NCBI GenBank assembly: GCA_021777755.1
Contig: JAJYDE010000005.1
Location: 42,146-106,145, forward strand
Direction of reading: 5' to 3'
Length of the DNA: 64,000 bases
Origin: Deltaproteobacteria bacterium
GTDB taxonomy: Bacteria; Desulfobacterota; Syntrophobacteria; Syntrophobacterales; Syntrophobacteraceae
Shown: piece by piece, positions 1-64,000 of the stretch
Layout of the letters: each line of letters begins with the position of its first letter
How positions within the stretch are numbered: the first letter of the stretch is position 1
Program-made: the position numbers and the translations under genes
The notes under the pieces: generated by a model
The model's input: only the letters and a program-made list of their open reading frames with translations
Database searches by the model: none
What the model was told of the DNA's origin: nothing

Positions 1-264
1 GCCCCGGTTCCCTCCTTCCGGTATGGCAAATTCGCCGTGCAGATTGGCGCTTTTTTAAACGAGGCCAACGCCTACCGCCTGCGGGACACGATGAAAGGTC
101 AATACTGCCGGGTTTCGACCGGTTACAACCCGGAAAGACCCGGTTTGTGGTACAGGGTGCGGGTCGGGGCCTACAAAGACATCGAGGTGGCCAAGTCGGA
201 TGCCAAAAGGTACAGTGCCCGCGGCTATCCGGGCGCTTTTGTAATTGCTGTTGACGGACAATAG
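1..264 (+). CDS. SPOR-domain protein, C-terminal part (5' end outside window)
   Basis: The reading frame is open from base 1, so only the last 87 codons of a longer gene are visible. The ORF track starts it at an internal GTG. The residues 'FAVQIGAFLNEANAYRL' and 'WYRVRVGAYKDIEVAKSDA' are the two halves of a SPOR domain, which binds denuded septal peptidoglycan in the periplasm. Ending a protein with SPOR is typical of RlpA-type lytic transglycosylases and of cell-division proteins, and the visible part would fit RlpA. The catalytic half is not in the window, so that remains an inference. The stop lies 3 bases before hisD, which suggests co-transcription. Confidence 0.8.
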   Translation, partial: APVPSFRYGKFAVQIGAFLNEANAYRLRDTMKGQYCRVSTGYNPERPGLWYRVRVGAYKDIEVAKSDAKRYSARGYPGAFVIAVDGQ

Positions 265-267
265 ACG

Positions 268-1575
268 ATGATCGAGATCCTGGAATACCCCTCCGAGAGG
301 GCGGAAGAAAAAATTTCGCGCATTGCGCTTCGAAGGCCCGGGGCGGACGCGGAACTCGAAGCGAAAGTTATCGAGATACTACGGGCGGTAAAAGCGGAGG
401 GCGACGCCGCGGTAATGCGCTACACACGCCGCTTCGACGCTCCCGAGTTGCAAGACGGGCGCCTTGAGGTCTCCCGGGAAGAAATAGAGGCCGCCTGCGC
501 CAAAGTGGATGCGGATTTCATGTCCATTCTCCGCACCGCCATCCACAATATAGAAGAGTTTCACAAACGGCAGTTGCGCCATTCCCATTTCACGACCGCG
601 CCGGACGGCACCTTCATAGGCCAGGCGGTAAGGCCGGTTCGGGCCGCTGGCGTCTATGCCCCTGGCGGCCTCGGAGGACAAACGCCCCTTATATCCACGG
701 TGCTTATGAACGTCATCCCCGCAAAGCTTGCGGGTGTTGGCGACATCGCCATGATAACGCCTCCGGGAAAAGACGGCGGCGTCAATCCTTTTCTTCTCGC
801 CGCGGCGCGGGAGGTCGGAGTCACCCGGATATACCGTGCGGGCAGCGCCTGGGGCGTTGCGGCCCTGGCATACGGAACCGAATCGATCCCTCCGGTCGAT
901 GTGATAGTCGGTCCGGGCAATATCTACGTGGCCCTTGCAAAAAAACTCCTGGCCGGCGAGGTGGGCATAGATATGATCGCCGGCCCCAGTGAAATCCTGG
1001 TGCTCGCCGATTCCAGCGCCCGGGCCGACTACATTGCCGCCGATCTGCTCAGCCAGGCCGAACACGATGCCATGGCGAGTTCGGTCTGCATTACCACGGA
1101 AGAAAATCTCGCGGCCCAAATCTGCACCGAACTCTCCCGGCAGTTGGCGACCCTTCCCCGGGCCCAAACAGCGGCCGCCTCCCTGGAGCGCTTTGGTGCC
1201 GTTTTCGTGGTCCGGGAAATGGAGACGGCTTTCGAGCTTGCCAACCGCATAGCCCCGGAACATCTCGAACTGCACCTCAAAGAACCTTTCCTGTGGCTTG
1301 GCAAGGTGGAAAACGCCGGCGCGGTCTTTATCGGCGAATATACCCCGGAGCCCGTCGGGGACTATTTCGCGGGCCCCAACCATGTGCTCCCGACAGCCGG
1401 CGCCGCCCGGTTCGCCTCGGCTCTGGGGGTGGACGATTTTCTCAAAAAAACCAGCGTCATCGCTTATTCCCGCACCGCGTTCGAAAGAGACGCCCGCTCG
1501 ATCATCCGCCTCGCCGAACTCGAGGGGTTGAGCGCGCACGCGGCGTCGGTTCGCATTCGTCTGGGAAATAGTTAG
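268..1575 (+). CDS. hisD: Histidinol dehydrogenase
   Basis: Histidinol dehydrogenase does the last two steps of histidine synthesis, oxidising L-histidinol to L-histidine with two NAD+ in the cytoplasm. The 435-residue length is normal for the family. Diagnostic stretches are visible: 'VDVIVGPGNIYVALAKK', 'GIDMIAGPSEILVLAD', 'LLSQAEHD' (zinc ligands Gln and His), 'IAPEHLEL' and 'NHVLPTAGAARF'. The ATG lies 3 bp after the upstream stop. No other his gene is adjacent, so the gene is apparently separated from a his operon. The family assignment is secure. Confidence 0.97.
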   Translation: MIEILEYPSERAEEKISRIALRRPGADAELEAKVIEILRAVKAEGDAAVMRYTRRFDAPELQDGRLEVSREEIEAACAKVDADFMSILRTAIHNIEEFHKRQLRHSHFTTAPDGTFIGQAVRPVRAAGVYAPGGLGGQTPLISTVLMNVIPAKLAGVGDIAMITPPGKDGGVNPFLLAAAREVGVTRIYRAGSAWGVAALAYGTESIPPVDVIVGPGNIYVALAKKLLAGEVGIDMIAGPSEILVLADSSARADYIAADLLSQAEHDAMASSVCITTEENLAAQICTELSRQLATLPRAQTAAASLERFGAVFVVREMETAFELANRIAPEHLELHLKEPFLWLGKVENAGAVFIGEYTPEPVGDYFAGPNHVLPTAGAARFASALGVDDFLKKTSVIAYSRTAFERDARSIIRLAELEGLSAHAASVRIRLGNS

Positions 1576-1804
1576 CGTCCGTCCGGAAACCCGTTCAAGT
1601 CGGAGACCGTGTTTGGCTTTCCCCCCTTTGAAAAAGCAACTGTTTTTCTCAAGGGGCGGGGAGGGATGTGCAAATGTATCAACCCGATTTATTTACAAAA
1701 ATACCCAAAATCCCACCTTGCTTCAGGACGTCTCGCGTTCCAAGCACCTTACGAATCCCGAGGTTTCCGGACCGACACTGTTAGCGGATAGCTCTTGAAC
1801 CTTT
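1576..1804. other. Convergent intergenic region with a weak hairpin
   Basis: This lies between the 3' ends of hisD (+) and the SDR gene (-). It contains an imperfect inverted repeat around 1623-1658 (a C-run with 'cccctttgaaaaa' facing 'tttttctcaagggg') that could act as a transcription end for hisD. No gene is supported: the short ORFs here are low quality. Confidence 0.35.
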
Positions 1805-2563
1805 TCAGGCCATTATGCCCCCGTCACATGTCAGATAGCTGCCCGTCATGTAGGAGGAGGCTTGCGAGACCATGAACAGCACCGCTCCGGCCATTTCTTC
1901 CGGGTCGGCATGGCGCCCCAGGGGGATCTGTGTGACAATAGTGTCGTAGATCTGCTTGTTTTTCATCAGCGCCGAGGCAAAGTGCGTATCGGTCAGCCCC
2001 GGTACAAGGGCGTTTACTCTTATGTGAAAGGGGGCCAGTTCCTTGGCGAAAGCCTGTGTCATCGTGATCAGCGCCCCTTTCGAAATGGAATAGATCCCCT
2101 GCAAAAATCCGGGGCGAAGGCCGTTTACCGAGGACACATTGACGATCGCCCCCCCTCCCGCCTTCTTCATTAGAGGGATGACTCCACGGATGAGAAAAAA
2201 GGGGCCCTTGAGATTTACCCCCATTGTTTTATCCCAGGCGGCCTCATCGGAGTCTTCCATCGGTCCGAAGTAGGGGTTGGCCGCCGCGTTGTTGACCAGA
2301 ATGTCCAGCCGCCCGTACTTTTGAGAAACCTCTTCGCACAAGGTCTGAATAGCCGTGATATCGCCCATGTTGCAGGCTAAAGCAGAGGCCTTTGCGCCCT
2401 TGGCGATAATCTCATCGGCCACTTCCCGCAACCCCTCCATTTTCCGGCTGACAAGAACGACCTCGGCGCCGTAAGCGGAAAGGGTTTTGGCAATCGATCG
2501 GCCAATGCCGCGACTGGCTCCGGTTATCAGGGCAACTTTACCATCCAGGGAAAATAATGACAT
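1805..2563 (-). CDS. SDR-family NAD(P)-dependent oxidoreductase
   Basis: This is a classical short-chain dehydrogenase of 252 residues. It shows the nucleotide-binding 'GASRGIG', the 'NNAA' structural motif, the catalytic Ser in 'VNVSSVNGL' and the Tyr/Lys pair in 'YSISK'. The ORF track begins at 2653. The ATG at 2563 ('MSLFSLDGK') is preferred because a ribosome site (ggagaag) precedes it and it avoids overlap with the upstream gene. It is the last gene of a six-gene minus-strand unit with an acyl-CoA dehydrogenase and an APH-type kinase. In the Pseudomonas lva pathway an SDR (LvaD) follows the kinase and ACAD steps, so a 3-hydroxyacyl-CoA or hydroxyacid substrate is likely. The exact substrate is not visible from sequence. 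Confidence 0.9.
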   Translation of the reverse strand: MSLFSLDGKVALITGASRGIGRSIAKTLSAYGAEVVLVSRKMEGLREVADEIIAKGAKASALACNMGDITAIQTLCEEVSQKYGRLDILVNNAAANPYFGPMEDSDEAAWDKTMGVNLKGPFFLIRGVIPLMKKAGGGAIVNVSSVNGLRPGFLQGIYSISKGALITMTQAFAKELAPFHIRVNALVPGLTDTHFASALMKNKQIYDTIVTQIPLGRHADPEEMAGAVLFMVSQASSYMTGSYLTCDGGIMA

Positions 2564-2603
2564 CGGCTCTTCTCCATTCAGTTGTTTTAAGATGAAGGTG
2601 TTC

Positions 2604-3542
2604 TCAACTCTTTGATCCATCACCGATCGTGGTTTCGGGCCTTGCGGCAACAAAGCCCTTTTGGCTGAAAAGCGGTTCCGGGTACCGGTAGAATCCCTCT
2701 CGGCTTTTTTTGCCCAGTTTCCCCCGGGAGACGAATGTGTTCAGAAAATCCGCGCTTGCCTGGAGTTGCCTGTCATTTGCGCGTCTTGCCCGAAAGTCCA
2801 TAACCTTCCAAACTGTATCCAACCCGATCGAGTCCATGATTCCGAAGGGGCCGAGCGGCGTATGCATTACGCCCATCCAAGCCCGGTCCACATCCTCCAT
2901 GCAAGCCACTTTCCTGCTCACCAGGGAAAGCGCCGTGTCGATCAAAGAACCCAGCATGGCATTGAAGACGTAGCCGGAGCTTTCTTTTTCCACCATGATA
3001 ACGACTTGCCCGAGTTTGCGGGCAAAAGCGTCGACAAGATCGATAGTCTCTTTGGCCGTGCGCGGGTGGGGCATGATGTCCACCACATTGGTGGCCAAAA
3101 TGTCATGGAAGTGAAAGGCCAGAAACTTTTCGGGCCTTCCGGTGGCCTCGGCGAACATGGAGGGGATCAGCGAGGAGGTATTGGTTGTAAACAGCGTTCG
3201 CTCCGGGCAAAGAGAATTGAAGGTGCCAAACACCCGCGCCTTGATCGCCGGGTCTTCAGGAACCGATTCGCTCACCAGGTCGATATCTCTTGCCGCCTCT
3301 TCGGGATCGCTGCAAAAGGATATCCGCCCCACTGTCTCCATTTTCTTGCCCGAACTCAAAAGCCCCTTGCCGATGCATTCATCGGCAAGCCGGTCCAGGC
3401 GCCGTTTGGCCTCATCAAAAATTTCCGGGCATTTGTCATGGATCACGACCTGACAGCCGTGGATCGCGCAAAGAAGACCTATCTGATGTCCCATGGTTCC
3501 GGCGCCAAGCACCAGGACCCTTTTTATGTCGTCGATATTCAA
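2604..3542 (-). CDS. 3-hydroxyacyl-CoA dehydrogenase family protein
   Basis: This is a 312-residue soluble monofunctional enzyme of the 3-hydroxyacyl-CoA dehydrogenase family, which oxidises (S)-3-hydroxyacyl-CoA with NAD+. The N-terminal Rossmann motif 'VLVLGAGTMGHQIG' is followed by the substrate region 'FLAFHFHDILATNVVDIM' containing the catalytic His. The position of the partner Glu seems to be Asp ('VVDIM' where most members have LVEI). The C-terminal helical domain 'MHTPLGPFGIMDSIGLDTV' is typical. It lies 41 bp upstream of the SDR start and 36 bp downstream of the kinase gene, in one operon. It is probably the beta-oxidation step that follows the ACAD reaction. Confidence 0.92.
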   Translation of the reverse strand: MNIDDIKRVLVLGAGTMGHQIGLLCAIHGCQVVIHDKCPEIFDEAKRRLDRLADECIGKGLLSSGKKMETVGRISFCSDPEEAARDIDLVSESVPEDPAIKARVFGTFNSLCPERTLFTTNTSSLIPSMFAEATGRPEKFLAFHFHDILATNVVDIMPHPRTAKETIDLVDAFARKLGQVVIMVEKESSGYVFNAMLGSLIDTALSLVSRKVACMEDVDRAWMGVMHTPLGPFGIMDSIGLDTVWKVMDFRARRANDRQLQASADFLNTFVSRGKLGKKSREGFYRYPEPLFSQKGFVAARPETTIGDGSKS

Positions 3543-3578
3543 TGGCCGGTTCCTTCCTCGGGTGGTTTTGCGGGGATA

Positions 3579-4646
3579 TTAGAAAGCTCCCGTTGAGATT
3601 ACTCGAAGACAAATCTTCTCCAGGAGCTTTACCAGGAAACAAAAGCTCTTGAAGCGCTCATCGCGGGTCTGCCCGTGGTAATAGCGGTAGTATATCTGCT
3701 GTACGATTACAGCCAGGCGGAAGACCCCGAAGCAGTAATAGAACTCGAAGCCTTCGATTCGGGAGCCCGAAATCCGCTCGTAAATACGAACCAATTCCTT
3801 TCGACTCGGCATCCCCGGCGCCCGGGTGGGAAGAGTGCGCATGGCCTCCATCTCGACGGGGTCCTCCCGATCGACCCAATAGGCGAGTGAGGCGCCAAGG
3901 TCCATGAGGGGATGTCCCAAAGTGGCCATCTCCCAGTCGACCACTCCGATGATTTCCAAAGGCTTGGCGGGATCCAATATGACGTTGTCAAATTTGAAAT
4001 CGTTATGGATGACTGACGGCCGGAAATCGTCTTGGACTCCGTGTTTTTCGAGCCATGCAATCACCTCTTCCAAATCGGGCACATCCTCTGTTCTTGCATC
4101 GCGATAGCGCTGCGACCAACCGGATATCTGCCGCCTGACATAATTTTCGGGTTTTCCGAAATTACCCAGACCGCACTCATGAACATCCAGGCCGTGGAGT
4201 TCGGCAAAAACGGACATGAGATTTTCGCTCAAACGCCTCGTGCCTTCCTCGCCAGGGGAGAACCCGTCGGGAAAATCCTTCCTCAAGATGATCCCCTTTA
4301 TCCGCTCCATGATATAGAAGGGCGAATCCATCACCTCCGGATCATCACAGTAGGAAAGGGGCTGCGGGACGTAGCGGAAAAAGGGGTGGAGCGCCTCTAG
4401 AATCGTGAATTCACGCTTCATGTCGTGGGCCGTTTTGGCCTTCTTCCCGATCGGCGGGCGCCGCAGTATGAACTCCTCGGGACCATAAGAGATCAGGTAG
4501 GTCAGATTGGAATATCCGCTCGGAAACTGCCTGACCTCCATCCTGCCGTCCAGGCCAGACAAGGCGTCTCGAAAATAGCCGTCAAGCCTTTCGAAATCCA
4601 ATTCCTCCCCGGACCTGATTGCCCTTGGCATATCGATGTGGGACAT
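3579..4646 (-). CDS. APH-family phosphotransferase (ACAD10/11 kinase-domain type)
   Basis: This 355-residue protein has the aminoglycoside/choline kinase fold. The catalytic loop reads 'VIHNDFKFDNVILDP' and the metal-binding motif 'GVVDWEMATLGHPLMDLG'. Proteins of this subgroup are not antibiotic kinases: they match the N-terminal kinase domain of mammalian ACAD10/ACAD11 and the bacterial LvaA protein, which phosphorylates 4-hydroxyacyl-CoA so that a partner acyl-CoA dehydrogenase can eliminate the phosphate. Here the ACAD gene is in the same operon, which supports that role. The role is inferred from family and context. The start ATG follows a plausible ribosome site (aggagg-like, 'taggaggatttta'). 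Confidence 0.88.
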   Translation of the reverse strand: MSHIDMPRAIRSGEELDFERLDGYFRDALSGLDGRMEVRQFPSGYSNLTYLISYGPEEFILRRPPIGKKAKTAHDMKREFTILEALHPFFRYVPQPLSYCDDPEVMDSPFYIMERIKGIILRKDFPDGFSPGEEGTRRLSENLMSVFAELHGLDVHECGLGNFGKPENYVRRQISGWSQRYRDARTEDVPDLEEVIAWLEKHGVQDDFRPSVIHNDFKFDNVILDPAKPLEIIGVVDWEMATLGHPLMDLGASLAYWVDREDPVEMEAMRTLPTRAPGMPSRKELVRIYERISGSRIEGFEFYYCFGVFRLAVIVQQIYYRYYHGQTRDERFKSFCFLVKLLEKICLRVISTGAF

Positions 4647-4668
4647 TAAAATCCTCCTAAACGCATCT

Positions 4669-5391
4669 CTAACGGATTACCGTTTCATCGGCATCGTCGC
4701 GCTTTGAAACGGTGCATCCCAGATAGGCACTGATCCATTCCATCACGTGCTCCGCGTAGTCTTCAACCGAAACACTTCGCCCGGTATATTTCCATCTTTT
4801 CAGATACCAGTCCTGGAGCATGGCCTTGATCAACGAGGCGGCCAAAACGGGATCGGCCACCCTGAAAACCCCTGCTTTACGCCCCTCTTCAAGGAGCCCG
4901 GCAAATATCTCTTCCGATTGAAGCTCGCCCTCGATGGCCGATTTGCGATCCTCCCTGCTAAGAAACCGGGCTTCCATGTAGGAGAAAAAAAACCAGTCGT
5001 GCATCACCTCGCTAAGGAAAAGATGGAGTTTTACGGCGGTTTCGAGTTTGCCGCGGGGTTCACCTTCCTTGGCCATGTGCTTTTCCATAAGCTCCAGGAG
5101 CACCTGCCGGCCGTAGTCCTGAATCACCCGTAGAAGCTCATCCTTACCCTCGAAGTAGGCATAGAGGCCCCCCATGCTGAGGCCCGATTCCTTGGAAAGC
5201 GCTCTGAGGCCCATGGCGTGAAACCCCGTCTTGTTGCTCAGTTTGAGCGCCGTATCGATGATTCTGGTCAGGTTTTTCACCGCGAATTTTTGCTTCTTGA
5301 CCTTGATCGAATCGCCATTTTTCTGGAAGATCTGCTCACAGATCGCTTCCATCGAAAGCAGGTATTCCCTTTTAAAGGATTCGAATTCCAT
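4669..5391 (-). CDS. TetR/AcrR-family transcriptional regulator
   Basis: The protein has 240 residues with a TetR helix-turn-helix at about 45-95 ('IIDTALKLSNKTGFHAMGLR' then 'ALSKESGLSMGGLYAYFEGK'), followed by a ligand-binding helical domain. An N-terminal extension of about 40 residues precedes the HTH, longer than usual. It sits inside the acyl-CoA degradation operon between the ACAD and kinase genes, so it probably represses this unit in response to an acyl-CoA or related effector. A candidate operator is the palindrome at 7481-7492 between the two divergent units. Confidence 0.92.
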   Translation of the reverse strand: MEFESFKREYLLSMEAICEQIFQKNGDSIKVKKQKFAVKNLTRIIDTALKLSNKTGFHAMGLRALSKESGLSMGGLYAYFEGKDELLRVIQDYGRQVLLELMEKHMAKEGEPRGKLETAVKLHLFLSEVMHDWFFFSYMEARFLSREDRKSAIEGELQSEEIFAGLLEEGRKAGVFRVADPVLAASLIKAMLQDWYLKRWKYTGRSVSVEDYAEHVMEWISAYLGCTVSKRDDADETVIR

Positions 5392-5450
5392 TGCTCTATT
5401 TCCAGCGTCTGAAAAGAAAATCTCGATTGCCCCGATACAAAATCATGAGG

Positions 5451-6659
5451 CTATTTCACCGCGCGGCCTTCATATCCCTTGAGGATCTGTTTGGCGACCG
5501 AGGTCTTGTGCACTTCATCGGCCCCGTCGTAGATGCGCGCGGCCCGCTCATGGCGGAAAAAGTAGGCAAGCACCGTGTCATCGGTCATCCCCAGGCCGCC
5601 ATGAATTTGCAAAGCGCGGTCCACCACCATTTGAAGCACGTTGGCCACTTTGAATTTAATAAGCGAAATGTCCTGCCTGGCCGCCTTCGCCCCCTCCTTT
5701 TCGATCCGCCAGGCGGCATGGAGCACCATCAGGCGGGCAGCCTGTATTTCGGCGGCACACTCGGCAATCCAGCCCTGCACGATCTGCTTTGAGGCAAGGG
5801 TTTGTCCGTTTGGCGCTATCACCCGGTCGCGGGCACGGGAGCACATGAGATCGAAGGCGCGTCGGCATATACCCAGCCAGCGCATGCAGTGGTGGATTCT
5901 TCCCGGCCCCAGTCTTTCCTGTGCCAGGGCAAACCCTTCGCCTTCCCGCCCCAGAAGGTTTTCCCGACTTACGCGGCAGTTTTGATAATAGATTTCCCCG
6001 TGGCTGAAATAGCCGCTTCCGCCATGACCCATGACGGAGATGTTTCGAACCAGATGAAAGCCCGGAGCATCACAGGGGACAATGATCATACTCGCCTGGT
6101 GATATTGGTCCGCCTCCGGATCCGTCTTGGCCATAACAATTGCGAAGGCCGCCCCGTCGGCCGATGTCGTGTACCATTTGCGGCCGTTTATAACGTAGTC
6201 TTCGCCCTCTTTTATCGCCGTCGTGTCCATCATGACCGGATTGGAACCGGCCAGGCCGACCTCCGTCATGGAAAAGCAACTGCGGATTTTTCCGGCAACC
6301 AGCGGTCGGAGGTACTTTTCCTTTTGCTCCCCGGTCCCGAAATGATGGAGCAGTTCGATGTTTCCAACATCGGGCGCCTGGCACCAGAAGACAAAATGGC
6401 CCAAAGGAGTTCTTCCCAGCACCTCGGAGACAAGCGCGTGCTCCATGAGGCCCAATCCCATCCCCCCGTATTCCACCGGATGGCACGGGCCCCAGAGTTC
6501 CATCTGCTTGACCATCCGCTGCCTTTCTTCGAGTTCTGCGAAGATCTCCGATTCCCGCCCGGCAAGAAATGCACCTTCCAAAGGAATCAGCTCCCGGTCG
6601 ACGAATTCGTTTATCATTCCGAGAATCATCCGCATTTTTTCCGAAACTGCAAAATCCAT
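5451..6659 (-). CDS. Acyl-CoA dehydrogenase, ACAD10/11-like
   Basis: This 402-residue flavoprotein has the N-terminal helical domain, the FAD/substrate motif 'CFSMTEVGLAGSNP' and a C-terminal 'QIHGGLGMTDDTVLAYFFRH' flavin-binding segment. The terminal motif 'RIYDGADEVHK' has Asp-Gly-x-Asp-Glu where MCAD-type enzymes have YEGTSQI. This is the signature of the ACAD10/11/LvaC branch. Electrons should pass to ETF, which is encoded just across the divergent promoter. Next to an APH-type kinase, the likely substrate is a phosphorylated 4-hydroxyacyl-CoA. A simple saturated acyl-CoA is the alternative. It lies 35 bp downstream of the phosphatase gene. Confidence 0.93.
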   Translation of the reverse strand: MDFAVSEKMRMILGMINEFVDRELIPLEGAFLAGRESEIFAELEERQRMVKQMELWGPCHPVEYGGMGLGLMEHALVSEVLGRTPLGHFVFWCQAPDVGNIELLHHFGTGEQKEKYLRPLVAGKIRSCFSMTEVGLAGSNPVMMDTTAIKEGEDYVINGRKWYTTSADGAAFAIVMAKTDPEADQYHQASMIIVPCDAPGFHLVRNISVMGHGGSGYFSHGEIYYQNCRVSRENLLGREGEGFALAQERLGPGRIHHCMRWLGICRRAFDLMCSRARDRVIAPNGQTLASKQIVQGWIAECAAEIQAARLMVLHAAWRIEKEGAKAARQDISLIKFKVANVLQMVVDRALQIHGGLGMTDDTVLAYFFRHERAARIYDGADEVHKTSVAKQILKGYEGRAVK

Positions 6660-6694
6660 GGCTTTTTCCTTTGTCTGTGCGGGGTCGGGTCGGA

Positions 6695-7405
6695 CTAGCG
6701 ATAGGTGATGAGTCTATCGGAATAGCCCGGTTCCAAGTGCGTGAAGTCATTAAAACCAAAGAGCGTCATGCGATCCCCGCTATACTTGAAGCGGGTGACC
6801 GAGCTGTTGACGATCTGCCTGACAATACTCAAAGTGCTTTCGTTCGAAAGAGTCAAAGCCTTTTGGACCGCAGCCGAAATCGGGCCGCCCGATGTGAAGA
6901 CCGCAACTCGCCTCCCGGCCCCCTCGCGGGCCATGACCTCGAAAAGCCCCCTTTGCACCCGGGCCGTAAAACTCGCCCAGCTCTCCAGCTGTTGCGTTTC
7001 ATCCCGATGATCGAACCAGCGCAGCAGAACCTTCTCCAGCACCTTTTGAAAAGCGCGGTTGCTGCTCTTCATCTTTTCTACTTCCGCTTCAAAGCCTGGA
7101 TCCTCGCGGATCAAAACGGGCAGAAAGGTCCTGAGAATGGCGCCCGCGTCGTATTCATCGAAAAAGCGACTCTCCTGCGGGGCGGGCGCTTTGATGCCCC
7201 TTCGGGCGCAGTCCGCGAGGTAGGCTTCCAGGGTCTGCTCGTGGCGCCTTTGGCGCCCCCTGTAGACCGCGTCGAATTCAACCCCCGAGCGAGCCAGATG
7301 GGCGGCCAGAAGGCCCGCCTGTTCATGGCCAAGCGGGGATAAGCGGTCGTAGTCGGCCTCTGCGAAAGAGGCCTGTGCGTGGCGGATCATGTAGAGTAGA
7401 CTCAA
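6695..7405 (-). CDS. Histidine phosphatase family protein
   Basis: This is a 236-residue phosphoglycerate-mutase-fold protein. The catalytic phospho-His motif is 'MIRHAQASFAEADYDRLS' (RHA where most have RHG), and a second His is in 'VAVFTSGGPISAAV' (the usual TH/SH region reads TSGGPI, so the second catalytic residue is less certain). It is the first gene of the minus-strand unit. A phosphatase beside an APH kinase and ACAD recalls the HAD phosphatase domain of ACAD10. It may correct wrong phosphorylation or hydrolyse CoA-linked phosphate, but the substrate is unknown. Confidence 0.87.
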   Translation of the reverse strand: MSLLYMIRHAQASFAEADYDRLSPLGHEQAGLLAAHLARSGVEFDAVYRGRQRRHEQTLEAYLADCARRGIKAPAPQESRFFDEYDAGAILRTFLPVLIREDPGFEAEVEKMKSSNRAFQKVLEKVLLRWFDHRDETQQLESWASFTARVQRGLFEVMAREGAGRRVAVFTSGGPISAAVQKALTLSNESTLSIVRQIVNSSVTRFKYSGDRMTLFGFNDFTHLEPGYSDRLITYR

Positions 7406-7480
7406 GGCTTTTCCTCCTGATTTTGCCTCTTGACGGCCCGAGCATAGCGGGAAGTTCGGAAGGAGGTCAATAAAAATCGT

Positions 7481-7492
7481 GCGAGCGCTCGC
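7481..7492. promoter_or_regulatory. 12-bp perfect palindrome between divergent acyl-CoA units (candidate TetR operator)
   Basis: The bases 'gcgagcgctcgc' form a perfect palindrome flanked by A/T runs, lying 76 bp before the phosphatase gene start and 69 bp before etfB. A GC-rich palindrome with AT flanks between divergent units is the usual form of a TetR-family operator, and a TetR gene lies inside the left unit. The pairing of regulator and site is an inference. Confidence 0.5.
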
Positions 7493-7561
7493 TTTTTTAT
7501 TGCAACCCCTCGCCCCTTGAGCTATTGGTCATAACCAGGTCCGCAAAGGAGGCAAAAGACC

Positions 7562-8329
7562 ATGAGAATCCTTGTGTGTATCAAACAGGTGCCCGATCCG
7601 GAAAGCAGGCCGGAACTCGATGAGCGGAAAGGGTGGGTGAAAACCGACCCCTGGCTGAGATTCCGCACCAATCCATGCGATGAGTACGCCCTTGAGGAAG
7701 CGCTTCGCATCAAGGAGTCCTTCGACGGCACGGTTATCGATGCCTTGAGCGTTGGCCCCGAGAGGGTGTGTGAAGTCCTTCGAAAAGCGATCGCCATGGG
7801 GGCTGATCGGGCGGTTCACCTCCATCACCCGCTAGACGGCTTCCTGGCCGCGCAAACAACAGCCAAACTCATTGCCGCCTTTGCCGCCAGTCAGGGCTAC
7901 GATCTGATACTTACCGGCGTGATGGCCGAAGATGACATGCAGGGACTGGTCGGGCCCATGACAGCCGATCTGTTGGGGATTTCCTGCGCGGTTGCGGTCG
8001 TTGAGGCGCGGCCCGACCAGCTGCGAAAAACCATCAGGCTCACCTGCGAACTCGACCGGGGGCGCCGACAGGAAATCCTTCTGCCCATGCCCGCGCTCAT
8101 CGCCGTCCAAAGCGGTATCAACCGACCCCGCTATCCGTCGGTTGGAAACATGCTAAGGTCGAGAACGCAGGAAATCAGGACGGTCGTGGCCGAGGACGGA
8201 CTCGATGATCTTTGCCAGTCGGTCGCTCTTCCCCGGAAATCGGGGAAAACGGAATTCATCGAAGGCTCCCTGGATGAGAAGGCGGAAAAACTCCTGGGGA
8301 TTTTTTCCAAAATGTCATTGCTGCGGTAA
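7562..8329 (+). CDS. etfB: Electron transfer flavoprotein, beta subunit
   Basis: EtfB (255 residues) binds AMP and pairs with EtfA to carry electrons from acyl-CoA dehydrogenases. 'MRILVCIKQVPDPES' is the standard N-terminus, and 'ALSVGPERVCEVLRKAIAMG' with 'LILTGVMAEDDMQGLVGPMTADLLGI' is diagnostic (usually 'G.QA.D.D.GQ.G'). A strong ribosome site (aaaggagg) precedes the ATG. It forms an operon with etfA, 21 bp downstream, and is divergent from the ACAD operon. The dedicated ETF beside the ACAD suggests a pathway-specific electron route. Confidence 0.95.
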   Translation: MRILVCIKQVPDPESRPELDERKGWVKTDPWLRFRTNPCDEYALEEALRIKESFDGTVIDALSVGPERVCEVLRKAIAMGADRAVHLHHPLDGFLAAQTTAKLIAAFAASQGYDLILTGVMAEDDMQGLVGPMTADLLGISCAVAVVEARPDQLRKTIRLTCELDRGRRQEILLPMPALIAVQSGINRPRYPSVGNMLRSRTQEIRTVVAEDGLDDLCQSVALPRKSGKTEFIEGSLDEKAEKLLGIFSKMSLLR

Positions 8330-8350
8330 AAGCCGGGAAGGAATCATTCG

Positions 8351-9388
8351 ATGGAGACAAATATTTTGCTTTTCGGGGAAATGGAGGCGAACCGCCTTTG
8401 CCCCTCGGCTCTGGACCTTCTGGGGTTTGCAAATTCAGTTCACACGGGACGAGTCGGAAAAATCATCATGGCGCTCCCCACGGCGGGGCCAACTATGAAA
8501 GAAACGGTCGAGGATATGGCGGAGCTGATTTCAGGGGCAAGCTTGCATCCGGTCGATCTGGTCATTTTGGAAAACCCGGCCTTTGAACATCCCCACCCGC
8601 CTCTTCTAGGTGTTGCGCTTAAGTCCCTGGCCCTGGAGAACAAGGCGGAAATGATATGTTTACCCCATTCCATGCTCTACTGCCAGGTGGCGGCTACCGT
8701 TGCCACCGGCCTTGGTGCGACAGTCGTAACGGGTGTGGAGCGTTTGGGGCGGGAGGGCGAGCAGATCACCTTCGAACGATCCCTGATGAACGGAAAATGG
8801 AAGGCGACGGTCAGTCCCCGAAGTGCCCGCCAGGTCGTCACGTTAAATTCGGGCGCCTTTGCCAAAGATGTCCCGGAAAGGAAACGGGGCGCCAAGGTAA
8901 CTGTCATGAAGCGGGACTTTCTCAAAACGGACCGTGGTTACCCGCACTTGGGGATGCGCTGGCCGGAGTCCGGAACTTGCGCCCTGGAAAAGGCCGATGC
9001 GATCGTGGCCGCCGGCAGGGGGATGACCGCCACCCCGCAGGGGCTCGATCTGGTTCGCCGGGCGGTGGGTATTTTTAAAAATGCGGCCCTGGGGAGTTCC
9101 AGGCCTCTTTGCGATGCGCAAATGTTGCCCTTTGCCTGCCAAATCGGAGAAACGGGCCGCCGGGTTGCTCCCGGGCTCTATCTTGCCTGCGGCATTTCCG
9201 GCGCCCCGCAGCATCTTGCCGGAATGAACGGTTCTCGATGCGTCGTTGCGGTCAACACCGACCCGGAGGCGCCCATTTTCAACCGCGCCGATTACGGCGT
9301 TATCGCCGATGCGGGACAGTTTTTGGCGCTGCTCGTAAAAAAATACGATGAACGGATGGAACGCGGCAGGCAGATAAAAGACATCTAA
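8351..9388 (+). CDS. etfA: Electron transfer flavoprotein, alpha subunit
   Basis: EtfA (345 residues) binds the FAD that takes electrons from the acyl-CoA dehydrogenase. The C-terminal FAD domain is clear: '[20 protein letters not shown]' then '[20 protein letters not shown]'. The N-terminal '[20 protein letters not shown]' fits the alpha/beta domain. No ferredoxin-like [4Fe-4S] N-terminal extension is present, so it is an ordinary rather than a ferredoxin-fused EtfA. Ribosome site 'gaagga' precedes the ATG. Transcribed with etfB. Confidence 0.95.
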
Positions 9389-9699
9389 AATCCGTGATTT
9401 CCGAAGGAACTTCCAAAAGAGACCAGGCCCGGGGCAGAGCCGAACTCTTTTCCCTGTTTCGAGTCGAGTTGGTCCGACTGCCGTTCTTTGGCCGTTATCC
9501 GAATCGCTTCGAGGACTGTCAATCACAACCGGTGCAGGGTGAAAAACAAGCCTGGATACCCGCAAAGCCGGAACAGTACTCGATTGTCCACCCCAATTTA
9601 CACATTTCCCCCACCTGAAAAGAAGGAGTTCTCCAGTGATAATGGGCTTACATCCCAGTCAATCACGACCGGATTTCTCGGTTTAAAAGGAGAGTCGAT
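9389..9699. other. Intergenic region before the first sensor kinase
   Basis: About 310 bases without a supported gene. Near the end, 'aaggag' precedes a 16-codon ORF (GTG at 9635, stop just before the kinase's own ribosome site) that could be a leader peptide, but nothing else supports it. No clear promoter or terminator was recognised. Confidence 0.3.
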
Positions 9700-11562
9700 A
9701 TGACTTCTTGGGGATTTTTTTCACCTGCCGGCCAGCAGCCTGTTCGGAGTCCGAGAAGCTACAGGCGCCCGGGGGGCGTACTCGCAGCCTTGATGGCCGC
9801 TGATCGGGATAAGGATTACCTGTTGGTGAAGAAGGCCTTCGCGGCGAGTCCGATCCGTGTGGATCTGCACCGGGTATTCGACGGGGCCGAAGCCATGGAC
9901 TACCTTTTGGGGAAGGGCAAATTTGAGGTCTCGGAAAGCTTTCCCCGTCCCGATCTCATCCTGCTCAACCTGATTATGCCGCGAAAGGGCGGTCTGGAGA
10001 CGCTACGCCTGATCAAGGGGACAGCAGACCTGCACACAATACCGGTCGTGTTGCTCGTCTCGTCCGAACTTCAGCTCCACGAGGCTTCCGGGCTCAGGCT
10101 TGGGGCTGATTCCTTCATTGTAAAGCCCCAGAGTTTCGATGAACTCGTGAAGATTTTGGGTGATCTTCATCAACACTATTTCGCCATCGTGCGGTTGCCC
10201 GAACCAGGGAAAATCCCGAAATTGCGCCTTGCGCGAAAACAGAAAGTATCCCCGCCGCGATGTGGTTCCTGCGAACCCGAACCGATGGATGGCGAGTGCC
10301 TCAGGCACAATGGTTCATTTGACGGAAGGCCGGAGGAACTCAAACGAGCCCGGAGGGCATGGCGGTTGAATGAATCGCGGCTGGATTCTCTTCTGGCCCT
10401 TGGCCGGATGAGCGGGACCTCGGCGGGCAAGGCGGTCGATTTTGTGCTCGAAGAGCAGGTGAGGCTTACCGGAAGCGAGGCGGGCTGGCTTGGTTTTGTA
10501 AGTGAAGACCAAACCCGTATTACTTTCCACCAACGGGTGGGAGGAAGAAGGGAGCAAAAGGGGGCTGGAGACCAAGGAGTGCATTTTCCCGTGCAATCGG
10601 GGGGGATCCTGGCCGATGCGCTCAAGGAGCGAAAAACACTTGTGGTAAACGACCGCTCGGCAGTCGAGTCGGAGAAGTTGGCATTTCCGGGCGACGGTTT
10701 TGTCTGCCGCCGTCTGCTCGTGACCCCTGTCTTTGAGGCCGACAGGGTAAGAGCTGTGGCGGTGGTTGCAAACAAGCGGGAAAATTACGATTCGAGCGAT
10801 GTAAAATATCATACTTTGCTGCTCGAAAATTTGCGGAAAATAATCGAGCGGGAGGAGGTGCGAAAAAGGCTCTCTCACATGGAGAGCCTCGCCGCAATGG
10901 GCAGTTCCGTATCGTGCTTGGCCCACGATATGAAGACGCCGCTTACGGCCATTGGAGGATTTGCCGGTCTTGTGCACAAAAGGATGGAGGGGGCCAATCC
11001 GGACCGAAGTAAACTCAAAATCGTTATCCACGAAACCCGACGACTTGAAGCCATGCTCGAAAACATTCTCGATTTTTCACGCCCCATACATTTTGAAAAA
11101 TCATTTATGGAAATGGACGAGGTGGTCAGGGGGAGTATCCATTTGCTCGATATGGAGGCAAAAAAACGTGATCTGAGTCTTCGGATTGTTATAGACCCGA
11201 GTCTTCCAAGGGCTCTTATCGATCCGTTTCGCATAGAGCGGGCGCTTCTGAATCTTGCGATCAATGCCATGCACTCATCGCCCCGGGGCGAGACGGTGAT
11301 AATCCACGTCCACGCAAGGCGGGCAGAACTCCTTTTGGATGTCATCGACCACGGCGCCGGAATAGACCCCGAAAAAAGAAAAGATATTTTCACTCCCTTT
11401 TTTACCACCAAGAAAAATGGAACCGGCCTGGGGCTTCCCATCGTTAAAAAGATCGTCGAAGCGCACAATGGCTGGATCAGCATAAGGGATAATCCGGATG
11501 GAGGGCTCACTTTCAGGGTGGGACTCCCGGACTGTTTGGAACAGAGCGAGGCTGAGGTTTGA
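9700..11562 (+). CDS. Hybrid sensor histidine kinase: degenerate receiver - GAF - HisKA - HATPase
   Basis: This 620-residue cytoplasmic kinase begins with an Rcp1-like receiver domain (about 27-155), then a GAF domain (about 230-385), a HisKA dimerisation domain with the H-box 'AHDMKTPLTAIGGF' (His409), and an ATPase domain with N-box 'LLNLAINAMHSS', G1 'DHGAGIDPEKR' and 'GTGLGLPIVKKIV'. In the receiver the expected phosphoacceptor Asp is Asn90 ('PDLILLNLIMPRKGG'), while the acidic pair in 'AADRDKD' and the Lys in 'IVKPQSF' remain. The receiver therefore probably cannot be phosphorylated normally. A ribosome site ('aaaggagag') supports the ATG. It converges with the next kinase gene. The signal and partner are unknown. 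Confidence 0.92.
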   Translation: MTSWGFFSPAGQQPVRSPRSYRRPGGVLAALMAADRDKDYLLVKKAFAASPIRVDLHRVFDGAEAMDYLLGKGKFEVSESFPRPDLILLNLIMPRKGGLETLRLIKGTADLHTIPVVLLVSSELQLHEASGLRLGADSFIVKPQSFDELVKILGDLHQHYFAIVRLPEPGKIPKLRLARKQKVSPPRCGSCEPEPMDGECLRHNGSFDGRPEELKRARRAWRLNESRLDSLLALGRMSGTSAGKAVDFVLEEQVRLTGSEAGWLGFVSEDQTRITFHQRVGGRREQKGAGDQGVHFPVQSGGILADALKERKTLVVNDRSAVESEKLAFPGDGFVCRRLLVTPVFEADRVRAVAVVANKRENYDSSDVKYHTLLLENLRKIIEREEVRKRLSHMESLAAMGSSVSCLAHDMKTPLTAIGGFAGLVHKRMEGANPDRSKLKIVIHETRRLEAMLENILDFSRPIHFEKSFMEMDEVVRGSIHLLDMEAKKRDLSLRIVIDPSLPRALIDPFRIERALLNLAINAMHSSPRGETVIIHVHARRAELLLDVIDHGAGIDPEKRKDIFTPFFTTKKNGTGLGLPIVKKIVEAHNGWISIRDNPDGGLTFRVGLPDCLEQSEAEV

Positions 11563-11611
11563 CAGGCCTTCCGGAATTGAACAACAGTTGCGGTTGTTGA
11601 CGTTTGCTCTT

Positions 11612-14224
11612 CTAATTCTGCCCGGAAAAAACCTCCCCGGGGATTTGGACAGGCCAAAGGGCTCTTACCCTGGCACCCTCACCCGGCGCCGATTCCATGA
11701 AGAATTTTCCTCCCGATATCTCGGCCCTTTCCTTCATGCCCAAGAGCCCCAGGCTTTTGGCCGAAGCTGTTTTTAAAACATAGTCAAGCTCCATGCCTTT
11801 CCCGTCGTCGCTGATTTCGAGCTCGATTTTTCCGGCCCCCTCGGTGATGCGAGCATCTATCCATTCCGCGCCGCTGTGTTTGCAGGAGTTATTGAGCGCT
11901 TCCTGGGCAATCCTGAACATGGCGATCTTCAAGCCCTCGGGGATATCCTCCTCCCTTACCCCCATCTCCAACTCGATATGGATTTTGGTATAAACCCCCA
12001 TAAGCTGACGCCGATACCATTCAAGGGCCGCCAGAAATCCGTTGTCGGCAAGGACCGCGGGTTTTAACCCCATGTAGATCGTTCGGGTTTCATCGATGGA
12101 ACGCTGCAGGATTGGAACGAACTGGTCGAGCAGATTCGCCGCCTCTTCGGCTTTTCCATTTCGAACGAGACTTGAAATGTGCTCGATGCGAAATTTCAGG
12201 GCGGCCAGGGTCTGCCCGATGCTGTCGTGGAGTTCCGAAGCAAGCCTTTTGCTCTCGTTTTCCTGGACTTCGATCAGCTTGGAAGGCACAAGGCGCAGTT
12301 GTTCGTTGGCCGCTTCGAGGGAGGCTGTCCGCTCTATGACGCGTCTTTCGAGTTCAACCTCCATCTGTTTATGTTCTGTGATGTCCTGGGCCAGAATGGC
12401 AATATCGCCGCTTCCGGCCATGCGGACCACGGCAACTCGAAACCAGGTGGGTTTCAAGAGATGTTTGCCGTCGAAAAAGTCTTCCAGTACGCAGGTTGCA
12501 CCGGTTCGGACCACTTGCAGGTATGCTGCGAAAAATGACGACTCCCGGTGGTGGGGAAAAACCTCGAGCACTCTTCGCCCCACGACTTCTTTCGGCTCGG
12601 CGCCCCGCATCCGGGCTATCGCCGGATTTTCATAGATCCAGGTGAAATCGACCACGTCGCCGGCCTCGTCACGAACTGGCCTAAGGATGGTAAAGCCGTC
12701 GGGGGAAAGCTCCTGGGCCACCCGGAAGCGTTCTTCGCTCTCACGGAGGGCGTCCTCGGCCAGTTTGCGCTGGGTTATGTCGCTCGCCGCCCCGAACCAT
12801 TCGAAAATGTTGCCGTTTTCGTCCAGGAGCGGAATCGCTCTGGCAAACCTCCAGCCGTAGCCGCCGTCCGGGTTTCGAAACCGATACTCATGCTCGAAGG
12901 TGCTCCTGTTTCGGACGGCTTCCCTGATTTTTGCCGACATGGCCGTCCGATCGTCCGGGTGGATGCAGTTTTGGAGCCAATTTTCGTTAGGGTCGCCCTC
13001 GGCGTCCCGGCCGAAGAGGCGGTGGAGTGCTTCCCAGTTTGGCGCTATCTGATAAATGGCGTCCGAACTGGCCTGCGCCAGCGCGCGGAACCGCTCTTCG
13101 CTCCTCTTTAGCTCCCCGACCATTTGAGCTCGTTCGACAATAGTGGCGGTCTGGCGGGCCAGAATGCCCAGCAGTCGCAGCGTGCGTCCGTCCAGCCGTT
13201 TTTTTGCCCTGTAATAGGTGGAGAACACTCCGATCAGCGTTGCCGTCCGACTCACCAGCGGGGTGCATTGAACAGTTCGGATTCCGGCTTTGCGCATCAG
13301 TTCAAGGGCGGGGGTGCCGGCAAGCATGCGGCTTTCCTCAACCCCTTGGACGATTGTGCGTTTATTGCGGTTTAGTACCGCGCAGCAAGCCCCACGACCT
13401 TTGCAGACCTTGTTCCAGCAATCTGCCCACCATGACGGGAACCCTTGCTGGGAAACAACTCGAAGGTTGGAGCTTCGGCTATCGAGGAGTTGAACGGCGC
13501 CGAAATCAGCCCCTGAAATGGCCACCGCGGCTTCGACGATTTCGTCGAGGACCGGCTCGACGGCACCCTCTTTTGCAAACAGGGAACCGATCTTTTGCAG
13601 TCGCTTCATGGCCTCCAACTCGACCCGCAGGTGATTTTTCAACCCCAGCAGTTTTCCCTCCGCCCGTTTGCGCTCGGTGATATCTACAAAAACCAGCCGC
13701 CATCCGGTCAACTTGCGTTCTGGGTCAAATGCGGCCGCCAGCTCCAACTGAATAAACGATCGAGCTTCATCCTTTCCGACGGTTCTAAGCGTGCAGGTTC
13801 CTTTCCCGTCATCGCCTCTGGCAACACGTCTCATAAGATCGCGGAATTTTTCTCGATCATCGGCGTGGATGAACTGGCTGAATTGAATATTCGAGGGCAG
13901 AGGGGAAAGGATACCCAGTTTTTGCCGCGCGGCAATATTTGCCCGGCTGATAAAACCCTCGGGGCTAATATCGAGGCATCCCACCGGGGCATGCTGATAG
14001 AGATCGGCGTACCTTTTTCCGGATTGCTCCAAAGCGTCTCTGGCGGACCGAAGCTCCTCGTTTTGGAGTTCGAGTTTCACATGGTGGACTTCCAGTTCAT
14101 GGAGCAATCGGATGAGGTCGAATTCCAAAGGGTCCTGGCTGTCGCCATCGCGGCTTTTGAGGGCTTTCTCGGCCCTGCGGCGAAGCTCATCTAACCTGTC
14201 TTTCCAGATATGGGATCGGGCCAT
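11612..14224 (-). CDS. PAS/GAF sensor histidine kinase, NarX/LuxR-partner type (HisKA_3)
   Basis: This is a large soluble kinase of 870 residues with no transmembrane segment. An N-terminal coiled coil ('RLDELRRRAEKALKSRDG') is followed by PAS, GAF (with 'VCKGRGACCAVLNRNKRTIV'), two further PAS domains ('FEHEYRFRNPDGGYGWRFAR' is the PAC motif), a coiled linker, and the HisKA_3 H-box 'RLASELHDSIGQTLAALKF'. The HATPase shows 'QEALNNSCKHSGAEWI' and 'SLGLLGMKERAEISGG'. HisKA_3 kinases usually pair with NarL/LuxR regulators, but none is encoded nearby. The ATG at 14224 is preferred over 14293 because of the site 'aaggagcag'. Confidence 0.92.
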   Translation of the reverse strand: MARSHIWKDRLDELRRRAEKALKSRDGDSQDPLEFDLIRLLHELEVHHVKLELQNEELRSARDALEQSGKRYADLYQHAPVGCLDISPEGFISRANIAARQKLGILSPLPSNIQFSQFIHADDREKFRDLMRRVARGDDGKGTCTLRTVGKDEARSFIQLELAAAFDPERKLTGWRLVFVDITERKRAEGKLLGLKNHLRVELEAMKRLQKIGSLFAKEGAVEPVLDEIVEAAVAISGADFGAVQLLDSRSSNLRVVSQQGFPSWWADCWNKVCKGRGACCAVLNRNKRTIVQGVEESRMLAGTPALELMRKAGIRTVQCTPLVSRTATLIGVFSTYYRAKKRLDGRTLRLLGILARQTATIVERAQMVGELKRSEERFRALAQASSDAIYQIAPNWEALHRLFGRDAEGDPNENWLQNCIHPDDRTAMSAKIREAVRNRSTFEHEYRFRNPDGGYGWRFARAIPLLDENGNIFEWFGAASDITQRKLAEDALRESEERFRVAQELSPDGFTILRPVRDEAGDVVDFTWIYENPAIARMRGAEPKEVVGRRVLEVFPHHRESSFFAAYLQVVRTGATCVLEDFFDGKHLLKPTWFRVAVVRMAGSGDIAILAQDITEHKQMEVELERRVIERTASLEAANEQLRLVPSKLIEVQENESKRLASELHDSIGQTLAALKFRIEHISSLVRNGKAEEAANLLDQFVPILQRSIDETRTIYMGLKPAVLADNGFLAALEWYRRQLMGVYTKIHIELEMGVREEDIPEGLKIAMFRIAQEALNNSCKHSGAEWIDARITEGAGKIELEISDDGKGMELDYVLKTASAKSLGLLGMKERAEISGGKFFMESAPGEGARVRALWPVQIPGEVFSGQN

Positions 14225-14503
14225 TCCGCTGCTCCTTGCCCGTTTTCGGGTGTTCGGGGGAGGTCGTGTGCTGTTTGGACGGCGAACTGACATCTATATA
14301 TTTTATTCGATCAAGGAGAGAAATCAAAGGGGGGCAGGAGGCGCAACATTGTTCCACTGCTAAAAAAAGCCCAAGAGTTTTCATATGTTGGCCGACCGCT
14401 ACTCATCGATCATCATGGGGTTCATTGATCTCCATCCAACAGGCATTGGTCCGCATGAGCTCGGGTTCTATCAAAGTGTTCACCAAAATGGAGCAGTTCG
14501 TCT

Positions 14504-16096
14504 CTAGAACTTTTTTTCCGCAAGGGTGAAAAAAAAGGTCGTCCCGCGCCCGGGCTGAGAAGCGAGCCAAATCTTTCCTCCATGATATTCGATTATCCGC
14601 TTTACTATCGCAAGCCCCACGCCCGTTCCTTCCTGACTTTTCGACGATGGAAGACGTTCGAATACTCGGAAGATTTTTTCAAAAAACATCTCCTCGATTC
14701 CCATTCCGTTATCACGGACGAAAAACACCCATTGATCGTCCTTCTTTTCGGCCCCTATATCGATGCATGGGGCAGGGTTATCCTCACCCATGTACTTGAT
14801 CGCATTATTGAGTAGATTGTAGATCGCCTGGATCATTAGACTCTTTTCACAGCGGAGCGCAGGAAGATTTTCCCCGATATTGATCCTGATAGAGCGACTT
14901 TCAAGGTTGGGCCGAAGCGTTTCGAGCGCCTCCCGGACAATATCGGCGAAAGGAAGTGTGATCATCGAGCCGGGCCGTCGCCCGATTCGTGAAAGCTCGA
15001 GCAAATCATCGATGAGGGCTTCCATTTTTCGACCCGCCCCGCTCATGTAGTCCAGGTAGCTTTCGGCTTCTTCGGAAATGGAGGCGCCGAAGTCTTCCCG
15101 CAGCGCCCCGATGAACCCGCCGATGGTGACGATGGGGGTCTTTAGATCATGAGAAATGGTATAAACAAAGGATTCGAGTTCGGTGTTTTTGGCCGAAAGC
15201 TCGCCGACCAATTCTTCCAGCTCCTTTTCCTTCGCCTGCAAGACAGCCTCGATGCGCTTTCGCCGGGCAATTTCTTCGTGGGCCAGATCCCTTGACCTCC
15301 TGTAGGCGTCCATCCTCAGCAGCAGTTGATAAAAGAGCAGGGAAAGGGCGGCCGAAAGAGTGGTTCCAAAAAACAGGAACAGCAGTGCGTGAGGGGGGCT
15401 GGCGGTATAGAAGCCGCGAGCGGGCGCCATCGTAAGGCGCCATCTCCTCTCGCCCATGGGGATTTCGCGTATTGAGACAAGACCTTTTGCGGCAAGGTTT
15501 TGCGTGCCATACTGAAAGATCGTGCGCCCATGGTCTTTGATATTGACCACAAAGTCACTGATAAATTTACCGGGCATGGCGAAGTTGACCAGATCGGCCA
15601 CCTTGAACTCGCCGCACAGGTAGCCCTGAAGTCTTCCCCGCACCATCAGCGCAATAACGATGCAAAAGCCCTCGGTGCCCGAGGAAAGATCGAAACAGGG
15701 CGAGACCTCTTGGCCGGGAATCCATTGGAGCTTTTTGCCCAGCCTGCCGGCTTGCTCTTTTTTCGGATACACGTAGCCAATGAGGCCTTCGGGGTCGGCC
15801 CAGTATATGCCGGAAAAGCCGGGGAAATCGTTAAAAATGATCCTTGCAAATGAAAGAAAGCGGGCGCGGCCGAAATCATGGTTTTCGTCTTCCACCCACC
15901 TGGAGGCCAGCATTTCCAGGGTTGATTTGCGGCTTTCCATGATTGCACCGATACGGATTCCGGCTATCTGCGCCGAGCTTTCCACATGCCGGAAAACCAA
16001 CTGGCGCAGATGTTGGACTTCCACTCTCCACAGAACAACCGTAATGGAGGCGAAAAGGACAAATATTATTATCGAGGCTGATTTTCTCGATCTCAA
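14504..16096 (-). CDS. Membrane sensor histidine kinase with periplasmic CHASE-like domain
   Basis: The 530-residue protein has an N-terminal membrane helix ('SIIIFVLFASITVVLW'), a periplasmic domain of about 190 residues containing 'GFSGIYWADPEGLIGYVYP' as in CHASE-type sensors, and a second helix ('ALLFLFFGTTLSAALSLLFY'). A coiled coil and the H-box 'FVYTISHDLKTPIVTIGGF' follow, with ATPase motifs 'NLLNNAIKYMGED', 'VRDNGMGIEEMFFEKIF' and 'GTGVGLAIVKRII'. It is probably a phytochrome-like-type HisKA kinase. No receiver domain is fused. It lies between two other kinase genes on the same strand. Confidence 0.9.
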   Translation of the reverse strand: MRSRKSASIIIFVLFASITVVLWRVEVQHLRQLVFRHVESSAQIAGIRIGAIMESRKSTLEMLASRWVEDENHDFGRARFLSFARIIFNDFPGFSGIYWADPEGLIGYVYPKKEQAGRLGKKLQWIPGQEVSPCFDLSSGTEGFCIVIALMVRGRLQGYLCGEFKVADLVNFAMPGKFISDFVVNIKDHGRTIFQYGTQNLAAKGLVSIREIPMGERRWRLTMAPARGFYTASPPHALLFLFFGTTLSAALSLLFYQLLLRMDAYRRSRDLAHEEIARRKRIEAVLQAKEKELEELVGELSAKNTELESFVYTISHDLKTPIVTIGGFIGALREDFGASISEEAESYLDYMSGAGRKMEALIDDLLELSRIGRRPGSMITLPFADIVREALETLRPNLESRSIRINIGENLPALRCEKSLMIQAIYNLLNNAIKYMGEDNPAPCIDIGAEKKDDQWVFFVRDNGMGIEEMFFEKIFRVFERLPSSKSQEGTGVGLAIVKRIIEYHGGKIWLASQPGRGTTFFFTLAEKKF

Positions 16097-16118
16097 AGCC
16101 CTTCCTTCGAGGTTCGCA

Positions 16119-17852
16119 TCACAGCGCCCTGGCGATTGTGATTCGGAATACCACTCCCTTGCCGTGGCCGGACTCGACTTCGACTTTCCCGCCGTGCCTC
16201 TCGGCGATTTCCCTGACTATATTCAGTCCCAGGCCGGTTCCGGGAATGGGCGCCGAACTTTCGGCGCGGTGGAAAGCGCGGAAGATCGAAGCACAGTCCT
16301 CCTTCTTCATGGCCGCCCCGTCATTGCTCACCAGGATGGTGCAGAAGCCGGGAGTTTGCTCGCAGCCGATCTTTATTTCACTCAATGCGTTTCCGCCGTA
16401 CTTTAGAGCATTGTCCACAAGATTGGTAAACAACCTGGTCATGGCCAGCCGGTCGGCCACGATTTCCACATCGGTTTGCGACTGGATCCAGCGAATACTT
16501 CGAGCCCTCAGCCGATCGGAAAATTCTTCCCGCACCGTGTGGATAAGATCGTCAAGCAGCACAGGTTCGACATTTAGCGGGGCCTGTTTGGCGGCTATGT
16601 AATCGTTTATCTCGCCGATAAGCCCCGAACAGTATTCGGATGCTTTCATGATCTGTTGGCAATATTTTCTGCCCCTCTCATCGACTCTGTCGCCATACTG
16701 CTTTTTAAACAGCCTGGTCAGGCCGTAGATGGCGACGGTTGGACTCTTCAGGTCGTGCATGACTGAATAGGCAAAGAGTTTGAGATCTTCGGTGCTTTTG
16801 GCCAGGGCTTGCTGGGCGCGAATGCGCTCTTCGATTTCCTGGCGCAGCTTGTCGTTTGCAAGGGCAAGTTCGGCGGTGCGCCGGCTGACGCGCGCTTCGA
16901 GCTGCTCCTGGGCGCTTCGCAAGTCCTCGACGGCCTTAAGGCGTCTGAGCGCGGCGCCAAGTTCCATGGCAGCCCGCTCCAGCACCTCGATCGAAGCCGG
17001 CGAGAACATATCCGGTTCCCCGTCGGCGATATAGGCCAGCCCAAGATTTAAATCGGCCAGCCTTACCGGAACCAGAGCGACCGATTCGTATTCTGCCAGG
17101 CGACACACCGCGGCCCGGAGCATTCCTTTTGGCGCCCGCACATCTTCGGTGGGCGATGAGGAGCCGCGGTTGGCATAAAGCGAACCCGACCGGGTGGAGA
17201 CGATGGAGCAAAAGCGCTCATCCTCCGTGTTGATTCCCGTAAGAAACTGCTCGCAGGGCGGTCGGCGGGTCGCAGGGACCAACGGCCCCCGTACAAGGAA
17301 CTCACAGCTTTCACAGAGGGTCGAACGGCCTTGCTCGAAAATCCGGACAGCGGCCACCGAGCAGCCCGTAAAACGTTTTACAAGGGCAGTGAAATTATCG
17401 ATCAACTCGGCGAGTTCCACGCTCCTGTTGGCGGCTTCCAAAAAACGGTAGGAAATCTCCAATGAATCTTGCAGCCTGCGTTCGCGCAGGACCTTATCGA
17501 TAGCGCCAGGCAGGAGTCTGAAAAATTCCGGAGTCTTTACCACATAATCGGCGGCCCCCGATTTCAGGGCCCTTACGGCCGTCGTTTCATCCCCCTGCCC
17601 CGTTATCATTATCACGGGAGCCAAGTTGTTTTTTCGCCGCAGCCTTTCGAGAAATTCCAGGCCGTTCAAGCCCGGCAGAAGATAGTCCGAGATTATCAGA
17701 TCGGGCTTCAGCCGCTCTATTGCCTCCAGGCAGGAGGAAGCTTCGGAAAAATGATCGATCACCGCGCACGGCAATTCCTTCAAAACAGCTCTTTTCATCA
17801 ACTGAAGATGGGCTTCTTCATCTTCGAGGATGACCAGATGTAATGTTTTCAT
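16119..17852 (-). CDS. Receiver - GAF - histidine kinase hybrid
   Basis: This 577-residue protein opens with a complete receiver domain: acidic pair in 'VILEDEEAH', phosphoacceptor Asp in 'PDLIISDYLLPGLNGLEFL' and Lys in 'YVVKTP'. A GAF-like region with several cysteines ('FTGCSVAAVRIFEQGRSTLC') follows, then a coiled coil, the H-box 'AYSVMHDLKSPTVAIYGL' and ATPase motifs 'NLVDNALKYGGN' and 'GTGLGLNIVREIA'. The ATG at 17852 with 'aggagat' upstream is preferred over the tracked 17891. An N-terminal receiver suggests that it is itself a target in a phosphorelay, possibly of one of the neighbouring kinases. It lies 22 bp upstream of the membrane kinase gene, in the same direction. Confidence 0.92.
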   Translation of the reverse strand: MKTLHLVILEDEEAHLQLMKRAVLKELPCAVIDHFSEASSCLEAIERLKPDLIISDYLLPGLNGLEFLERLRRKNNLAPVIMITGQGDETTAVRALKSGAADYVVKTPEFFRLLPGAIDKVLRERRLQDSLEISYRFLEAANRSVELAELIDNFTALVKRFTGCSVAAVRIFEQGRSTLCESCEFLVRGPLVPATRRPPCEQFLTGINTEDERFCSIVSTRSGSLYANRGSSSPTEDVRAPKGMLRAAVCRLAEYESVALVPVRLADLNLGLAYIADGEPDMFSPASIEVLERAAMELGAALRRLKAVEDLRSAQEQLEARVSRRTAELALANDKLRQEIEERIRAQQALAKSTEDLKLFAYSVMHDLKSPTVAIYGLTRLFKKQYGDRVDERGRKYCQQIMKASEYCSGLIGEINDYIAAKQAPLNVEPVLLDDLIHTVREEFSDRLRARSIRWIQSQTDVEIVADRLAMTRLFTNLVDNALKYGGNALSEIKIGCEQTPGFCTILVSNDGAAMKKEDCASIFRAFHRAESSAPIPGTGLGLNIVREIAERHGGKVEVESGHGKGVVFRITIARAL

Positions 17853-18300
17853 GAGACAACATCTCCTGGCCCAAAAGTGAAAGGTCCGCACAGTACCGGA
17901 TGATTGGCGCTCAAAGGACTGGATAATCGGACCGGAAATGCCTTTGATCCATTCGGATAAATCGAGCAGAGCAAGAAGCTCGCCAAACAGATTGTTTTCC
18001 GAATAAGACCACGCTCAGGGCTTCGCTCAGCCCAGATCGAGCAAAGACGGAGCGAACGGGGAGGAGGGGAGACCGAGGGGTTGAGCTCTCTGCAATTGAT
18101 ACACCTGCAACTTATGAATGACACTTTTTCGCTCTTGGAATCAAACGCAAGACAGGCTCCGGGGACGCCGGCTACAAGACTCGGCGCTCCATATATCTGG
18201 CATCATTTTTGATAACGCTATCCTTCAAGAACCGACAAGGCGGCGCTTAGTGTGGACGGGGGCGCCCGAGCCTCAAACGAGAATTAGTCCGAGGGAAGCC
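17853..18300. other. Divergent intergenic region between kinase and tandem DsrC genes
   Basis: About 450 bases that must hold the promoters of two divergent genes. The ORF track extends the DsrC ORF to 18118, but that extension has no domain match and poor codon character. A weak sigma-54-like element, 'tggcat'-N5-'ttga', lies at 18198-18212; the -12 GC is replaced by GA, so it is only a candidate. Nothing else was recognised. Confidence 0.35.
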
Positions 18301-19050
18301 ATGAAAAGATTCGAGACCAAAGGCAAGGTCTATCTGCTTGACGAGGGCGGGTTTCTCCTCGACAAGGAACAATGGGACGAGGATTTTGCCAAGGGCCTGG
18401 CGCCCGAGGTGGGAATCACGGAGGGTCTTGGCCACGCCCACTGGGAGGTCTTGAGGTTTATCCGCGACACATACGGGCAAACCGGCTTGTGCCCGGTGGT
18501 CTACAAGACCTGCAGGGCCAGGGGGCTAAACATTAAGGACCTTCAAAGGCTTTTTCCCTCCGGCTATCAGCGGGGAGCGTGCAAGCTTGCCGGCCTGTCT
18601 TTCAGGACTGCGGTTTTGAAGCAGGCAGAGCTTGAGTTCCTGCAAGAGGCCAGTAAGCTCAAGGGCCGGTCTTCGCCTGCAAAGGCGGCGACAGCGGTGC
18701 CCCTGGCAAAACCGATTGCTCCGCAAGAACGGATCTACCGGGTAAACGTGCAGGGTTTTCTAATCGATCCGAGCCAGTGGGATGAAGACTTCGCCATCTT
18801 CAAAGCCTGCGAACTCCAGGGGAACTGCCCTCTTGGAAAAAAGCACTGGCGAATCATCCTGCATTTGCGCTCGGAATACGAAAAGACCGGCGAGGTTCCA
18901 ACCGTTTATGCCCTTTGCGAGGCCGTCGGGATCGATGTGGATGAACTCGCCGAACTTTTTCCAACCGGCTATCATCGCGGAGCGGTAAAAATTGCGGGCC
19001 TCAACCTCGGACTAAAAAGGAGCACCGGCGCCGGTGTGGAATCGGTGTGA
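18301..19050 (+). CDS. Tandem DsrC/TusE-domain protein with one remaining functional cysteine
   Basis: The protein (249 residues) holds two DsrC/TusE-like domains, about 8-105 and 145-240, each with the family layout 'GFLLDKEQWDEDFAKGLAPE' ... 'LFPSGYQRGACKLAGL' and 'GFLIDPSQWDEDFAIFKACE' ... 'LFPTGYHRGAVKIAGL'. True DsrC carries two redox cysteines in a C-terminal arm (KGACKMAGLPKPTGCV in sulfate reducers). Domain 1 keeps the first (Cys94) but runs on into a linker without the terminal one. Domain 2 has Val229 at that position and ends 'STGAGVESV' without Cys. It therefore looks like a regulatory or carrier relative (RspA-like) rather than a DsrAB substrate. The ATG at 18301 begins exactly at the domain start. 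Confidence 0.88.
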   Translation: MKRFETKGKVYLLDEGGFLLDKEQWDEDFAKGLAPEVGITEGLGHAHWEVLRFIRDTYGQTGLCPVVYKTCRARGLNIKDLQRLFPSGYQRGACKLAGLSFRTAVLKQAELEFLQEASKLKGRSSPAKAATAVPLAKPIAPQERIYRVNVQGFLIDPSQWDEDFAIFKACELQGNCPLGKKHWRIILHLRSEYEKTGEVPTVYALCEAVGIDVDELAELFPTGYHRGAVKIAGLNLGLKRSTGAGVESV

Positions 19051-19086
19051 ATAACGAGGCCGATTCTTGTCTTTGGTCTTGAGCCT

Positions 19087-21393
19087 TCAGCCCTTTTCGA
19101 TGCCCAACCCGTAGGCCATGGGCTCATGGCCGATAATCCACAGGTGGTCGGCGGCGCGAGTGATCACCACATGCAAAAGCATGCGGCTTTCCTGGTCGTC
19201 GCGGTACTGGGCGGCGGAAGGATTTATGACCATGACGGCAGAAAATTCCAGTCCCTTTACCTGGTGGGCGTTTGTCACCACAATGCCCGGCTGAAAAGAA
19301 AAGTCGTCGCGTTCATGGCGGCGCAGTTGCGTTAGCCCCGAGTTCTTCAAAGCTTCAAAGACCCGATCGGCGTCCGATTTGTACCGCAAGACCACGGCTA
19401 CGAGCCCCGCAGGGTGTTTTTCGAGGTGGTCTTGAAGAACTGCCTTAGCCTCGCACAGGGTTTCCCTCGGGCTCCGGGTTGAAAGTATGCGCACCGGGTC
19501 GCCGCCGCGCGGCACCAGCATGGACGGGGATTGGCCCAAGACCCGCCAGGCCAGTTCCATGATTGGCCGTGTTGCCCGAAACCCCACGACCAGGGTGTCC
19601 GACTTCAAAGTCGCCGCCCCGGTTCGCCCTTGGTGGGAGCGGATAAAGCCGGCGAAGCCTTCGCCGGTGTCAAAGGTTGCTTCCCCCTTTATTTTTTGGG
19701 CCATGTCGCCGCAAATTGTGATCGACTGGCGCTCGTCGGCGGCGCTAAGGAGCGTGGCCAGCTCGATTGCACTTAAATCCTGGGCCTCATCGACCATCAC
19801 ATGCGCATAGTCGGGCCGGGCGGCCAATACGCCCTTTCGCTGCAGGAGCCACAGGAAGATACCCGTATCGGAAAAATCCATCAAGTTGCGGCTTCGAAGA
19901 CTTTCCTGCCATCGGGCCAGTTGATCGAATGCCCTCTCCCCGATGTCGCCTTGAGCCCCGAAGATCTCTTCCAAAAGAGCCCGGTCGCTTAGAATGGCCT
20001 GAAGGTCGGCGGCATGGTTGTCAAATCGCGCCAGAAGACGACTCTTTAGCCTCTTTCGAGATTGTGGCTGAGCGCTTTGAGTGAAAATGGCATCTTTCCC
20101 GAGCACCCTGACAAGGTCTTCAAACCGGCTGAGCGATTCCAGTTTCGACCTGATCTCCTCCAATTGGGCCTCGCCACTTTGATCGAGTTGTTCCAGGAGC
20201 CAGCTTCGCGATTTTTGCAGCAAACCATCCAGGTAACGATCAACGAGATCGATAACACGGGGGTGTTTTTTGATGCGCATGGCTTCGGCGGGTATCGGAG
20301 CCGAATCGTAGGAACAATGCAGTCCGGCGGCACGAAGTCTCTTGCCGGCCCAGCCGTGATAGGTTTCCACCTGCACGCCGGCCCCCGCACCAAGCTCGGG
20401 AAGGATTCGGGAGATGTAGTTTTGCAAAGATCGATTGAACATGACAACGAGGATTCGGCCGGGTGTGAAACGCTCCGAGTCCTGGTAGGCAAGATATGCG
20501 ATGCGGTGCAGCCCCACGGTTGTTTTACCGCTTCCCGCGCCTCCCTGGAGCAAGACGGTGCTCGATTCCGGGTGAGTAATCGCCCGGAACTGGTCGGGAC
20601 TTATAAGGGCGGTGATTTCGGGCAGGCGATGATCCGAGGTTTCCTCCTTGCGGGCTGCCGGAGCACCGTTTTCATCGGCCGATCTCCAGGACCCGTCGCG
20701 GCTGCGAATCAAATGGGTCCCTTTTTCCATGATCTTGTGCAGTTCGCCTCCGGCGGTTTCCACCTGCCGTTTGTTACTTAGCGCGCCCGTGCGCTCGCGC
20801 CCGCGGATCTCCTCCTCGTAGAGTTCCCCCGCCTCATATTCGTAGTAGAGCCTGGAAATTGGAGCTTCGCGCCAGTCGATGACGATGGCTTTGCCGCTTC
20901 GGTCGAAAAAGGACTGCCGCCCGAGACAATAGCTCAGTTTTCCCAGATCGTCGTCTTCGAGTTCCAGGACTCCGAAGTAGGGGTTGCTCAAGACCCGGGA
21001 GTTCTGGTAATGGCGCATGGCATAGCGGGCGCGGCAACGCTCGATGACTTCATCGATTTCCCTCTTTTCGCGCCAGCCGACCGCCTCGGTTTTTTGACTT
21101 TTCAGCTCCGCGATCTCCCGATCCTTGTCCTGCCGGTCGAGTTCCTCGGCGGACAGGGTCTCACTCATCTCGGCCACAATTCGGCCGAGCCTTCTTTCTT
21201 CGAAATCGACTAGTTTCCTGAATTGCTCCATAAGTCCTAAGATCCGCCTCACCAGGGTTTCATCAAGATAGTGGAACCTCTGCCCCGCGAAATCGACACC
21301 CGAAGCCACGAGCCCCCGGGTGATATAGAACAAAAAATTCTGCCGGGCAACTCCGGCGTAAGGAGCGGGAAACGGAAAAAACCCCGTGCGCAA
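19087..21393 (-). CDS. HelD-like UvrD-superfamily helicase / RNA polymerase recycling ATPase
   Basis: This is a superfamily 1 ATPase of up to 768 residues. An N-terminal antiparallel coiled coil (about 55-130, 'EELDRQDKDREIAELKSQK') precedes 'VLSNPYFGVLELED', 'IVIDWREAPISRLYYEYE', Walker A 'LLQGGAGSGKTTVGLHRIAY', Walker B 'VMVDEAQDLSAIELATLL' and a late helicase motif 'NAHQVKGLEFSAVMVI'. This architecture matches HelD, which removes stalled RNA polymerase from DNA, more closely than Rep/UvrD repair helicases. The tracked start is a TTG at 21393 inside an inverted repeat with no good ribosome site. A start further in (ATG at 21231 or an intermediate GTG/TTG) is plausible. Confidence 0.88.
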   Translation of the reverse strand: MRTGFFPFPAPYAGVARQNFLFYITRGLVASGVDFAGQRFHYLDETLVRRILGLMEQFRKLVDFEERRLGRIVAEMSETLSAEELDRQDKDREIAELKSQKTEAVGWREKREIDEVIERCRARYAMRHYQNSRVLSNPYFGVLELEDDDLGKLSYCLGRQSFFDRSGKAIVIDWREAPISRLYYEYEAGELYEEEIRGRERTGALSNKRQVETAGGELHKIMEKGTHLIRSRDGSWRSADENGAPAARKEETSDHRLPEITALISPDQFRAITHPESSTVLLQGGAGSGKTTVGLHRIAYLAYQDSERFTPGRILVVMFNRSLQNYISRILPELGAGAGVQVETYHGWAGKRLRAAGLHCSYDSAPIPAEAMRIKKHPRVIDLVDRYLDGLLQKSRSWLLEQLDQSGEAQLEEIRSKLESLSRFEDLVRVLGKDAIFTQSAQPQSRKRLKSRLLARFDNHAADLQAILSDRALLEEIFGAQGDIGERAFDQLARWQESLRSRNLMDFSDTGIFLWLLQRKGVLAARPDYAHVMVDEAQDLSAIELATLLSAADERQSITICGDMAQKIKGEATFDTGEGFAGFIRSHQGRTGAATLKSDTLVVGFRATRPIMELAWRVLGQSPSMLVPRGGDPVRILSTRSPRETLCEAKAVLQDHLEKHPAGLVAVVLRYKSDADRVFEALKNSGLTQLRRHERDDFSFQPGIVVTNAHQVKGLEFSAVMVINPSAAQYRDDQESRMLLHVVITRAADHLWIIGHEPMAYGLGIEKG

Positions 21394-21410
21394 ATTTTAT
21401 TGTTGCGCAC
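21386..21410. repeat. Inverted repeat gtgcgcaa / ttgcgcac at helD start
   Basis: Two perfect 8-base arms separated by 9 A/T-rich bases sit between the collagen-like gene's terminator and helD. The tracked helD start codon lies inside the left arm. It could be an operator for helD or a second, weaker stem after the upstream gene. Confidence 0.45.
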
Positions 21411-21444
21411 AAATGGAAAGGAGGCGGCCGTCCGGGCCGCCTCC
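21409..21444 (-). terminator. Rho-independent terminator after the collagen-like gene
   Basis: Read on the minus strand, a 10-bp GC-rich stem (ggaggcggcc / ggccgcctcc) with a 5-base loop is followed by a T-rich tail ('tttccattt'). It lies just downstream of the collagen-like gene stop. Confidence 0.75.
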
Positions 21445-21463
21445 ACGCGCGGGCAATATCGAC

Positions 21464-22225
21464 TCAGGAGTTGTTTTGGGGATCGGGGAAGGAGAAGCTG
21501 GTTTTCAGGCTGCCGCTCTGGAGGATATTTCCATAAAAGCCGCCAAGGCCGGTGCCGGCCGAAGTTGGAGGAAATATGGCCACCAGGTCGGTGAGGATGA
21601 ATTGAACACTCGATGGAACAGAAAACATGGAGGTCGTGGCCGCGCCCGTGCTCGTGAAACTCTGTGTGGCGCTAACGTTCGACACATATTGCTGCCCGGT
21701 AGTCGAATCGTACTGGAGGTAATAGCCGGTTATCAGTAAAGACACGGGCCGATCGCAGTTCATCACCTGGACCTGCACCCGGGAGCCGGCCGTGAAGGGT
21801 ATGCCTGAGGCGAGGTGCAAGCTCTGAAGCGGCTGTGGCGGCGGGGGGCCCTGCGGCCCCCGGGGGCCGGCAACTCCTTGATGTCCCGTTGCCCCCATAG
21901 GTCCGGCCGCGCCCGGCGGTCCTGCGGGGCCCATGGCTCCGGGGGCTCCCGCGGGACCGATGGGGCCGGCAGGCCCTATGGCTCCCATGCTCCCCGAAGC
22001 TCCTGCCGGTCCGGTTGGTTCCTGGGTACCCGCGGGGCCGGTTTCGTTCCAGGTCAGGACCGTGGCGCCTCGGGGACATTTCTGATTGCTTTTGAGCAAA
22101 ATTTGCACGGCTCCCGTCCTGCCAACACAGGCAGTGATAACTCCGCTCGCCGCCTGAGCGCTTCCGCATACCAAACCGGCTCCGAGTCCCAGGACCCACA
22201 GTGTGGCCGCCAACCGACATTTCAT
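21464..22225 (-). CDS. Secreted collagen-like (Gly-X-Y repeat) protein
   Basis: The 253-residue protein has a signal peptide ('[21 protein letters not shown]'), a short disulfide-capable head ('[20 protein letters not shown]' then '[17 protein letters not shown]'), about 20 Gly-X-Y triplets rich in proline and alanine ('[20 protein letters not shown]'), a Pro-rich hinge 'GPPPPQP', and a C-terminal beta-rich domain of about 100 residues. The head is the kind found before collagen triple helices in many bacterial surface proteins. It probably forms an exported trimeric filament, possibly adhesive or a matrix component. The ATG at 22225 (ribosome site 'aaagggg') is chosen over the tracked 22423. 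It is monocistronic with its own terminator. Confidence 0.9.
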
Positions 22226-22596
22226 AATCGCCCCTTTTGATTGTTTTTGATCCAACTGGAGCCGCACAAGCCAAAGTCCCGCCAGATGGTTCCGATGCGG
22301 CGGAAGGAAAAGAGGTTTTCGTCTCCCCGCTGCTTTTGCGGGCAACATGAGCTTGGCCCTGTCCTCACAAACCAGTTGGTCCAAATCGCAAAGCAAAAAT
22401 TGTGCTCGCTCGATTTGTTCCATGCTTACATAGAGTTACCCGTGGCGGCGCTCGGCGCTCTTTTCCCGGCACATTCAGCGCAAAAGCGGGGCAGATAGCG
22501 CCCCGCACGATTTCCACAATACTCAAACGGCTTGCGGGGCGGAAAACTTGCCTGCAGGCAAAAGGGACCTTTGCCACGTCAAATTCCGGGGCGCCG

Positions 22597-22725
22597 TCCA
22601 GTTTTTTAGACAAGGGGCGGCAGATGAGTCCAGTTTTTTATACGAAGGCTATTCCAGGCGAAGCCAAAGGTTAACCGGTCTTTGTTCCGGGAGGGGGAAA
22701 ATTGAGTCCAACCTTTTAGACTCAA
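22597..22725. repeat. Three copies of a GTCCAnnTTTTTAnAC motif
   Basis: Near-identical 16-mers occur at 22597-22612 (gtccagttttttagac), 22628-22643 (gtccagttttttatac) and 22706-22721 (gtccaaccttttagac). The third lies within a perfect 7-bp inverted repeat, ttgagtc/gactcaa, at 22702-22725. They may be protein-binding sites or leftover ends of a mobile element; which is not resolvable from one window. Confidence 0.6.
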
Positions 22726-22732
22726 GGGGATT

Positions 22733-22780
22733 GGTGAGGCGGAAGCAATTAAAGGAAAAACTTTTTGTTTCCGCCTCACC
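22733..22780. repeat. 12-bp perfect inverted repeat downstream of the S41 protease gene
   Basis: Arms ggtgaggcggaa (22733-22744) and ttccgcctcacc (22769-22780) are perfectly complementary with a 24-base A/T-rich loop. The position just after the protease stop suggests a transcription end or mRNA-stabilising stem, although no U-run follows. Confidence 0.7.
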
Positions 22781-22792
22781 GGGGGATGAAGT

Positions 22793-24031
22793 CTATTTTT
22801 TTTCCAGCAACTCCACGGCCTTTAGCAGTTGGGTATCGCCTTTGGCCTTGAATTGCGCCACGGACAATTTCTTTTCCTTATCCGGGTAGAGGGGAGTGAT
22901 ATTGGTTGGCAAACTCACCTTGATATCGGGTTTGATCCCTTTGTGCCAAATGACGTGACCCGCGGGAGTGAGCCACTCGGCGATGGCCAGGAGCATGGCC
23001 GAACCGTCCGAGAGACGGAATTCCTGCAAGACGGTTCCCGTGCCGAAGGTTTTCTCCCCGACCAGGGTGGCCCGTTTGGCGTCTTGCAGCGCCCCGGCGA
23101 CTATTTCGGCTCCGCTGGCGGTTCCCTGGTTTATGAGGACCACCATCGGGATGATGGTGGCCAGGCCGCCGGGCTGAACGGAAACAGGTTTGATCATACC
23201 CTTGCTGTTTTTCTGGAGGACCACGGTTCCGCTGCTAAGAAACTGGCTGGCGGTTGTGACCGCCTCGTTGAAAACGCCTCCGGGATTGTCGCGCATGTCC
23301 AGGATGAGCCCTGTGGCCCCACTTTTTTTGATCTCCCTCAGGGCCTTTCGGACTTCTTTTGTGAGGCCGTCGCTAAAACCGGCGATTCGCAGATCGGCCA
23401 GGGTTGTTCCGGGAACACGGGTCCAGGTGACGTTTCGGACGTTGATCTTGGCCCTGACGATCGTGACTTCCCTGGTTTGGCCGGTCTTGGGGGTGAGGAT
23501 GGTCAACTCGACGGTGGTGCCGGCTTTTCCGGCAATACGGGATACGACCTGTTCCAGAGGCAGACCCGTAACATCTTTTCCGTTCACTTTCATAATGATG
23601 TCGCCCGATTTCAGGCCCGCGTGCTGGGCGGGAGAATCGTCGAGCGGGGCGAGGATGACAACATGGCCGTTTTTGATCTGAATCTGGGCGCCGATGCCGC
23701 TGAAGTTGCCTTCCAGGTAATGGGATTCGATGCTGACCATTTCGGGATTGAGAAAGGCACTGTGGCCGGTATCCCCCAGGGCGTTGACCATCCCGGAAAT
23801 GGCTCCGTAAGTGAGCTTGGTGGATTGGATGGCTTTGCGGTCCACGTATTTTTCCACAATCAGATCCCAGGCCTGGCCTATGAGCTTATAGTTCAGTCCC
23901 CGGTCTTGTCGGGCATACACCTCGGCAACCACCGCCCGGTCGAGCAAGGCGCCCGTCACCACGCCGCCCAGGCCGATGAAGGCGCAAACAACAAATCCCA
24001 GGAAGAGCTTTCCCGCGCCGATTCGTTTCAT
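22793..24031 (-). CDS. C-terminal processing peptidase, S41 family
   Basis: This periplasmic serine protease (412 residues) has an N-terminal signal-anchor ('GKLFLGFVVCAFIGLGGVV'), a PDZ domain (about 100-175, 'GIGAQIQIKNGHVVILAPLD'), and a tail-specific protease domain with 'LILDMRDNPGGVF', the nucleophile Ser in 'NQGTASGAEIVAG' and the general-base Lys in 'VGEKTFGTGTVLQ'. It belongs to the CtpA/CtpB group that trims or degrades envelope proteins by their C-termini. The ATG at 24031 follows 'ggagaattg'. The tracked start adds only one TTG codon. It is divergent from ridA. Confidence 0.95.
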   Translation of the reverse strand: MKRIGAGKLFLGFVVCAFIGLGGVVTGALLDRAVVAEVYARQDRGLNYKLIGQAWDLIVEKYVDRKAIQSTKLTYGAISGMVNALGDTGHSAFLNPEMVSIESHYLEGNFSGIGAQIQIKNGHVVILAPLDDSPAQHAGLKSGDIIMKVNGKDVTGLPLEQVVSRIAGKAGTTVELTILTPKTGQTREVTIVRAKINVRNVTWTRVPGTTLADLRIAGFSDGLTKEVRKALREIKKSGATGLILDMRDNPGGVFNEAVTTASQFLSSGTVVLQKNSKGMIKPVSVQPGGLATIIPMVVLINQGTASGAEIVAGALQDAKRATLVGEKTFGTGTVLQEFRLSDGSAMLLAIAEWLTPAGHVIWHKGIKPDIKVSLPTNITPLYPDKEKKLSVAQFKAKGDTQLLKAVELLEKK

Positions 24032-24182
24032 CAATTCTCCGATCTCCTGTTAGAGTGCCAATCTTCAATTTGCTCGAACACACCCTGACATAATAAGGTT
24101 AAAAATAGATTTGAACAATCGATCTTGTTACTTTAAGGTGCTCGGGAAGCGCAATTTCATTGCATGAGAAAGGGGAACAGAG

Positions 24183-24572
24183 GTGAGCATTGAGACGATA
24201 CGGACGGAAAAGGCTCCGGCGGCCATCGGCCCTTATTCGCAGGCTGTTCGGGCAAACGGACTGGTATTCGTGAGCGGTCAGATTCCGCTCGATCCCGGGA
24301 GCGGGGAAATCGTCGGAGGCGGTTTTGCAGCCCAGGCGCGGCAGTCTCTGGAAAATCTGAAGCAGATTCTCATTGCTTGCGGCGCGGGTTTGGATAAAGT
24401 TGTTGCGGTCGATGTTTTTGTAACCGATATTAACGAGTTCGGGGCTTTTAACAAGGTCTACGAAGAGTTCTTTTCGGCTCACAAGCCGTCCAGGGCCGTT
24501 GTGGAAGTAAAGGGGCTGCCAAGGGGCGCCATGGTGGAGGTAAAGTGCGTGGCGGTGTCGCCGCCTGCCTGA
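24183..24572 (+). CDS. ridA: RidA family enamine/imine deaminase
   Basis: This is a 129-residue homotrimeric cytosolic protein of the YjgF/YER057c/UK114 family, which hydrolyses reactive 2-aminoacrylate formed by PLP enzymes. It contains 'APAAIGPYSQAVRANGLVFV', 'SGQIPLDPGSGEIVGGG', and the substrate-carboxylate Arg in 'KPSRAVVEVKGLPRGAMVEV'. The start is GTG. The gene is followed 12 bp later by prmA. Confidence 0.94.
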   Translation: MSIETIRTEKAPAAIGPYSQAVRANGLVFVSGQIPLDPGSGEIVGGGFAAQARQSLENLKQILIACGAGLDKVVAVDVFVTDINEFGAFNKVYEEFFSAHKPSRAVVEVKGLPRGAMVEVKCVAVSPPA

Positions 24573-24584
24573 GCGGGGTGTTTA

Positions 24585-25439
24585 TTGAAGGAAAATTGGA
24601 CTCGTATCGATATTGGTTGCGGGGCGGAAACGGCCGATGTTCTTGCCTCGGAGTTGGCCGAGGCCTTCGGGGTGAGCGTGGAATTTACCGCCGAAGGGCT
24701 CCGTCTCTATCTGGATGCGCAGCGGTTCGCGGCGCAAGAAGAGCGTTTGCGGCGCCTCGTGGCCGGTGTGGTTGTGCAGCCGGGCGAGGAGCCCGTGGAA
24801 ATTGCCCTTTCCGAGATAGCCGATGAGGACTGGTCGAGGAAGTGGAAGGAGCATTTCAAGCCGCTGCGGGTGGGAAAACGATTCATCGTCTCGCCCACCT
24901 GGGAAGAGGCTCCAAGGGACTCCGGGCGGCTGATCATACGGATCGATCCCGGGCGCGCCTTTGGAACCGGGCACCATGAGACCACGCGGTTGTGCCTCGA
25001 GTGGCTGGAGAGCCTTGCGCGGAGTTCGCCTCCGGGATCGCTGCTAGATATCGGGACGGGTTCGGGAATACTTGCGATCGGCGCAGCCCTTCTCGGGTTC
25101 GAAGAAATTGCGGCGGTCGATAACGATCCGGAAGCCGTGGAAACGGCCAAAGAAAACGTTTTGTTAAACGGGCTTTCCGGTAAAATCGACCTTCGGTGCG
25201 GCACGGCCGAAGAGATCCCAACCCGGTTCGACGCCGTTGTTTCCAATATAGAATCCGGCCCTCTTATCCGGATGGCGCGGGCGATAGCCTCCAGTGTGCG
25301 CGAGGGGGGGCGGCTTGGGCTTAGCGGAATCCTTGCCGAACAGGCGGACGAGGTCCGTGCCGAATATGAAAAAATGGGCTTTGCACCCACCGGGATGAGC
25401 ACGGATGGAGAATGGGTGCTTCTGGCCTTTGCAAAGTGA
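24585..25439 (+). CDS. prmA: Ribosomal protein L11 methyltransferase
   Basis: PrmA trimethylates ribosomal protein L11 with S-adenosylmethionine. The 284 residues show an N-terminal L11-recognition domain, the signature 'DPGRAFGTGHHETTRLCLEW', and the SAM motif I 'LLDIGTGSGILAIGAALLG' followed by 'AVDNDPEAVETAKEN'. The apparent start is TTG close to the end of ridA. An unusual start codon is plausible here because no ATG lies near the conserved N-terminus. It continues into icd after 12 bp. Confidence 0.94.
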   Translation: MKENWTRIDIGCGAETADVLASELAEAFGVSVEFTAEGLRLYLDAQRFAAQEERLRRLVAGVVVQPGEEPVEIALSEIADEDWSRKWKEHFKPLRVGKRFIVSPTWEEAPRDSGRLIIRIDPGRAFGTGHHETTRLCLEWLESLARSSPPGSLLDIGTGSGILAIGAALLGFEEIAAVDNDPEAVETAKENVLLNGLSGKIDLRCGTAEEIPTRFDAVVSNIESGPLIRMARAIASSVREGGRLGLSGILAEQADEVRAEYEKMGFAPTGMSTDGEWVLLAFAK

Positions 25440-25451
25440 AAGGGAACATGC

Positions 25452-26687
25452 ATGGAACAAACGGGATGCGGTGGCGAGTGGGTGAGCCTGGATTCACGGG
25501 GGGCATTAACCGTTCCGGCAAACCCCAACATCGGTTTTATCGAGGGGGACGGAAGCGGACCCGACATCTGGACGGCGACCCGGCCGGTATTGGACGCCGC
25601 AGTTTTTAAATCCTACGCAGGTAAAAGGAAGATCAACTGGCTCGAGCTTGCGGCCGGTGAGCGGGCCGTGAAGGAAACGGGTGATCCTTTGCCCGAAAAG
25701 ACCATCGAGCTTATCAGAAAGTGCGTTGTGGCCATCAAGGGGCCGCTCACCACTCCGGTGGGAAAAGGCATGAGGAGTCTTAACGTTACCCTCAGGCGAA
25801 TCCTCGACCTTTATGCCTGCATCCGTCCGGTAAGATACTTTCCGGGCATCCCCTCGCCCGTTCGTCATCCCGAAAGAGTCGACATGGTGGTGTTCCGGGA
25901 AAATACCGAGGACGTCTACGCGGGAATCGAGTGGGAATCGGGCTCTTCCGAAGCCGAACTGTTCGCGCGGCTTCTTCGGGATAATTTCAAGGTTTCTCTG
26001 CCCGCCGAAGCGGGCATCGGAATCAAGCCCATCAGTCCGGGGGGAACCAGAAGACTTGTGCGGCGTGCCCTGGCCCATGCCGTGCGGCGAGGCCTTCCTT
26101 CCGTCACCCTGGTCCACAAGGGAAACATCATGAAGTATACGGAGGGGGCTTTTCGCAAATGGGGCTATGAGCTGGCCAGGGAGGAATTTGCGCAGACCGT
26201 TGTTACCGAAGACGAGGTGCGGGAAAAATTCGGTGGAAAAGCGCCCGCGGGCAAGGTGGTGATCAAGGACCGAATCGCCGACTCGATGTTTCAGCAGGTG
26301 TTGCTAAGGCCTGAAGAATACAGCGTTATTGCCACTCCCAACCTGAACGGGGACTATCTCTCGGATGCTCTCGCGGCCCAGGTGGGCGGCCTGGGAATGG
26401 CCCCCGGGGCAAACATCGGCGATCTGGCCGCGGTATTCGAGGCCACCCACGGAACCGCGCCCAAATATGCCGGCCTCGATAAGGTAAACCCGGGTTCGCT
26501 CATTCTTTCCGGCGCCATGATGCTCGATCACCTCGGGTGGGGGGAAGCCGCCAAGCTCATCGAAGAGGCCCTGGAGCGTACGGTCGCAGACCGGATCGTG
26601 ACCTACGATCTGGCCCGGCAAATGAAGGGGGCCAAAGAGGTCGGCTGTTCCTCCTTCGGCGTGGCGATCATAGAACACATGAACTGA
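25452..26687 (+). CDS. icd: Isocitrate dehydrogenase (NADP+-type)
   Basis: This 411-residue enzyme oxidatively decarboxylates isocitrate to 2-oxoglutarate. Substrate residues appear in '[20 protein letters not shown]' (the regulatory Ser and two Arg) and '[17 protein letters not shown]'. The cofactor loop '[19 protein letters not shown]' has the Lys-Tyr pair that marks NADP+ specificity in E. coli-type enzymes. It lies 12 bp after prmA. In an anaerobe it would serve 2-oxoglutarate synthesis or an oxidative TCA cycle. Confidence 0.95.
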
Positions 26688-26740
26688 CCGGCGTGTCGCC
26701 GAGACGGGCCTGCCGCGGCGGGCCAAAGGGGGGTGTTTCA

Positions 26741-27745
26741 ATGTCTGTGCGATTCGTAAAAAGCTCTGTAACCGCGTATGGCATTGCGCCATCGGATGAA
26801 AACCGCGCTTTGCGTCTGGTCGAGCTGTGCGGAAGAACGGCTTACAAATCCGAGGACAAAATCACCGGGGATTCGGCCAGAAAATTCGTGCTCATGCTGA
26901 AGTCGCACGGGCATCTGTCGGTGCTCGAACACAGCAACATCGTGCTAAGGGTCGAAAATGATTCGGCTGGGCGGGCCGGGGCCCAAGCGTCCCCGCTCAC
27001 CTATGAAAGCATGCTCGAAGCGCTTCGCGAAAGGCTCGGGTTTCACCGCATCCATCCGCTCGCCTCGGGCGGTTTTTTGATTTCGGGCAATTTTCGCGCA
27101 TGGTTCGACACCTTGGACCATTTGAAGCAGCACGATGGCATGCGCAAGTTTTTCCTCGAAAACCTCGGGCGTTTTTTCCCCGCGATCTTCGCGGGTGAGG
27201 GACTGGACGGGCAAACCGGTCCGCCCCCCTGCCGGGTTTCTCTCCTGGGCGAACAGGAACAGCTCGAACTGCTTAAAAGCAGCCCCTCTTTCGATCTTCC
27301 GGTCTTTGTGTTCAAGTTCGTTTGCGATCGCGGCATAACCCACGAAGTGGTGCGCCACCGGGTGTTTTCCTTCACCCAGGAAAGCACGCGCTATGTCAAT
27401 TACGGAAATCGGGGCCTGGAACTCATCCTGCCCGAGGAACTCTACGGATCATACGATGATCAAACGGGCGAGACGGCCTCCGAGGAGCTTCTCGCAGGCG
27501 AGTGGCGAAAGCGGGCCGAACTCATTTTTCACTGGTATGGCGAAGACCTCGCCCGGGGGTTGAGGCCCGAGATTGCACGCGACATTTTGCCCAACCTGCT
27601 CAAAAGCGAGCTTTTTGTGAGTGGCCGCTGGAGCGGCTGGCGCCATTTTATCACCCTTAGAGACGCGGCCCAGGCTCATCCTCGGATACGAACCATCGCC
27701 AAAGAGGTCAGAAAATATTTCGAGGGGCTGGGGCTTGGCTGTTGA
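26741..27745 (+). CDS. thyX: FAD-dependent thymidylate synthase
   Basis: ThyX makes dTMP from dUMP with methylene-tetrahydrofolate and a flavin. The defining motif RHRxxSxxxxSxR is present as 'VRHRVFSFTQESTRYVNY', and 'SHGHLSVLEHSNIVLRV' supplies the FAD-binding His/Glu region. At 334 residues it is longer than the usual 220-270. The extra length is in the middle and C-terminal parts. The ATG at 26741 (site 'aaagggggg') is used: the tracked ORF start at 26537 lies inside icd. It begins a three-gene dTMP module with a dUTPase and tmk. Confidence 0.95.
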   Translation: MSVRFVKSSVTAYGIAPSDENRALRLVELCGRTAYKSEDKITGDSARKFVLMLKSHGHLSVLEHSNIVLRVENDSAGRAGAQASPLTYESMLEALRERLGFHRIHPLASGGFLISGNFRAWFDTLDHLKQHDGMRKFFLENLGRFFPAIFAGEGLDGQTGPPPCRVSLLGEQEQLELLKSSPSFDLPVFVFKFVCDRGITHEVVRHRVFSFTQESTRYVNYGNRGLELILPEELYGSYDDQTGETASEELLAGEWRKRAELIFHWYGEDLARGLRPEIARDILPNLLKSELFVSGRWSGWRHFITLRDAAQAHPRIRTIAKEVRKYFEGLGLGC

Positions 27746-27746
27746 T

Positions 27747-28358
27747 ATGGACGGGAGTGAGCGTAGAGCGATGAGGGAGATATTTTCTCTTCAGCGGGAA
27801 CTCAATGTACACACGCTGGCAAATGCGGGCCGGGATTTCGAAGCCATTATGAACGATCCGGAGCAAAGGGGCGTCTGGATCGAAAACTACCGCAAGGCGC
27901 TTTGCGCCGAGCTGGCCGAATTGATCCGGGAAGTTCGCGAAAACGGCGCGGCGACCCAAAACGGGAAGGTCGAAATTGTCGATATGCTCCATTTTCTGGT
28001 GAGTCTATCCCAGCTCATCGGAGTTGCCCCCGAGGATGTTCCCTCCTTCCACCCGTCTGCCGGCGGGGATTCTTTCGAGTCCTGCGCCATAGATGCCTTT
28101 CTCGGGTTGGACGATCTGCAGGGAAGCCTCAAGTGGAAATGGTGGGCCAAAGGGGGCGGATTTAAACCCGAAAAGGCCAAAGGCGCCATCCTGGAGCTGT
28201 GGAGCGTGCTTTTTCGTATCTGCCTCCTTTTCAGGCTGGATTTCCAGGAGTTCAAGAAGATCTACATCGCCAAAAACAGAATCAACTTCGAGCGGCAGCG
28301 CAAAAATTACAATGAGGACACAAAGACCGAAGATGACAACCGCTCCATCCAGGTGTGA
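27747..28358 (+). CDS. Dimeric dUTPase (all-alpha NTP pyrophosphatase)
   Basis: The 203-residue protein matches the dimeric, all-alpha dUTPase family related to MazG: 'IFSLQRELNVHTLANAG' at the N-terminus, the metal-ligand helix 'NYRKALCAELAELIREV' and 'VEIVDMLHFLVSLSQL', and 'LKWKWWAKGGGFKPEKAK' later. It would hydrolyse dUTP to dUMP, the substrate of the ThyX just upstream. The ATG at 27747 follows the thyX stop directly; 27771 is an alternative start. The all-alpha form, unrelated to trimeric Dut, is less common in bacteria. Substrate assignment rests on family plus context. Confidence 0.85.
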   Translation: MDGSERRAMREIFSLQRELNVHTLANAGRDFEAIMNDPEQRGVWIENYRKALCAELAELIREVRENGAATQNGKVEIVDMLHFLVSLSQLIGVAPEDVPSFHPSAGGDSFESCAIDAFLGLDDLQGSLKWKWWAKGGGFKPEKAKGAILELWSVLFRICLLFRLDFQEFKKIYIAKNRINFERQRKNYNEDTKTEDDNRSIQV

Positions 28359-28361
28359 GCC

Positions 28362-29024
28362 ATGAACGATCCGGGACGCCTCGGGCCTTCAGGCCGGGCA
28401 AAATTCGTAAGTTTCGAAGGCATCGACGGCTGCGGCAAGAGCACCCTCATGGAGCGGTTGGCGGACTGGCTGAGAGGGGCCTCCATCGCCTGCGTCAGGG
28501 TGCGCGAGCCGGGCGGAACGGCGATCGGAGAAAAGGTCCGCCGGATTTTGCTCGATCCGGCTTCCTCCGAAATGGTCGGAAGAGCCGAGGTGCTGCTCTA
28601 TAGCGCCAGCCGGGCCCAACTTATCGAAGAGGTTATCGGGCCGGCGCTGGAAAAGGGGGCCTGGGTCCTTGCGGACCGGTTCATCGACGCCACCTTCGCC
28701 TATCAGGGGTTCGGGCGCGGCTTCGACCTGGAGCATCTGCAAATGATTCAGCACTGGGCCACGGGGGGACTCGTACCGGATAAGACGATTCTTCTCGATT
28801 GCGGGGTCGATCTGGCCACCTCCCGGCTGTGCGCGCGAGACGGTTCGACCAGGGACCGGATCGAGCGGGAGGACCGCGAGTTTCACAGCAGGGTGCGCGA
28901 GGGCTACCTGGCCCTGGCCCGCAAGGACCCGGCGAGATTTTTGGTCCTGGACGCCTCGATGGACCTCGAGGCGGTGGTGGAAGATTTTTATAACCGGTTC
29001 TGGTTGGCGCAAACCGGCAAATAA
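28362..29024 (+). CDS. tmk: Thymidylate kinase
   Basis: Tmk phosphorylates dTMP to dTDP. The 220-residue protein has Walker A 'FEGIDGCGKSTLMERL', the dTMP-binding 'DRFIDATFAYQGFGRGFD', and a lid 'CARDGSTRDRIEREDREF'. It lies three bases after the dUTPase stop, closing the module thyX-dUTPase-tmk, which carries dUTP to dTDP. A strong hairpin terminator follows. Confidence 0.95.
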   Translation: MNDPGRLGPSGRAKFVSFEGIDGCGKSTLMERLADWLRGASIACVRVREPGGTAIGEKVRRILLDPASSEMVGRAEVLLYSASRAQLIEEVIGPALEKGAWVLADRFIDATFAYQGFGRGFDLEHLQMIQHWATGGLVPDKTILLDCGVDLATSRLCARDGSTRDRIEREDREFHSRVREGYLALARKDPARFLVLDASMDLEAVVEDFYNRFWLAQTGK

Positions 29025-29057
29025 GAGGCGTCCCGCGCCAATGGGAAATCGTTGTGG

Positions 29058-29095
29058 AATCGGGTGCCCCGCGGTCGGGGTACCCGATTTTCTTG
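29058..29095. terminator. Bidirectional-type hairpin between tmk and acyl-CoA synthetase
   Basis: A 14-bp stem (aatcgggtgccccg / cggggtacccgatt, one G-T-type mismatch) with a 4-base loop is followed by 'ttcttg'. It lies between the convergent 3' ends of tmk and the acyl-CoA synthetase gene. Confidence 0.75.
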
Positions 29096-29116
29096 CAACA
29101 CCGTTTCCAAGCGGAC

Positions 29117-30733
29117 TTAGTTGACCTTGCGCTCCCGGCCCGCCCACTCTTTGTCACGCAACTTGAATTTTTGGATCTTGCCCGTGGCCGTCTTGGGCAG
29201 TTCTCCGAACTCCACCGATTTGGGCGCCTTGAAGCGAGCAAGATTTTCCTTGCAATAATCGATGATGTCCTTTTCCGCAAGGGTCCTTCCGGGCTTTAAC
29301 ACGACGAAAGCTTTGGGGACTTCACCCCACTTCTCGTCCGGGGTTGACACGACGGCCACTTCCAACACATCGGGGTGTTGGTAGATGCAGTTTTCCACCT
29401 CGACGGTGGAAATATTTTCGCCGCCGCTTATGATGATGTCTTTCTTGCGATCCATGATTTGGACGTAGTTGTCCGGGTGCACGGCGGCAAGATCTCCGCT
29501 GTGAAACCAGCCCCCCGCGAAGGCGATTTCCGTGGCCTTCGGATCCTTGTAATAGCCGAGCATGACGTTATTGCCGCGCATGACGATCTCGCCGATGGTC
29601 TTTCCGTCCCGGGCGACGGGTTCCATGGTAACGGGATCGACCACGTCCATATGGAGAGTGGTGACATAGGGGACGCCCTGGCGCGCCTTTATCTTGGCTT
29701 TTTCTTCGAGCGGAAGGTCGTCCCAGCGGCTCTGCCATTCGCAGATGCTGTGAGGGCCGTAGACTTCCGTCAAACCGTAGACCTGGGTGACGTTTACCCC
29801 CAACTCCTCCATGTTTCTGATAACCGCGGGAGCGGGGGGCGCTCCGGCCGTTATGACCTGGAGTTGCCTGTGAAATTTTACCTCTTTTGCCCCCGGATAA
29901 TTGGCCATCCCGATCAGTACCGTGGGAGCCGCACAAAGATGGGAAATATCTTCTTTTTCAATCAGCCGATAGATCTCTTCGGGAACGACCTTGCGCAGGC
30001 AAACGTGGGTCCCGCCCATCGCGGTCACCGCCCAGGTGTAACACCACCCGTTGCAGTGGAACATGGGCAGGGTCCATAGATAATTGGATTGCGAGGTGAG
30101 GCTGAATTCCACGGCTTCCCCGATGGCGTTTAGAAATGCGCCGCGGTGGTGGTACATCACACCCTTGGGCAATCCGGTGGTGCCGCTGGTATAATTGATG
30201 GTGGCCACCTGGTATTCGTCTTCGACAAGGGGGGCGATGGGCGAATCGGAGCCGGTTTTAAGAAACTCTTCGTATTCCATGCCGTCAAGGGGCCTCTCGG
30301 GGCTCACATCGCAGATATTGACCACCGTTTTGACATTGGTGAGTTCATCCATTACCGGTTTGACCAGATTGGAAAACTCGTTGTCCACGAAGAGAACTTT
30401 TGAGTCCGAATGATTTATTATGTAGGCTATCTCGCGGGAAGAGAGCCGGATATTTACGCTTACAAGGGCCGCGCCGATCATGGGGACCGCGTAGTGGGCT
30501 TCCAGCATGGGCGGGGTGTTGGGACAGATGAAGGCGACCTTGTCGTCTTTGCCCACCCCGAGTTTTTGCAGGGCGGAGGCCAAACGGTTCACCCGGTTGT
30601 GGAACTGCCGGTAGGTAAAGCGCTTTTCCTCGTAGACAACGGCAATTTTGTCCGGATAGGTCGTCTCACTGCGGATGAGAAAACTTACGGGAGTGAGAAC
30701 ATCGAAAAAGACCCTGTTTTTATCTTGAGACAT
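29117..30733 (-). CDS. Acyl-CoA synthetase (AMP-forming)
   Basis: This is a 538-residue adenylate-forming ligase that activates a carboxylic acid to acyl-CoA through an acyl-AMP. Motifs: P-loop 'INYTSGTTGLPKGVMYHH', 'QVYGLTEVYGP', the hinge 'DRKKDIIISGGENIS' and the catalytic Lys in 'PKTATGKIQKFKLRDKEW'. It is of the AlkK/medium-chain or fatty-acyl type rather than acetyl-CoA synthetase. The ATG at 30733 with 'gaagggagaag' is used instead of the tracked 30784. The chain length of the substrate is not visible. Monocistronic in this window. Confidence 0.93.
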   Translation of the reverse strand: MSQDKNRVFFDVLTPVSFLIRSETTYPDKIAVVYEEKRFTYRQFHNRVNRLASALQKLGVGKDDKVAFICPNTPPMLEAHYAVPMIGAALVSVNIRLSSREIAYIINHSDSKVLFVDNEFSNLVKPVMDELTNVKTVVNICDVSPERPLDGMEYEEFLKTGSDSPIAPLVEDEYQVATINYTSGTTGLPKGVMYHHRGAFLNAIGEAVEFSLTSQSNYLWTLPMFHCNGWCYTWAVTAMGGTHVCLRKVVPEEIYRLIEKEDISHLCAAPTVLIGMANYPGAKEVKFHRQLQVITAGAPPAPAVIRNMEELGVNVTQVYGLTEVYGPHSICEWQSRWDDLPLEEKAKIKARQGVPYVTTLHMDVVDPVTMEPVARDGKTIGEIVMRGNNVMLGYYKDPKATEIAFAGGWFHSGDLAAVHPDNYVQIMDRKKDIIISGGENISTVEVENCIYQHPDVLEVAVVSTPDEKWGEVPKAFVVLKPGRTLAEKDIIDYCKENLARFKAPKSVEFGELPKTATGKIQKFKLRDKEWAGRERKVN

Positions 30734-30902
30734 AACGGCTTCTCCCTTCGCCTGGCATCGGCATATTGCAAACGGAATCGGCATGAGTTTTGAAATTGCA
30801 TCTTAAGAAGCGATTTCGAAAGAAAAACACACTTTCATCGCGATTTGCAAGGGATTTTTTCCGCCGTATGGAACTTTTGGCTGTTCTTGCAACCGGCCCG
30901 GT

Positions 30903-31337
30903 TCAACCGATTGCCCGATCCACAGACCACTTTCCGCCTCCGGCGACCATGAGGGCGAGCGCCATGCCCATCACGAGCAGGTGATATTCAAAACCTTCGC
31001 CGTGTTGATTTCCAAACCAGTTCATGAAGAATCCGTTTTGCCAGTGAACCAGGTAAACCGCCCCGATCATGTCGCAAAAAATCCCGAAGGCGCAAAGCCG
31101 GGTGCAAAAGCCCGCGATAAGGCCAAGGGCACCCAAAGATTCCGCGGCAATGACGAGCAGGGTCAAAACAGCCGGGACATGCCACATTTTGGAGAACATG
31201 ACGAGAGTGGCCGCTACGCCATGGCCGCCAAACCAGCCCAAAAGTTTCATGGCGCCGTGGGGGAATATGACCCCGCCCAGAGTCACCCGCACGATCAGAT
31301 TTTGCCAGCAATCATCGGTCTTAAAAAACCAGTTCAT
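30903..31337 (-). CDS. DoxX family membrane protein
   Basis: A 144-residue integral membrane protein with four predicted helices ('LIVRVTLGGVIFPHGAMKLL' begins the DoxX core). DoxX-family proteins are linked to thiosulfate:quinone oxidation in archaea and to redox stress in others, but most have no assigned reaction. The strong site 'aaaggagg' precedes the ATG. Divergent from thiE. Confidence 0.85.
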   Translation of the reverse strand: MNWFFKTDDCWQNLIVRVTLGGVIFPHGAMKLLGWFGGHGVAATLVMFSKMWHVPAVLTLLVIAAESLGALGLIAGFCTRLCAFGIFCDMIGAVYLVHWQNGFFMNWFGNQHGEGFEYHLLVMGMALALMVAGGGKWSVDRAIG

Positions 31338-31483
31338 ATTCCACCTCCTTTGATAAGTTCGTCGCCTTTTCCCTTTATCTTTGAAGATATCGTAATATAT
31401 GACCTCACAAGGCCCATGTCTCCGGGCAGGAAAATTTTTAAGGGCTGAAAAATTATTTTTCTCACACCCCGCAGGAGAATTTA

Positions 31484-32146
31484 ATGCAACGAGATGAAAG
31501 GAAATTGCTTTTTGAAAATATCGATATCTATCCGGTTACTTGCAGCAGACTCTCCAACGGAAGGACCGATCTGGAGGTGCTCGAAGCTCTGATCGAAGGC
31601 GGGGCGCGCATCGTTCAACTAAGGGAAAAGGAACTCTGCGAGAGGGATTTTTTCCTCCTGGCCGAAAAATTCAGAGAAATAACGGCCAAAGCCGGCATGC
31701 TGCTCATCATAAATGACCGGGTGGATGTGGCCCTTGCCGTGGGCGCCGACGGGGTCCACCTGGGCCAGGATGATTTACCTTTGCGGGCCGCAAGATCGCT
31801 GGCCCCTGGTCTTCTCCTGGGGGTCTCATCCCACAATGGGCGGGAAGCCTTGCGCGCCCAGGCCGAGGGGGCCGATTACGTCAACATCGGCCCGATCTTC
31901 CCCACCGGGACCAAAGAAGGCCTCACGGGCTTTCTCGGCCCGGAGGCGATTTTGGGAATAGCCCCCCTTCTGCGCATTCCCTGGACCGTAATGGGCGGAA
32001 TAAAGGAGGCCAACCTGGGGCGGCTCCTCGCGGTCGGGGCGAGAAAGGTCGCCGTTGTTACCGCCTTCACACAGGCGCCCCGGATCTCCCTGGCTGTAAG
32101 AGCCTTTCGGGAAATCATGCGCGAGTGGAACGTTAAAAACGAATGA
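31484..32146 (+). CDS. thiE: Thiamine phosphate synthase
   Basis: ThiE joins the thiazole and pyrimidine units to give thiamine monophosphate. The 220-residue TIM barrel has 'GGARIVQLREKELCERDF', 'LLIINDRVDVALAVGADGVH', 'LGQDDLPLRAAR' and the phosphate loop 'ADYVNIGPIFPTGTKEG'. No other thiamine gene or obvious TPP riboswitch is adjacent. The ATG is preceded by 'caggag'. Confidence 0.94.
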   Translation: MQRDERKLLFENIDIYPVTCSRLSNGRTDLEVLEALIEGGARIVQLREKELCERDFFLLAEKFREITAKAGMLLIINDRVDVALAVGADGVHLGQDDLPLRAARSLAPGLLLGVSSHNGREALRAQAEGADYVNIGPIFPTGTKEGLTGFLGPEAILGIAPLLRIPWTVMGGIKEANLGRLLAVGARKVAVVTAFTQAPRISLAVRAFREIMREWNVKNE

Positions 32147-32173
32147 AGAGCGACTTTTGTCCCTATGAAGTTC

Positions 32174-32201
32174 TTGATTTTTGAGGTTGTCGATTTATAT
32201 T
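32174..32201 (+). promoter_or_regulatory. Predicted sigma-70-type promoter for groESL
   Basis: A -35-like ttgatt and a -10-like tatatt are separated by 16 bases, and the CIRCE operator starts three bases after the -10. This is the canonical position for HrcA repression. Confidence 0.6.
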
Positions 32202-32203
32202 GA

Positions 32204-32230
32204 TTAGCACTCGGTTGAAAAGAGTGCTAC
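32204..32230 (+). promoter_or_regulatory. CIRCE operator (HrcA-binding inverted repeat)
   Basis: The sequence ttagcactc-N9-gagtgctac matches the CIRCE consensus TTAGCACTC-N9-GAGTGCTAA with one base different in the right arm. HrcA binds it and represses groESL under non-stress conditions. The hrcA gene itself is not in the window. Confidence 0.95.
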
Positions 32231-32288
32231 CATAATACCCGACAGCCCTGCGGGGCAAATCCATCAAAAGTTTAAGGAGTCCAACTAA

Positions 32289-34299
<2,011 letters not shown>

Positions 34300-34330
34300 A
34301 AGCGCGAGTGGCAGGTAGCTAATAGCAAGA

Positions 34331-34387
34331 AGCGGGGAGTGTGGAGCGGGAAGAAAGTACTTCCTGCCGCCTCCCCGCTATTTTTTT
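34331..34387. terminator. Hairpin between groEL and the convergent glycosyltransferase gene
   Basis: A 9-bp stem agcggggag / ctccccgct with a long internal region is followed by a run of T on the plus strand. The glycosyltransferase stop codon lies within the right arm, so the structure may serve both strands. Confidence 0.65.
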
Positions 34388-35394
34388 GGCCAACCGCTTA
34401 TCAACGGCAGCTCATGCCCTTCGGGCCGCGGCGTATCGTCTCCGGGCTCCCTTTGTTTTTCCAGGTCCGTATGCCTCCTGTTCCTTTCACCGGCAAAAGG
34501 GATGCTGCGATCGAAGCGCAACTGCGCGATCTGCTCCGAGACAAGCCCTATTAGAAAAATCAGCACGGCAAAGACCATCAGCATCTGCGAGGTCGGACCG
34601 TAGCGGCCGTGCAGCACGAAAATCTTGAAAAGACCATATCCCAGCCCTGCGAGAAAAGTGAGCGCGCTGGCGGGAAGGAAAATCTTCAGCGGCGAAAACA
34701 ACGTGGTTATTTTGAAAATAATGAGAAGAAAACGGACTCCGTCGCGAAAAAGACGGATATTGCTCCTTGTGCCCTCGACCCGTTGCGGACTTTTTATGGG
34801 CAGGTAGGTCAGGCTGTAGCCCGAGCGCACCGTGGCCAGGGTTATGGTCGTGGGGTAGGAGAAGGTGTTGGGGAGAAGAGAGATGAATTCCTTGGCGACT
34901 CCGGCCCTTATTGCCCGAAAGCCCGAGGTGAGATCGTCGATCTTGCGACCGCACACATAGGAGGCAAAACGGTTGTAAAATCTATTCGCCAGGTTTCGGT
35001 GAAGGCTTGATTCCGAACCCGAGGTCCGAGCGCCAACGGCCATGTGATAGGTTTCCAGTAAATCGAGCAGGGCCGGGATCTCTTCGGGAGGGTGCTGGCC
35101 GTCGGCGTCGAGCATGACGAGCAGCGCGCCCCTGGCATTTCTTATGCCGGTCTTTACGGCCGCGCCGTTTCCAATGTTGTAGGGGTGGCACAAGACGGTC
35201 GCCCCGGCTTTCCAGGCCGTATCGGCTGATCCATCCGTAGAGCCGTCATCGACGACAATGATTTCATGGCTGCGTCCGGTATCCTTCAGCACTTTTCGAA
35301 TCCGGGGCAGTATCGATTGGATCCCCCGGGCCTCGTTTCTGGCGGGTATTATGACGCTGACCTGGGGCTTTTCCGGAGAGGTCCTTTGATGCAC
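34378..35394 (-). CDS. Glycosyltransferase family 2, polyprenyl-phosphate type, with C-terminal membrane helices
   Basis: The 338-residue protein has a GT2 catalytic domain: 'VSVIIPARNEARGIQ', 'IIVVDDGSTDGSADTAWKAG', 'MLDADGQHPPEEIPALLDLL' (metal-binding DAD). Two C-terminal membrane helices follow ('IFLPASALTFLAGLGYGLFK' and 'MLMVFAVLIFLIGLVSEQIA'). This layout fits DPM1/ArnC-like enzymes that load a sugar onto a lipid carrier. The tracked start (35682) gives a meaningless N-terminus. A GTG at 35394 with 'aaaggagccaat' just ahead fits the domain start and is preferred. Confidence 0.9.
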   Translation of the reverse strand: MHQRTSPEKPQVSVIIPARNEARGIQSILPRIRKVLKDTGRSHEIIVVDDGSTDGSADTAWKAGATVLCHPYNIGNGAAVKTGIRNARGALLVMLDADGQHPPEEIPALLDLLETYHMAVGARTSGSESSLHRNLANRFYNRFASYVCGRKIDDLTSGFRAIRAGVAKEFISLLPNTFSYPTTITLATVRSGYSLTYLPIKSPQRVEGTRSNIRLFRDGVRFLLIIFKITTLFSPLKIFLPASALTFLAGLGYGLFKIFVLHGRYGPTSQMLMVFAVLIFLIGLVSEQIAQLRFDRSIPFAGERNRRHTDLEKQREPGDDTPRPEGHELPLISGWPKK

Positions 35395-35702
35395 ATTGGC
35401 TCCTTTTCGCCTTATCCTGCCTGAAGGGGGCGGCAATCCTGGGGAAAATGCACTGCTGCGGGGTAGGAAGGAGGCGGCAAAGAGGGTCCTCCGACCACCC
35501 GGCTTGGGTTGTGTGTACTGGCAAGCAGAGCACGATTCATGCCGCCGAAAATATTCGAAGAGAAAAGAAAATGCAAGAAAATGAGCCCGGGGTCGATTCG
35601 GGCGCCTACAGCCCTCCACTGGGTTATTGAAAAGAGGGACGTTACAAATTAAAATAAACGGGTTGCCACGCTTAAATTGCAATCATACAAGGAATACATG
35701 CC
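35395..35702. other. Divergent intergenic region before def
   Basis: About 310 bases between a minus-strand glycosyltransferase and def. The last 70 bases are A/T-rich ('acaaattaaaataaacggg') and probably hold the def promoter. Only very short ORFs occur here and none is supported. Confidence 0.35.
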
Positions 35703-36239
35703 GTGTCGCTTTTACCCATATGCATTTATCCGGACTCGGTTTTGCGTCGAAAGGCCGAGCGCATCGAAAATATCGACGAGCAGATTCAGTGTCTTATAGA
35801 TGACATGATCGAGACGATGCATGAGGCGCCCGGGATAGGTCTTGCGGCCAACCAGGTGGGGCGGCCCGTGAGGCTGGTGGTCCTCGATGTCGAGCGCCGG
35901 GAACCGGGCCGGGGGCTGCTGGTGCTCATCAATCCCGAGCTTGTCGGCGCGGCGGGCACGACGAAGTCCGAGGAAGGCTGTCTTAGCATACCGGGTTATT
36001 TCGCGGGGGTGGTCCGTCACCAGGAAGTGGTGGTGCGGGCTCTGGACCGGGAGGGCAAAGAGATTGAAATAGCCGCCGACGGTCTCCTTGCGATTTGCCT
36101 CCAGCATGAAATGGATCATCTGGACGGCAAGCTTTTTATCGACCGGATCAGCCGGATTTCCAGGGACATTTTCAAGAGAAAATGGAAAAAGAAGTTGAAG
36201 GAGGAGGAGGGGGTGGAAGCGCAATCGTGCCTGGACTAG
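35703..36239 (+). CDS. def: Peptide deformylase
   Basis: Def removes the N-formyl group from new proteins. The three diagnostic motifs are present: 'GIGLAANQVG', 'EEGCLSIPG' (metal Cys) and 'QHEMDHLDG' (metal His pair and catalytic Glu). 178 residues is normal. The start is GTG after 'aaggaa'. A Lys/Glu-rich C-terminal tail is caused partly by the purine-rich ribosome site of fmt inside its 3' end. First gene of def-fmt-DUF116-rsmB. Confidence 0.97.
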   Translation: MSLLPICIYPDSVLRRKAERIENIDEQIQCLIDDMIETMHEAPGIGLAANQVGRPVRLVVLDVERREPGRGLLVLINPELVGAAGTTKSEEGCLSIPGYFAGVVRHQEVVVRALDREGKEIEIAADGLLAICLQHEMDHLDGKLFIDRISRISRDIFKRKWKKKLKEEEGVEAQSCLD

Positions 36240-37165
36240 TATTTTTTGGAACACCCGATTTTGCGGTTCCATCGCTTCGAAAATTGATCGAAAGCGGCGC
36301 GGATATCCGCCTTGTGATCACCCAACCTGACCGGGCAAGCGGCAGGGGTCGAAAAATCCATCAGTCTCCCGTCAAAGTGTTGGCTCTCCAAAAGGGGCTT
36401 CCCGTCTACCAGCCTGAGCGCGTGAGGGGCGAGGAGGTGATCGAAACTATTCGATCCCGCGGGGCTCAGTGCGCCGTGGTGGTAGCTTTCGGCCAGATTC
36501 TTCCCCAAGCGCTTCTGGATATATTTCCGCGCGGAGCTTTGAATGTCCACGGCTCTATTCTGCCCGGGCTGCGCGGGGCGGCGCCCGTTCAGCGGGCCAT
36601 AATGGCGGGGGAAAAAAAGACGGGCATCTCGATAATGCTTCTCGATCCCGGCCTGGATAGCGGTCCGGTGCTTTCGCAGGCGGAAACGGCAATCGGTCCT
36701 GAAGACACTTTCGGCGCTGTTTATTCCAATCTCGCCAGGCAAGGCGCCGAACTGCTCTGGAGCACTCTGGAAGGCTGGGGGGCGGGGCGGATTTCACCTC
36801 TTGCCCAGGACGACCGCCTGGCAACTTACGCTCCCGCCATAAAAAAGGAAGAATTGCGGATTAATTGGCATTCTCCGGCAAAACAGATTATAAATCAAAT
36901 CCGTGCCTTTGATCCTGGGCCCGGGGCGTGGTTTTCCCTGGGTGGAAAAAGGGTCAAGTGTTTCCACGCCGCTCCGATCTCCTGGGCGGCCGCCGGCGGC
37001 GGAGCCGGCGAAGTGATCGGGATGGCCGATTGCGGCCTGATCGTCGCGGGGGGCTGCGGCGGATCTCTTTGCCTGGGAGAGCTTCAAATGGAGGGAATGC
37101 GGCGCATGAGCGCGAGTGAGTTTACTCGCGGCAGGCCTATACCGCAAGGTTCATTGCTGGAATGA
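36227..37165 (+). CDS. fmt: Methionyl-tRNA formyltransferase
   Basis: Fmt formylates initiator Met-tRNA, the partner reaction of Def. 'LVFFGTPDFAVPSLRKL' is the N-terminal Rossmann start, 'VVVAFGQILPQALLDIFPRG' and 'ALNVHGSILPGLRGAAPVQR' the catalytic core (HGS..P.LRG). The tracked ORF begins at 36182 with a poly-Gly tract that seems to be untranslated ribosome-site DNA. The GTG at 36227 gives a normal N-terminus (about 312 residues), overlapping def by 13 bases. Confidence 0.95.
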   Translation: MPGLVFFGTPDFAVPSLRKLIESGADIRLVITQPDRASGRGRKIHQSPVKVLALQKGLPVYQPERVRGEEVIETIRSRGAQCAVVVAFGQILPQALLDIFPRGALNVHGSILPGLRGAAPVQRAIMAGEKKTGISIMLLDPGLDSGPVLSQAETAIGPEDTFGAVYSNLARQGAELLWSTLEGWGAGRISPLAQDDRLATYAPAIKKEELRINWHSPAKQIINQIRAFDPGPGAWFSLGGKRVKCFHAAPISWAAAGGGAGEVIGMADCGLIVAGGCGGSLCLGELQMEGMRRMSASEFTRGRPIPQGSLLE

Positions 37166-38001
37166 TTCAGGTGGAAAAACCGACCGAACTTCTCCGGGAA
37201 GAATCGCTGCCCGAGTCCGGCCCAAAGGCTGCCGGCGCGGACAAGCGGATCATTATCACCCTGGTTGCGCTTTTCGGGCTCATCGCAACGGTGGCGCTGG
37301 TCCTTTTGTACGTGGTGCCCTATTATGGTCTTGGCGCCATTTCGGTCCACCTGCCCCTGGTAATGGGGATTCTGACCGGGCTGGGGGCGGTTGTGCTTCT
37401 GGGCAGCCTGGCGCTTCTGTGCGTCGTTTTCGGCCTTGGCCGGGATATCTACTTTTCCCGAAAACTTCGCAGTGTGGCCATTCGGCTGCTGCTGCCGATC
37501 CTGATCTGTGTCGGACGGCTGGTGGGTTTTCGCCGTGAACAGGTCCAGCATGCGTTCGTAGCGGTCAATAACGAACTGGTTTTGGCCCAGTGCCGAAACG
37601 GCAAGCCTCTCAAATCTGTGCTGCTTCTCATGCCGCATTGTCTGCAGGACAGGGACTGCAAAGTCAAAGTCACTTATAAGGTACAGAACTGCAAGCGCTG
37701 TGGCAAGTGCACCATAAAGAATCTGCTCGAGCTTTCGGAAAAATACGGCGTGCATCTTGCGGTAGCCACCGGGGGCACCATTGCGCGCAGGATCGTGATC
37801 GACACCCGCCCCGACCTTATCATCGCGGTCGCTTGCGAACGAGACCTTACGAGCGGCATCCAAGATACGACTCCCCTGCCGGTTTTCGGAATTTTCAACC
37901 AGAGGCCTTTCGGACCCTGCATCAATACCCTGGTTCCCGTAGAGGAGGTGGAAGCCGTGCTGGAACAGGTTTTTCCGGAGGGGCGAAAGGATTCGCAATA
38001 A
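37162..38001 (+). CDS. DUF116 family membrane protein with Cys motif
   Basis: This 279-residue protein has two N-terminal membrane helices ('IIITLVALFGLIATVALVLL' and 'GILTGLGAVVLLGSLALLCV') and a cytoplasmic DUF116 domain: 'SVLLLMPHCLQDRDCKVKVT', 'CKRCGKCTIKN', then 'HLAVATGGTIARRIVIDTRP'. The CxxCxxC cluster with another Cys in 'CLQDRDC' could bind iron-sulfur or zinc. Its function is unknown. The start overlaps the fmt stop (ATGA), so it is translationally coupled within the translation-initiation operon, and rsmB follows. The role in that set is not established. Confidence 0.9.
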   Translation: MIQVEKPTELLREESLPESGPKAAGADKRIIITLVALFGLIATVALVLLYVVPYYGLGAISVHLPLVMGILTGLGAVVLLGSLALLCVVFGLGRDIYFSRKLRSVAIRLLLPILICVGRLVGFRREQVQHAFVAVNNELVLAQCRNGKPLKSVLLLMPHCLQDRDCKVKVTYKVQNCKRCGKCTIKNLLELSEKYGVHLAVATGGTIARRIVIDTRPDLIIAVACERDLTSGIQDTTPLPVFGIFNQRPFGPCINTLVPVEEVEAVLEQVFPEGRKDSQ

Positions 38002-38032
38002 CTTCTCATCGTTGGTTTAGAGATTTTTCCTG

Positions 38033-39433
38033 ATGGTTACCTCACGAATTCTGGCCTACCAGATCCTGCTGCACCTCGAGCAGAAAGCGCCCCATCTCGA
38101 CCGGCTGATCCGCACCACGTTGGAGCGCCATTCGAGGCTCGGGGAGCGCGACCGGGCGCTTCTAACCGAGCTTGTCTACGGTGTGGAACGCTGGCGGGGT
38201 CGGCTCGACTGGCATATCGACCAGCTAAGCCGCACGCCGCCCGAAAGAATTTCCCCGCAAGTGCGGCTCCTGCTTCGGCTCGCCCTCTACCAGATCCTTT
38301 TTTTGGACCGTATTCCCGATCACGCGGCCGTAAACGATGCGGTGGAGATCGCCAAGAACAGCCAGCCTCCACACGTCATCCGGTTTATCAACGGGCTTTT
38401 GCGTGAGGCGGCGCGAAGAGCCGAGCGGTCGGAAGACCCGGAGGACCGCGGACCCCTTGCATCAACGCCCGCACGCGGCCGGTGGAATTGGCCGGATTGG
38501 CAAAAAGACCCCGCCGCCTGCATTTCCATTATGACTTCCAACCCGCTGTGGCTGGTTCGCAGGCTTGTCGCCGAGATCGGCCCGGAAGAGGCGGCCCGTT
38601 TTTTCGAAGCCGGCAACAAAATCGCCCCGGCGGTCTTTAGAATCAACACCCTCAAGATTTCCCGCGAAGAAGCGTTGGCCTGTCTACACAAAGAAGGTAT
38701 TGCGGCCGAGAGCTCTTCCCGGTTGGAAGGCGCCATTTCCGTAAGAGCGCCAAGACGGGACATGACGGAGACCGAGGCTTTCCAGCGCGGTTTTTTGCAA
38801 CCGCAGGACGAGGCTTCGCAGATCGTTTCCCTGTTGCTTGCTCCAGGGCCGGGCGAGCGGGTTTTGGACCTTTGCTGCGGTCTGGGCGTCAAATCAGCCC
38901 ACCTTGCCATGCTGATGAAAAATGAGGGGGAAGTGCTGGGCGTCGACACGGCCGCCTGGAAGCTCGACGAGGCGCGAAAGAACGCGGAAAGGCAGGCAAT
39001 AACGATTTTTCGCACCCTGGCCGAAGATGGACTGGCGCTCCAGCCTGAATCGACCGGTCTTTTCGACCGGGTGCTGCTCGATGCCCCCTGCACCGGTTTG
39101 GGGGCCGTACGCAGAAAACCGGACATAAAGTGGCGAAGGCACATTAAGGACAGCTACCGGATGTCTCTGATTCAAAGGGAACTTCTCTTGCAGGCGGCTC
39201 GGTTTGTAAAGCCGGGGGGCGTTCTGGTCTACGCGACCTGCACGGTGGTAAGAGAGGAAAATGAGGCGGTGGCCGACTATCTTGGCGATTTTCATCCCGA
39301 GTTCGTCCTGGAGCCGGCTTCTCGGCACCTGTCCCCACTTTGCCGGGACATGGTTTCGGGGCCCTACTACCGCTCCTGGCCTCATAAGCATGAGACCGAC
39401 GGTTTTTTTTCGGCCAGATGGAGACGGGCTTGA
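38033..39433 (+). CDS. rsmB: 16S rRNA (cytosine-967-C5)-methyltransferase
   Basis: RsmB methylates C967 of 16S rRNA. The N-terminal NusB-like RNA-binding domain (about 5-130, 'LLTELVYGVERWRGRLDWHI') is followed by the SAM domain with 'VLDLCCGLGVKSAHLAMLM', the RNA-methylase motif 'DAPCTGLGAVRRKPDIKWR' (first catalytic Cys) and 'GGVLVYATCTVVREENEAV' (second Cys). 466 residues is normal for the family. It lies 31 bp after the DUF116 gene. Confidence 0.94.
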   Translation: MVTSRILAYQILLHLEQKAPHLDRLIRTTLERHSRLGERDRALLTELVYGVERWRGRLDWHIDQLSRTPPERISPQVRLLLRLALYQILFLDRIPDHAAVNDAVEIAKNSQPPHVIRFINGLLREAARRAERSEDPEDRGPLASTPARGRWNWPDWQKDPAACISIMTSNPLWLVRRLVAEIGPEEAARFFEAGNKIAPAVFRINTLKISREEALACLHKEGIAAESSSRLEGAISVRAPRRDMTETEAFQRGFLQPQDEASQIVSLLLAPGPGERVLDLCCGLGVKSAHLAMLMKNEGEVLGVDTAAWKLDEARKNAERQAITIFRTLAEDGLALQPESTGLFDRVLLDAPCTGLGAVRRKPDIKWRRHIKDSYRMSLIQRELLLQAARFVKPGGVLVYATCTVVREENEAVADYLGDFHPEFVLEPASRHLSPLCRDMVSGPYYRSWPHKHETDGFFSARWRRA

Positions 39434-39491
39434 AAGCCGGTGAACGGGTAAGTCGGAATTGCTTTATCCGAATCTGGTAATTTCCCAAAAT

Positions 39492-39509
39492 ACAAATTCG
39501 CAAATTTGT
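39492..39509. promoter_or_regulatory. Near-palindrome upstream of trpB2
   Basis: The sequence acaaattcgcaaatttgt pairs at 16 of 18 positions and lies 67 bp before the trpB2 start in an A/T-rich stretch. It could be an operator or part of the promoter; no regulator can be assigned. Confidence 0.35.
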
Positions 39510-39575
39510 TTTATATATGGCTCTCGCCTTTTGGGCACGCACGATAATCGACCGTAAATCGGTCAGGAGGAGAAA

Positions 39576-40937
39576 ATGGAGCAAAGAAAGATCGTTTTGG
39601 CAGACAGCGAAATCCCCAGGCAGTGGTACAATATACAGGCCGACCTGCCTAAGCCGATGTGTCCGCCTCTTCATCCGGGAACAGGCAAGCCGGTGAATCC
39701 CGAAGACCTGGCCCCGGTTTTTCCGATGAATCTGATAGAGCAGGAAATGTCGACCCAACGCTGGATCGATATCCCGGAACCGGTGCTTGAAAAATATCTT
39801 CTGTGGCGGCCCACGCCCCTTTGCCGGGCGATCAACTTCGAAAAGCTCCTCGACGCCCCCGTAAAGATTTACTACAAGTATGAAGGGGCAAGTCCTCCGG
39901 GGTCTCACAAGCCCAACACCGCGGTGCCGCAGGCCTACTACAACAAGGTCTTCGGCATAAAGCGGCTTTCGACCGAAACCGGGGCCGGTCAGTGGGGAAG
40001 CGCTCTGAGCATGGCCTGCGCGATGTTTGGCCTGGAGTGCAGGATTTTCATGGTAAAAATCAGTTACCAACAAAAGCCTTATCGGCGGCTCATGATGGCA
40101 ACCTGGGGGGGCGAGTGCATCCCCAGTCCGAGCGACCGGACGCAAGCGGGGAGAAACATCCTGGCCGAGGATCCCGACTCTCCCGGCAGCCTGGGGATAG
40201 CCATCAGCGAGGCCATCGAGGACGCGGTGGGAAACAAGGATTCGCGCTACTCGCTTGGCAGTGTTTTGAATCACGTTCTTCTGCATCAAACGGTGATAGG
40301 GCTGGAGGCGCAAAAACAACTCGCGAAGATCGGGGAAAATCCCGACGTCGTGATGGGATGCGCCGGCGGGGGAAGCAATTTCGCGGGAATCGCCCTGCCC
40401 TTTGTGTGCGATAAAATCCACGGCAAGAATATATCCGTGGTGGCCGCGGAACCCACCTCCTGTCCCACCCTGACTCGGGGGCCTTTTGCCTACGACTTCG
40501 GAGACATCGCCATGACTACCCCACTTCTGCCCATGCACACTCTCGGACACGGGTTTGTGCCCGAGCCCATTCACGCGGGGGGATTGCGCTATCACGGCAT
40601 GGCCCCCATCGTGTCCCATCTGGTCAAGGAAGGCATCGTCGAGGCAAGGGCCTACGACCAGATCGAGACCTTTACCGCGGGGGTGAAATGGGCACGCTCC
40701 GAAGGAGTCATTCCCGCGCCCGAGACCAATCACGTTATCGCCGCGGTGGTGCAGGAGGCCGAGCGCGCAAAGCAGGAAGGAAAGGAAAAGACCATACTTT
40801 TCACTTTCAGCGGCCACGGGATAATAGACCTGGCGGCATACGACGCGTTTTTATCCGGAAAGCTCGCTCAGCACCGGCTAAGCGATGAGGAGATAGCGCG
40901 GGCTCTTAAAGGGATCGAGAACCTCCCGAAACCCTAG
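39576..40937 (+). CDS. Tryptophan synthase beta-like PLP enzyme (TrpB2 type)
   Basis: A 453-residue PLP enzyme of the TrpB2 subfamily, about 50 residues longer than TrpB1. The PLP lysine lies in '[20 protein letters not shown]', and the phosphate cup '[16 protein letters not shown]' is present. TrpB2 proteins act with or without an alpha subunit, making Trp from indole and serine or salvaging indole. No trpA or other trp gene is adjacent. 'caggagg' precedes the ATG. Confidence 0.93.
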
Positions 40938-40943
40938 TGGAGA

Positions 40944-40997
40944 GGGACGCGGGGGCGCCCGGAGACAGGTTCGGCTTCGGACGCCCCGTCCCTTTTC
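40944..40997 (+). terminator. Terminator-like hairpin after trpB2
   Basis: The sequence gggacgcgggggcg pairs imperfectly with cgccccgtccc over an about 25-base loop region, followed by 'tttt'. It lies 7 bases after the trpB2 stop. Confidence 0.6.
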
Positions 40998-41055
40998 ATT
41001 GTGCAATAGACGAGGTTGAACCAGGGTTGTGTTGCAGAAACCGGAGGCGGACGCC

Positions 41056-41316
41056 ATGGACGCAAGCGATCAACTTTGTATAAGATGTCCGCGGCTGGGC
41101 GGGGAAGCGCCCTTCACCTACTGTCTGCGCGAAGGGGGTACTCTGCCGTGCTATCGGATTGTTGCCTGCTGGCAGCCCTACTTTCCCGTGGCAAGCTATT
41201 TGAAAGAGCGCCTTTCGCCGCGGCAATGGCAGGAATTGGAAGGCCGAAGGCCGAAGGAAAAGCTCAGCTCGCTTCTCGAGTTGATCGATGCGGCCAAGGG
41301 AAGCAAAAAAACCTGA
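41056..41316 (+). CDS. Small Cys-rich protein of unknown function
   Basis: The 86-residue soluble protein has five cysteines in its first 45 residues ('CIRCPRLGGEAPFTYCLREG' then 'LPCYRIVACWQPYFPV'), arranged C-x2-C-x13-C-x8-C-x6-C. That spacing could bind zinc or an iron-sulfur cluster. The C-terminal half is a charged helix. The ATG at 41056 with 'ccggagg' 8 bases upstream is preferred over the tracked 41029. It is not recognised as any named family. It stands alone between trpB2 and a kinase-like gene. Confidence 0.65.
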   Translation: MDASDQLCIRCPRLGGEAPFTYCLREGGTLPCYRIVACWQPYFPVASYLKERLSPRQWQELEGRRPKEKLSSLLELIDAAKGSKKT

Positions 41317-41420
41317 GTCTGATAACGATTTGTTCGACATTCTTTCCAAAATGGATGGAAGTTTTAGATTATATTCGGGATGTAAGGTTTCCGGCCTCCA
41401 ACGGATGAAGGGCAGCCAAG

Positions 41421-42083
41421 ATGGTCCGTCCAACAGTCATAACGATCATGCGGGAACTGGGAAGCGGGGGCTCTTACGTGGCCCTGCAGGCGGCAAGGCA
41501 GCTTGGATATGCGTACATCGACCAGCAGATCCTGCGGGAGGCTGCCAAAGAGCTTGGTTGCCACGAGGCGGAGCTGGAAAACAGGGACGGACGCTTGCAG
41601 AGCTTCTGGGAAAAGCTCATAGACGTATTTGCCATGGGCGCTCCCGAGGGGATCTACACCCCCCCGCCACACTGGATTTCCGATGAGCGATTGATCGAGA
41701 CCGAAAACCGCCTCATGCGCGAACTGGCTTCCAAGGGGCCATGCGTGGTCGTCGGGCGGGGGGCCTTCTATATCCTGCGGGGGGAGGAGAAACTGTTCAA
41801 TGTGTTCATCCACGCCCCCCTCAGTTTCCGAATACGAAGGGTGATGGGCATGTACGGCGCCGCAAATGAGAAGGAAGCCGCCGGGATGATCGATCGAAGC
41901 GACCAGGAGCGCAACCGCCACATTCGTTTCTCCACGGGCCTCAATCGTTTGGATGTCCGCAATTACCATCTTTCCATCGACACGGGAATGATCGACTTCG
42001 CATCGGCTGCGGAGATGATCGTCAACAGTGCGCGCAAAGCAACAGAAGAAGGCGACTGGCCTTGGGTCCGGGACCCGGCTTGA
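41421..42083 (+). CDS. Cytidylate kinase-like family protein
   Basis: This 220-residue P-loop protein matches the AAA_26 'cytidylate kinase-like' group: 'ITIMRELGSGGSYVALQAA' replaces the standard Walker A, then 'LGYAYIDQQILREAAKELG' and the central 'CVVVGRGAFYILRGEEKLFN' with the lid 'IDRSDQERNRHIRF'. Members are found beside transport and stress genes. Substrate is unknown and it is not the housekeeping Cmk. Followed after about 100 bp by an MFS exporter. Confidence 0.88.
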   Translation: MVRPTVITIMRELGSGGSYVALQAARQLGYAYIDQQILREAAKELGCHEAELENRDGRLQSFWEKLIDVFAMGAPEGIYTPPPHWISDERLIETENRLMRELASKGPCVVVGRGAFYILRGEEKLFNVFIHAPLSFRIRRVMGMYGAANEKEAAGMIDRSDQERNRHIRFSTGLNRLDVRNYHLSIDTGMIDFASAAEMIVNSARKATEEGDWPWVRDPA

Positions 42084-42180
42084 TCATTTCTGCAAGACTG
42101 CTGATGCCCCCGTTCATCTGAAGCGCTTTTCCAGTGTCTTCTCCGGATAATGGCGGCATGATCAAAGGAGATGGAAAGGC

Positions 42181-43773
42181 GTGAGCCCCAAAAGCGTTCC
42201 CCTTGGCGCCATGAATGAATGGCGGCCAAGTTTTAATCCTTGGCTGATTGCCATCTCCGTCATGCTGGCGACTTTTATGGAAGTGCTGGACACCTCCATC
42301 GCCAACGTGGCCCTGCCTCATATTGCCGGAAATCTTTCCGCCACAACCGATGAAGCCACCTGGGTACTGACCAGCTATCTGGTGTCCAACGCCATAGTAC
42401 TGCCCGCTACGGGTTGGTTGGGCATCCGGTTCGGGCGCAAACGCTTTCTCATGGTCTGCATCGCGATGTTTTCGGTGGCCTCGGCCACCTGTGGAGCGGC
42501 CCCAACGCTTGCCTGGCTGATCGTGGCCAGGATCATCCAGGGGGCGGCGGGCGGGGCTCTCCAACCCATTTCACAGTCCATTCTCCTGGAGAGTTTTCCG
42601 CCGGCAAAGCGCGGGGTGGCCATGGCGGCCTTTGCAATGGGCGTGGTGGTGGCACCGATAATCGGTCCCACCCTGGGGGGATGGCTTACCGACAATTACA
42701 GCTGGCGCTGGATCTTCTATATCAACATTCCGGTGGGCGTACTGGCCCTGTATTTGTGTCAGCTGTTCATAGAAGATCCTCCTTATCTTTTGGCCGCAAG
42801 GCGTTCCGCGGGACGAATCGATTACGTGGGATTCTCTTTCATGGCCATCTGGCTGGCCAGCCTGCAGATCATACTGGACAAGGGGGAGCGCGACGACTGG
42901 TTTTCAGCCCCGTGGCTGCGCTGGGCGGCCGCGATCTGTCTTATCGCAATGATTTGCTTCATTATCCGGGAACTTGTGACAGAGGAGCCCATCGTCGATC
43001 TGAGGGCGCTCAAGGAGCGCAACTTTGCGGTGGGAACGGCCCTTGTGACCCTTGTCGGCGTGGTGCTCTACAGCACGATCACTTTGCAGCCGCTAATGGT
43101 GCAAAGCCTCATGGGATATACGGCCTTCTGGAGCGGAGTGGCTCTTACTCCGCGCGGCATCGGGGCAATCATCGCCGTTTTTTTCGTGGGCAGGGTCATC
43201 GGAAGGCTGGACAGCCGAAAACTTATCGTCTGCGGCTTTCTTTTGCTGGCCTATTCCTCCAACATGCTAAGCGGGTTGAACCTGCAAATCTCGATTTTGA
43301 ACATCGCCTTGCCCAATATCCTCATGGGGCTTGCGATGGGCCTCATTTTCGTACCTCTTGCCACGACCACCATGGCCGGCCTGCCAAACGAGAAAATGGG
43401 CAACGCCACCGGGATTTTCAACCTGATGCGGAACATCGGGGGCAGTTTCGGAATCTCGATTGTGACCACCATGCTCGCCCGCGACGCCCAAAGGCACCAG
43501 ACCTACATCGCGGCCCGCATAAGTCCCTACAATCCTATTTTTCAGCAATATTGGGCCAGACTGCAGGCGCTTCTCAGTTTTCGCGGCCCCTCGGATCACA
43601 CGGCACAAAAAGCCTTCTTGTCCATCTACGGCCTGGCGGTGCGGCAGGCCACTCTTCTGGCTTATATGGATGATTTCAGGTTCCTTGCCGTGTGCAGCCT
43701 TCTTTGCGTACCGGCGGCCCTGGCGTTAAAAAAATTAAGCCTTCGCAAGGGCCCGCCGATCGGCGTTCACTAA
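42181..43773 (+). CDS. DHA2-family MFS multidrug exporter (14 TM, EmrB/QacA type)
   Basis: The 530-residue transporter has about 14 hydrophobic segments. Motif A 'GWLGIRFGRKRFLMVCIAMF' and motif C 'APIIGPTLGGWLTDNYSWRW' mark drug:proton antiporters of the DHA2 branch. The first helix carries 'VLDTSIANVALPHIAG', the common D1 motif. The start is GTG after 'aaaggagatgg'. No EmrA-type adaptor is adjacent, so it may work alone in the inner membrane or share the TolC encoded at 53.4 kb. Confidence 0.93.
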   Translation: MSPKSVPLGAMNEWRPSFNPWLIAISVMLATFMEVLDTSIANVALPHIAGNLSATTDEATWVLTSYLVSNAIVLPATGWLGIRFGRKRFLMVCIAMFSVASATCGAAPTLAWLIVARIIQGAAGGALQPISQSILLESFPPAKRGVAMAAFAMGVVVAPIIGPTLGGWLTDNYSWRWIFYINIPVGVLALYLCQLFIEDPPYLLAARRSAGRIDYVGFSFMAIWLASLQIILDKGERDDWFSAPWLRWAAAICLIAMICFIIRELVTEEPIVDLRALKERNFAVGTALVTLVGVVLYSTITLQPLMVQSLMGYTAFWSGVALTPRGIGAIIAVFFVGRVIGRLDSRKLIVCGFLLLAYSSNMLSGLNLQISILNIALPNILMGLAMGLIFVPLATTTMAGLPNEKMGNATGIFNLMRNIGGSFGISIVTTMLARDAQRHQTYIAARISPYNPIFQQYWARLQALLSFRGPSDHTAQKAFLSIYGLAVRQATLLAYMDDFRFLAVCSLLCVPAALALKKLSLRKGPPIGVH

Positions 43774-43794
43774 AGGATTGGTGCGAAGGGATTT

Positions 43795-43998
43795 CTAATG
43801 GAAGGCCTCACCCGGTTTGACCCCCAGGGCTGTAAGGAGCTTGGCCATGGGACAAAACCCGGTGAAGGAAGCCTGCACCATGTTTGCACCCACAAAAGCC
43901 GTAAACCACAACCACTTGGGCGACCAGACAAGATAGAGCAGCAGGCTCACAAGTATGAAACTTCCGGCAATGCGCAATACCAGACGGTCGACGTTCAT
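43795..43998 (-). CDS. DUF2892 (YgaP-like transmembrane) protein
   Basis: The 67-residue protein consists mainly of two hydrophobic helices ('[18 protein letters not shown]' and '[20 protein letters not shown]'), with a Cys-Pro at '[14 protein letters not shown]'. This is the DUF2892 pattern, also the membrane part of rhodanese YgaP. Many such proteins sit near sulfur-handling genes. The ATG at 43998 with 'aaaaggagattgcg' is chosen over the tracked 44052. Confidence 0.85.
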
Positions 43999-44477
43999 CG
44001 CAATCTCCTTTTTTTGATTTGAACAAGTTAACTGCTGAGAAGCCATCATCAAGCGCTTCGGAATATCCGACCCATGACTCCTGTAGTATACCCCCCGACC
44101 GAATACAGCTCAAGGCCCGCGGCAATTTTATCGGTAGCCGAACACGTGTTCCGATAACCGGAAACTCTCAATTTTTCGGCTTGCGCTCTCAACATGATAT
44201 TGATATGGATGCTCGTTTGGGAGCGTCGAACGTCCAACCCGATTCAGAGCCCTGTTTGCGACGGGGATGAAGCCCTCTTGCGGCTTGCCGCTCCTGTGAA
44301 TATGGATGGGCGCGAACTGCACACTGTTTTCGACTTCAGAAGGCATTTCTTAGCTGCTGCTGTTCCGGAAGTTTCCATTGCGAAGGAGTTCCCGTTTTCG
44401 GAAGACGGGTTCTTTCACGTTGAGCGGATGCTCTGTTACCGATTCTTATGATTACTCGCTACCTGGAGGGGGACACG
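43999..44477. other. Intergenic region before the first porin
   Basis: About 480 bases between divergent genes. No ORF here has a recognisable domain, and no clear promoter pair or repeat was found. The last 20 bases carry the porin's strong ribosome site. Confidence 0.35.
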
Positions 44478-46136
44478 ATGTTGAAATCTCAAAGACGAGC
44501 ACCCGGAGGGGGAAGACAATGGAAGGCAGCCGCCATCCTTAAGGTGCTGTTGTTCGCATTCTTCCTTTCGGGGCCGGGGGTGGCCGCCGCCCAGGAGAGC
44601 GTTGCCGAGCAGCTCCTCGATATTATGAAGGCAAGGCATGAGATAAGCGAAAAGCAATACAACGACTTGAGGAAACAGGCGCAAAGGGAAAAGGCCGCCA
44701 TGCGGGCGGCCATCACCAGACAGGTTGAAAAGGAGTTGGCCGGGCAGAAGGCGGCCATCGCCGATCAGGTGAAAAAGCAGGCGGCGGAACAGAAAAAAAC
44801 GCGGGCCGCCGAAGTAGCGGCGCAGGTAAAGGCGGCGCAGGCCAAAATCGAGAAGGAGGAAAACCCCCACGGGTTCCACACCGTATGGCGAAACGGTATT
44901 GTCACTGAAAGCAAGGACGGGGCTTTCAAACTGCATGTCGGCGGGTACGGAGAAACAGATTTTGGCTCGATGAACGCCGGGGCGGACATGAAGGGGCTGG
45001 CAAAAACGACCGGTACGACCGCAACCGGCCATGGGGCCGAGATAAGAAGGCTGCGGCCCACGATTACCGGAACCCTGTACGGCAATGTCGATTTCGAGTC
45101 CCAAATGGATTTCGGCGACGGAAACGTCAGAGTTACCAATTTATGGGCCAGGCTGAACGACGTTCCTTACATCGGGCATGTGGTGGTCGGCCATCAGAAG
45201 GAGAACTTCTCCCTGGAGGAGCTGACCTCCGATGAATGGACAACATTCATGGAGCGCGCGCTTCCCAATACTTTTGCCGTCGGCAATGTGAACAAGGATT
45301 ACAATACGGGCGTAAAGACCTACGACCAGGAACTGGATGACCGCCTGACCTGGGCACTGGGAGCTTTCATCAACCAGAGCAATCCTTCCGGGAGCTTTTT
45401 CAACGACTATGAAAACACCGATCTTGTGGCGCGGCTAACCGCGCTTCCGTGGTACGAGGACAAGGGTTACTACCTGCTCCACATCGGTTGCGGCTATTCT
45501 TACCGAGCCCGCAAGACAAACCACCCAACCCTGGATTACCAGAGTACGCCCGAGTTTCATCTGACCAACCTCAATACGATAGACACGGGCCTTCTGCCGG
45601 CCACGGCCGCCAACACCGTCAACCCGGAACTGGGGCTTGGAGTCGGCCCTTTCTCGCTTCACGCCGAGTATTTCAACTCCATGGTCAATGCGAACACCAA
45701 ACTGACATACAACACCGTTTCCAATCTGGCTGGAACAAAAATCCTCAATCCCGATTTTGAAGGATACTACGCCGAAGCAGCCTATTTTATCACCGGCGAG
45801 CACAGGCCCTACGACGTGAACGAGGGGATCTTCACCAGAACCGTTCCATTCCGCAATTTCAACACCAAAACCGGGGGGACGGGAGCATGGGAGCTGACCG
45901 CGCGTTTTTCCCACGCGAACCTGACGAGCGGCGGGGTAACCGGCGGAAACGAAAATGACGTGACTTTGGGTGTCAACTGGTACTGGAACCCGAATGTGAA
46001 GTTGGCCCTAAACTATATTTTTGCTCGCGTTTATGATCGGACTTATGTGGCCGGTGTCGGAAACCGCGCCTTTCTGAAAACGATGTCCGACGATGATGCC
46101 AATATAGTGGCCATGCGGATGCTGTTCGACTTCTGA
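44478..46136 (+). CDS. OprP/OprO-like outer-membrane porin
   Basis: The 552-residue protein has a signal peptide ('LLFAFFLSGPGVAAAQ'), a charged coiled coil (about 35-120, 'VAEQLLDIMKARHEISEKQY' then Ala/Lys/Gln-rich), and a beta-barrel domain of the phosphate-selective porin O/P type ('LRPTITGTLYGNVDFESQMD', 'GHVVVGHQKENFSLEELTSD'). It ends in Phe ('RMLFDF'), the outer-membrane insertion signal. Specificity is not visible. The ATG at 44478 (after 'ggaggggg') is preferred over 44448. A terminator follows. Confidence 0.9.
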   Translation: MLKSQRRAPGGGRQWKAAAILKVLLFAFFLSGPGVAAAQESVAEQLLDIMKARHEISEKQYNDLRKQAQREKAAMRAAITRQVEKELAGQKAAIADQVKKQAAEQKKTRAAEVAAQVKAAQAKIEKEENPHGFHTVWRNGIVTESKDGAFKLHVGGYGETDFGSMNAGADMKGLAKTTGTTATGHGAEIRRLRPTITGTLYGNVDFESQMDFGDGNVRVTNLWARLNDVPYIGHVVVGHQKENFSLEELTSDEWTTFMERALPNTFAVGNVNKDYNTGVKTYDQELDDRLTWALGAFINQSNPSGSFFNDYENTDLVARLTALPWYEDKGYYLLHIGCGYSYRARKTNHPTLDYQSTPEFHLTNLNTIDTGLLPATAANTVNPELGLGVGPFSLHAEYFNSMVNANTKLTYNTVSNLAGTKILNPDFEGYYAEAAYFITGEHRPYDVNEGIFTRTVPFRNFNTKTGGTGAWELTARFSHANLTSGGVTGGNENDVTLGVNWYWNPNVKLALNYIFARVYDRTYVAGVGNRAFLKTMSDDDANIVAMRMLFDF

Positions 46137-46189
46137 TCGGCAAGTGGACCGGCCTGCCTGCAACAACCCGCCTTGTAAGTATTTCCCCC

Positions 46190-46219
46190 CCGGACGGACC
46201 CGAGCTGTCCGGTTTTTTT
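46190..46219 (+). terminator. Rho-independent terminator of the first porin
   Basis: A 6-bp stem ccggac / gtccgg with an 11-base loop and a run of seven T. Its sequence resembles the terminator after the second porin. Confidence 0.8.
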
Positions 46220-46314
46220 ATCAATTCTTCGGACCAAATCCGACGGTGGGCTATCGTTTCGAGTCCGTTATCGGGGGTATCAACTGCAAGTTTAGGTCCC
46301 CTTTCGTAACGCAA

Positions 46315-46343
46315 TTGACATAAATGTGAACCTCTGCTGTAAC
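46315..46343 (+). promoter_or_regulatory. Predicted promoter for the second porin
   Basis: A perfect -35 (ttgaca) and a -10-like tgtaac are separated by 17 bases. Transcription from here would give a 5' leader of roughly 255 bases before the porin start, which leaves room for regulation by structure or small RNA. Confidence 0.45.
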
Positions 46344-46605
46344 ACTTCTTCTGTACAACCAATCGCGTAACTCGAAAAGAAGCGGGGAACCGGCAGCCTG
46401 AAAAATCACGTTCTGAATCTTTTCACGATTCAATCAGAAAAGAGACTGGAGGCGTTCGCCGCCGGCCGGGCCGGGGCCGAGCGGGTGAATGGCTGTTTTT
46501 GCGCGTGGAAGGGGGTGAAGATTAGCCTTTTTGGTATTAAACATCGACAGGGGCCGACTTGGAAAGAACTTGGCAGGAATTCTTGAGGAGAAAAGAGGAG
46601 ATTTT

Positions 46606-48351
46606 ATGAGCACCTTGGGAGGAAACTGGAGGAGGATCGCATCGTTTGCGCTCGTTCTCTTCTTTATTTTTTCCATCGCCCGACAGACCCGGGCCGTTGC
46701 CGGCCAATCGTTGGCCGAGCAGCTTCTGGAGATCATGAGGGCCAATCACCAGATAAGCGAAGCGCAATATAAGAAATTGAAAAAGCAGGCGCAAGCGCAA
46801 AGGGCCGCCCAGCTCAGAACGGAAAAAGAGTACAAGCAACTGAAAAGACAGGTCAGGGAACAAAGGGCCGCGACTGAGGACCGGCAAATCAAGACCGAAT
46901 CCCAGGTTCAGCAATTGAAGCAGCAGAGTGCCGCAACGCAAGCCGCCGTTGCCAAAGCGAGCCTGATCACTCCCGGTGGCAAGAACATTTCCACTAACGA
47001 CCAGTTGCGTCAAACGGGCACCGGAAACGGCGGCGGGGGTGTCAACTTCAACATGAAGGGCGTTAACGTAAACATAGGGGGTTTTATAGAAGCCGCCGGC
47101 TTCTACCGCAACAGATGGCTTGGCGCCGATGTGGATGCGCCGTTTCAAAACCTTCCTCTGGGCTATTCACCTCACGCTTTCCAGGACGAAACAAGGTTTT
47201 CGGCTCGTCAGAGCAGGATCTCGATTCGTGCCCAGGGAGATGTTTCCCCCACCGTGCACGTTGGCGGCTACTACGAGATGGACTTTTTGGGCGCCGCGCC
47301 GAGTGCGAACTCCAACGAGTCCAATTCTTACAATTTGCGCATCAGGCATCTTTTCACAACGGCCGACTGGGACACCTTCGGCCTGCACCTGTTAGGCGGT
47401 CAAACCTGGTCGCTTATCACAATGAACAGTAAGGGAATAGAACCTTTCACAGTGGACAACCCCCTCACTATCGACGCACAGTACGTACCGGGCTTCAACT
47501 GGACGCGCCAGCCCCAGTTCCGTCTCGTAAAAGATTGGGACAAAACCTATTGGCTTGGCATTTCGGTTGAAAGCCCGTCCACAGCTGTCGGAGGGGTGGC
47601 GCCGGGAACAACCAATTACGCCGTAAACCAGCCGCCGCTCTCGGGTCTTTTCGCAAGCAACCTGTCGGTCAACGATATGCCCGATGTGGTGGAAAAGGCG
47701 GCCTGGGACGCTCCATTCGGCCATCTCGAGCTTTTCAACCTCACTCGTCAATTCCAATCGAATCTGATAGTGGGCACCGGCGCATCAAAGAACCTCAACG
47801 ATCAAAGCATCGTTGGCGATGCCGTGGGCGGGGCCGCCATCATACCGATTCCTTTTGTTCAGGGATTGCATGCCGAGGCAAGCGCCATGTACGGCCAAGG
47901 TATAGGACGCTATGGTTCCGGCCAGCTGCCCGACGCCACGTGGGATTCAACCGGGGCGATCAAGCCCATCACCGCGCTCCATCTTCTGGGCAACCTGACC
48001 TGGAGTCCATGCAAGGAATGGACCTTCTATGCCTATTACGGCCTTGAGCAGGCACAAAGAAGCTACTCCGGCTCAAGTTTCGGATATGGCAATCCCGATA
48101 TCAACGTCACTGTCCCATACCTCGACCCCACCTACAAATTCCAGGGCGCGGTAAAAAAAGTTGCACAGTTCACTCTCGGTGAGTGGTGGAATTTCTACCA
48201 CGGCGATTTCGGAAATATGGTGTGGGGCCTGCAATATTCCTATACCACGGACACATTTTTCAGCGGCACGAACGGCGCCGGCTCCGCGCTCTCGGGACCG
48301 CAGTCAAACGATAACATGTTTTATACAAGCCTGCGTTACTACTGGAACTGA
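46606..48351 (+). CDS. Outer-membrane porin with coiled-coil N-terminus
   Basis: This is a 581-residue exported protein with signal peptide ('FALVLFFIFSIARQTRAVAG'), the segment 'LAEQLLEIMRANHQISEAQY' followed by a long Gln/Arg-rich coiled coil, and a beta-barrel domain ('RFSARQSRISIRAQGDVSPT', 'VGGYYEMDFLGA', 'GLHLLGGQTWSLIT'). The barrel resembles DcaP-like trimeric porins more than OprP. It ends 'TSLRYYWN', without a terminal Phe. The ATG at 46606 follows 'aagaggag'. It is paralogous to the preceding porin at least in the N-terminal segment. Confidence 0.85.
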   Translation: MSTLGGNWRRIASFALVLFFIFSIARQTRAVAGQSLAEQLLEIMRANHQISEAQYKKLKKQAQAQRAAQLRTEKEYKQLKRQVREQRAATEDRQIKTESQVQQLKQQSAATQAAVAKASLITPGGKNISTNDQLRQTGTGNGGGGVNFNMKGVNVNIGGFIEAAGFYRNRWLGADVDAPFQNLPLGYSPHAFQDETRFSARQSRISIRAQGDVSPTVHVGGYYEMDFLGAAPSANSNESNSYNLRIRHLFTTADWDTFGLHLLGGQTWSLITMNSKGIEPFTVDNPLTIDAQYVPGFNWTRQPQFRLVKDWDKTYWLGISVESPSTAVGGVAPGTTNYAVNQPPLSGLFASNLSVNDMPDVVEKAAWDAPFGHLELFNLTRQFQSNLIVGTGASKNLNDQSIVGDAVGGAAIIPIPFVQGLHAEASAMYGQGIGRYGSGQLPDATWDSTGAIKPITALHLLGNLTWSPCKEWTFYAYYGLEQAQRSYSGSSFGYGNPDINVTVPYLDPTYKFQGAVKKVAQFTLGEWWNFYHGDFGNMVWGLQYSYTTDTFFSGTNGAGSALSGPQSNDNMFYTSLRYYWN

Positions 48352-49106
48352 CCGGTTTGCGCGAGGCCGCCCCCATGGGGCCTAGCGCGCCTTTGATTTT
48401 CCGCCCCGGACGGATGATCTCCGTCCGGTTTTTTTATCGGCAAAGCAAGAAAGAAAGCTTTTCTCATTTCCCCATATCTGCTATGTAATCACCCTGTGGT
48501 GGTGTAAAGTCGATTTTGCAACATTTGCCAGGCTGGAAAACTGGTGCTTGCCTTCATGTCAAGGATTGCGAGGGCCGATTCAGCAAACGGAAGCGCCGGG
48601 AGAAATCGAGTCTTACTCGAAAGAGCGCGAAAAACCCGCCTTCGTGAAACAAGCCGCTAAGCCTTGGCTGTTTCACTCAAAATCAATTGACACTGCCTGT
48701 TTATCATTTGGCTATGGAAGCTATTACCGGGGGGAGAGCAACGGTTTCCGGCCACCCGAAGCCGTCTCGGGCCAAGTTGCGTTTTTTGCGCCAACTTGAT
48801 GGTCGGGGCGGTGACTTCTCTCTTGTTGTTCTTCTCGAAAATGTCGGGGTCCGGCTGATAGATTGCCGGAGTGTGCAGCGGGCGCAGCCCCGAGGTTTTG
48901 CCGTGCCTTGAGCCGGGGCTTGGGATGATGGACCCGGGCAGGCAGGCTTTTGGAAGCTCACCTCCGGGGGCGGTCCCCATTTGCCGTTCCGAGGCAATCG
49001 GGGGATGCAGCCTTGAGTGCTTCCCCCGGTTCATTCGACGCGGTGTGCGGCGGCACGGTCACAGTCTGATTTCCAGTCACGGAGAAGGGGTCGCGGACAG
49101 ATTATC
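48352..49106. other. Long intergenic region before the RND operon
   Basis: About 755 bases. It holds the second porin's terminator (48406-48435) and a hairpin-like caagttgcg...caacttg around 48772-48799. A minus-strand ORF (48657-49034) and several plus-strand ORFs have no domain or ribosome site. A ttgaca at 48678-48683 lacks a matching -10. The promoter of the RND operon must lie here but was not pinned down. Confidence 0.4.
48406..48435 (+). terminator. Rho-independent terminator of the second porin
   Basis: A perfect 8-bp stem ccggacgg / ccgtccgg with a 7-base loop followed by seven T. Confidence 0.9.
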
Positions 49107-50207
49107 ATGGGATGGAAAAAGAATACACTCGCTGTTGGTACGATACTTTTGTGCGGTGCGGCCTTCATAGTTTTAACGGTTGCCAGGCATCCCGGCAAAC
49201 CGGCGGAGGCCGAGGCACAGACGGCGCCTAAAACCGTGGCGGTCGTCAAGGTGGAACGTACAAATTTGGCGCGAACCGTTATGCTTGAAGCCGAAATGCG
49301 CCCGTGGGAACAGATCAACGTTCACGCCAAGGTGTCGGGCTACCTCAAGACGATCAACGTCGATATCGGCGACAAGGTGAAAAAGGGCGAGGTCCTGGCA
49401 ACGCTCGAAGTCCCGGAACAACAACAGGACCAGGCGAAGGCCCAGGCCGATTACACGGTGGCAAAACTCAATTTCGAGCGGATCGAAGCAGTCATAAAGC
49501 AACATCCCGGTCTTTTGGCCCAACAGGAAGTCGATGACGCGCAGGGAAAATGCGAGCAGGCCAAGGCCGCTTACGAACGTACCAAGATATTGTCCGACTA
49601 CGCCAACATCATTGCGCCTTTCGACGGGGTCATAACGAAGCGCTCGGTTGATCCGGGGGCACTCGTGCAGGCCGGAACGGCCTCCGAGACCCAGAGCCTT
49701 CCCATCGTTCATCTGGCCGATATTTACAAACTGCGACTCGATTTTCCGGCCCCGGAGCAGATCGTGCGGCAGATGTACGTGGGCATGCCGGTCGATGTGG
49801 TCATTCATGCGGCTAAGGAAACGGTGCACAGCCAGGTGGCGCGCATGTCGGATGCGGTCGATCCCTCCACACGCACCATGATCGTCGAGGTCGATCTGGA
49901 CAACAAGGAGCTGAAGCTCAAGCCCGGCATGTATGCGGACGCAACCGTTCCCCTGGCGGCGAAAAAGGATGCCCTGGCCGCGCCCATGCAAGCCGTTATC
50001 ATGGGCAAACACCCGGAGGTATGGGTGGTCGACAAGCAAAACATGGTCCACAAACGGACCGTCACCCTGGGCATTCGTACCCCGAACAAGGTCGAAATCA
50101 CAAAAGGGGTGTCCGAGGGCGACCTGCTGATATTCGGAGAACATGAAAACATCATCGACGGTATGACGGTTACGCCAAAACTTATGCCCCACAACGGATT
50201 AGAATAA
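49107..50207 (+). CDS. RND efflux periplasmic adaptor (membrane fusion protein)
   Basis: The 366-residue adaptor has an N-terminal anchor or signal ('TLAVGTILLCGAAFIVLTVA'), the lipoyl/biotinyl halves ('INVHAKVSGYLKTINVDIGD' and 'ANIIAPFDGVITKRSVDPGA'), a helical hairpin and a beta-barrel region ('LRLDFPAPEQIVRQMYVGMP'). It bridges the inner-membrane permease to TolC. The ATG at 49107 is used rather than the tracked 49017, because the signal helix begins right after it. The permease gene starts 3 bp after the stop. Confidence 0.93.
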   Translation: MGWKKNTLAVGTILLCGAAFIVLTVARHPGKPAEAEAQTAPKTVAVVKVERTNLARTVMLEAEMRPWEQINVHAKVSGYLKTINVDIGDKVKKGEVLATLEVPEQQQDQAKAQADYTVAKLNFERIEAVIKQHPGLLAQQEVDDAQGKCEQAKAAYERTKILSDYANIIAPFDGVITKRSVDPGALVQAGTASETQSLPIVHLADIYKLRLDFPAPEQIVRQMYVGMPVDVVIHAAKETVHSQVARMSDAVDPSTRTMIVEVDLDNKELKLKPGMYADATVPLAAKKDALAAPMQAVIMGKHPEVWVVDKQNMVHKRTVTLGIRTPNKVEITKGVSEGDLLIFGEHENIIDGMTVTPKLMPHNGLE

Positions 50208-50209
50208 TT

Positions 50210-53200
50210 ATGTCTCGCTTTGCGCTGAAATTTCCCTACCTGATTATCGTCTGCTCCCTTATCGTGTGCGTCGTGGGCTTGAGCAGCCTTTTGCGCATGC
50301 CCGTCGATCTGTTCCCGGAGATCAAAATTCCCGTCGTTGTGGTTGCGACCTTCTATAACGGCATGCCGGCCGAAGAGATAGAAAACGACATAACGGGTCG
50401 CTTCGAGCGCTTCTTCACCCTTGGCAGCGGCATCGATCATATCGAATCGACTTCGCTTCCGAGCACCAGCCTCATAAAGATCTATTTTCAGCCGGGGACC
50501 TCGGCCGATTCGGCTGTTACGGAAATCTCCAACCTTGCCATGGCGGATCTGCGGCGCCTTCCGCCCGGAACCCTTCCGCCGGTGGTGTTGAAATTCGACG
50601 CATCGAGCCTTCCCGTATGTCTTATCACCCTCAAGGCCAAGGGGATGAACGAGGCCGAACTGCGCGACATGGGCCAGTACAACGTCCGAAACCAGGTCGC
50701 CAATATTCCCGGGGCCTCGGTGCCCATGCCCTTTGGCGGCAAATACCGGCAGATCATGGTTTATGTGGACCCGGCAAGGCTTCAGGCCTACAAGCTTAGC
50801 GCCATGGACGTCGTGCGTGCCGTAAACAAGGCCAACCTGATCCTGCCTGCGGGCGACGTCAAGATCGGCCCCTTCGACTACAACCTGTTCACCAACAGCC
50901 AGATTGACGACCCCAAGGACATCAACCATGTGCCGCTCAAGACCATCGGCAACAAATCCGTTATGGTCGGTGATATCGGGCAGGCCATTGACGCGGCCGA
51001 AATCCAGTTGAACACGGTGCTGATCGACGGGCAGCCTTCGGTGTATCTGCCCATCATGAAGCAGGGCGGGGACTCCAACACGATCTCGATCGTAAACGAC
51101 GTGAAAAAAACCGTCGCCCACTTGATGGACGTTCCAAAGAACCTGGTTGCCAAGGTCGTTTTCGATCAATCGGTTTTCGTCAAGAACGCCATCGACAATC
51201 TTGTTCATGAAGGCTTGATGGGTCTTGTTTTGACCGGCCTCATGATCCTGGTGTTTCTGGGAAGCCTCAGCGCCACGGCGGGCGTGTTTCTTTCCATCCC
51301 GCTTTCGGCCCTGGCCACATTCATCGTTTTGGGCATGGGTGGCAGCACGGTCAACGCCATGATCCTTGGCGGACTGGCACTGGTGTTTTCGCGCCTCATC
51401 GACAACTCGGTGGTGGTTCTCGAAAACATCTTCCGCCACATCGAAGAAGGCGAAAATCCCCAAAAGGCCTCGGCGGTCGGAGGTACCGAGGTGGCCCTGC
51501 CCGTTTTGGCCGCCACTCTTACTTCGGCCATAGTTTTTTTCCCTGTGACATTTCTATACGGCGTGAGCCGATTTTTGTTTTCCGCTCTTGCCCTGGCCGT
51601 CGTTTTGGCCCTGTTCGCTTCTTACGTCGTGGCCATGACGGTCATGCCGCTTTTTTGCTCGAAGTTTTTGAAGGGCATGGAGCATCACGGCGAAGGCGCG
51701 GAGGACGCGGGCAAGAAAATCTCCTTTGGCGCACGCTTCAACAAATGGTTCAATGGTCATTTTGAAAGACTTTTGGGCCTCTACGACCGTTGGGTGGCCA
51801 AGGTCCTGGCTCGCCCGGCCATGTCTCTTGTCATACTTTCGGCCATGTGCGGGGCGCTGCTTCTGTCGGCTCATTTCATGGACGTTTCCTATTTTCCGCG
51901 CACAGACCCCGGTCAGTTCGTAATCAACATCAAGGCTCCGACCGGCACCCGCCTTGAAAGGACAACCCAAAACGTCCGGAAGGTCATAAAGATCGTTCGC
52001 GGCGTGGTAAAACCCTCCGACCTCGACGTCATCGTTGCAAACGTGGGTGTCCAGCCCGGTTTTTCCTCGATTTACACGAGCAACACGGGATCGCACACCG
52101 CCTTCGTGCTCGTAAGCCTCAAGGAAGCACACAAGATCGGCAGCTACGCCTACATGGACAGGGTGAGAAAAGCCGTAAGCGAGAAGTTGCCGCATTTGAG
52201 GACCTATTTCCAATCGGGAGGCCTTGTCGACGCGGTACTCAACATGGGGCTGCCCGCGCCCATCGACATCCAGGTCGAGGGCTCGAACATGGATAAATCC
52301 TATGAGACCGCGGTTGGCCTGGCGCGGCAAATCCGCACACTGCCGGGGGTGAGCGACGTGTTCATCCCCCAGGACATCAACGCCCCCTCGCTTCGCATCG
52401 ACGTCGACCGCGAGCACGCAAGCGATATGGGACTCTCACAAAAAGAAGTCGTGGACAATATCATCACGACGCTCACCTCCAACCAGATGATCGCACCGAG
52501 CTACTGGGTCGATCCCAAGAGCGGAAACGACTACATGCTGACCGTGCAGTACCCGGAAAACGCGGTCAAAACGCTCGACGATCTGCGCAATATTCCCATC
52601 CGCGCCTCATCGCAGCATGAAACGACCCCGCTCGACACATTGGCGGACATAACGCAAACCTACGCCCCTTCGGTGGTAAACCATTATCAGTTGAAGCGCG
52701 TGATCGACATCTATGTTGCCCCCAAGGGCGAAAACCTGGGCGCGGTTGCCTCACAGGTTAAGGATATTATCGCCAAGGCCAAAATCTCCAAAAATCTCAG
52801 GGTGAGGCTGCGCGGTTCGGTTCAAGCCATGAGGCAGTCCTTTTACAGTTTCGGCACAGGTCTTCTGCTGGCCGTTTTGCTGATTTACCTGGTGCTGGTG
52901 GCGCAGTTCAAATCGTTTGTCGATCCCTTTATCATCCTTCTGGCCGTCCCGCCGGGGATTGCGGGGGCGGTGGCGATACTGGCCGGCACGGGCACCACGC
53001 TCAACATCATGTCCCTCATGGGCATCGTTATGCTGGTGGGTATGACGGTCTCCAATTCTATTTTGATCGTCGAATACGCCCATCGACTTCGCGAAGAAGA
53101 AGCCCTGAGCGTCGCGGACGCCATCGCGCGTTCCTGCCGCGTGCGTCTGCGCCCGATTTTGATGACCTCTCTTGCGACCGTGATCGGTCTAATCCCCATG

Positions 53201-53380
53201 GCGCTTGCGCTCAATACGGGAAGCGAGGCTTACGCGTCTCTTGCCCGCGTGATAATCGGGGGTTTGACCTTGTCGGTCCTGCTCACAGTCTTCTTTGTTC
53301 CCGCTGCCTTCCTGCTGGTGTATCGAAACAAGCCCCGCCAATCCAAGGAAGAGCCGCATCATGTAATGGGTGACGTATGA
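50210..53380 (+). CDS. RND efflux permease (AcrB/CzcA superfamily)
   Basis: The 1056-residue inner-membrane pump has the usual two repeats of six helices and two large periplasmic loops ('MSRFALKFPYLIIVCSLIVC' starts TM1; 'FPEIKIPVVVVATFYNGMPA' follows). In TM4 the pair corresponding to AcrB Asp407-Asp408 reads Asp398-Asn399 ('RLIDNSVVVLENI'), and in TM10 the relay Lys is Ser948 ('GMTVSNSILIVEYAHRLRE'). The proton pathway is therefore not the textbook one. Substrate is unknown; the context (adaptor, TolC) gives a full tripartite pump. Confidence 0.95.
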   Translation: MSRFALKFPYLIIVCSLIVCVVGLSSLLRMPVDLFPEIKIPVVVVATFYNGMPAEEIENDITGRFERFFTLGSGIDHIESTSLPSTSLIKIYFQPGTSADSAVTEISNLAMADLRRLPPGTLPPVVLKFDASSLPVCLITLKAKGMNEAELRDMGQYNVRNQVANIPGASVPMPFGGKYRQIMVYVDPARLQAYKLSAMDVVRAVNKANLILPAGDVKIGPFDYNLFTNSQIDDPKDINHVPLKTIGNKSVMVGDIGQAIDAAEIQLNTVLIDGQPSVYLPIMKQGGDSNTISIVNDVKKTVAHLMDVPKNLVAKVVFDQSVFVKNAIDNLVHEGLMGLVLTGLMILVFLGSLSATAGVFLSIPLSALATFIVLGMGGSTVNAMILGGLALVFSRLIDNSVVVLENIFRHIEEGENPQKASAVGGTEVALPVLAATLTSAIVFFPVTFLYGVSRFLFSALALAVVLALFASYVVAMTVMPLFCSKFLKGMEHHGEGAEDAGKKISFGARFNKWFNGHFERLLGLYDRWVAKVLARPAMSLVILSAMCGALLLSAHFMDVSYFPRTDPGQFVINIKAPTGTRLERTTQNVRKVIKIVRGVVKPSDLDVIVANVGVQPGFSSIYTSNTGSHTAFVLVSLKEAHKIGSYAYMDRVRKAVSEKLPHLRTYFQSGGLVDAVLNMGLPAPIDIQVEGSNMDKSYETAVGLARQIRTLPGVSDVFIPQDINAPSLRIDVDREHASDMGLSQKEVVDNIITTLTSNQMIAPSYWVDPKSGNDYMLTVQYPENAVKTLDDLRNIPIRASSQHETTPLDTLADITQTYAPSVVNHYQLKRVIDIYVAPKGENLGAVASQVKDIIAKAKISKNLRVRLRGSVQAMRQSFYSFGTGLLLAVLLIYLVLVAQFKSFVDPFIILLAVPPGIAGAVAILAGTGTTLNIMSLMGIVMLVGMTVSNSILIVEYAHRLREEEALSVADAIARSCRVRLRPILMTSLATVIGLIPMALALNTGSEAYASLARVIIGGLTLSVLLTVFFVPAAFLLVYRNKPRQSKEEPHHVMGDV

Positions 53381-54696
53381 AAAAGCTCTATCTCGTTGCA
53401 CTTGTATTGGCGCTTTTCCCGCTTCGCGCCTCCGGCGCGCAGCGTCCGATCGAACATCTCACTTTGGCCCGGGCCCAGCGCATCGCGCTGGCCAATCATC
53501 CCGCCGCCAAGGTGAGCACCTATGAAACGATCGCCGCGGGGGAAGATGTGGCGATTATTCGCTCCATTTTGTTTCCGCAGGTTCAAGGGGCCGCCATAGG
53601 CGCTCTGGCCGACAATTATGACTCGCGCCTTGCCGCCATTGGCGGCATTAACAACCCCACCGTGCTTCAACGCGGTTCCGGGGGGGTGGCCATAAGCCAG
53701 CTCGTCACGGACTTCGGCCGCACCAACGCGATGATCCAGGCGGCCCGTGCCTCCCTCAAGGCTCAGCGCGAAAGGGGCAACTTGACCACCGAGCAGATCC
53801 TTCTTGGCGTAACGCGGGCCTACTATGATCTGCTGCGAGCCCATGCCCTGATGCAAGTGGCCGATCGTACGATGAAAACGCGCCAGACCGTGCTCGACCA
53901 GATCTCGGCCCTGTCGAAAGCCCAACTCAGATCCGACCTCGATGTCGACATGGCCAAGGCCAACGTCGACGATGCCGATCTTTTGATGCTGGAGGCGATA
54001 AACGGTTTGGACAACGCGCGGGCGGAGTTATCCGAGGCCCTGGGGTATGAGAAAACCTACACTTTCATTCTGGACGATAACCCCGAAATCAAGCCGGTCG
54101 CCCGTACGCTCGAGACGGCGGTCAACCAGGCTTTTTGCCAGAATCCGATGTTAAAGGCGCTCCAAGCCGAGTCGGGTGCCGCCCACAAGGTCGCAACGGC
54201 GGCCAAAAGGGAATTTTTCCCCACCATCGTCGCTTTAGGAGCCGCGGGCGGTTCGCCCTACCGCACCTCGGATCTGGACCGCACCTATGGCGCCGCCGCC
54301 CTCAATCTGACCGTGCCCATTTTCACCGGCGGCCGTATTTCGGCCGATGTCCAGAAAGCGGCCGCGAAGGCCGAGGCGGCCTCCATGCGCGTAGCAGTCC
54401 AAAAAGACGAACTGGTTCGCGATGTGCATATGGCTTATCACAATATGCGCAAAGCCTACAAAAGAATCTCCGTAACTCATTCGATGCACAAACATTCGCG
54501 CGAGGCGCTTACCCTTATACAGGCGCGCTATGATATCGGGAAAAGCTCGATCGTGGATCTGAGCATGGCCCAACTTGCAGACACGAAGGCGGCTGTCGCC
54601 GAAACCGATGCCGCCTACGGATATTTTATCAACCGCGCGGTTCTGGACTTTACTATCGGGGACCTTGCTTGTTCCAGCGCGAACACGGCCGAGTGA
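53377..54696 (+). CDS. TolC-family outer-membrane efflux channel
   Basis: The 439-residue protein has a signal peptide ('LYLVALVLALFPLRASGA') and two internally related halves of the outer-membrane efflux domain ('LTLARAQRIALANHPAAKVS', 'LNLTVPIFTGGRISADVQKA'), as in TolC trimers that span the periplasm. It overlaps the permease stop by four bases (ATGA), which indicates coupling. It completes the tripartite export system. Confidence 0.93.
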   Translation: MKKLYLVALVLALFPLRASGAQRPIEHLTLARAQRIALANHPAAKVSTYETIAAGEDVAIIRSILFPQVQGAAIGALADNYDSRLAAIGGINNPTVLQRGSGGVAISQLVTDFGRTNAMIQAARASLKAQRERGNLTTEQILLGVTRAYYDLLRAHALMQVADRTMKTRQTVLDQISALSKAQLRSDLDVDMAKANVDDADLLMLEAINGLDNARAELSEALGYEKTYTFILDDNPEIKPVARTLETAVNQAFCQNPMLKALQAESGAAHKVATAAKREFFPTIVALGAAGGSPYRTSDLDRTYGAAALNLTVPIFTGGRISADVQKAAAKAEAASMRVAVQKDELVRDVHMAYHNMRKAYKRISVTHSMHKHSREALTLIQARYDIGKSSIVDLSMAQLADTKAAVAETDAAYGYFINRAVLDFTIGDLACSSANTAE

Positions 54697-54727
54697 ACCT
54701 CCCGGCCTGAAAATTGTGCATCCGTGT

Positions 54728-55717
54728 TTATTTGCCGTCAAAACCGGTTTTGACCGCGTTCATGATTTCTTCGTCCTCAAAATCGGGTTTATCCGAAGGA
54801 GTCCATCGCAGCACGTCTTCTTCCTTCCAATTCCTTCGAAGGGCGACTGTGCGGCTTCCGCGGGGCGCCCAGACAGCCGGGTCGCTGGGGCCGAAAATGG
54901 TGATCGTAGGAACTCCCACAGCCCCGGCCAGGTGGCTCACTCCCGAATCACTTCCGATATAGAGTCCGCAAAGCGACAGAAGCCCCGAGAGCCCGAGGGG
55001 CGTGAGACCATGGATCAGCGGGACGCCTGATTTTTGCATAAATCCTGAAAACTCCAACAAATACTCATCTGCCGGACCGACGGAGAGCACGACCGGGGCG
55101 TCCGCTTCCCGTCTGATCCGGTCGATAAGACCGTGCCAGTTGGCAAGAGGCCAAACTTTGCGCAGGCCGCCGCTTCCCGGGTGGACTAAAACCGGTGTTG
55201 AATCGACTCCCAGTTGATGAAGCAACTGCCGGGCGGCCCGCCTTTCGGGGGCCGGGGGAGATAGTGCAAGGGGCTTTCCGCTGATGGGCAGGGCAAGCGC
55301 TCCGAATTGTGCGCGTAAAAAGTCGCAAACGTGCTCGGGGGAGGCGTGGGGTGGCGGGAAGGACTGAAGCCAGTTTACGGCGGCCGCAAGGCGCTCCGAG
55401 AGCCTTTCGGCCATGAGGCGGCTTCCCGACTGGCCGAAGATGAAGATGCGGTCCGCATTGAGCAAAAAATCGGGCAGCTTCGCCCTTCGCCATAAAGTCT
55501 CATGGAGGAGTCGGGACGCCAGGGGGGAGTCGCAGGGCAGGCATTGCCCCATATAGGGTTTTGCGCTGAGAAGAGACACATGCGGCACCTTGGACCAGAA
55601 ATCGACTCGGGTAAAGCCCTGCGATCGCGCAACCTCATCGATCGCCGCGGCGGCAAGAATAAAATCTCCGAGCGCTCCCTGGTGAAAGAAGACGGCTTTT
55701 TGCCCCAATCCATCCAT
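54728..55717 (-). CDS. Glycosyltransferase family 9 (heptosyltransferase-like)
   Basis: The 329-residue protein has the GT9 N-terminal 'AVFFHQGALGDFILAAAAID' and the ADP-sugar domain 'VLVHPGSGGLRKVWPLANWH', then 'IGSDSGVSHLAGAVGVPTIT' and 'IFGPSDPAVWAPRG'. GT9 enzymes add heptose or related sugars to lipopolysaccharide core. The ATG at 55717 is used; a GTG at 55726 is in frame and neither has a strong ribosome site. No other LPS gene is nearby. Confidence 0.9.
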   Translation of the reverse strand: MDGLGQKAVFFHQGALGDFILAAAAIDEVARSQGFTRVDFWSKVPHVSLLSAKPYMGQCLPCDSPLASRLLHETLWRRAKLPDFLLNADRIFIFGQSGSRLMAERLSERLAAAVNWLQSFPPPHASPEHVCDFLRAQFGALALPISGKPLALSPPAPERRAARQLLHQLGVDSTPVLVHPGSGGLRKVWPLANWHGLIDRIRREADAPVVLSVGPADEYLLEFSGFMQKSGVPLIHGLTPLGLSGLLSLCGLYIGSDSGVSHLAGAVGVPTITIFGPSDPAVWAPRGSRTVALRRNWKEEDVLRWTPSDKPDFEDEEIMNAVKTGFDGK

Positions 55718-55809
55718 ACGGGTCACTTTCTATGTTAATGGAACACTTTATCTTTGACATAACAGGGGAAATGGGCAAGGTAAATTACTCGAAGGGGGGT
55801 AAGAATTTT

Positions 55810-56529
55810 ATGGGGCCAAAAAACATTGTGCTGGATGAAAGAATCATTTTCGCTCTGGACGTGGAGTCCGCCGAGCAGGCAAAAAAACTTGTGGAGAGGC
55901 TCGAAAGTCACATTCATTTTTTCAAGGTCGGGCTTCAACTCTTTTTGGGGGCCGGGTTTTCGATCGTGGAGTGGATAGCCGGGCGTGGCCACAAGGTGAT
56001 GCTGGATCTGAAATTCTACGATATTCCGCAGACCGTGAGGCTGGCCGTGGAGCAACTGCGGGGCAAGGGCGTCACCTTTGCAACGGTGCACGGTAACGGG
56101 CCGATCGTTGGGGCGGCGGTCGAGGCGAGCCGAGGGGAGATGAAAATCCTTGCGGTAACCGTGCTCACCAGTTTCAGCAGTGAAGACATGGGGAAATTTT
56201 TCGGCCGTGCGGGCGGGGTGGAAGAGCTTGTGCTGGACAGGGCGCGAATTGCCATTGAGTCGGGTGCGGCCGGAATAGTCGCATCGGGGGCTGAGGCCGC
56301 TTTGCTAAGAAGCGAGTTGGGGGGCGGCTGCCTGATTGTGACCCCCGGCATTCGCCCGGCGGGGGCGCGGGTGGGAGATCAAAAACGGGTGGTAACCGCC
56401 GGTCTGGCAATCGGGGGAGGCGCCGACCACGTGGTTGTGGGGCGTCCGGTGCGCGATGCCGGCGACCCTTTGGCGGTCGTAGAATCGATGAAAAGCGAGA
56501 TTGCATCGGCTCTATCCGGATTACAGTAA
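55810..56529 (+). CDS. pyrF: Orotidine 5'-phosphate decarboxylase
   Basis: PyrF converts OMP to UMP. The 239-residue barrel has 'IIFALDVESAEQAKKLVERL', the catalytic 'VMLDLKFYDIPQTVRLAVEQ' (Asp-x-Lys-x-x-Asp) and the phosphate loop 'TPGIRP' and 'GADHVVVGRPV'. The ATG at 55810 follows 'gaaggggggt'; the tracked 55732 adds a non-homologous N-terminus. It is the only pyrimidine synthesis gene in the window. Confidence 0.96.
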   Translation: MGPKNIVLDERIIFALDVESAEQAKKLVERLESHIHFFKVGLQLFLGAGFSIVEWIAGRGHKVMLDLKFYDIPQTVRLAVEQLRGKGVTFATVHGNGPIVGAAVEASRGEMKILAVTVLTSFSSEDMGKFFGRAGGVEELVLDRARIAIESGAAGIVASGAEAALLRSELGGGCLIVTPGIRPAGARVGDQKRVVTAGLAIGGGADHVVVGRPVRDAGDPLAVVESMKSEIASALSGLQ

Positions 56530-56612
56530 AGTTTTCAACCCCGGATTCCGATGTAAAGCTTTGTTGACTGCGAAAATGCATGTTTTTCCAATGAGCTGAG
56601 AGGACTTCCCGG

Positions 56613-58550
56613 GTGGATGACCAAAAGGCGATGAGAACAGCGCAGACGCCAATTATTGCCAAAGATATCGACAGGGCTTCGGAGAGGGCGGAGCAGGCCG
56701 GAGTAATCTACGAGATGCTCATCAGCAAAGGATACCTCGATGAGCAAAAGTTAAATTACGCCAAAAGGGTCCACTCCAAGCTCGGGGACAACTCCACCCT
56801 TACCAGGGTCTTGCAGGACCTCAAATACATAACGGCCGAACAGCTCCGCGACACGCTTTCGGCCAGCAAGGTCAACCTCAAGCTGGGTGCTCTTCTCATC
56901 GAACTCGGCCTCATCACGGACCACGATCTCACGACCGCCTTCGGTCTTCAGAAAAAGTCCGCCGTCAGGAAAACAATCGGCGAGGTGCTGGTGGAAAGCG
57001 GCATGCTCGACGAGAAAAGCCTGCTGGAAGTTCTTTCCTTCCAATTGGGCCTTCCCTATCATGAACTCGAAATCAGTCGCATGGATGCCCGCCTGTTGCG
57101 AAAAGTTCCCACAACATGGTACTCGCTCCATCAGTTTTTGCCCGTGGAGCGCACTGATGGGCAAGTGACGGTGGCCTTCGTCGATCCGCTCAATCGTGAG
57201 AGCCAGGATGCGGCGGAAAAAATCTTTGGCGATATCAGGCAGGTTTTGTGTTCGAAATCGCAGTTCAGCGACGTGTTAGGTGCGCTGGAAAATGAAGCCG
57301 TCCTGTTGAAGGCGGGGCCGATCGATGAAAAATCGGCCGTGGGTATTGTCAATGCCATGCTCGATGAAGCCTGGAACATCGGCGCAAGCGATATCCACAT
57401 AGAACCCATGAAAGACAGGATCCGCGTGCGCTTTCGTCTCGACGGGGTTCTGGTGCACCACAAGGATCTTCCGTTGCAGATAGGACCGGCGATTACCAGC
57501 CGGCTCAAAATCATGGCAAAGGCCGATATCGCCGAGAAAAGGCGCCACCAGGACGGCAGGATTCAGTTCGACGATCCGCGCACCGGCAACACGCTCGACA
57601 TGAGGGTTTCCTTTTATGTGACCGTTTGGGGCGAGAAAACAGTTCTGCGGCTTCTTGGGAGAAAAGGGCTGCTTCTCGGGCTCAGTGAAATCGGAATGTA
57701 TCCGAAGATGTTGGAAAGATACAAATTCGACGTGCTCGACATTCCTTTCGGCGTCATCCTGGTCACCGGGCCGACGGGGTCGGGAAAAACAACCACCCTG
57801 TATAGTTCCATAAGCTATCTCGAGGGCATGGATACCAGCATCGTAACCGTCGAGGACCCGGTTGAATACCTGATGGACGGGATCGCCCAATGTTCGATAG
57901 ACCCCAAGATCAATCTCACTTTCGAAGAAAGCCTCAAGCATGTTGTCCGCCAGGACCCCGATATCATAGTGATTGGAGAAATACGCGACAAGTTTTCCGC
58001 CGAAACCTGCATCCAGGCCTCTCTTACCGGCCACAAGGTGATAAGCACCTTTCATACCGAGGACAGCATAGGGGGATTGATCCGCCTTCTCAATATGAAC
58101 ATCGAAGCTTTTCTGATCTCCTCAACGGTGGTGAGCGTCCTTGCCCAGAGGCTTCTTCGGAAAGTGTGCCCGAAGTGTAGCGAGGACTACATCCCCCAGC
58201 CTTTGGATATTCGCCGGCTGGGCTACGGGGCCAATGACGCCAAGGGGCTAAGGTTCAAGCTGGGGCGCGGGTGCTCCGAATGCCGTTTTACCGGCTACAA
58301 GGGCCGGGTGGGTGTCTATGAACTGCTTGTTTTGAACGAGCCCGTCAAGGACGCCATTTTAAACAAAAAAACATCCTACGAAATCAGGCGCATCAGCACG
58401 GAGACCTCGGGCCTGGTGACTCTTCTGGAGGATGGAATCCTAAAGGCGGCAAACGGGTTGACCTCGGTTCAGGAGATTTTCAGGTCTTTGCCGCGCGTGA
58501 CAAAACCCAGGCCGGTCCACGAACTTAGACGCCTGTTGGGATCGGAGTAA
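56613..58550 (+). CDS. GspE/PilB-family secretion ATPase with two MshEN-like motifs
   Basis: The 645-residue ATPase drives type II secretion or type IV pilus-like assembly. The N-terminal part has two GspE_N/MshEN-like segments: 'LGALLIELGLITDHDLTTAF' and 'IGEVLVESGMLDEKSLLEVL', each ending near a Gln, as in c-di-GMP-binding MshEN domains. The ATPase core shows 'TGPTGSGKTTTLYSS', the Asp box 'SIVTVEDPVEYLMDG', Walker B 'RQDPDIIVIGEIRD', the His box 'GHKVISTFHTEDSIGG' and a zinc tetracysteine (CPKCSEDY ... GCSECRF). No gspF/pilC is adjacent. GTG start. An HDOD gene follows at once. Confidence 0.93.
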   Translation: MDDQKAMRTAQTPIIAKDIDRASERAEQAGVIYEMLISKGYLDEQKLNYAKRVHSKLGDNSTLTRVLQDLKYITAEQLRDTLSASKVNLKLGALLIELGLITDHDLTTAFGLQKKSAVRKTIGEVLVESGMLDEKSLLEVLSFQLGLPYHELEISRMDARLLRKVPTTWYSLHQFLPVERTDGQVTVAFVDPLNRESQDAAEKIFGDIRQVLCSKSQFSDVLGALENEAVLLKAGPIDEKSAVGIVNAMLDEAWNIGASDIHIEPMKDRIRVRFRLDGVLVHHKDLPLQIGPAITSRLKIMAKADIAEKRRHQDGRIQFDDPRTGNTLDMRVSFYVTVWGEKTVLRLLGRKGLLLGLSEIGMYPKMLERYKFDVLDIPFGVILVTGPTGSGKTTTLYSSISYLEGMDTSIVTVEDPVEYLMDGIAQCSIDPKINLTFEESLKHVVRQDPDIIVIGEIRDKFSAETCIQASLTGHKVISTFHTEDSIGGLIRLLNMNIEAFLISSTVVSVLAQRLLRKVCPKCSEDYIPQPLDIRRLGYGANDAKGLRFKLGRGCSECRFTGYKGRVGVYELLVLNEPVKDAILNKKTSYEIRRISTETSGLVTLLEDGILKAANGLTSVQEIFRSLPRVTKPRPVHELRRLLGSE

Positions 58551-58555
58551 TCAAG

Positions 58556-59398
58556 ATGGAGCAAAAGAGCGGATCACTATTGGAGCTGGTGGCGCAATAC
58601 TCGGGTTCGGAGAGCCTCAATCTTCCTATCTTTCCCGGAGTGGCCCGGGAGTTGTACGCCAAGATATCCGATGAAAAAGTTTCCATTAATGATATAGCGG
58701 CAGTCATCGCCAAGGACCAGGCAATGGCGGCCCAGATGCTCAAGCTTGCCAACTCGTCGTTTTTTGCCGGTTTAAACAAGGTGCGAACCATTCGAGAGTC
58801 GATTATGCGCCTTGGCGTCAAGCAGGTTTACAACTGCCTGGTGGCCGGGGCACAGAAGGATTTGTACTCCTCGCGCGATCCCTTTATCGCCAAGTACCTG
58901 CGGGTCCTTTGGCAACATGCTCTTACGACCGCCAAAGCAACCGAGTGGCTGCTGCGCAAAACCGGATACGGGGAGGCGGCCGATGCAGGCTTTCTCGCCG
59001 GCCTTTTCCACGATATTGGAAAATTGCTCCTGCTCAAGGTCTTTGAGACGATACGGGCAGACAGAAAAGATGTGGCTATCTCGGATTCGTTCATAGTCGA
59101 AGTGCTCGATGCCATGCACGTGGAGCAGGGCGGCAGACTTATGGGCGTGTGGAACATCCCCGAGGTCTACTGCGAGGTGGCCAGCCATCACCACGACGAA
59201 GATATCGAGGGTGCCGACGCCCTTTTGCTGGCCGTGCGCATCGTCGATCAGGTCTGCTCCAAAACGGGCCCCAGCCTGCACCCCGACTCCACCATCAACC
59301 CGGCGACCCTGTCGGAAGTCATGGCCCTGTCTATCAAAGAGATCGTGCTGGCCGAACTCGAAGTGCTGATCGAAGACATTCAGGACCAGGAAATGTAG
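58556..59398 (+). CDS. HDOD-domain protein
   Basis: The 280-residue soluble protein is almost wholly an HDOD domain, a phosphohydrolase-like fold without the full HD metal site ('DAGFLAGLFHDIGKLLLLKV' retains HD, and 'VEQGGRLMGVWNIPEVYCEV' follows). HDOD proteins act in signalling and motility regulation. The ATG overlaps the end region of the ATPase gene ('ggagtaatcaagatg'), so the two are probably co-expressed, suggesting a regulatory role toward the secretion ATPase. Confidence 0.9.
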   Translation: MEQKSGSLLELVAQYSGSESLNLPIFPGVARELYAKISDEKVSINDIAAVIAKDQAMAAQMLKLANSSFFAGLNKVRTIRESIMRLGVKQVYNCLVAGAQKDLYSSRDPFIAKYLRVLWQHALTTAKATEWLLRKTGYGEAADAGFLAGLFHDIGKLLLLKVFETIRADRKDVAISDSFIVEVLDAMHVEQGGRLMGVWNIPEVYCEVASHHHDEDIEGADALLLAVRIVDQVCSKTGPSLHPDSTINPATLSEVMALSIKEIVLAELEVLIEDIQDQEM

Positions 59399-59410
59399 TT
59401 TCGGATTCTT

Positions 59411-60658
59411 TCAGCTCTTTTTCGCGCGCACCTGAGCGCGCGGCTTTCCCTGTGCTGTTTTATCCGCAAGCCGATATTGGCTCCGCGGTGCGGAAGGTAA
59501 ATCCGCGGCCGTTTTTGCCCCCGTCGGCCGGGATTGTTTCAGCTCCCCTCTTTGTTCTTCGCTCCGAGATCGGCTTTGCGGCAAAACCTCTCTTGCCTTC
59601 AGCCACTGCACAATTTTGGGCGTGAACTGTTGCTGGGATTTGGAGCTTACGTAGATCCCTATGTGACCGGTATCGATGCAAAGGTCCTCGGTATCGGACG
59701 AGGCGACCTTGCTCGTCAGCAAATCGCAGGCCCCGGGCGGGACAAGGTGGTCGTGGCGGGCATAGATGTTTAACAGGGGCATGGTGATACGGCTCAAATC
59801 GACTCGTTTGCCCCCCACCTCCATTTTGCTCTGAATCAACAGGTTCTTCTGATAGCAATCTTCTATGAACTGGCGGATTGTTTCCCCGGGGACATCCGGG
59901 CTGTCAAATATCCACTTTTCCATGCGGACGAAGTTTTCCAGGAAAACCTTGTCGTTCAGGTTTTCGAGGAAACCTATGTACTTGTCGATCACCAACCGGG
60001 CCGGATTGAGAAGCAGAAAACAAAGATTCAACAGGTCGCCCGGCATATTGCCGTATGCATCGATTATTCCGCCGAGGTCGACTTCCCTGGTCCACAGGTG
60101 CAGAAGCCCCTGGTCGGTTTCAAAGTTGCTTGGCGCGACGGTAGTGACCAGGTTTTTGACCTTTCCCGGATGCAGGGCCGAGTAGATGATGGAAAAGGTT
60201 CCACCCATGCAGATGCCCATCAGGTTGATTCGGGGGATGGCGTGGCGCCGGCGTATGAAATCCACCGCATTATCCATATAGCCGTTGACGTGGTCGTCGA
60301 TGGTAAGGTAGCGGTCTTTGCGGGTGGGATATCCCCAGTCGATCATATAGACATCGACGCCCATGTTCAGAAAGTTTTCCACCACACTTCTTCCCGGTTG
60401 CAGATCGAGCATGGTCTCGCGGTTGATCAGGGCGTAGACCACCAGAAGAGGCGTTTGGAGCTGCTTGGATACTGCTGGCCGGTAGTGCTTGAGCTTTACT
60501 CGATCCTCGGTGTGGACCACCTCGAAGGGAGTTTTGGCTATCTCGGTATCAAGCGGGCCGAGCAGCACCTCTTTGGATTCCATCAGTTCGCGGGATTTTT
60601 CCCACCCTTTCAACCACTTCGATATGATATCTTCGCCTGGAAGAGCAAATCCTTTCAT
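59411..60658 (-). CDS. phaC: Class III PHA synthase, catalytic subunit
   Basis: PhaC polymerises (R)-3-hydroxyacyl-CoA into polyhydroxyalkanoate granules. The 415-residue protein has the lipase-like box with catalytic Cys 'NLMGICMGGTFSIIYSALHP', the Asp in 'ARHDHLVPPGACDLL' and the His in 'CIDTGHIGIYVSSKS'. After the enzyme core it carries a basic, low-complexity C-terminal tail of about 55 residues ('KPRAQVRAKKS' at the end) that most class III PhaC lack. The ATG overlaps the phaE stop (TGATG type). 'gaagggg' precedes it. Confidence 0.95.
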   Translation of the reverse strand: MKGFALPGEDIISKWLKGWEKSRELMESKEVLLGPLDTEIAKTPFEVVHTEDRVKLKHYRPAVSKQLQTPLLVVYALINRETMLDLQPGRSVVENFLNMGVDVYMIDWGYPTRKDRYLTIDDHVNGYMDNAVDFIRRRHAIPRINLMGICMGGTFSIIYSALHPGKVKNLVTTVAPSNFETDQGLLHLWTREVDLGGIIDAYGNMPGDLLNLCFLLLNPARLVIDKYIGFLENLNDKVFLENFVRMEKWIFDSPDVPGETIRQFIEDCYQKNLLIQSKMEVGGKRVDLSRITMPLLNIYARHDHLVPPGACDLLTSKVASSDTEDLCIDTGHIGIYVSSKSQQQFTPKIVQWLKAREVLPQSRSRSEEQRGELKQSRPTGAKTAADLPSAPRSQYRLADKTAQGKPRAQVRAKKS

Positions 60659-61536
60659 CGTCGATCCCCTTCATAAACATTTGCGTTCGTCGAGGCCACA
60701 GCCCTTCCGGCAAGGGACCCCTGGAGATTGCGGATCATCTTTGCGCTTTCCCTGACCGTCTTTTTGATCGTGTAAATCTCCTTGTAGAGATCATCCATCT
60801 CTTTATTGGTCGGGATGGGAAGAAACTGCAGAAAATCGGTCAAGACCCCGTTTGCCGATATCCTGAAAGCCGCCGTTTCGTCCAGCAGACGGGAAAGCGA
60901 AGCCCGGTAGTCTTCAGACCTGAAAAGCTTCATGTAATGGCCCTCGAGCCCCTTTATCCAGTCTTTGTAATCGTCATCGGCCGTGAGCCTTCCGGCGTCT
61001 TTCCCCTCCTTTTCTTTTCCCATGTCGGCAAATGCTTTGTCGATGGGACCGCGGAGCAGCATCTGGAATTGCGACAGGGTCCTTTGATAGGAATGGAATT
61101 TATCGACCAGTTGAGCGATCTTTTCCTGGAAAACGCGGGTGAGCCCCACAGCAGGCATTCTTAGCAGGGGTTTCACAGCCCTTTCGTAAAAGTCGGTCCA
61201 ACCACCCGGAGCATCCATGGGAACGGCCGGTTTATTGTTCCAAAAAAGGGTGGAAAGTTCCCGGCTCATTCGACCTTGCCCCATCACCCGCAAGAAGGTC
61301 TCCAATAAAGGAGCGCTCCCGTTTGCGCCAGCCCCGGAGACCTCCCCGGCCGGCCACGAGGGGACAAAAGCTTTCCATATCCACATTTGTGCCTGGAAAT
61401 GGTTTTCGGACAAAACCAGGTCGGAGAGCGACAATGCCATTTCCTGCCAATCCCGAGCGGCCGAGAACCACAGGTTGGCTGTGGATTCCATCATTTCGGA
61501 GCCCGGAAAACTTTTCCAGTTCTCGCTTTGATTCAT
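60655..61536 (-). CDS. phaE: Class III PHA synthase, PhaE subunit
   Basis: The 293-residue PhaE forms the active class III complex with PhaC. It is helical, with the conserved core 'FYERAVKPLLRMPAVGLTRV' and a C-terminal 'FLPIPTNKEMDDLYKEIYTI' region near the PhaE box. The ATG at 61536 with 'agaggttg' is preferred over the tracked 61578. phaA/phaB, phasin and phaR genes are not in the window, so monomer supply comes from elsewhere. Confidence 0.93.
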   Translation of the reverse strand: MNQSENWKSFPGSEMMESTANLWFSAARDWQEMALSLSDLVLSENHFQAQMWIWKAFVPSWPAGEVSGAGANGSAPLLETFLRVMGQGRMSRELSTLFWNNKPAVPMDAPGGWTDFYERAVKPLLRMPAVGLTRVFQEKIAQLVDKFHSYQRTLSQFQMLLRGPIDKAFADMGKEKEGKDAGRLTADDDYKDWIKGLEGHYMKLFRSEDYRASLSRLLDETAAFRISANGVLTDFLQFLPIPTNKEMDDLYKEIYTIKKTVRESAKMIRNLQGSLAGRAVASTNANVYEGDRR

Positions 61537-62269
61537 GATAACAACCTCTGTTAAGCGCCTGTTGAAAAGGTTGGACAAAAAAGAGAGGAACAGCTTCGAA
61601 CCAGGATGAGCGAATTTATATCGCGCCGGGTGGCGATGCGATGGGGTATGTGCCGTATTTCGAAGGGGCGGGGAGTGGTAGTCGGCGAGCAGGTGGAGCA
61701 GTGTGTTGGTGCCCCGTGTCCCAATTGCGGCAGGGCCGACATTCCTGGAGTATTTGAGGGGGATCTTCCGCTCCGACCTTCACATGGACGCCCTCGGCCA
61801 AAATCTGCTTCCTCTCGCTCTGTCAGTTTTCTCGCGGTGAGCATTTTGCCCCATCTATTGCCTCTTCTCTTTTCCGCATCCATTGCCGTTTCTGTTTGCC
61901 GTTTGGCGCACGGGTGCCGGATGATGTATGTACTAGCCGCAAAGCTGGGCAGAAAAGGCGCGCTGTCGGGGCAAGGGGGGAGGCAATTACCGGGATTGTC
62001 ACCGAATTCGGAGATGCAACTTCGCCTCGTTCCGGATCAAAGAAAAGGAAGGAAAGGATCAGCTCAAATACCGGTTATGAACCGGTTCTTCAGGCAATGC
62101 CCGAAGGAAAGCTTTCCCCACGCAGAGCCAGGCAAGCCCGGCGGATTTTGGGTAGTAGGTCAATTTGAAGTGTCGCCTAAAAATTTCATCTTGTTTCGGG
62201 CAGCTGTTTCCGGTAGCACCCTATTGCGTCTCCGCTTTGAATCGTTATTCTTTAAGGAGAAATCGCCTT
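61537..62269. other. Intergenic region upstream of phaE and the small membrane gene
   Basis: About 730 bases without a supported gene. The 261-codon ORF 61606-62391 (+) has a zinc-ribbon-looking stretch but otherwise low-complexity sequence, no ribosome site, and overlaps a better gene at its 3' end. No conserved RNA was recognised. Confidence 0.4.
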
Positions 62270-62530
62270 TTGTCCGAGTGTCTTCCAAGTTGGTCTACCG
62301 TCAAGGACTACGTCATTGCGTTCGGGTGGGTCAAGGGCGTTTTCACCATTTTTTTCTTTTTGGCTCACGCATGGATTTATTCGCTATATAGAGGAAGGCT
62401 TAAAGACAGGCAAAAGGAAATTGACCGGCTGGCCGAAGATAATCATGAATACCGAGAACGATTTTTGCGCCTGCTCGATATTCATCTCGGGAAAGGAAGA
62501 ACTCCTGCATCGAGGAGCGGGGAAAAATAG
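62270..62530 (+). CDS. Small membrane protein with coiled coil, unknown function
   Basis: Starting at TTG with 'aaggag' 10 bases upstream, this gives an 86-residue protein with one membrane helix ('VKGVFTIFFFLAHAWIYSLY') followed by a charged helix ('RLKDRQKEIDRLAEDNHEYR'). The tracked ATG at 62165 has no ribosome site. The protein resembles small helical membrane proteins but matches no named family. It is 26 bp upstream of another membrane gene, likely in one transcript. Both are visibly more AT-rich than their surroundings. Confidence 0.6.
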   Translation: MSECLPSWSTVKDYVIAFGWVKGVFTIFFFLAHAWIYSLYRGRLKDRQKEIDRLAEDNHEYRERFLRLLDIHLGKGRTPASRSGEK

Positions 62531-62556
62531 CATCTTCCCATGCCTGGAGGACTAAA

Positions 62557-63114
62557 GTGATATTTTACGCCTTGATTGGTCCCGTCTTAATTTTGTCGTT
62601 GGTTATGCTGGTATATCTGCGTCGCCTAAAAAAACATGATGAAGTTCTCTATGCATTCTGCGAAATAAGGCGGGAAATAATGGCCATCCTACGCCGCGAT
62701 TTGTTTGAAATACAGAGGGAGAAATATGTAGGACTCAAGCATCTGCTTGATGCAACCGGTAACGCTATCCATTATTACAACGACAACAAAGCAACAATGT
62801 TCAACTATCGCAGATTTGCTCAATGGCTGAGAGATTCAAGGGCGTCAGCCGAAACCGTGCAGAGGCTGAATCTTCCTAATGATCCTGAAATTCTAAAAAT
62901 CCGAGAGCATTTTGGTGTGGCGATGGTTTCCGCCTTTTGCGCTTATACCCCATTATTCCGGTCTGAACTATTAATCAGAGTCTCGTTGCTCCTTTTGAGA
63001 ACCGCGGTGAATGCCGGTTGGCAACAAGCTGAAGGTATTTTCCAATTCGCAGATTGGTTTAGAAATTTCAGTTCAACAACAAGGGGAGGGCACAGCGCCT
63101 TGTGCCATCGCTAA
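62557..63114 (+). CDS. Membrane-anchored protein of unknown function
   Basis: The 185-residue protein has an N-terminal membrane helix ('MIFYALIGPVLILSLVMLVYL') followed by a soluble helical domain with 'LKHLLDATGNAIHYYNDNKA' and 'ILKIREHFGVAMVSAFCAY'. No family was recognised. The GTG start follows 'tggagg'. The last codons ('GGHSALCHR') run into DNA that on the other strand reads as a transposase C-terminus, so its natural 3' end may have been replaced. Lower GC and this junction suggest acquired DNA. Confidence 0.6.
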   Translation: MIFYALIGPVLILSLVMLVYLRRLKKHDEVLYAFCEIRREIMAILRRDLFEIQREKYVGLKHLLDATGNAIHYYNDNKATMFNYRRFAQWLRDSRASAETVQRLNLPNDPEILKIREHFGVAMVSAFCAYTPLFRSELLIRVSLLLLRTAVNAGWQQAEGIFQFADWFRNFSSTTRGGHSALCHR

Positions 63115-63209
63115 TTGGCCAGTTTTGCAATATTCTCAATAGTCCAACGCCTATCCGTAGCTCCTGCTTCCATCGCAGGGGTTACGAGCAAGCTCTGATG
63201 AGCCTTGGC
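63111..63209 (-). pseudogene. Transposase C-terminal remnant
   Basis: A minus-strand frame of 32 codons ends in TAG and reads 'SLLVTPAMEAGATDRRWTIE' then 'NIAKLAN'. The block TPAM-x-AG-x-[ST]-D-x-x-W is the C-terminus of a common bacterial IS transposase type. Nothing upstream continues it, so only the last part of an old insertion remains. Family identification is from pattern memory and not certain. Confidence 0.55.
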
Positions 63210-63385
63210 TCATGAAATGGCATTCCGCGCCTTGCCAAGCGCTTCATCGGCAGGAATTCCGACAACCGCTCCCTGCTCCATCTCATCAAGGCGCCGCCCT
63301 GCCTCTTCAACCCAGAGATCTTCAATCTTAGTGTAACATTGAACGGAAGAATGATTCGCAAATTGAGGATTCACTTCGAGGGCTT
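63210..63385 (-). pseudogene. Addiction-module antitoxin C-terminal remnant
   Basis: The same minus-strand frame, ending in TGA at 63210, reads 'IEDLWVEEAGRRLDEMEQGA' then 'VVGIPADEALGKARNAIS'. This matches the C-terminal half of the 'putative addiction module component' family (about 70-75 residues: W..E..RR..E...G....IP..E). There is no start codon, the N-terminal half is absent, and no RelE/ParE-type toxin gene follows. It overlaps the end of the next gene slightly. Likely a broken toxin-antitoxin locus. Confidence 0.6.
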
Positions 63386-63685
63386 TGCGCCCGGTTGAGC
63401 CGCGGGAGGAAAATAAGGGATGTACAAAGGCATGTTTTGCAACATTTTCCAGGAATTATTCTCTTTTTCCTCTTCCTGCCGCTCTTCCTTCTTCATGGCC
63501 CGGTCCAAACCCGGATCGGTCGTGTAAGTGATGGAGTCCTTGGTTTCAATGCGGTCGGCAAGCAGGGTCCGCCCGGTTTCCGGGTTTTGGAGGATTTCAA
63601 CTTTCCGGGGCGCCGAAAAGGCCGTAGGATTGAGCCCAATCAGGCCCACTAGCAGAGCGATCAGCAGACAGACGGCTGTTTTCAT
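63371..63685 (-). CDS. Small exported protein of unknown function
   Basis: The 104-residue protein has a clear signal peptide ('TAVCLLIALLVGLIGLNPTA' with 'FSA' cleavage), then a charged region ('RAMKKEERQEEEKENNSW') and a Pro-rich end ('IPYFPPAAQPGAKPSK'). No family was recognised. 'aggtgg' lies 6 bases before the ATG, and the start is 17 bp after the stop of the following partial gene, so the two form an operon reading leftward. Confidence 0.7.
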   Translation of the reverse strand: MKTAVCLLIALLVGLIGLNPTAFSAPRKVEILQNPETGRTLLADRIETKDSITYTTDPGLDRAMKKEERQEEEKENNSWKMLQNMPLYIPYFPPAAQPGAKPSK

Positions 63686-63702
63686 CGTTTTCCACCTAGA
63701 AA

Positions 63703-63999
63703 CTATAAATAGTCACCCCGCTTCCATTTAAGCGATTCCATGTATGCGGCGACCTTGGTTTCTTCGGCCAGGTCCCTCAACTTGGAGTTGGCGGGAAGGC
63801 CGCTCATCTTGTCGTCCAGCCCGGCAGCCTGCTGATTTATCTGTTCGATTAGCGAGTTGATATCCTTGGGGGACTTGACACCCTGAAGGGCGCTCTGCAG
63901 GGAATCCAGGGTCTCCTTGCTCGCGATCCCGTCGGCCGCCAGCGCCTGCCCGCGCGTCAGGTCCCGCTGGGCCAGGCCGGCGGCGAGACACGCCTGGCG
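63703..63999 (-). CDS. Helical protein, C-terminal part (5' end beyond the window)
   Basis: A minus-strand frame missing from the ORF track is open from the window edge to TAG at 63703 (98 codons). It reads 'CLAAGLAQRDLTRGQALAAD', 'GVKSPKDINSLIEQINQQAA' and ends 'MESLKWKRGDYL'. It is helical and probably periplasmic, since the next gene in the same transcript is exported. The tracked ORF 63728-63991 is a shadow in another frame. Function unknown. Confidence 0.7.
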   Translation of the reverse strand, partial: RQACLAAGLAQRDLTRGQALAADGIASKETLDSLQSALQGVKSPKDINSLIEQINQQAAGLDDKMSGLPANSKLRDLAEETKVAAYMESLKWKRGDYL

Positions 64000-64000
64000 G

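What the first reader, a model, noticed from the sequence alone, without database searches (positions are those of the whole stretch)
44478..48351. Two porins share the same N-terminal helix-plus-coiled-coil module
'VAEQLLDIMKARHEISEKQY' and 'LAEQLLEIMRANHQISEAQY' are nearly identical although the barrels differ (OprP-like versus DcaP-like). The segment resembles a SHOCT-like short helix and leads into long coiled coils that could reach through the periplasm or bind peptidoglycan. A shared cap on different barrels suggests a common anchoring or assembly partner.
Basis: partly seen in the sequence, partly recalled or inferred. Interest (0 to 1): 0.5.

Follow-up and report, generated by a model that had tools for sequence, protein, structure and literature searches.

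The report
Shared helical cap on unrelated porins
Two neighbouring outer-membrane channel proteins with unrelated barrels begin with the same short, previously unnamed piece of about 36 amino acids, which related bacteria put on several kinds of channel and which was fitted once onto this second kind of barrel, probably to hold or assemble the channel trimers on the inner side of the outer membrane.

Summary
Porin 1 (44478-46136) has an OprP/OprO barrel. Porin 2 (46606-48351) has a DcaP-type barrel with no Pfam family. Just after the signal peptide both carry the same 36-residue segment: 61% identical, score 115 against a shuffle maximum of 45. The coils behind it match only at the level of composition, and the barrels do not match by sequence.

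The segment is a recurrent N-terminal module. A profile made without porin 2 still finds it. Across the phylum it sits on Porin_O_P, Porin_5 and one barrel outside Pfam. Its two S/T-x-x-E/Q capping boxes imply a helix-turn-helix. It resembles SHOCT (hhalign 91%), but below Pfam's cut-off.

On DcaP-type barrels it occurs in only three genomes of the window's genus. These form one clade, nested among Geobacter-type barrels with no cap or coil, so the module was gained once, presumably from a Porin_O_P relative. Long coils are not part of it: some capped porins have almost none, so reaching peptidoglycan cannot be its general role.

Most likely it is a periplasmic trimer-capping or assembly module. 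That function is inferred, not shown. The novelty is modest: a new variant of known N-terminal porin extensions.

The parts
44478..46136 (+). porin 1: signal peptide, cap, coil, OprP/OprO-type barrel (552 aa)
   Evidence: Pfam Porin_O_P residues 166-552, E 5e-46; PDB OprP 2o4v E 9.4e-9
44592..44699 (+). cap module of porin 1 (residues 39-74, QESVAEQLLDIMKARHEISEKQYNDLRKQAQREKAA)
   Evidence: A5 profile match C16:86737-86844, E 1.5e-17; shuffle test
44700..44840 (+). variable predicted helical coil between cap and barrel of porin 1
   Evidence: AlphaFold helix 58-121 (low confidence); no conserved similarity with porin 2 beyond composition
44973..46133 (+). OprP/OprO-type beta-barrel of porin 1
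   Evidence: Pfam match residues 166-552
46190..46212 (+). intrinsic terminator after porin 1, CCGGACGGACCCGAGCTGTCCGG then T7ATC
46606..48351 (+). porin 2: signal peptide, cap, Q-rich coil, DcaP-type barrel (581 aa; the ATG at 46606 is the likely start, not the TTG at 46531)
   Evidence: homologues start at the same place; Foldseek top hit DcaP 6eus E 1.8e-22
46702..46809 (+). cap module of porin 2 (residues 33-68, GQSLAEQLLEIMRANHQISEAQYKKLKKQAQAQRAA)
   Evidence: HMM built without porin 2 gives 53 bits, best of 1000 shuffles 9.6 bits; A5 match E 3.8e-17
46810..46959 (+). predicted helical coil of porin 2 behind the cap
   Evidence: AlphaFold helix 36-118, pLDDT about 67-82 over residues 41-110
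47041..48348 (+). DcaP-type beta-barrel of porin 2 (residues 146-581)
   Evidence: homologues in other phyla aligned mainly from residue about 141-153; fold match to 6eus
48406..48428 (+). intrinsic terminator after porin 2, near-identical to that after porin 1
   Evidence: 41-base 3' flank alignment score 25 against shuffle maximum 15; only two sites in the window, none expected

Best explanation
The shared segment is a compact N-terminal periplasmic module of about 30-36 residues, a SHOCT-like helix-turn-helix, that sits right behind the signal peptide of several porin barrel families in this phylum. In the window's genus it was fitted once onto a DcaP-type barrel whose close relatives have neither cap nor coil, presumably by recombination with the N-terminal end of a Porin_O_P porin. 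Inferred mechanism: the N-termini of the three subunits meet under the trimer. The hairpins pack there, with or without an intervening coiled coil, and cap, register or stabilise the trimer, or present it to a shared assembly factor. Shown: homology of the cap, its range of barrels, its single clade on DcaP-type barrels, and the variable coil length. Inferred: hairpin geometry, trimer packing, donor, function.
For: Homology beyond composition. Cap on Porin_O_P, Porin_5 and one non-Pfam barrel in other genera. None of the other DcaP-type homologues scanned has it, even those with coils. The capped DcaP barrels form one clade (100/100) inside a 100/99 clade that also holds eight uncapped, coil-less Geobacter-type barrels. 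Two capping boxes: S/T in column 3 (17 of 18) with E/Q in column 6 (18 of 18), and S/T/P in column 19 (17 of 18), with G/H/N in column 16 (16 of 18); hairpin break at residues 53-57 in the low-confidence porin 1 model. SHOCT resemblance. Coil length varies from nearly none upward. Comparable N-terminal periplasmic coils in FapF are trimeric, and DcaP and ScrY are cited there as stabilised by Q-rich trimeric coils (PMC6173795).
Against: The confident model of porin 2 gives one continuous helix (36-118), not a hairpin, though that part rests on three capped sequences and is a monomer. An isolated SHOCT domain did not oligomerise in the published test (PMC3581485). No trimer could be modelled. 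The donor of the cap is not resolved: porin 2's cap is 61% identical both to porin 1 and to the G004 porin.
Confidence: 0.5

Rival explanations
1. The cap is a cell-wall anchor: coil plus cap reach the peptidoglycan and tether the outer membrane, as in OmpM.
For: Long N-terminal helices in both window porins. A porin that tethers through an N-terminal coiled-coil stalk exists: OmpM (PMC10628300). The cap has an invariant tyrosine.
Against: Cap conserved in porins with hardly any coil (cap start to barrel 62-64 residues), too short to span the gap by general knowledge. No known wall-binding family hit. The genome already has five OmpA/Pal-type domains.
Confidence: 0.12
2. The cap is a biogenesis tag: a chaperone or BAM-side factor recognises it during passage to the outer membrane, so any barrel given the cap is handled the same way.
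For: Lies directly behind the signal peptide. Found on several barrel types, which fits recognition independent of the barrel.
Against: No partner gene identified. Most genomes of the family and order lack the profile match, so a dedicated general partner is not evident.
Confidence: 0.22
3. Passive leader swap: recombination joined the local signal peptide plus N-terminus to an incoming barrel, and the segment does little beyond being a tolerated, well-secreted N-terminus.
For: Single clade of capped DcaP barrels. Both porin genes also end in near-identical terminators, fitting exchange of an internal barrel inside a duplicated gene unit.
Against: The cap keeps invariant Y23 and L26 and near-invariant I11 and I18 across distant genera and barrels, which implies selection. 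Porin 2's cap stays 83-88% identical across the three genomes.
Confidence: 0.12
4. Chance or composition: two amphipathic coiled-coil starts that look alike.
For: The coils behind the cap do match only by composition.
Against: 0 of 2000 shuffles approach the cap score. A profile without porin 2 gives 53 bits against 9.6 for the best shuffle, while the other DcaP-type proteins, many with real coils, do not score.
Confidence: 0.02

Closest known systems
SHOCT domain (Pfam PF09851)
   Same: About 30 residues, two short helices, motif G/H-x-I-S/T-x-x-E/Q-F/Y; hhalign probability 91%
   Different: SHOCT is mainly C-terminal and has a three-residue longer turn region; no cap reaches its cut-off; the founding paper does not mention porins
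DcaP (PDB 6eus)
   Same: Barrel fold of porin 2; DcaP also has an N-terminal periplasmic coiled coil (PMC6173795)
   Different: About 18% identity; the N-terminal module of porin 2 is not of DcaP type
Porin_O_P, OprP/OprO (PF07396)
   Same: Barrel of porin 1 and of most capped porins found
   Different: The P. aeruginosa OprP/OprO matches cover the barrel side only, from porin 1 residue 140 onwards
Porin_5 (PF16930)
   Same: Two capped or cap-like members (L114, L124), and L139 matches the model's own positions 4-46 through its cap-like stretch, so a version of the element appears to lie inside the start of this model
   Different: Different barrel; the element is not named there
OmpM of diderm Firmicutes
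   Same: Trimeric porin with an N-terminal periplasmic coiled-coil stalk (PMC10628300)
   Different: OmpM ends in an SLH domain that binds peptidoglycan; no SLH domain here
FapF coiled coil
   Same: N-terminal periplasmic Q-rich coil on an outer-membrane barrel
   Different: Secretion channel; its R-h-x-x-h-E trimer motif is not seen in porin 2 and at best once, in a loosened form, in porin 1

Membership tests
SHOCT (PF09851) | Score above the curated cut-off of 27 bits | tested here: not met
   Best cap 21.6 bits, E 1.7e-4; 4 of 18 caps match at E up to 1
SHOCT (PF09851) | Profile-level similarity of the two-helix motif | tested here: met
   hhalign 91%, score 26.7; 200 column-permuted controls at most 15.5
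SHOCT (PF09851) | Predominantly C-terminal position | tested here: not met
   The cap lies directly after the signal peptide in the capped porins read
Porin_O_P (PF07396), porin 1 | Curated Pfam cut-off over the barrel | tested here: met
   158 bits, cut-off 20.9, residues 166-552
DcaP family, porin 2 | Sequence family match in Pfam | tested here: not met
   No Pfam family on the barrel even at E up to 10
DcaP family, porin 2 | DcaP barrel fold | tested here: met
   6eus is the best PDB match, E 1.8e-22, TM 0.85 by target
DcaP family, porin 2 | Dicarboxylate transport, trimer | not testable with these tools
   Needs purified protein
OmpM-type tethering porin | SLH domain at the end of the coil | tested here: not met
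   No SLH match at E up to 10 on the N-terminal regions

The most novel reading that the evidence does not exclude
The cap is a general, so far unnamed, portable module that makes otherwise unrelated porin barrels use one common periplasmic partner (an assembly factor or a cell-envelope component), and lineages add it to incoming barrels to bring them under the same control.
Probability: 0.2. Interest if true: 0.65.

Novelty: new variant of a known kind. Interest (0 to 1): 0.4.

Why it matters
N-terminal periplasmic extensions of porins are common and mostly unexplained. Here the same small module sits on several barrel families and was, by the tree, added once to a barrel whose close relatives lack it. 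That gives natural with-and-without pairs in which its function can be tested, and a definable motif that annotation pipelines currently miss.

Tried and rejected
Chance or coiled-coil composition: rejected. Recent gene conversion between the two neighbouring genes: not supported, since porin 2's cap is no closer to porin 1 (61% protein, 69% DNA) than to the G004 porin (61%, 72%), and signal-peptide and upstream DNA show no excess similarity. Cap as ancestral part of DcaP: rejected on present sampling. Search of viral contigs for capped porins: nothing. Plasmid search with porin 1: only distant barrels, alignments starting at query residue 132 or later in the hits listed. Viral fold library: no useful match. 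FapF-type trimer motif: not found in porin 2. AlphaFold of porin 1 with two sequences: unusable for the barrel, pLDDT 32. Some weaker profile hits (E 0.001-0.01) are chance, e.g. an RpoC-like frame, L125; others (L128, L130-L132, L137, L138) are real Porin_O_P with a shorter or weaker cap-like start.

Full report
OBSERVATION. The two quoted peptides are in frame at the start of two consecutive + strand genes: porin 1, 44478-46136, and porin 2, 46606-48351. Porin 1's barrel is Porin_O_P (Pfam E 5e-46; PDB OprP 2o4v E 9.4e-9). Porin 2's barrel has no Pfam, NCBIfam or relevant PDB sequence match. Its AlphaFold model (mean pLDDT 78, above 80 over most of the barrel) has A. baumannii DcaP 6eus as best PDB match, E 1.8e-22, TM 0.85 by target length. 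So 'OprP-like versus DcaP-like' is right.

The shared stretch is about 36 residues (44592-44699 and 46702-46809). It is 61% identical in protein and 69% in DNA. The score is 115 against a mean of 25 and a maximum of 45 in 2000 shuffles. The following coils score 50 against 36 (51 of 2000 shuffles reach it), so they match by composition only, and the barrels score like shuffles. In the whole genome the segment occurs three times: porin 1, porin 2 and a 68%-identical paralogue of porin 1 on contig C103.

WIDER CONSERVATION. The segment is present in 7 of 11 genomes of the genus, and in one other genome of the family and one of the class. With an 18-row profile, 16 places in the 395-genome phylum sample score E 0.001 or better. 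All of those read here are the starts of outer-membrane proteins, directly behind a signal peptide. Barrels checked with Pfam are Porin_O_P (porin 1, L104, L108, L123), Porin_5 (L114, L124) and one with no family (L112); the remaining ones were recognised as Porin_O_P-like by reading, not by a separate Pfam run. Genome G058 carries the cap on both a Porin_O_P and a Porin_5 barrel. A weaker cap-like start of L139 matches positions 4-46 of the Porin_5 model itself, so a version of the element seems to be buried, unnamed, in that Pfam model. Shorter forms (KTLEDVLKEKGVITEEDY) start further Porin_O_P porins.

TRANSFER TO A DcaP-TYPE BARREL. The genome scan found 40 loci, 39 of them full relatives of porin 2 in Geobacteraceae, Syntrophaceae, Pseudomonadota, Acidobacteriota and others. 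Two are from the same genus as the window (L043, L044) and are capped. A cap profile built without porin 2 scores porin 2, L043 and L044 at 51-54 bits. The best of 1000 shuffles of porin 2's N-terminus is 9.6 bits, and none of the other DcaP-type proteins appears in the hit list. Those others have either a short linker (Geobacter type) or an ordinary coil of the kind EIQQMQSQIQMLEQKLEAMK. In a tree of barrels only, the three capped proteins are one clade (100/100) nested in a 100/99 clade whose eight other members are Geobacter-type barrels with no coil (with N-termini). One gain of the module in the ancestor of these three is the simplest reading. Only 3 of 26 genomes of the family have this barrel at all, which fits an incoming barrel fitted with a local N-terminus. 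The donor cannot be named: porin 2's cap is equally close to porin 1 and to the G004 porin.

GENE CONTEXT. OprP-type and DcaP-type genes are neighbours in the window's genome and in G001. In G010 they lie on two contigs whose ends share 37 bases and which would place them about 2.9 kb apart, with an opposite-strand gene between. HlyD, RND and outer-membrane efflux genes follow porin 2 here and in G010; in G001 a different HlyD/RND set lies upstream. Both window genes end in near-identical intrinsic terminators, 46190-46212 and 48406-48428, and the same hairpin follows porin 2 of G001 and porin 1 of G010. This suggests separate transcription units. It would fit replacement of a barrel inside a duplicated gene unit, but it may only be a hairpin type common in this genus, which was not tested.

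FORM AND MECHANISM. Columns 3 and 6 of the cap are S/T (17 of 18) and E/Q (18 of 18); column 16 is G/H/N (16 of 18); column 19 is S/T/P (17 of 18); Y23 and L26 are invariant. These are helix-capping boxes with a C-cap between them, so two short helices with a turn are likely (sequence-based inference). The porin 1 model breaks at residues 53-57, but with low confidence. The porin 2 model has one continuous helix 36-118, so the hairpin is not settled. The cap aligns with real SHOCT domains from this phylum at 91% probability, score 26.7 against at most 15.5 in 200 column-permuted controls, but no cap reaches the Pfam cut-off. I therefore call it SHOCT-like, not SHOCT. The SHOCT authors tested and did not support self-oligomerisation, and left partner binding or localisation open (PMC3581485).

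The distance from the cap to the first barrel strand ranges from 62-64 residues (no real coil) to 118-134 in the window-type proteins. The conserved unit is thus the cap, not a periplasm-spanning coil. The genome has five OmpA/Pal-type domains, so it is not a lineage lacking ordinary wall tethers, unlike the OmpM phyla (PMC10628300). The best-supported reading is a small periplasmic module at the trimer axis that caps or helps assemble the porin trimer, or presents it to a shared factor; periplasmic trimeric coils of DcaP, ScrY and FapF are the nearest working analogy (PMC6173795). This functional step is inferred.

LIMITS. The capped DcaP clade rests on three genomes; the two named ones are metagenome assemblies. 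Phyla other than the window's could not be sampled with the cap profile. No trimer prediction was possible. The organism is named only through its neighbours ('Deltaproteobacteria bacterium' MAGs BP6.bin57 and DX1.bin82). A literature search of the open-access library found no paper linking SHOCT and porins in substance, but most subscription papers are not in that library.

Noticed in passing
46190-46212 and 48406-48428: The two porin genes end in near-identical intrinsic terminators (CCGGACGGA...TCCGG T7ATC), also found after porin 2 of G001 (L044 9812-9834) and porin 1 of G010 (L035 11705-11727). May mark a duplicated gene unit or a genus-typical hairpin.
   Followed up: partly
49107-54696: A HlyD / RND / outer-membrane efflux set directly follows porin 2 and is 77-90% identical in G010 in the same order; G001 has a different, about 30-35% identical HlyD/RND set upstream of its porin pair instead.
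   Followed up: partly
L139 (protein on - strand, 424-1716): A cap-like N-terminus matches positions 4-46 of Pfam Porin_5 (PF16930) although the rest of this barrel does not, suggesting that the Pfam model begins with this module.
   Followed up: partly
L038 (G005 contig C18) and L039 (G007 contig C267): Capped Porin_O_P genes occur in tandem arrays (three in G005, two in G007), so the family expands locally in this genus.
   Followed up: no
G000 contig C103, 30479-32140 (L002): A second OprP-type porin, 68% identical to porin 1 with the same cap, elsewhere in the genome next to an alpha/beta hydrolase-like gene and a gene for a helix-turn-helix plus substrate-binding-like protein.
   Followed up: no
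46531-46605: The longest ORF of porin 2 starts at a TTG 75 bases upstream; homologues show that the ATG at 46606 is the likely start.
   Followed up: yes
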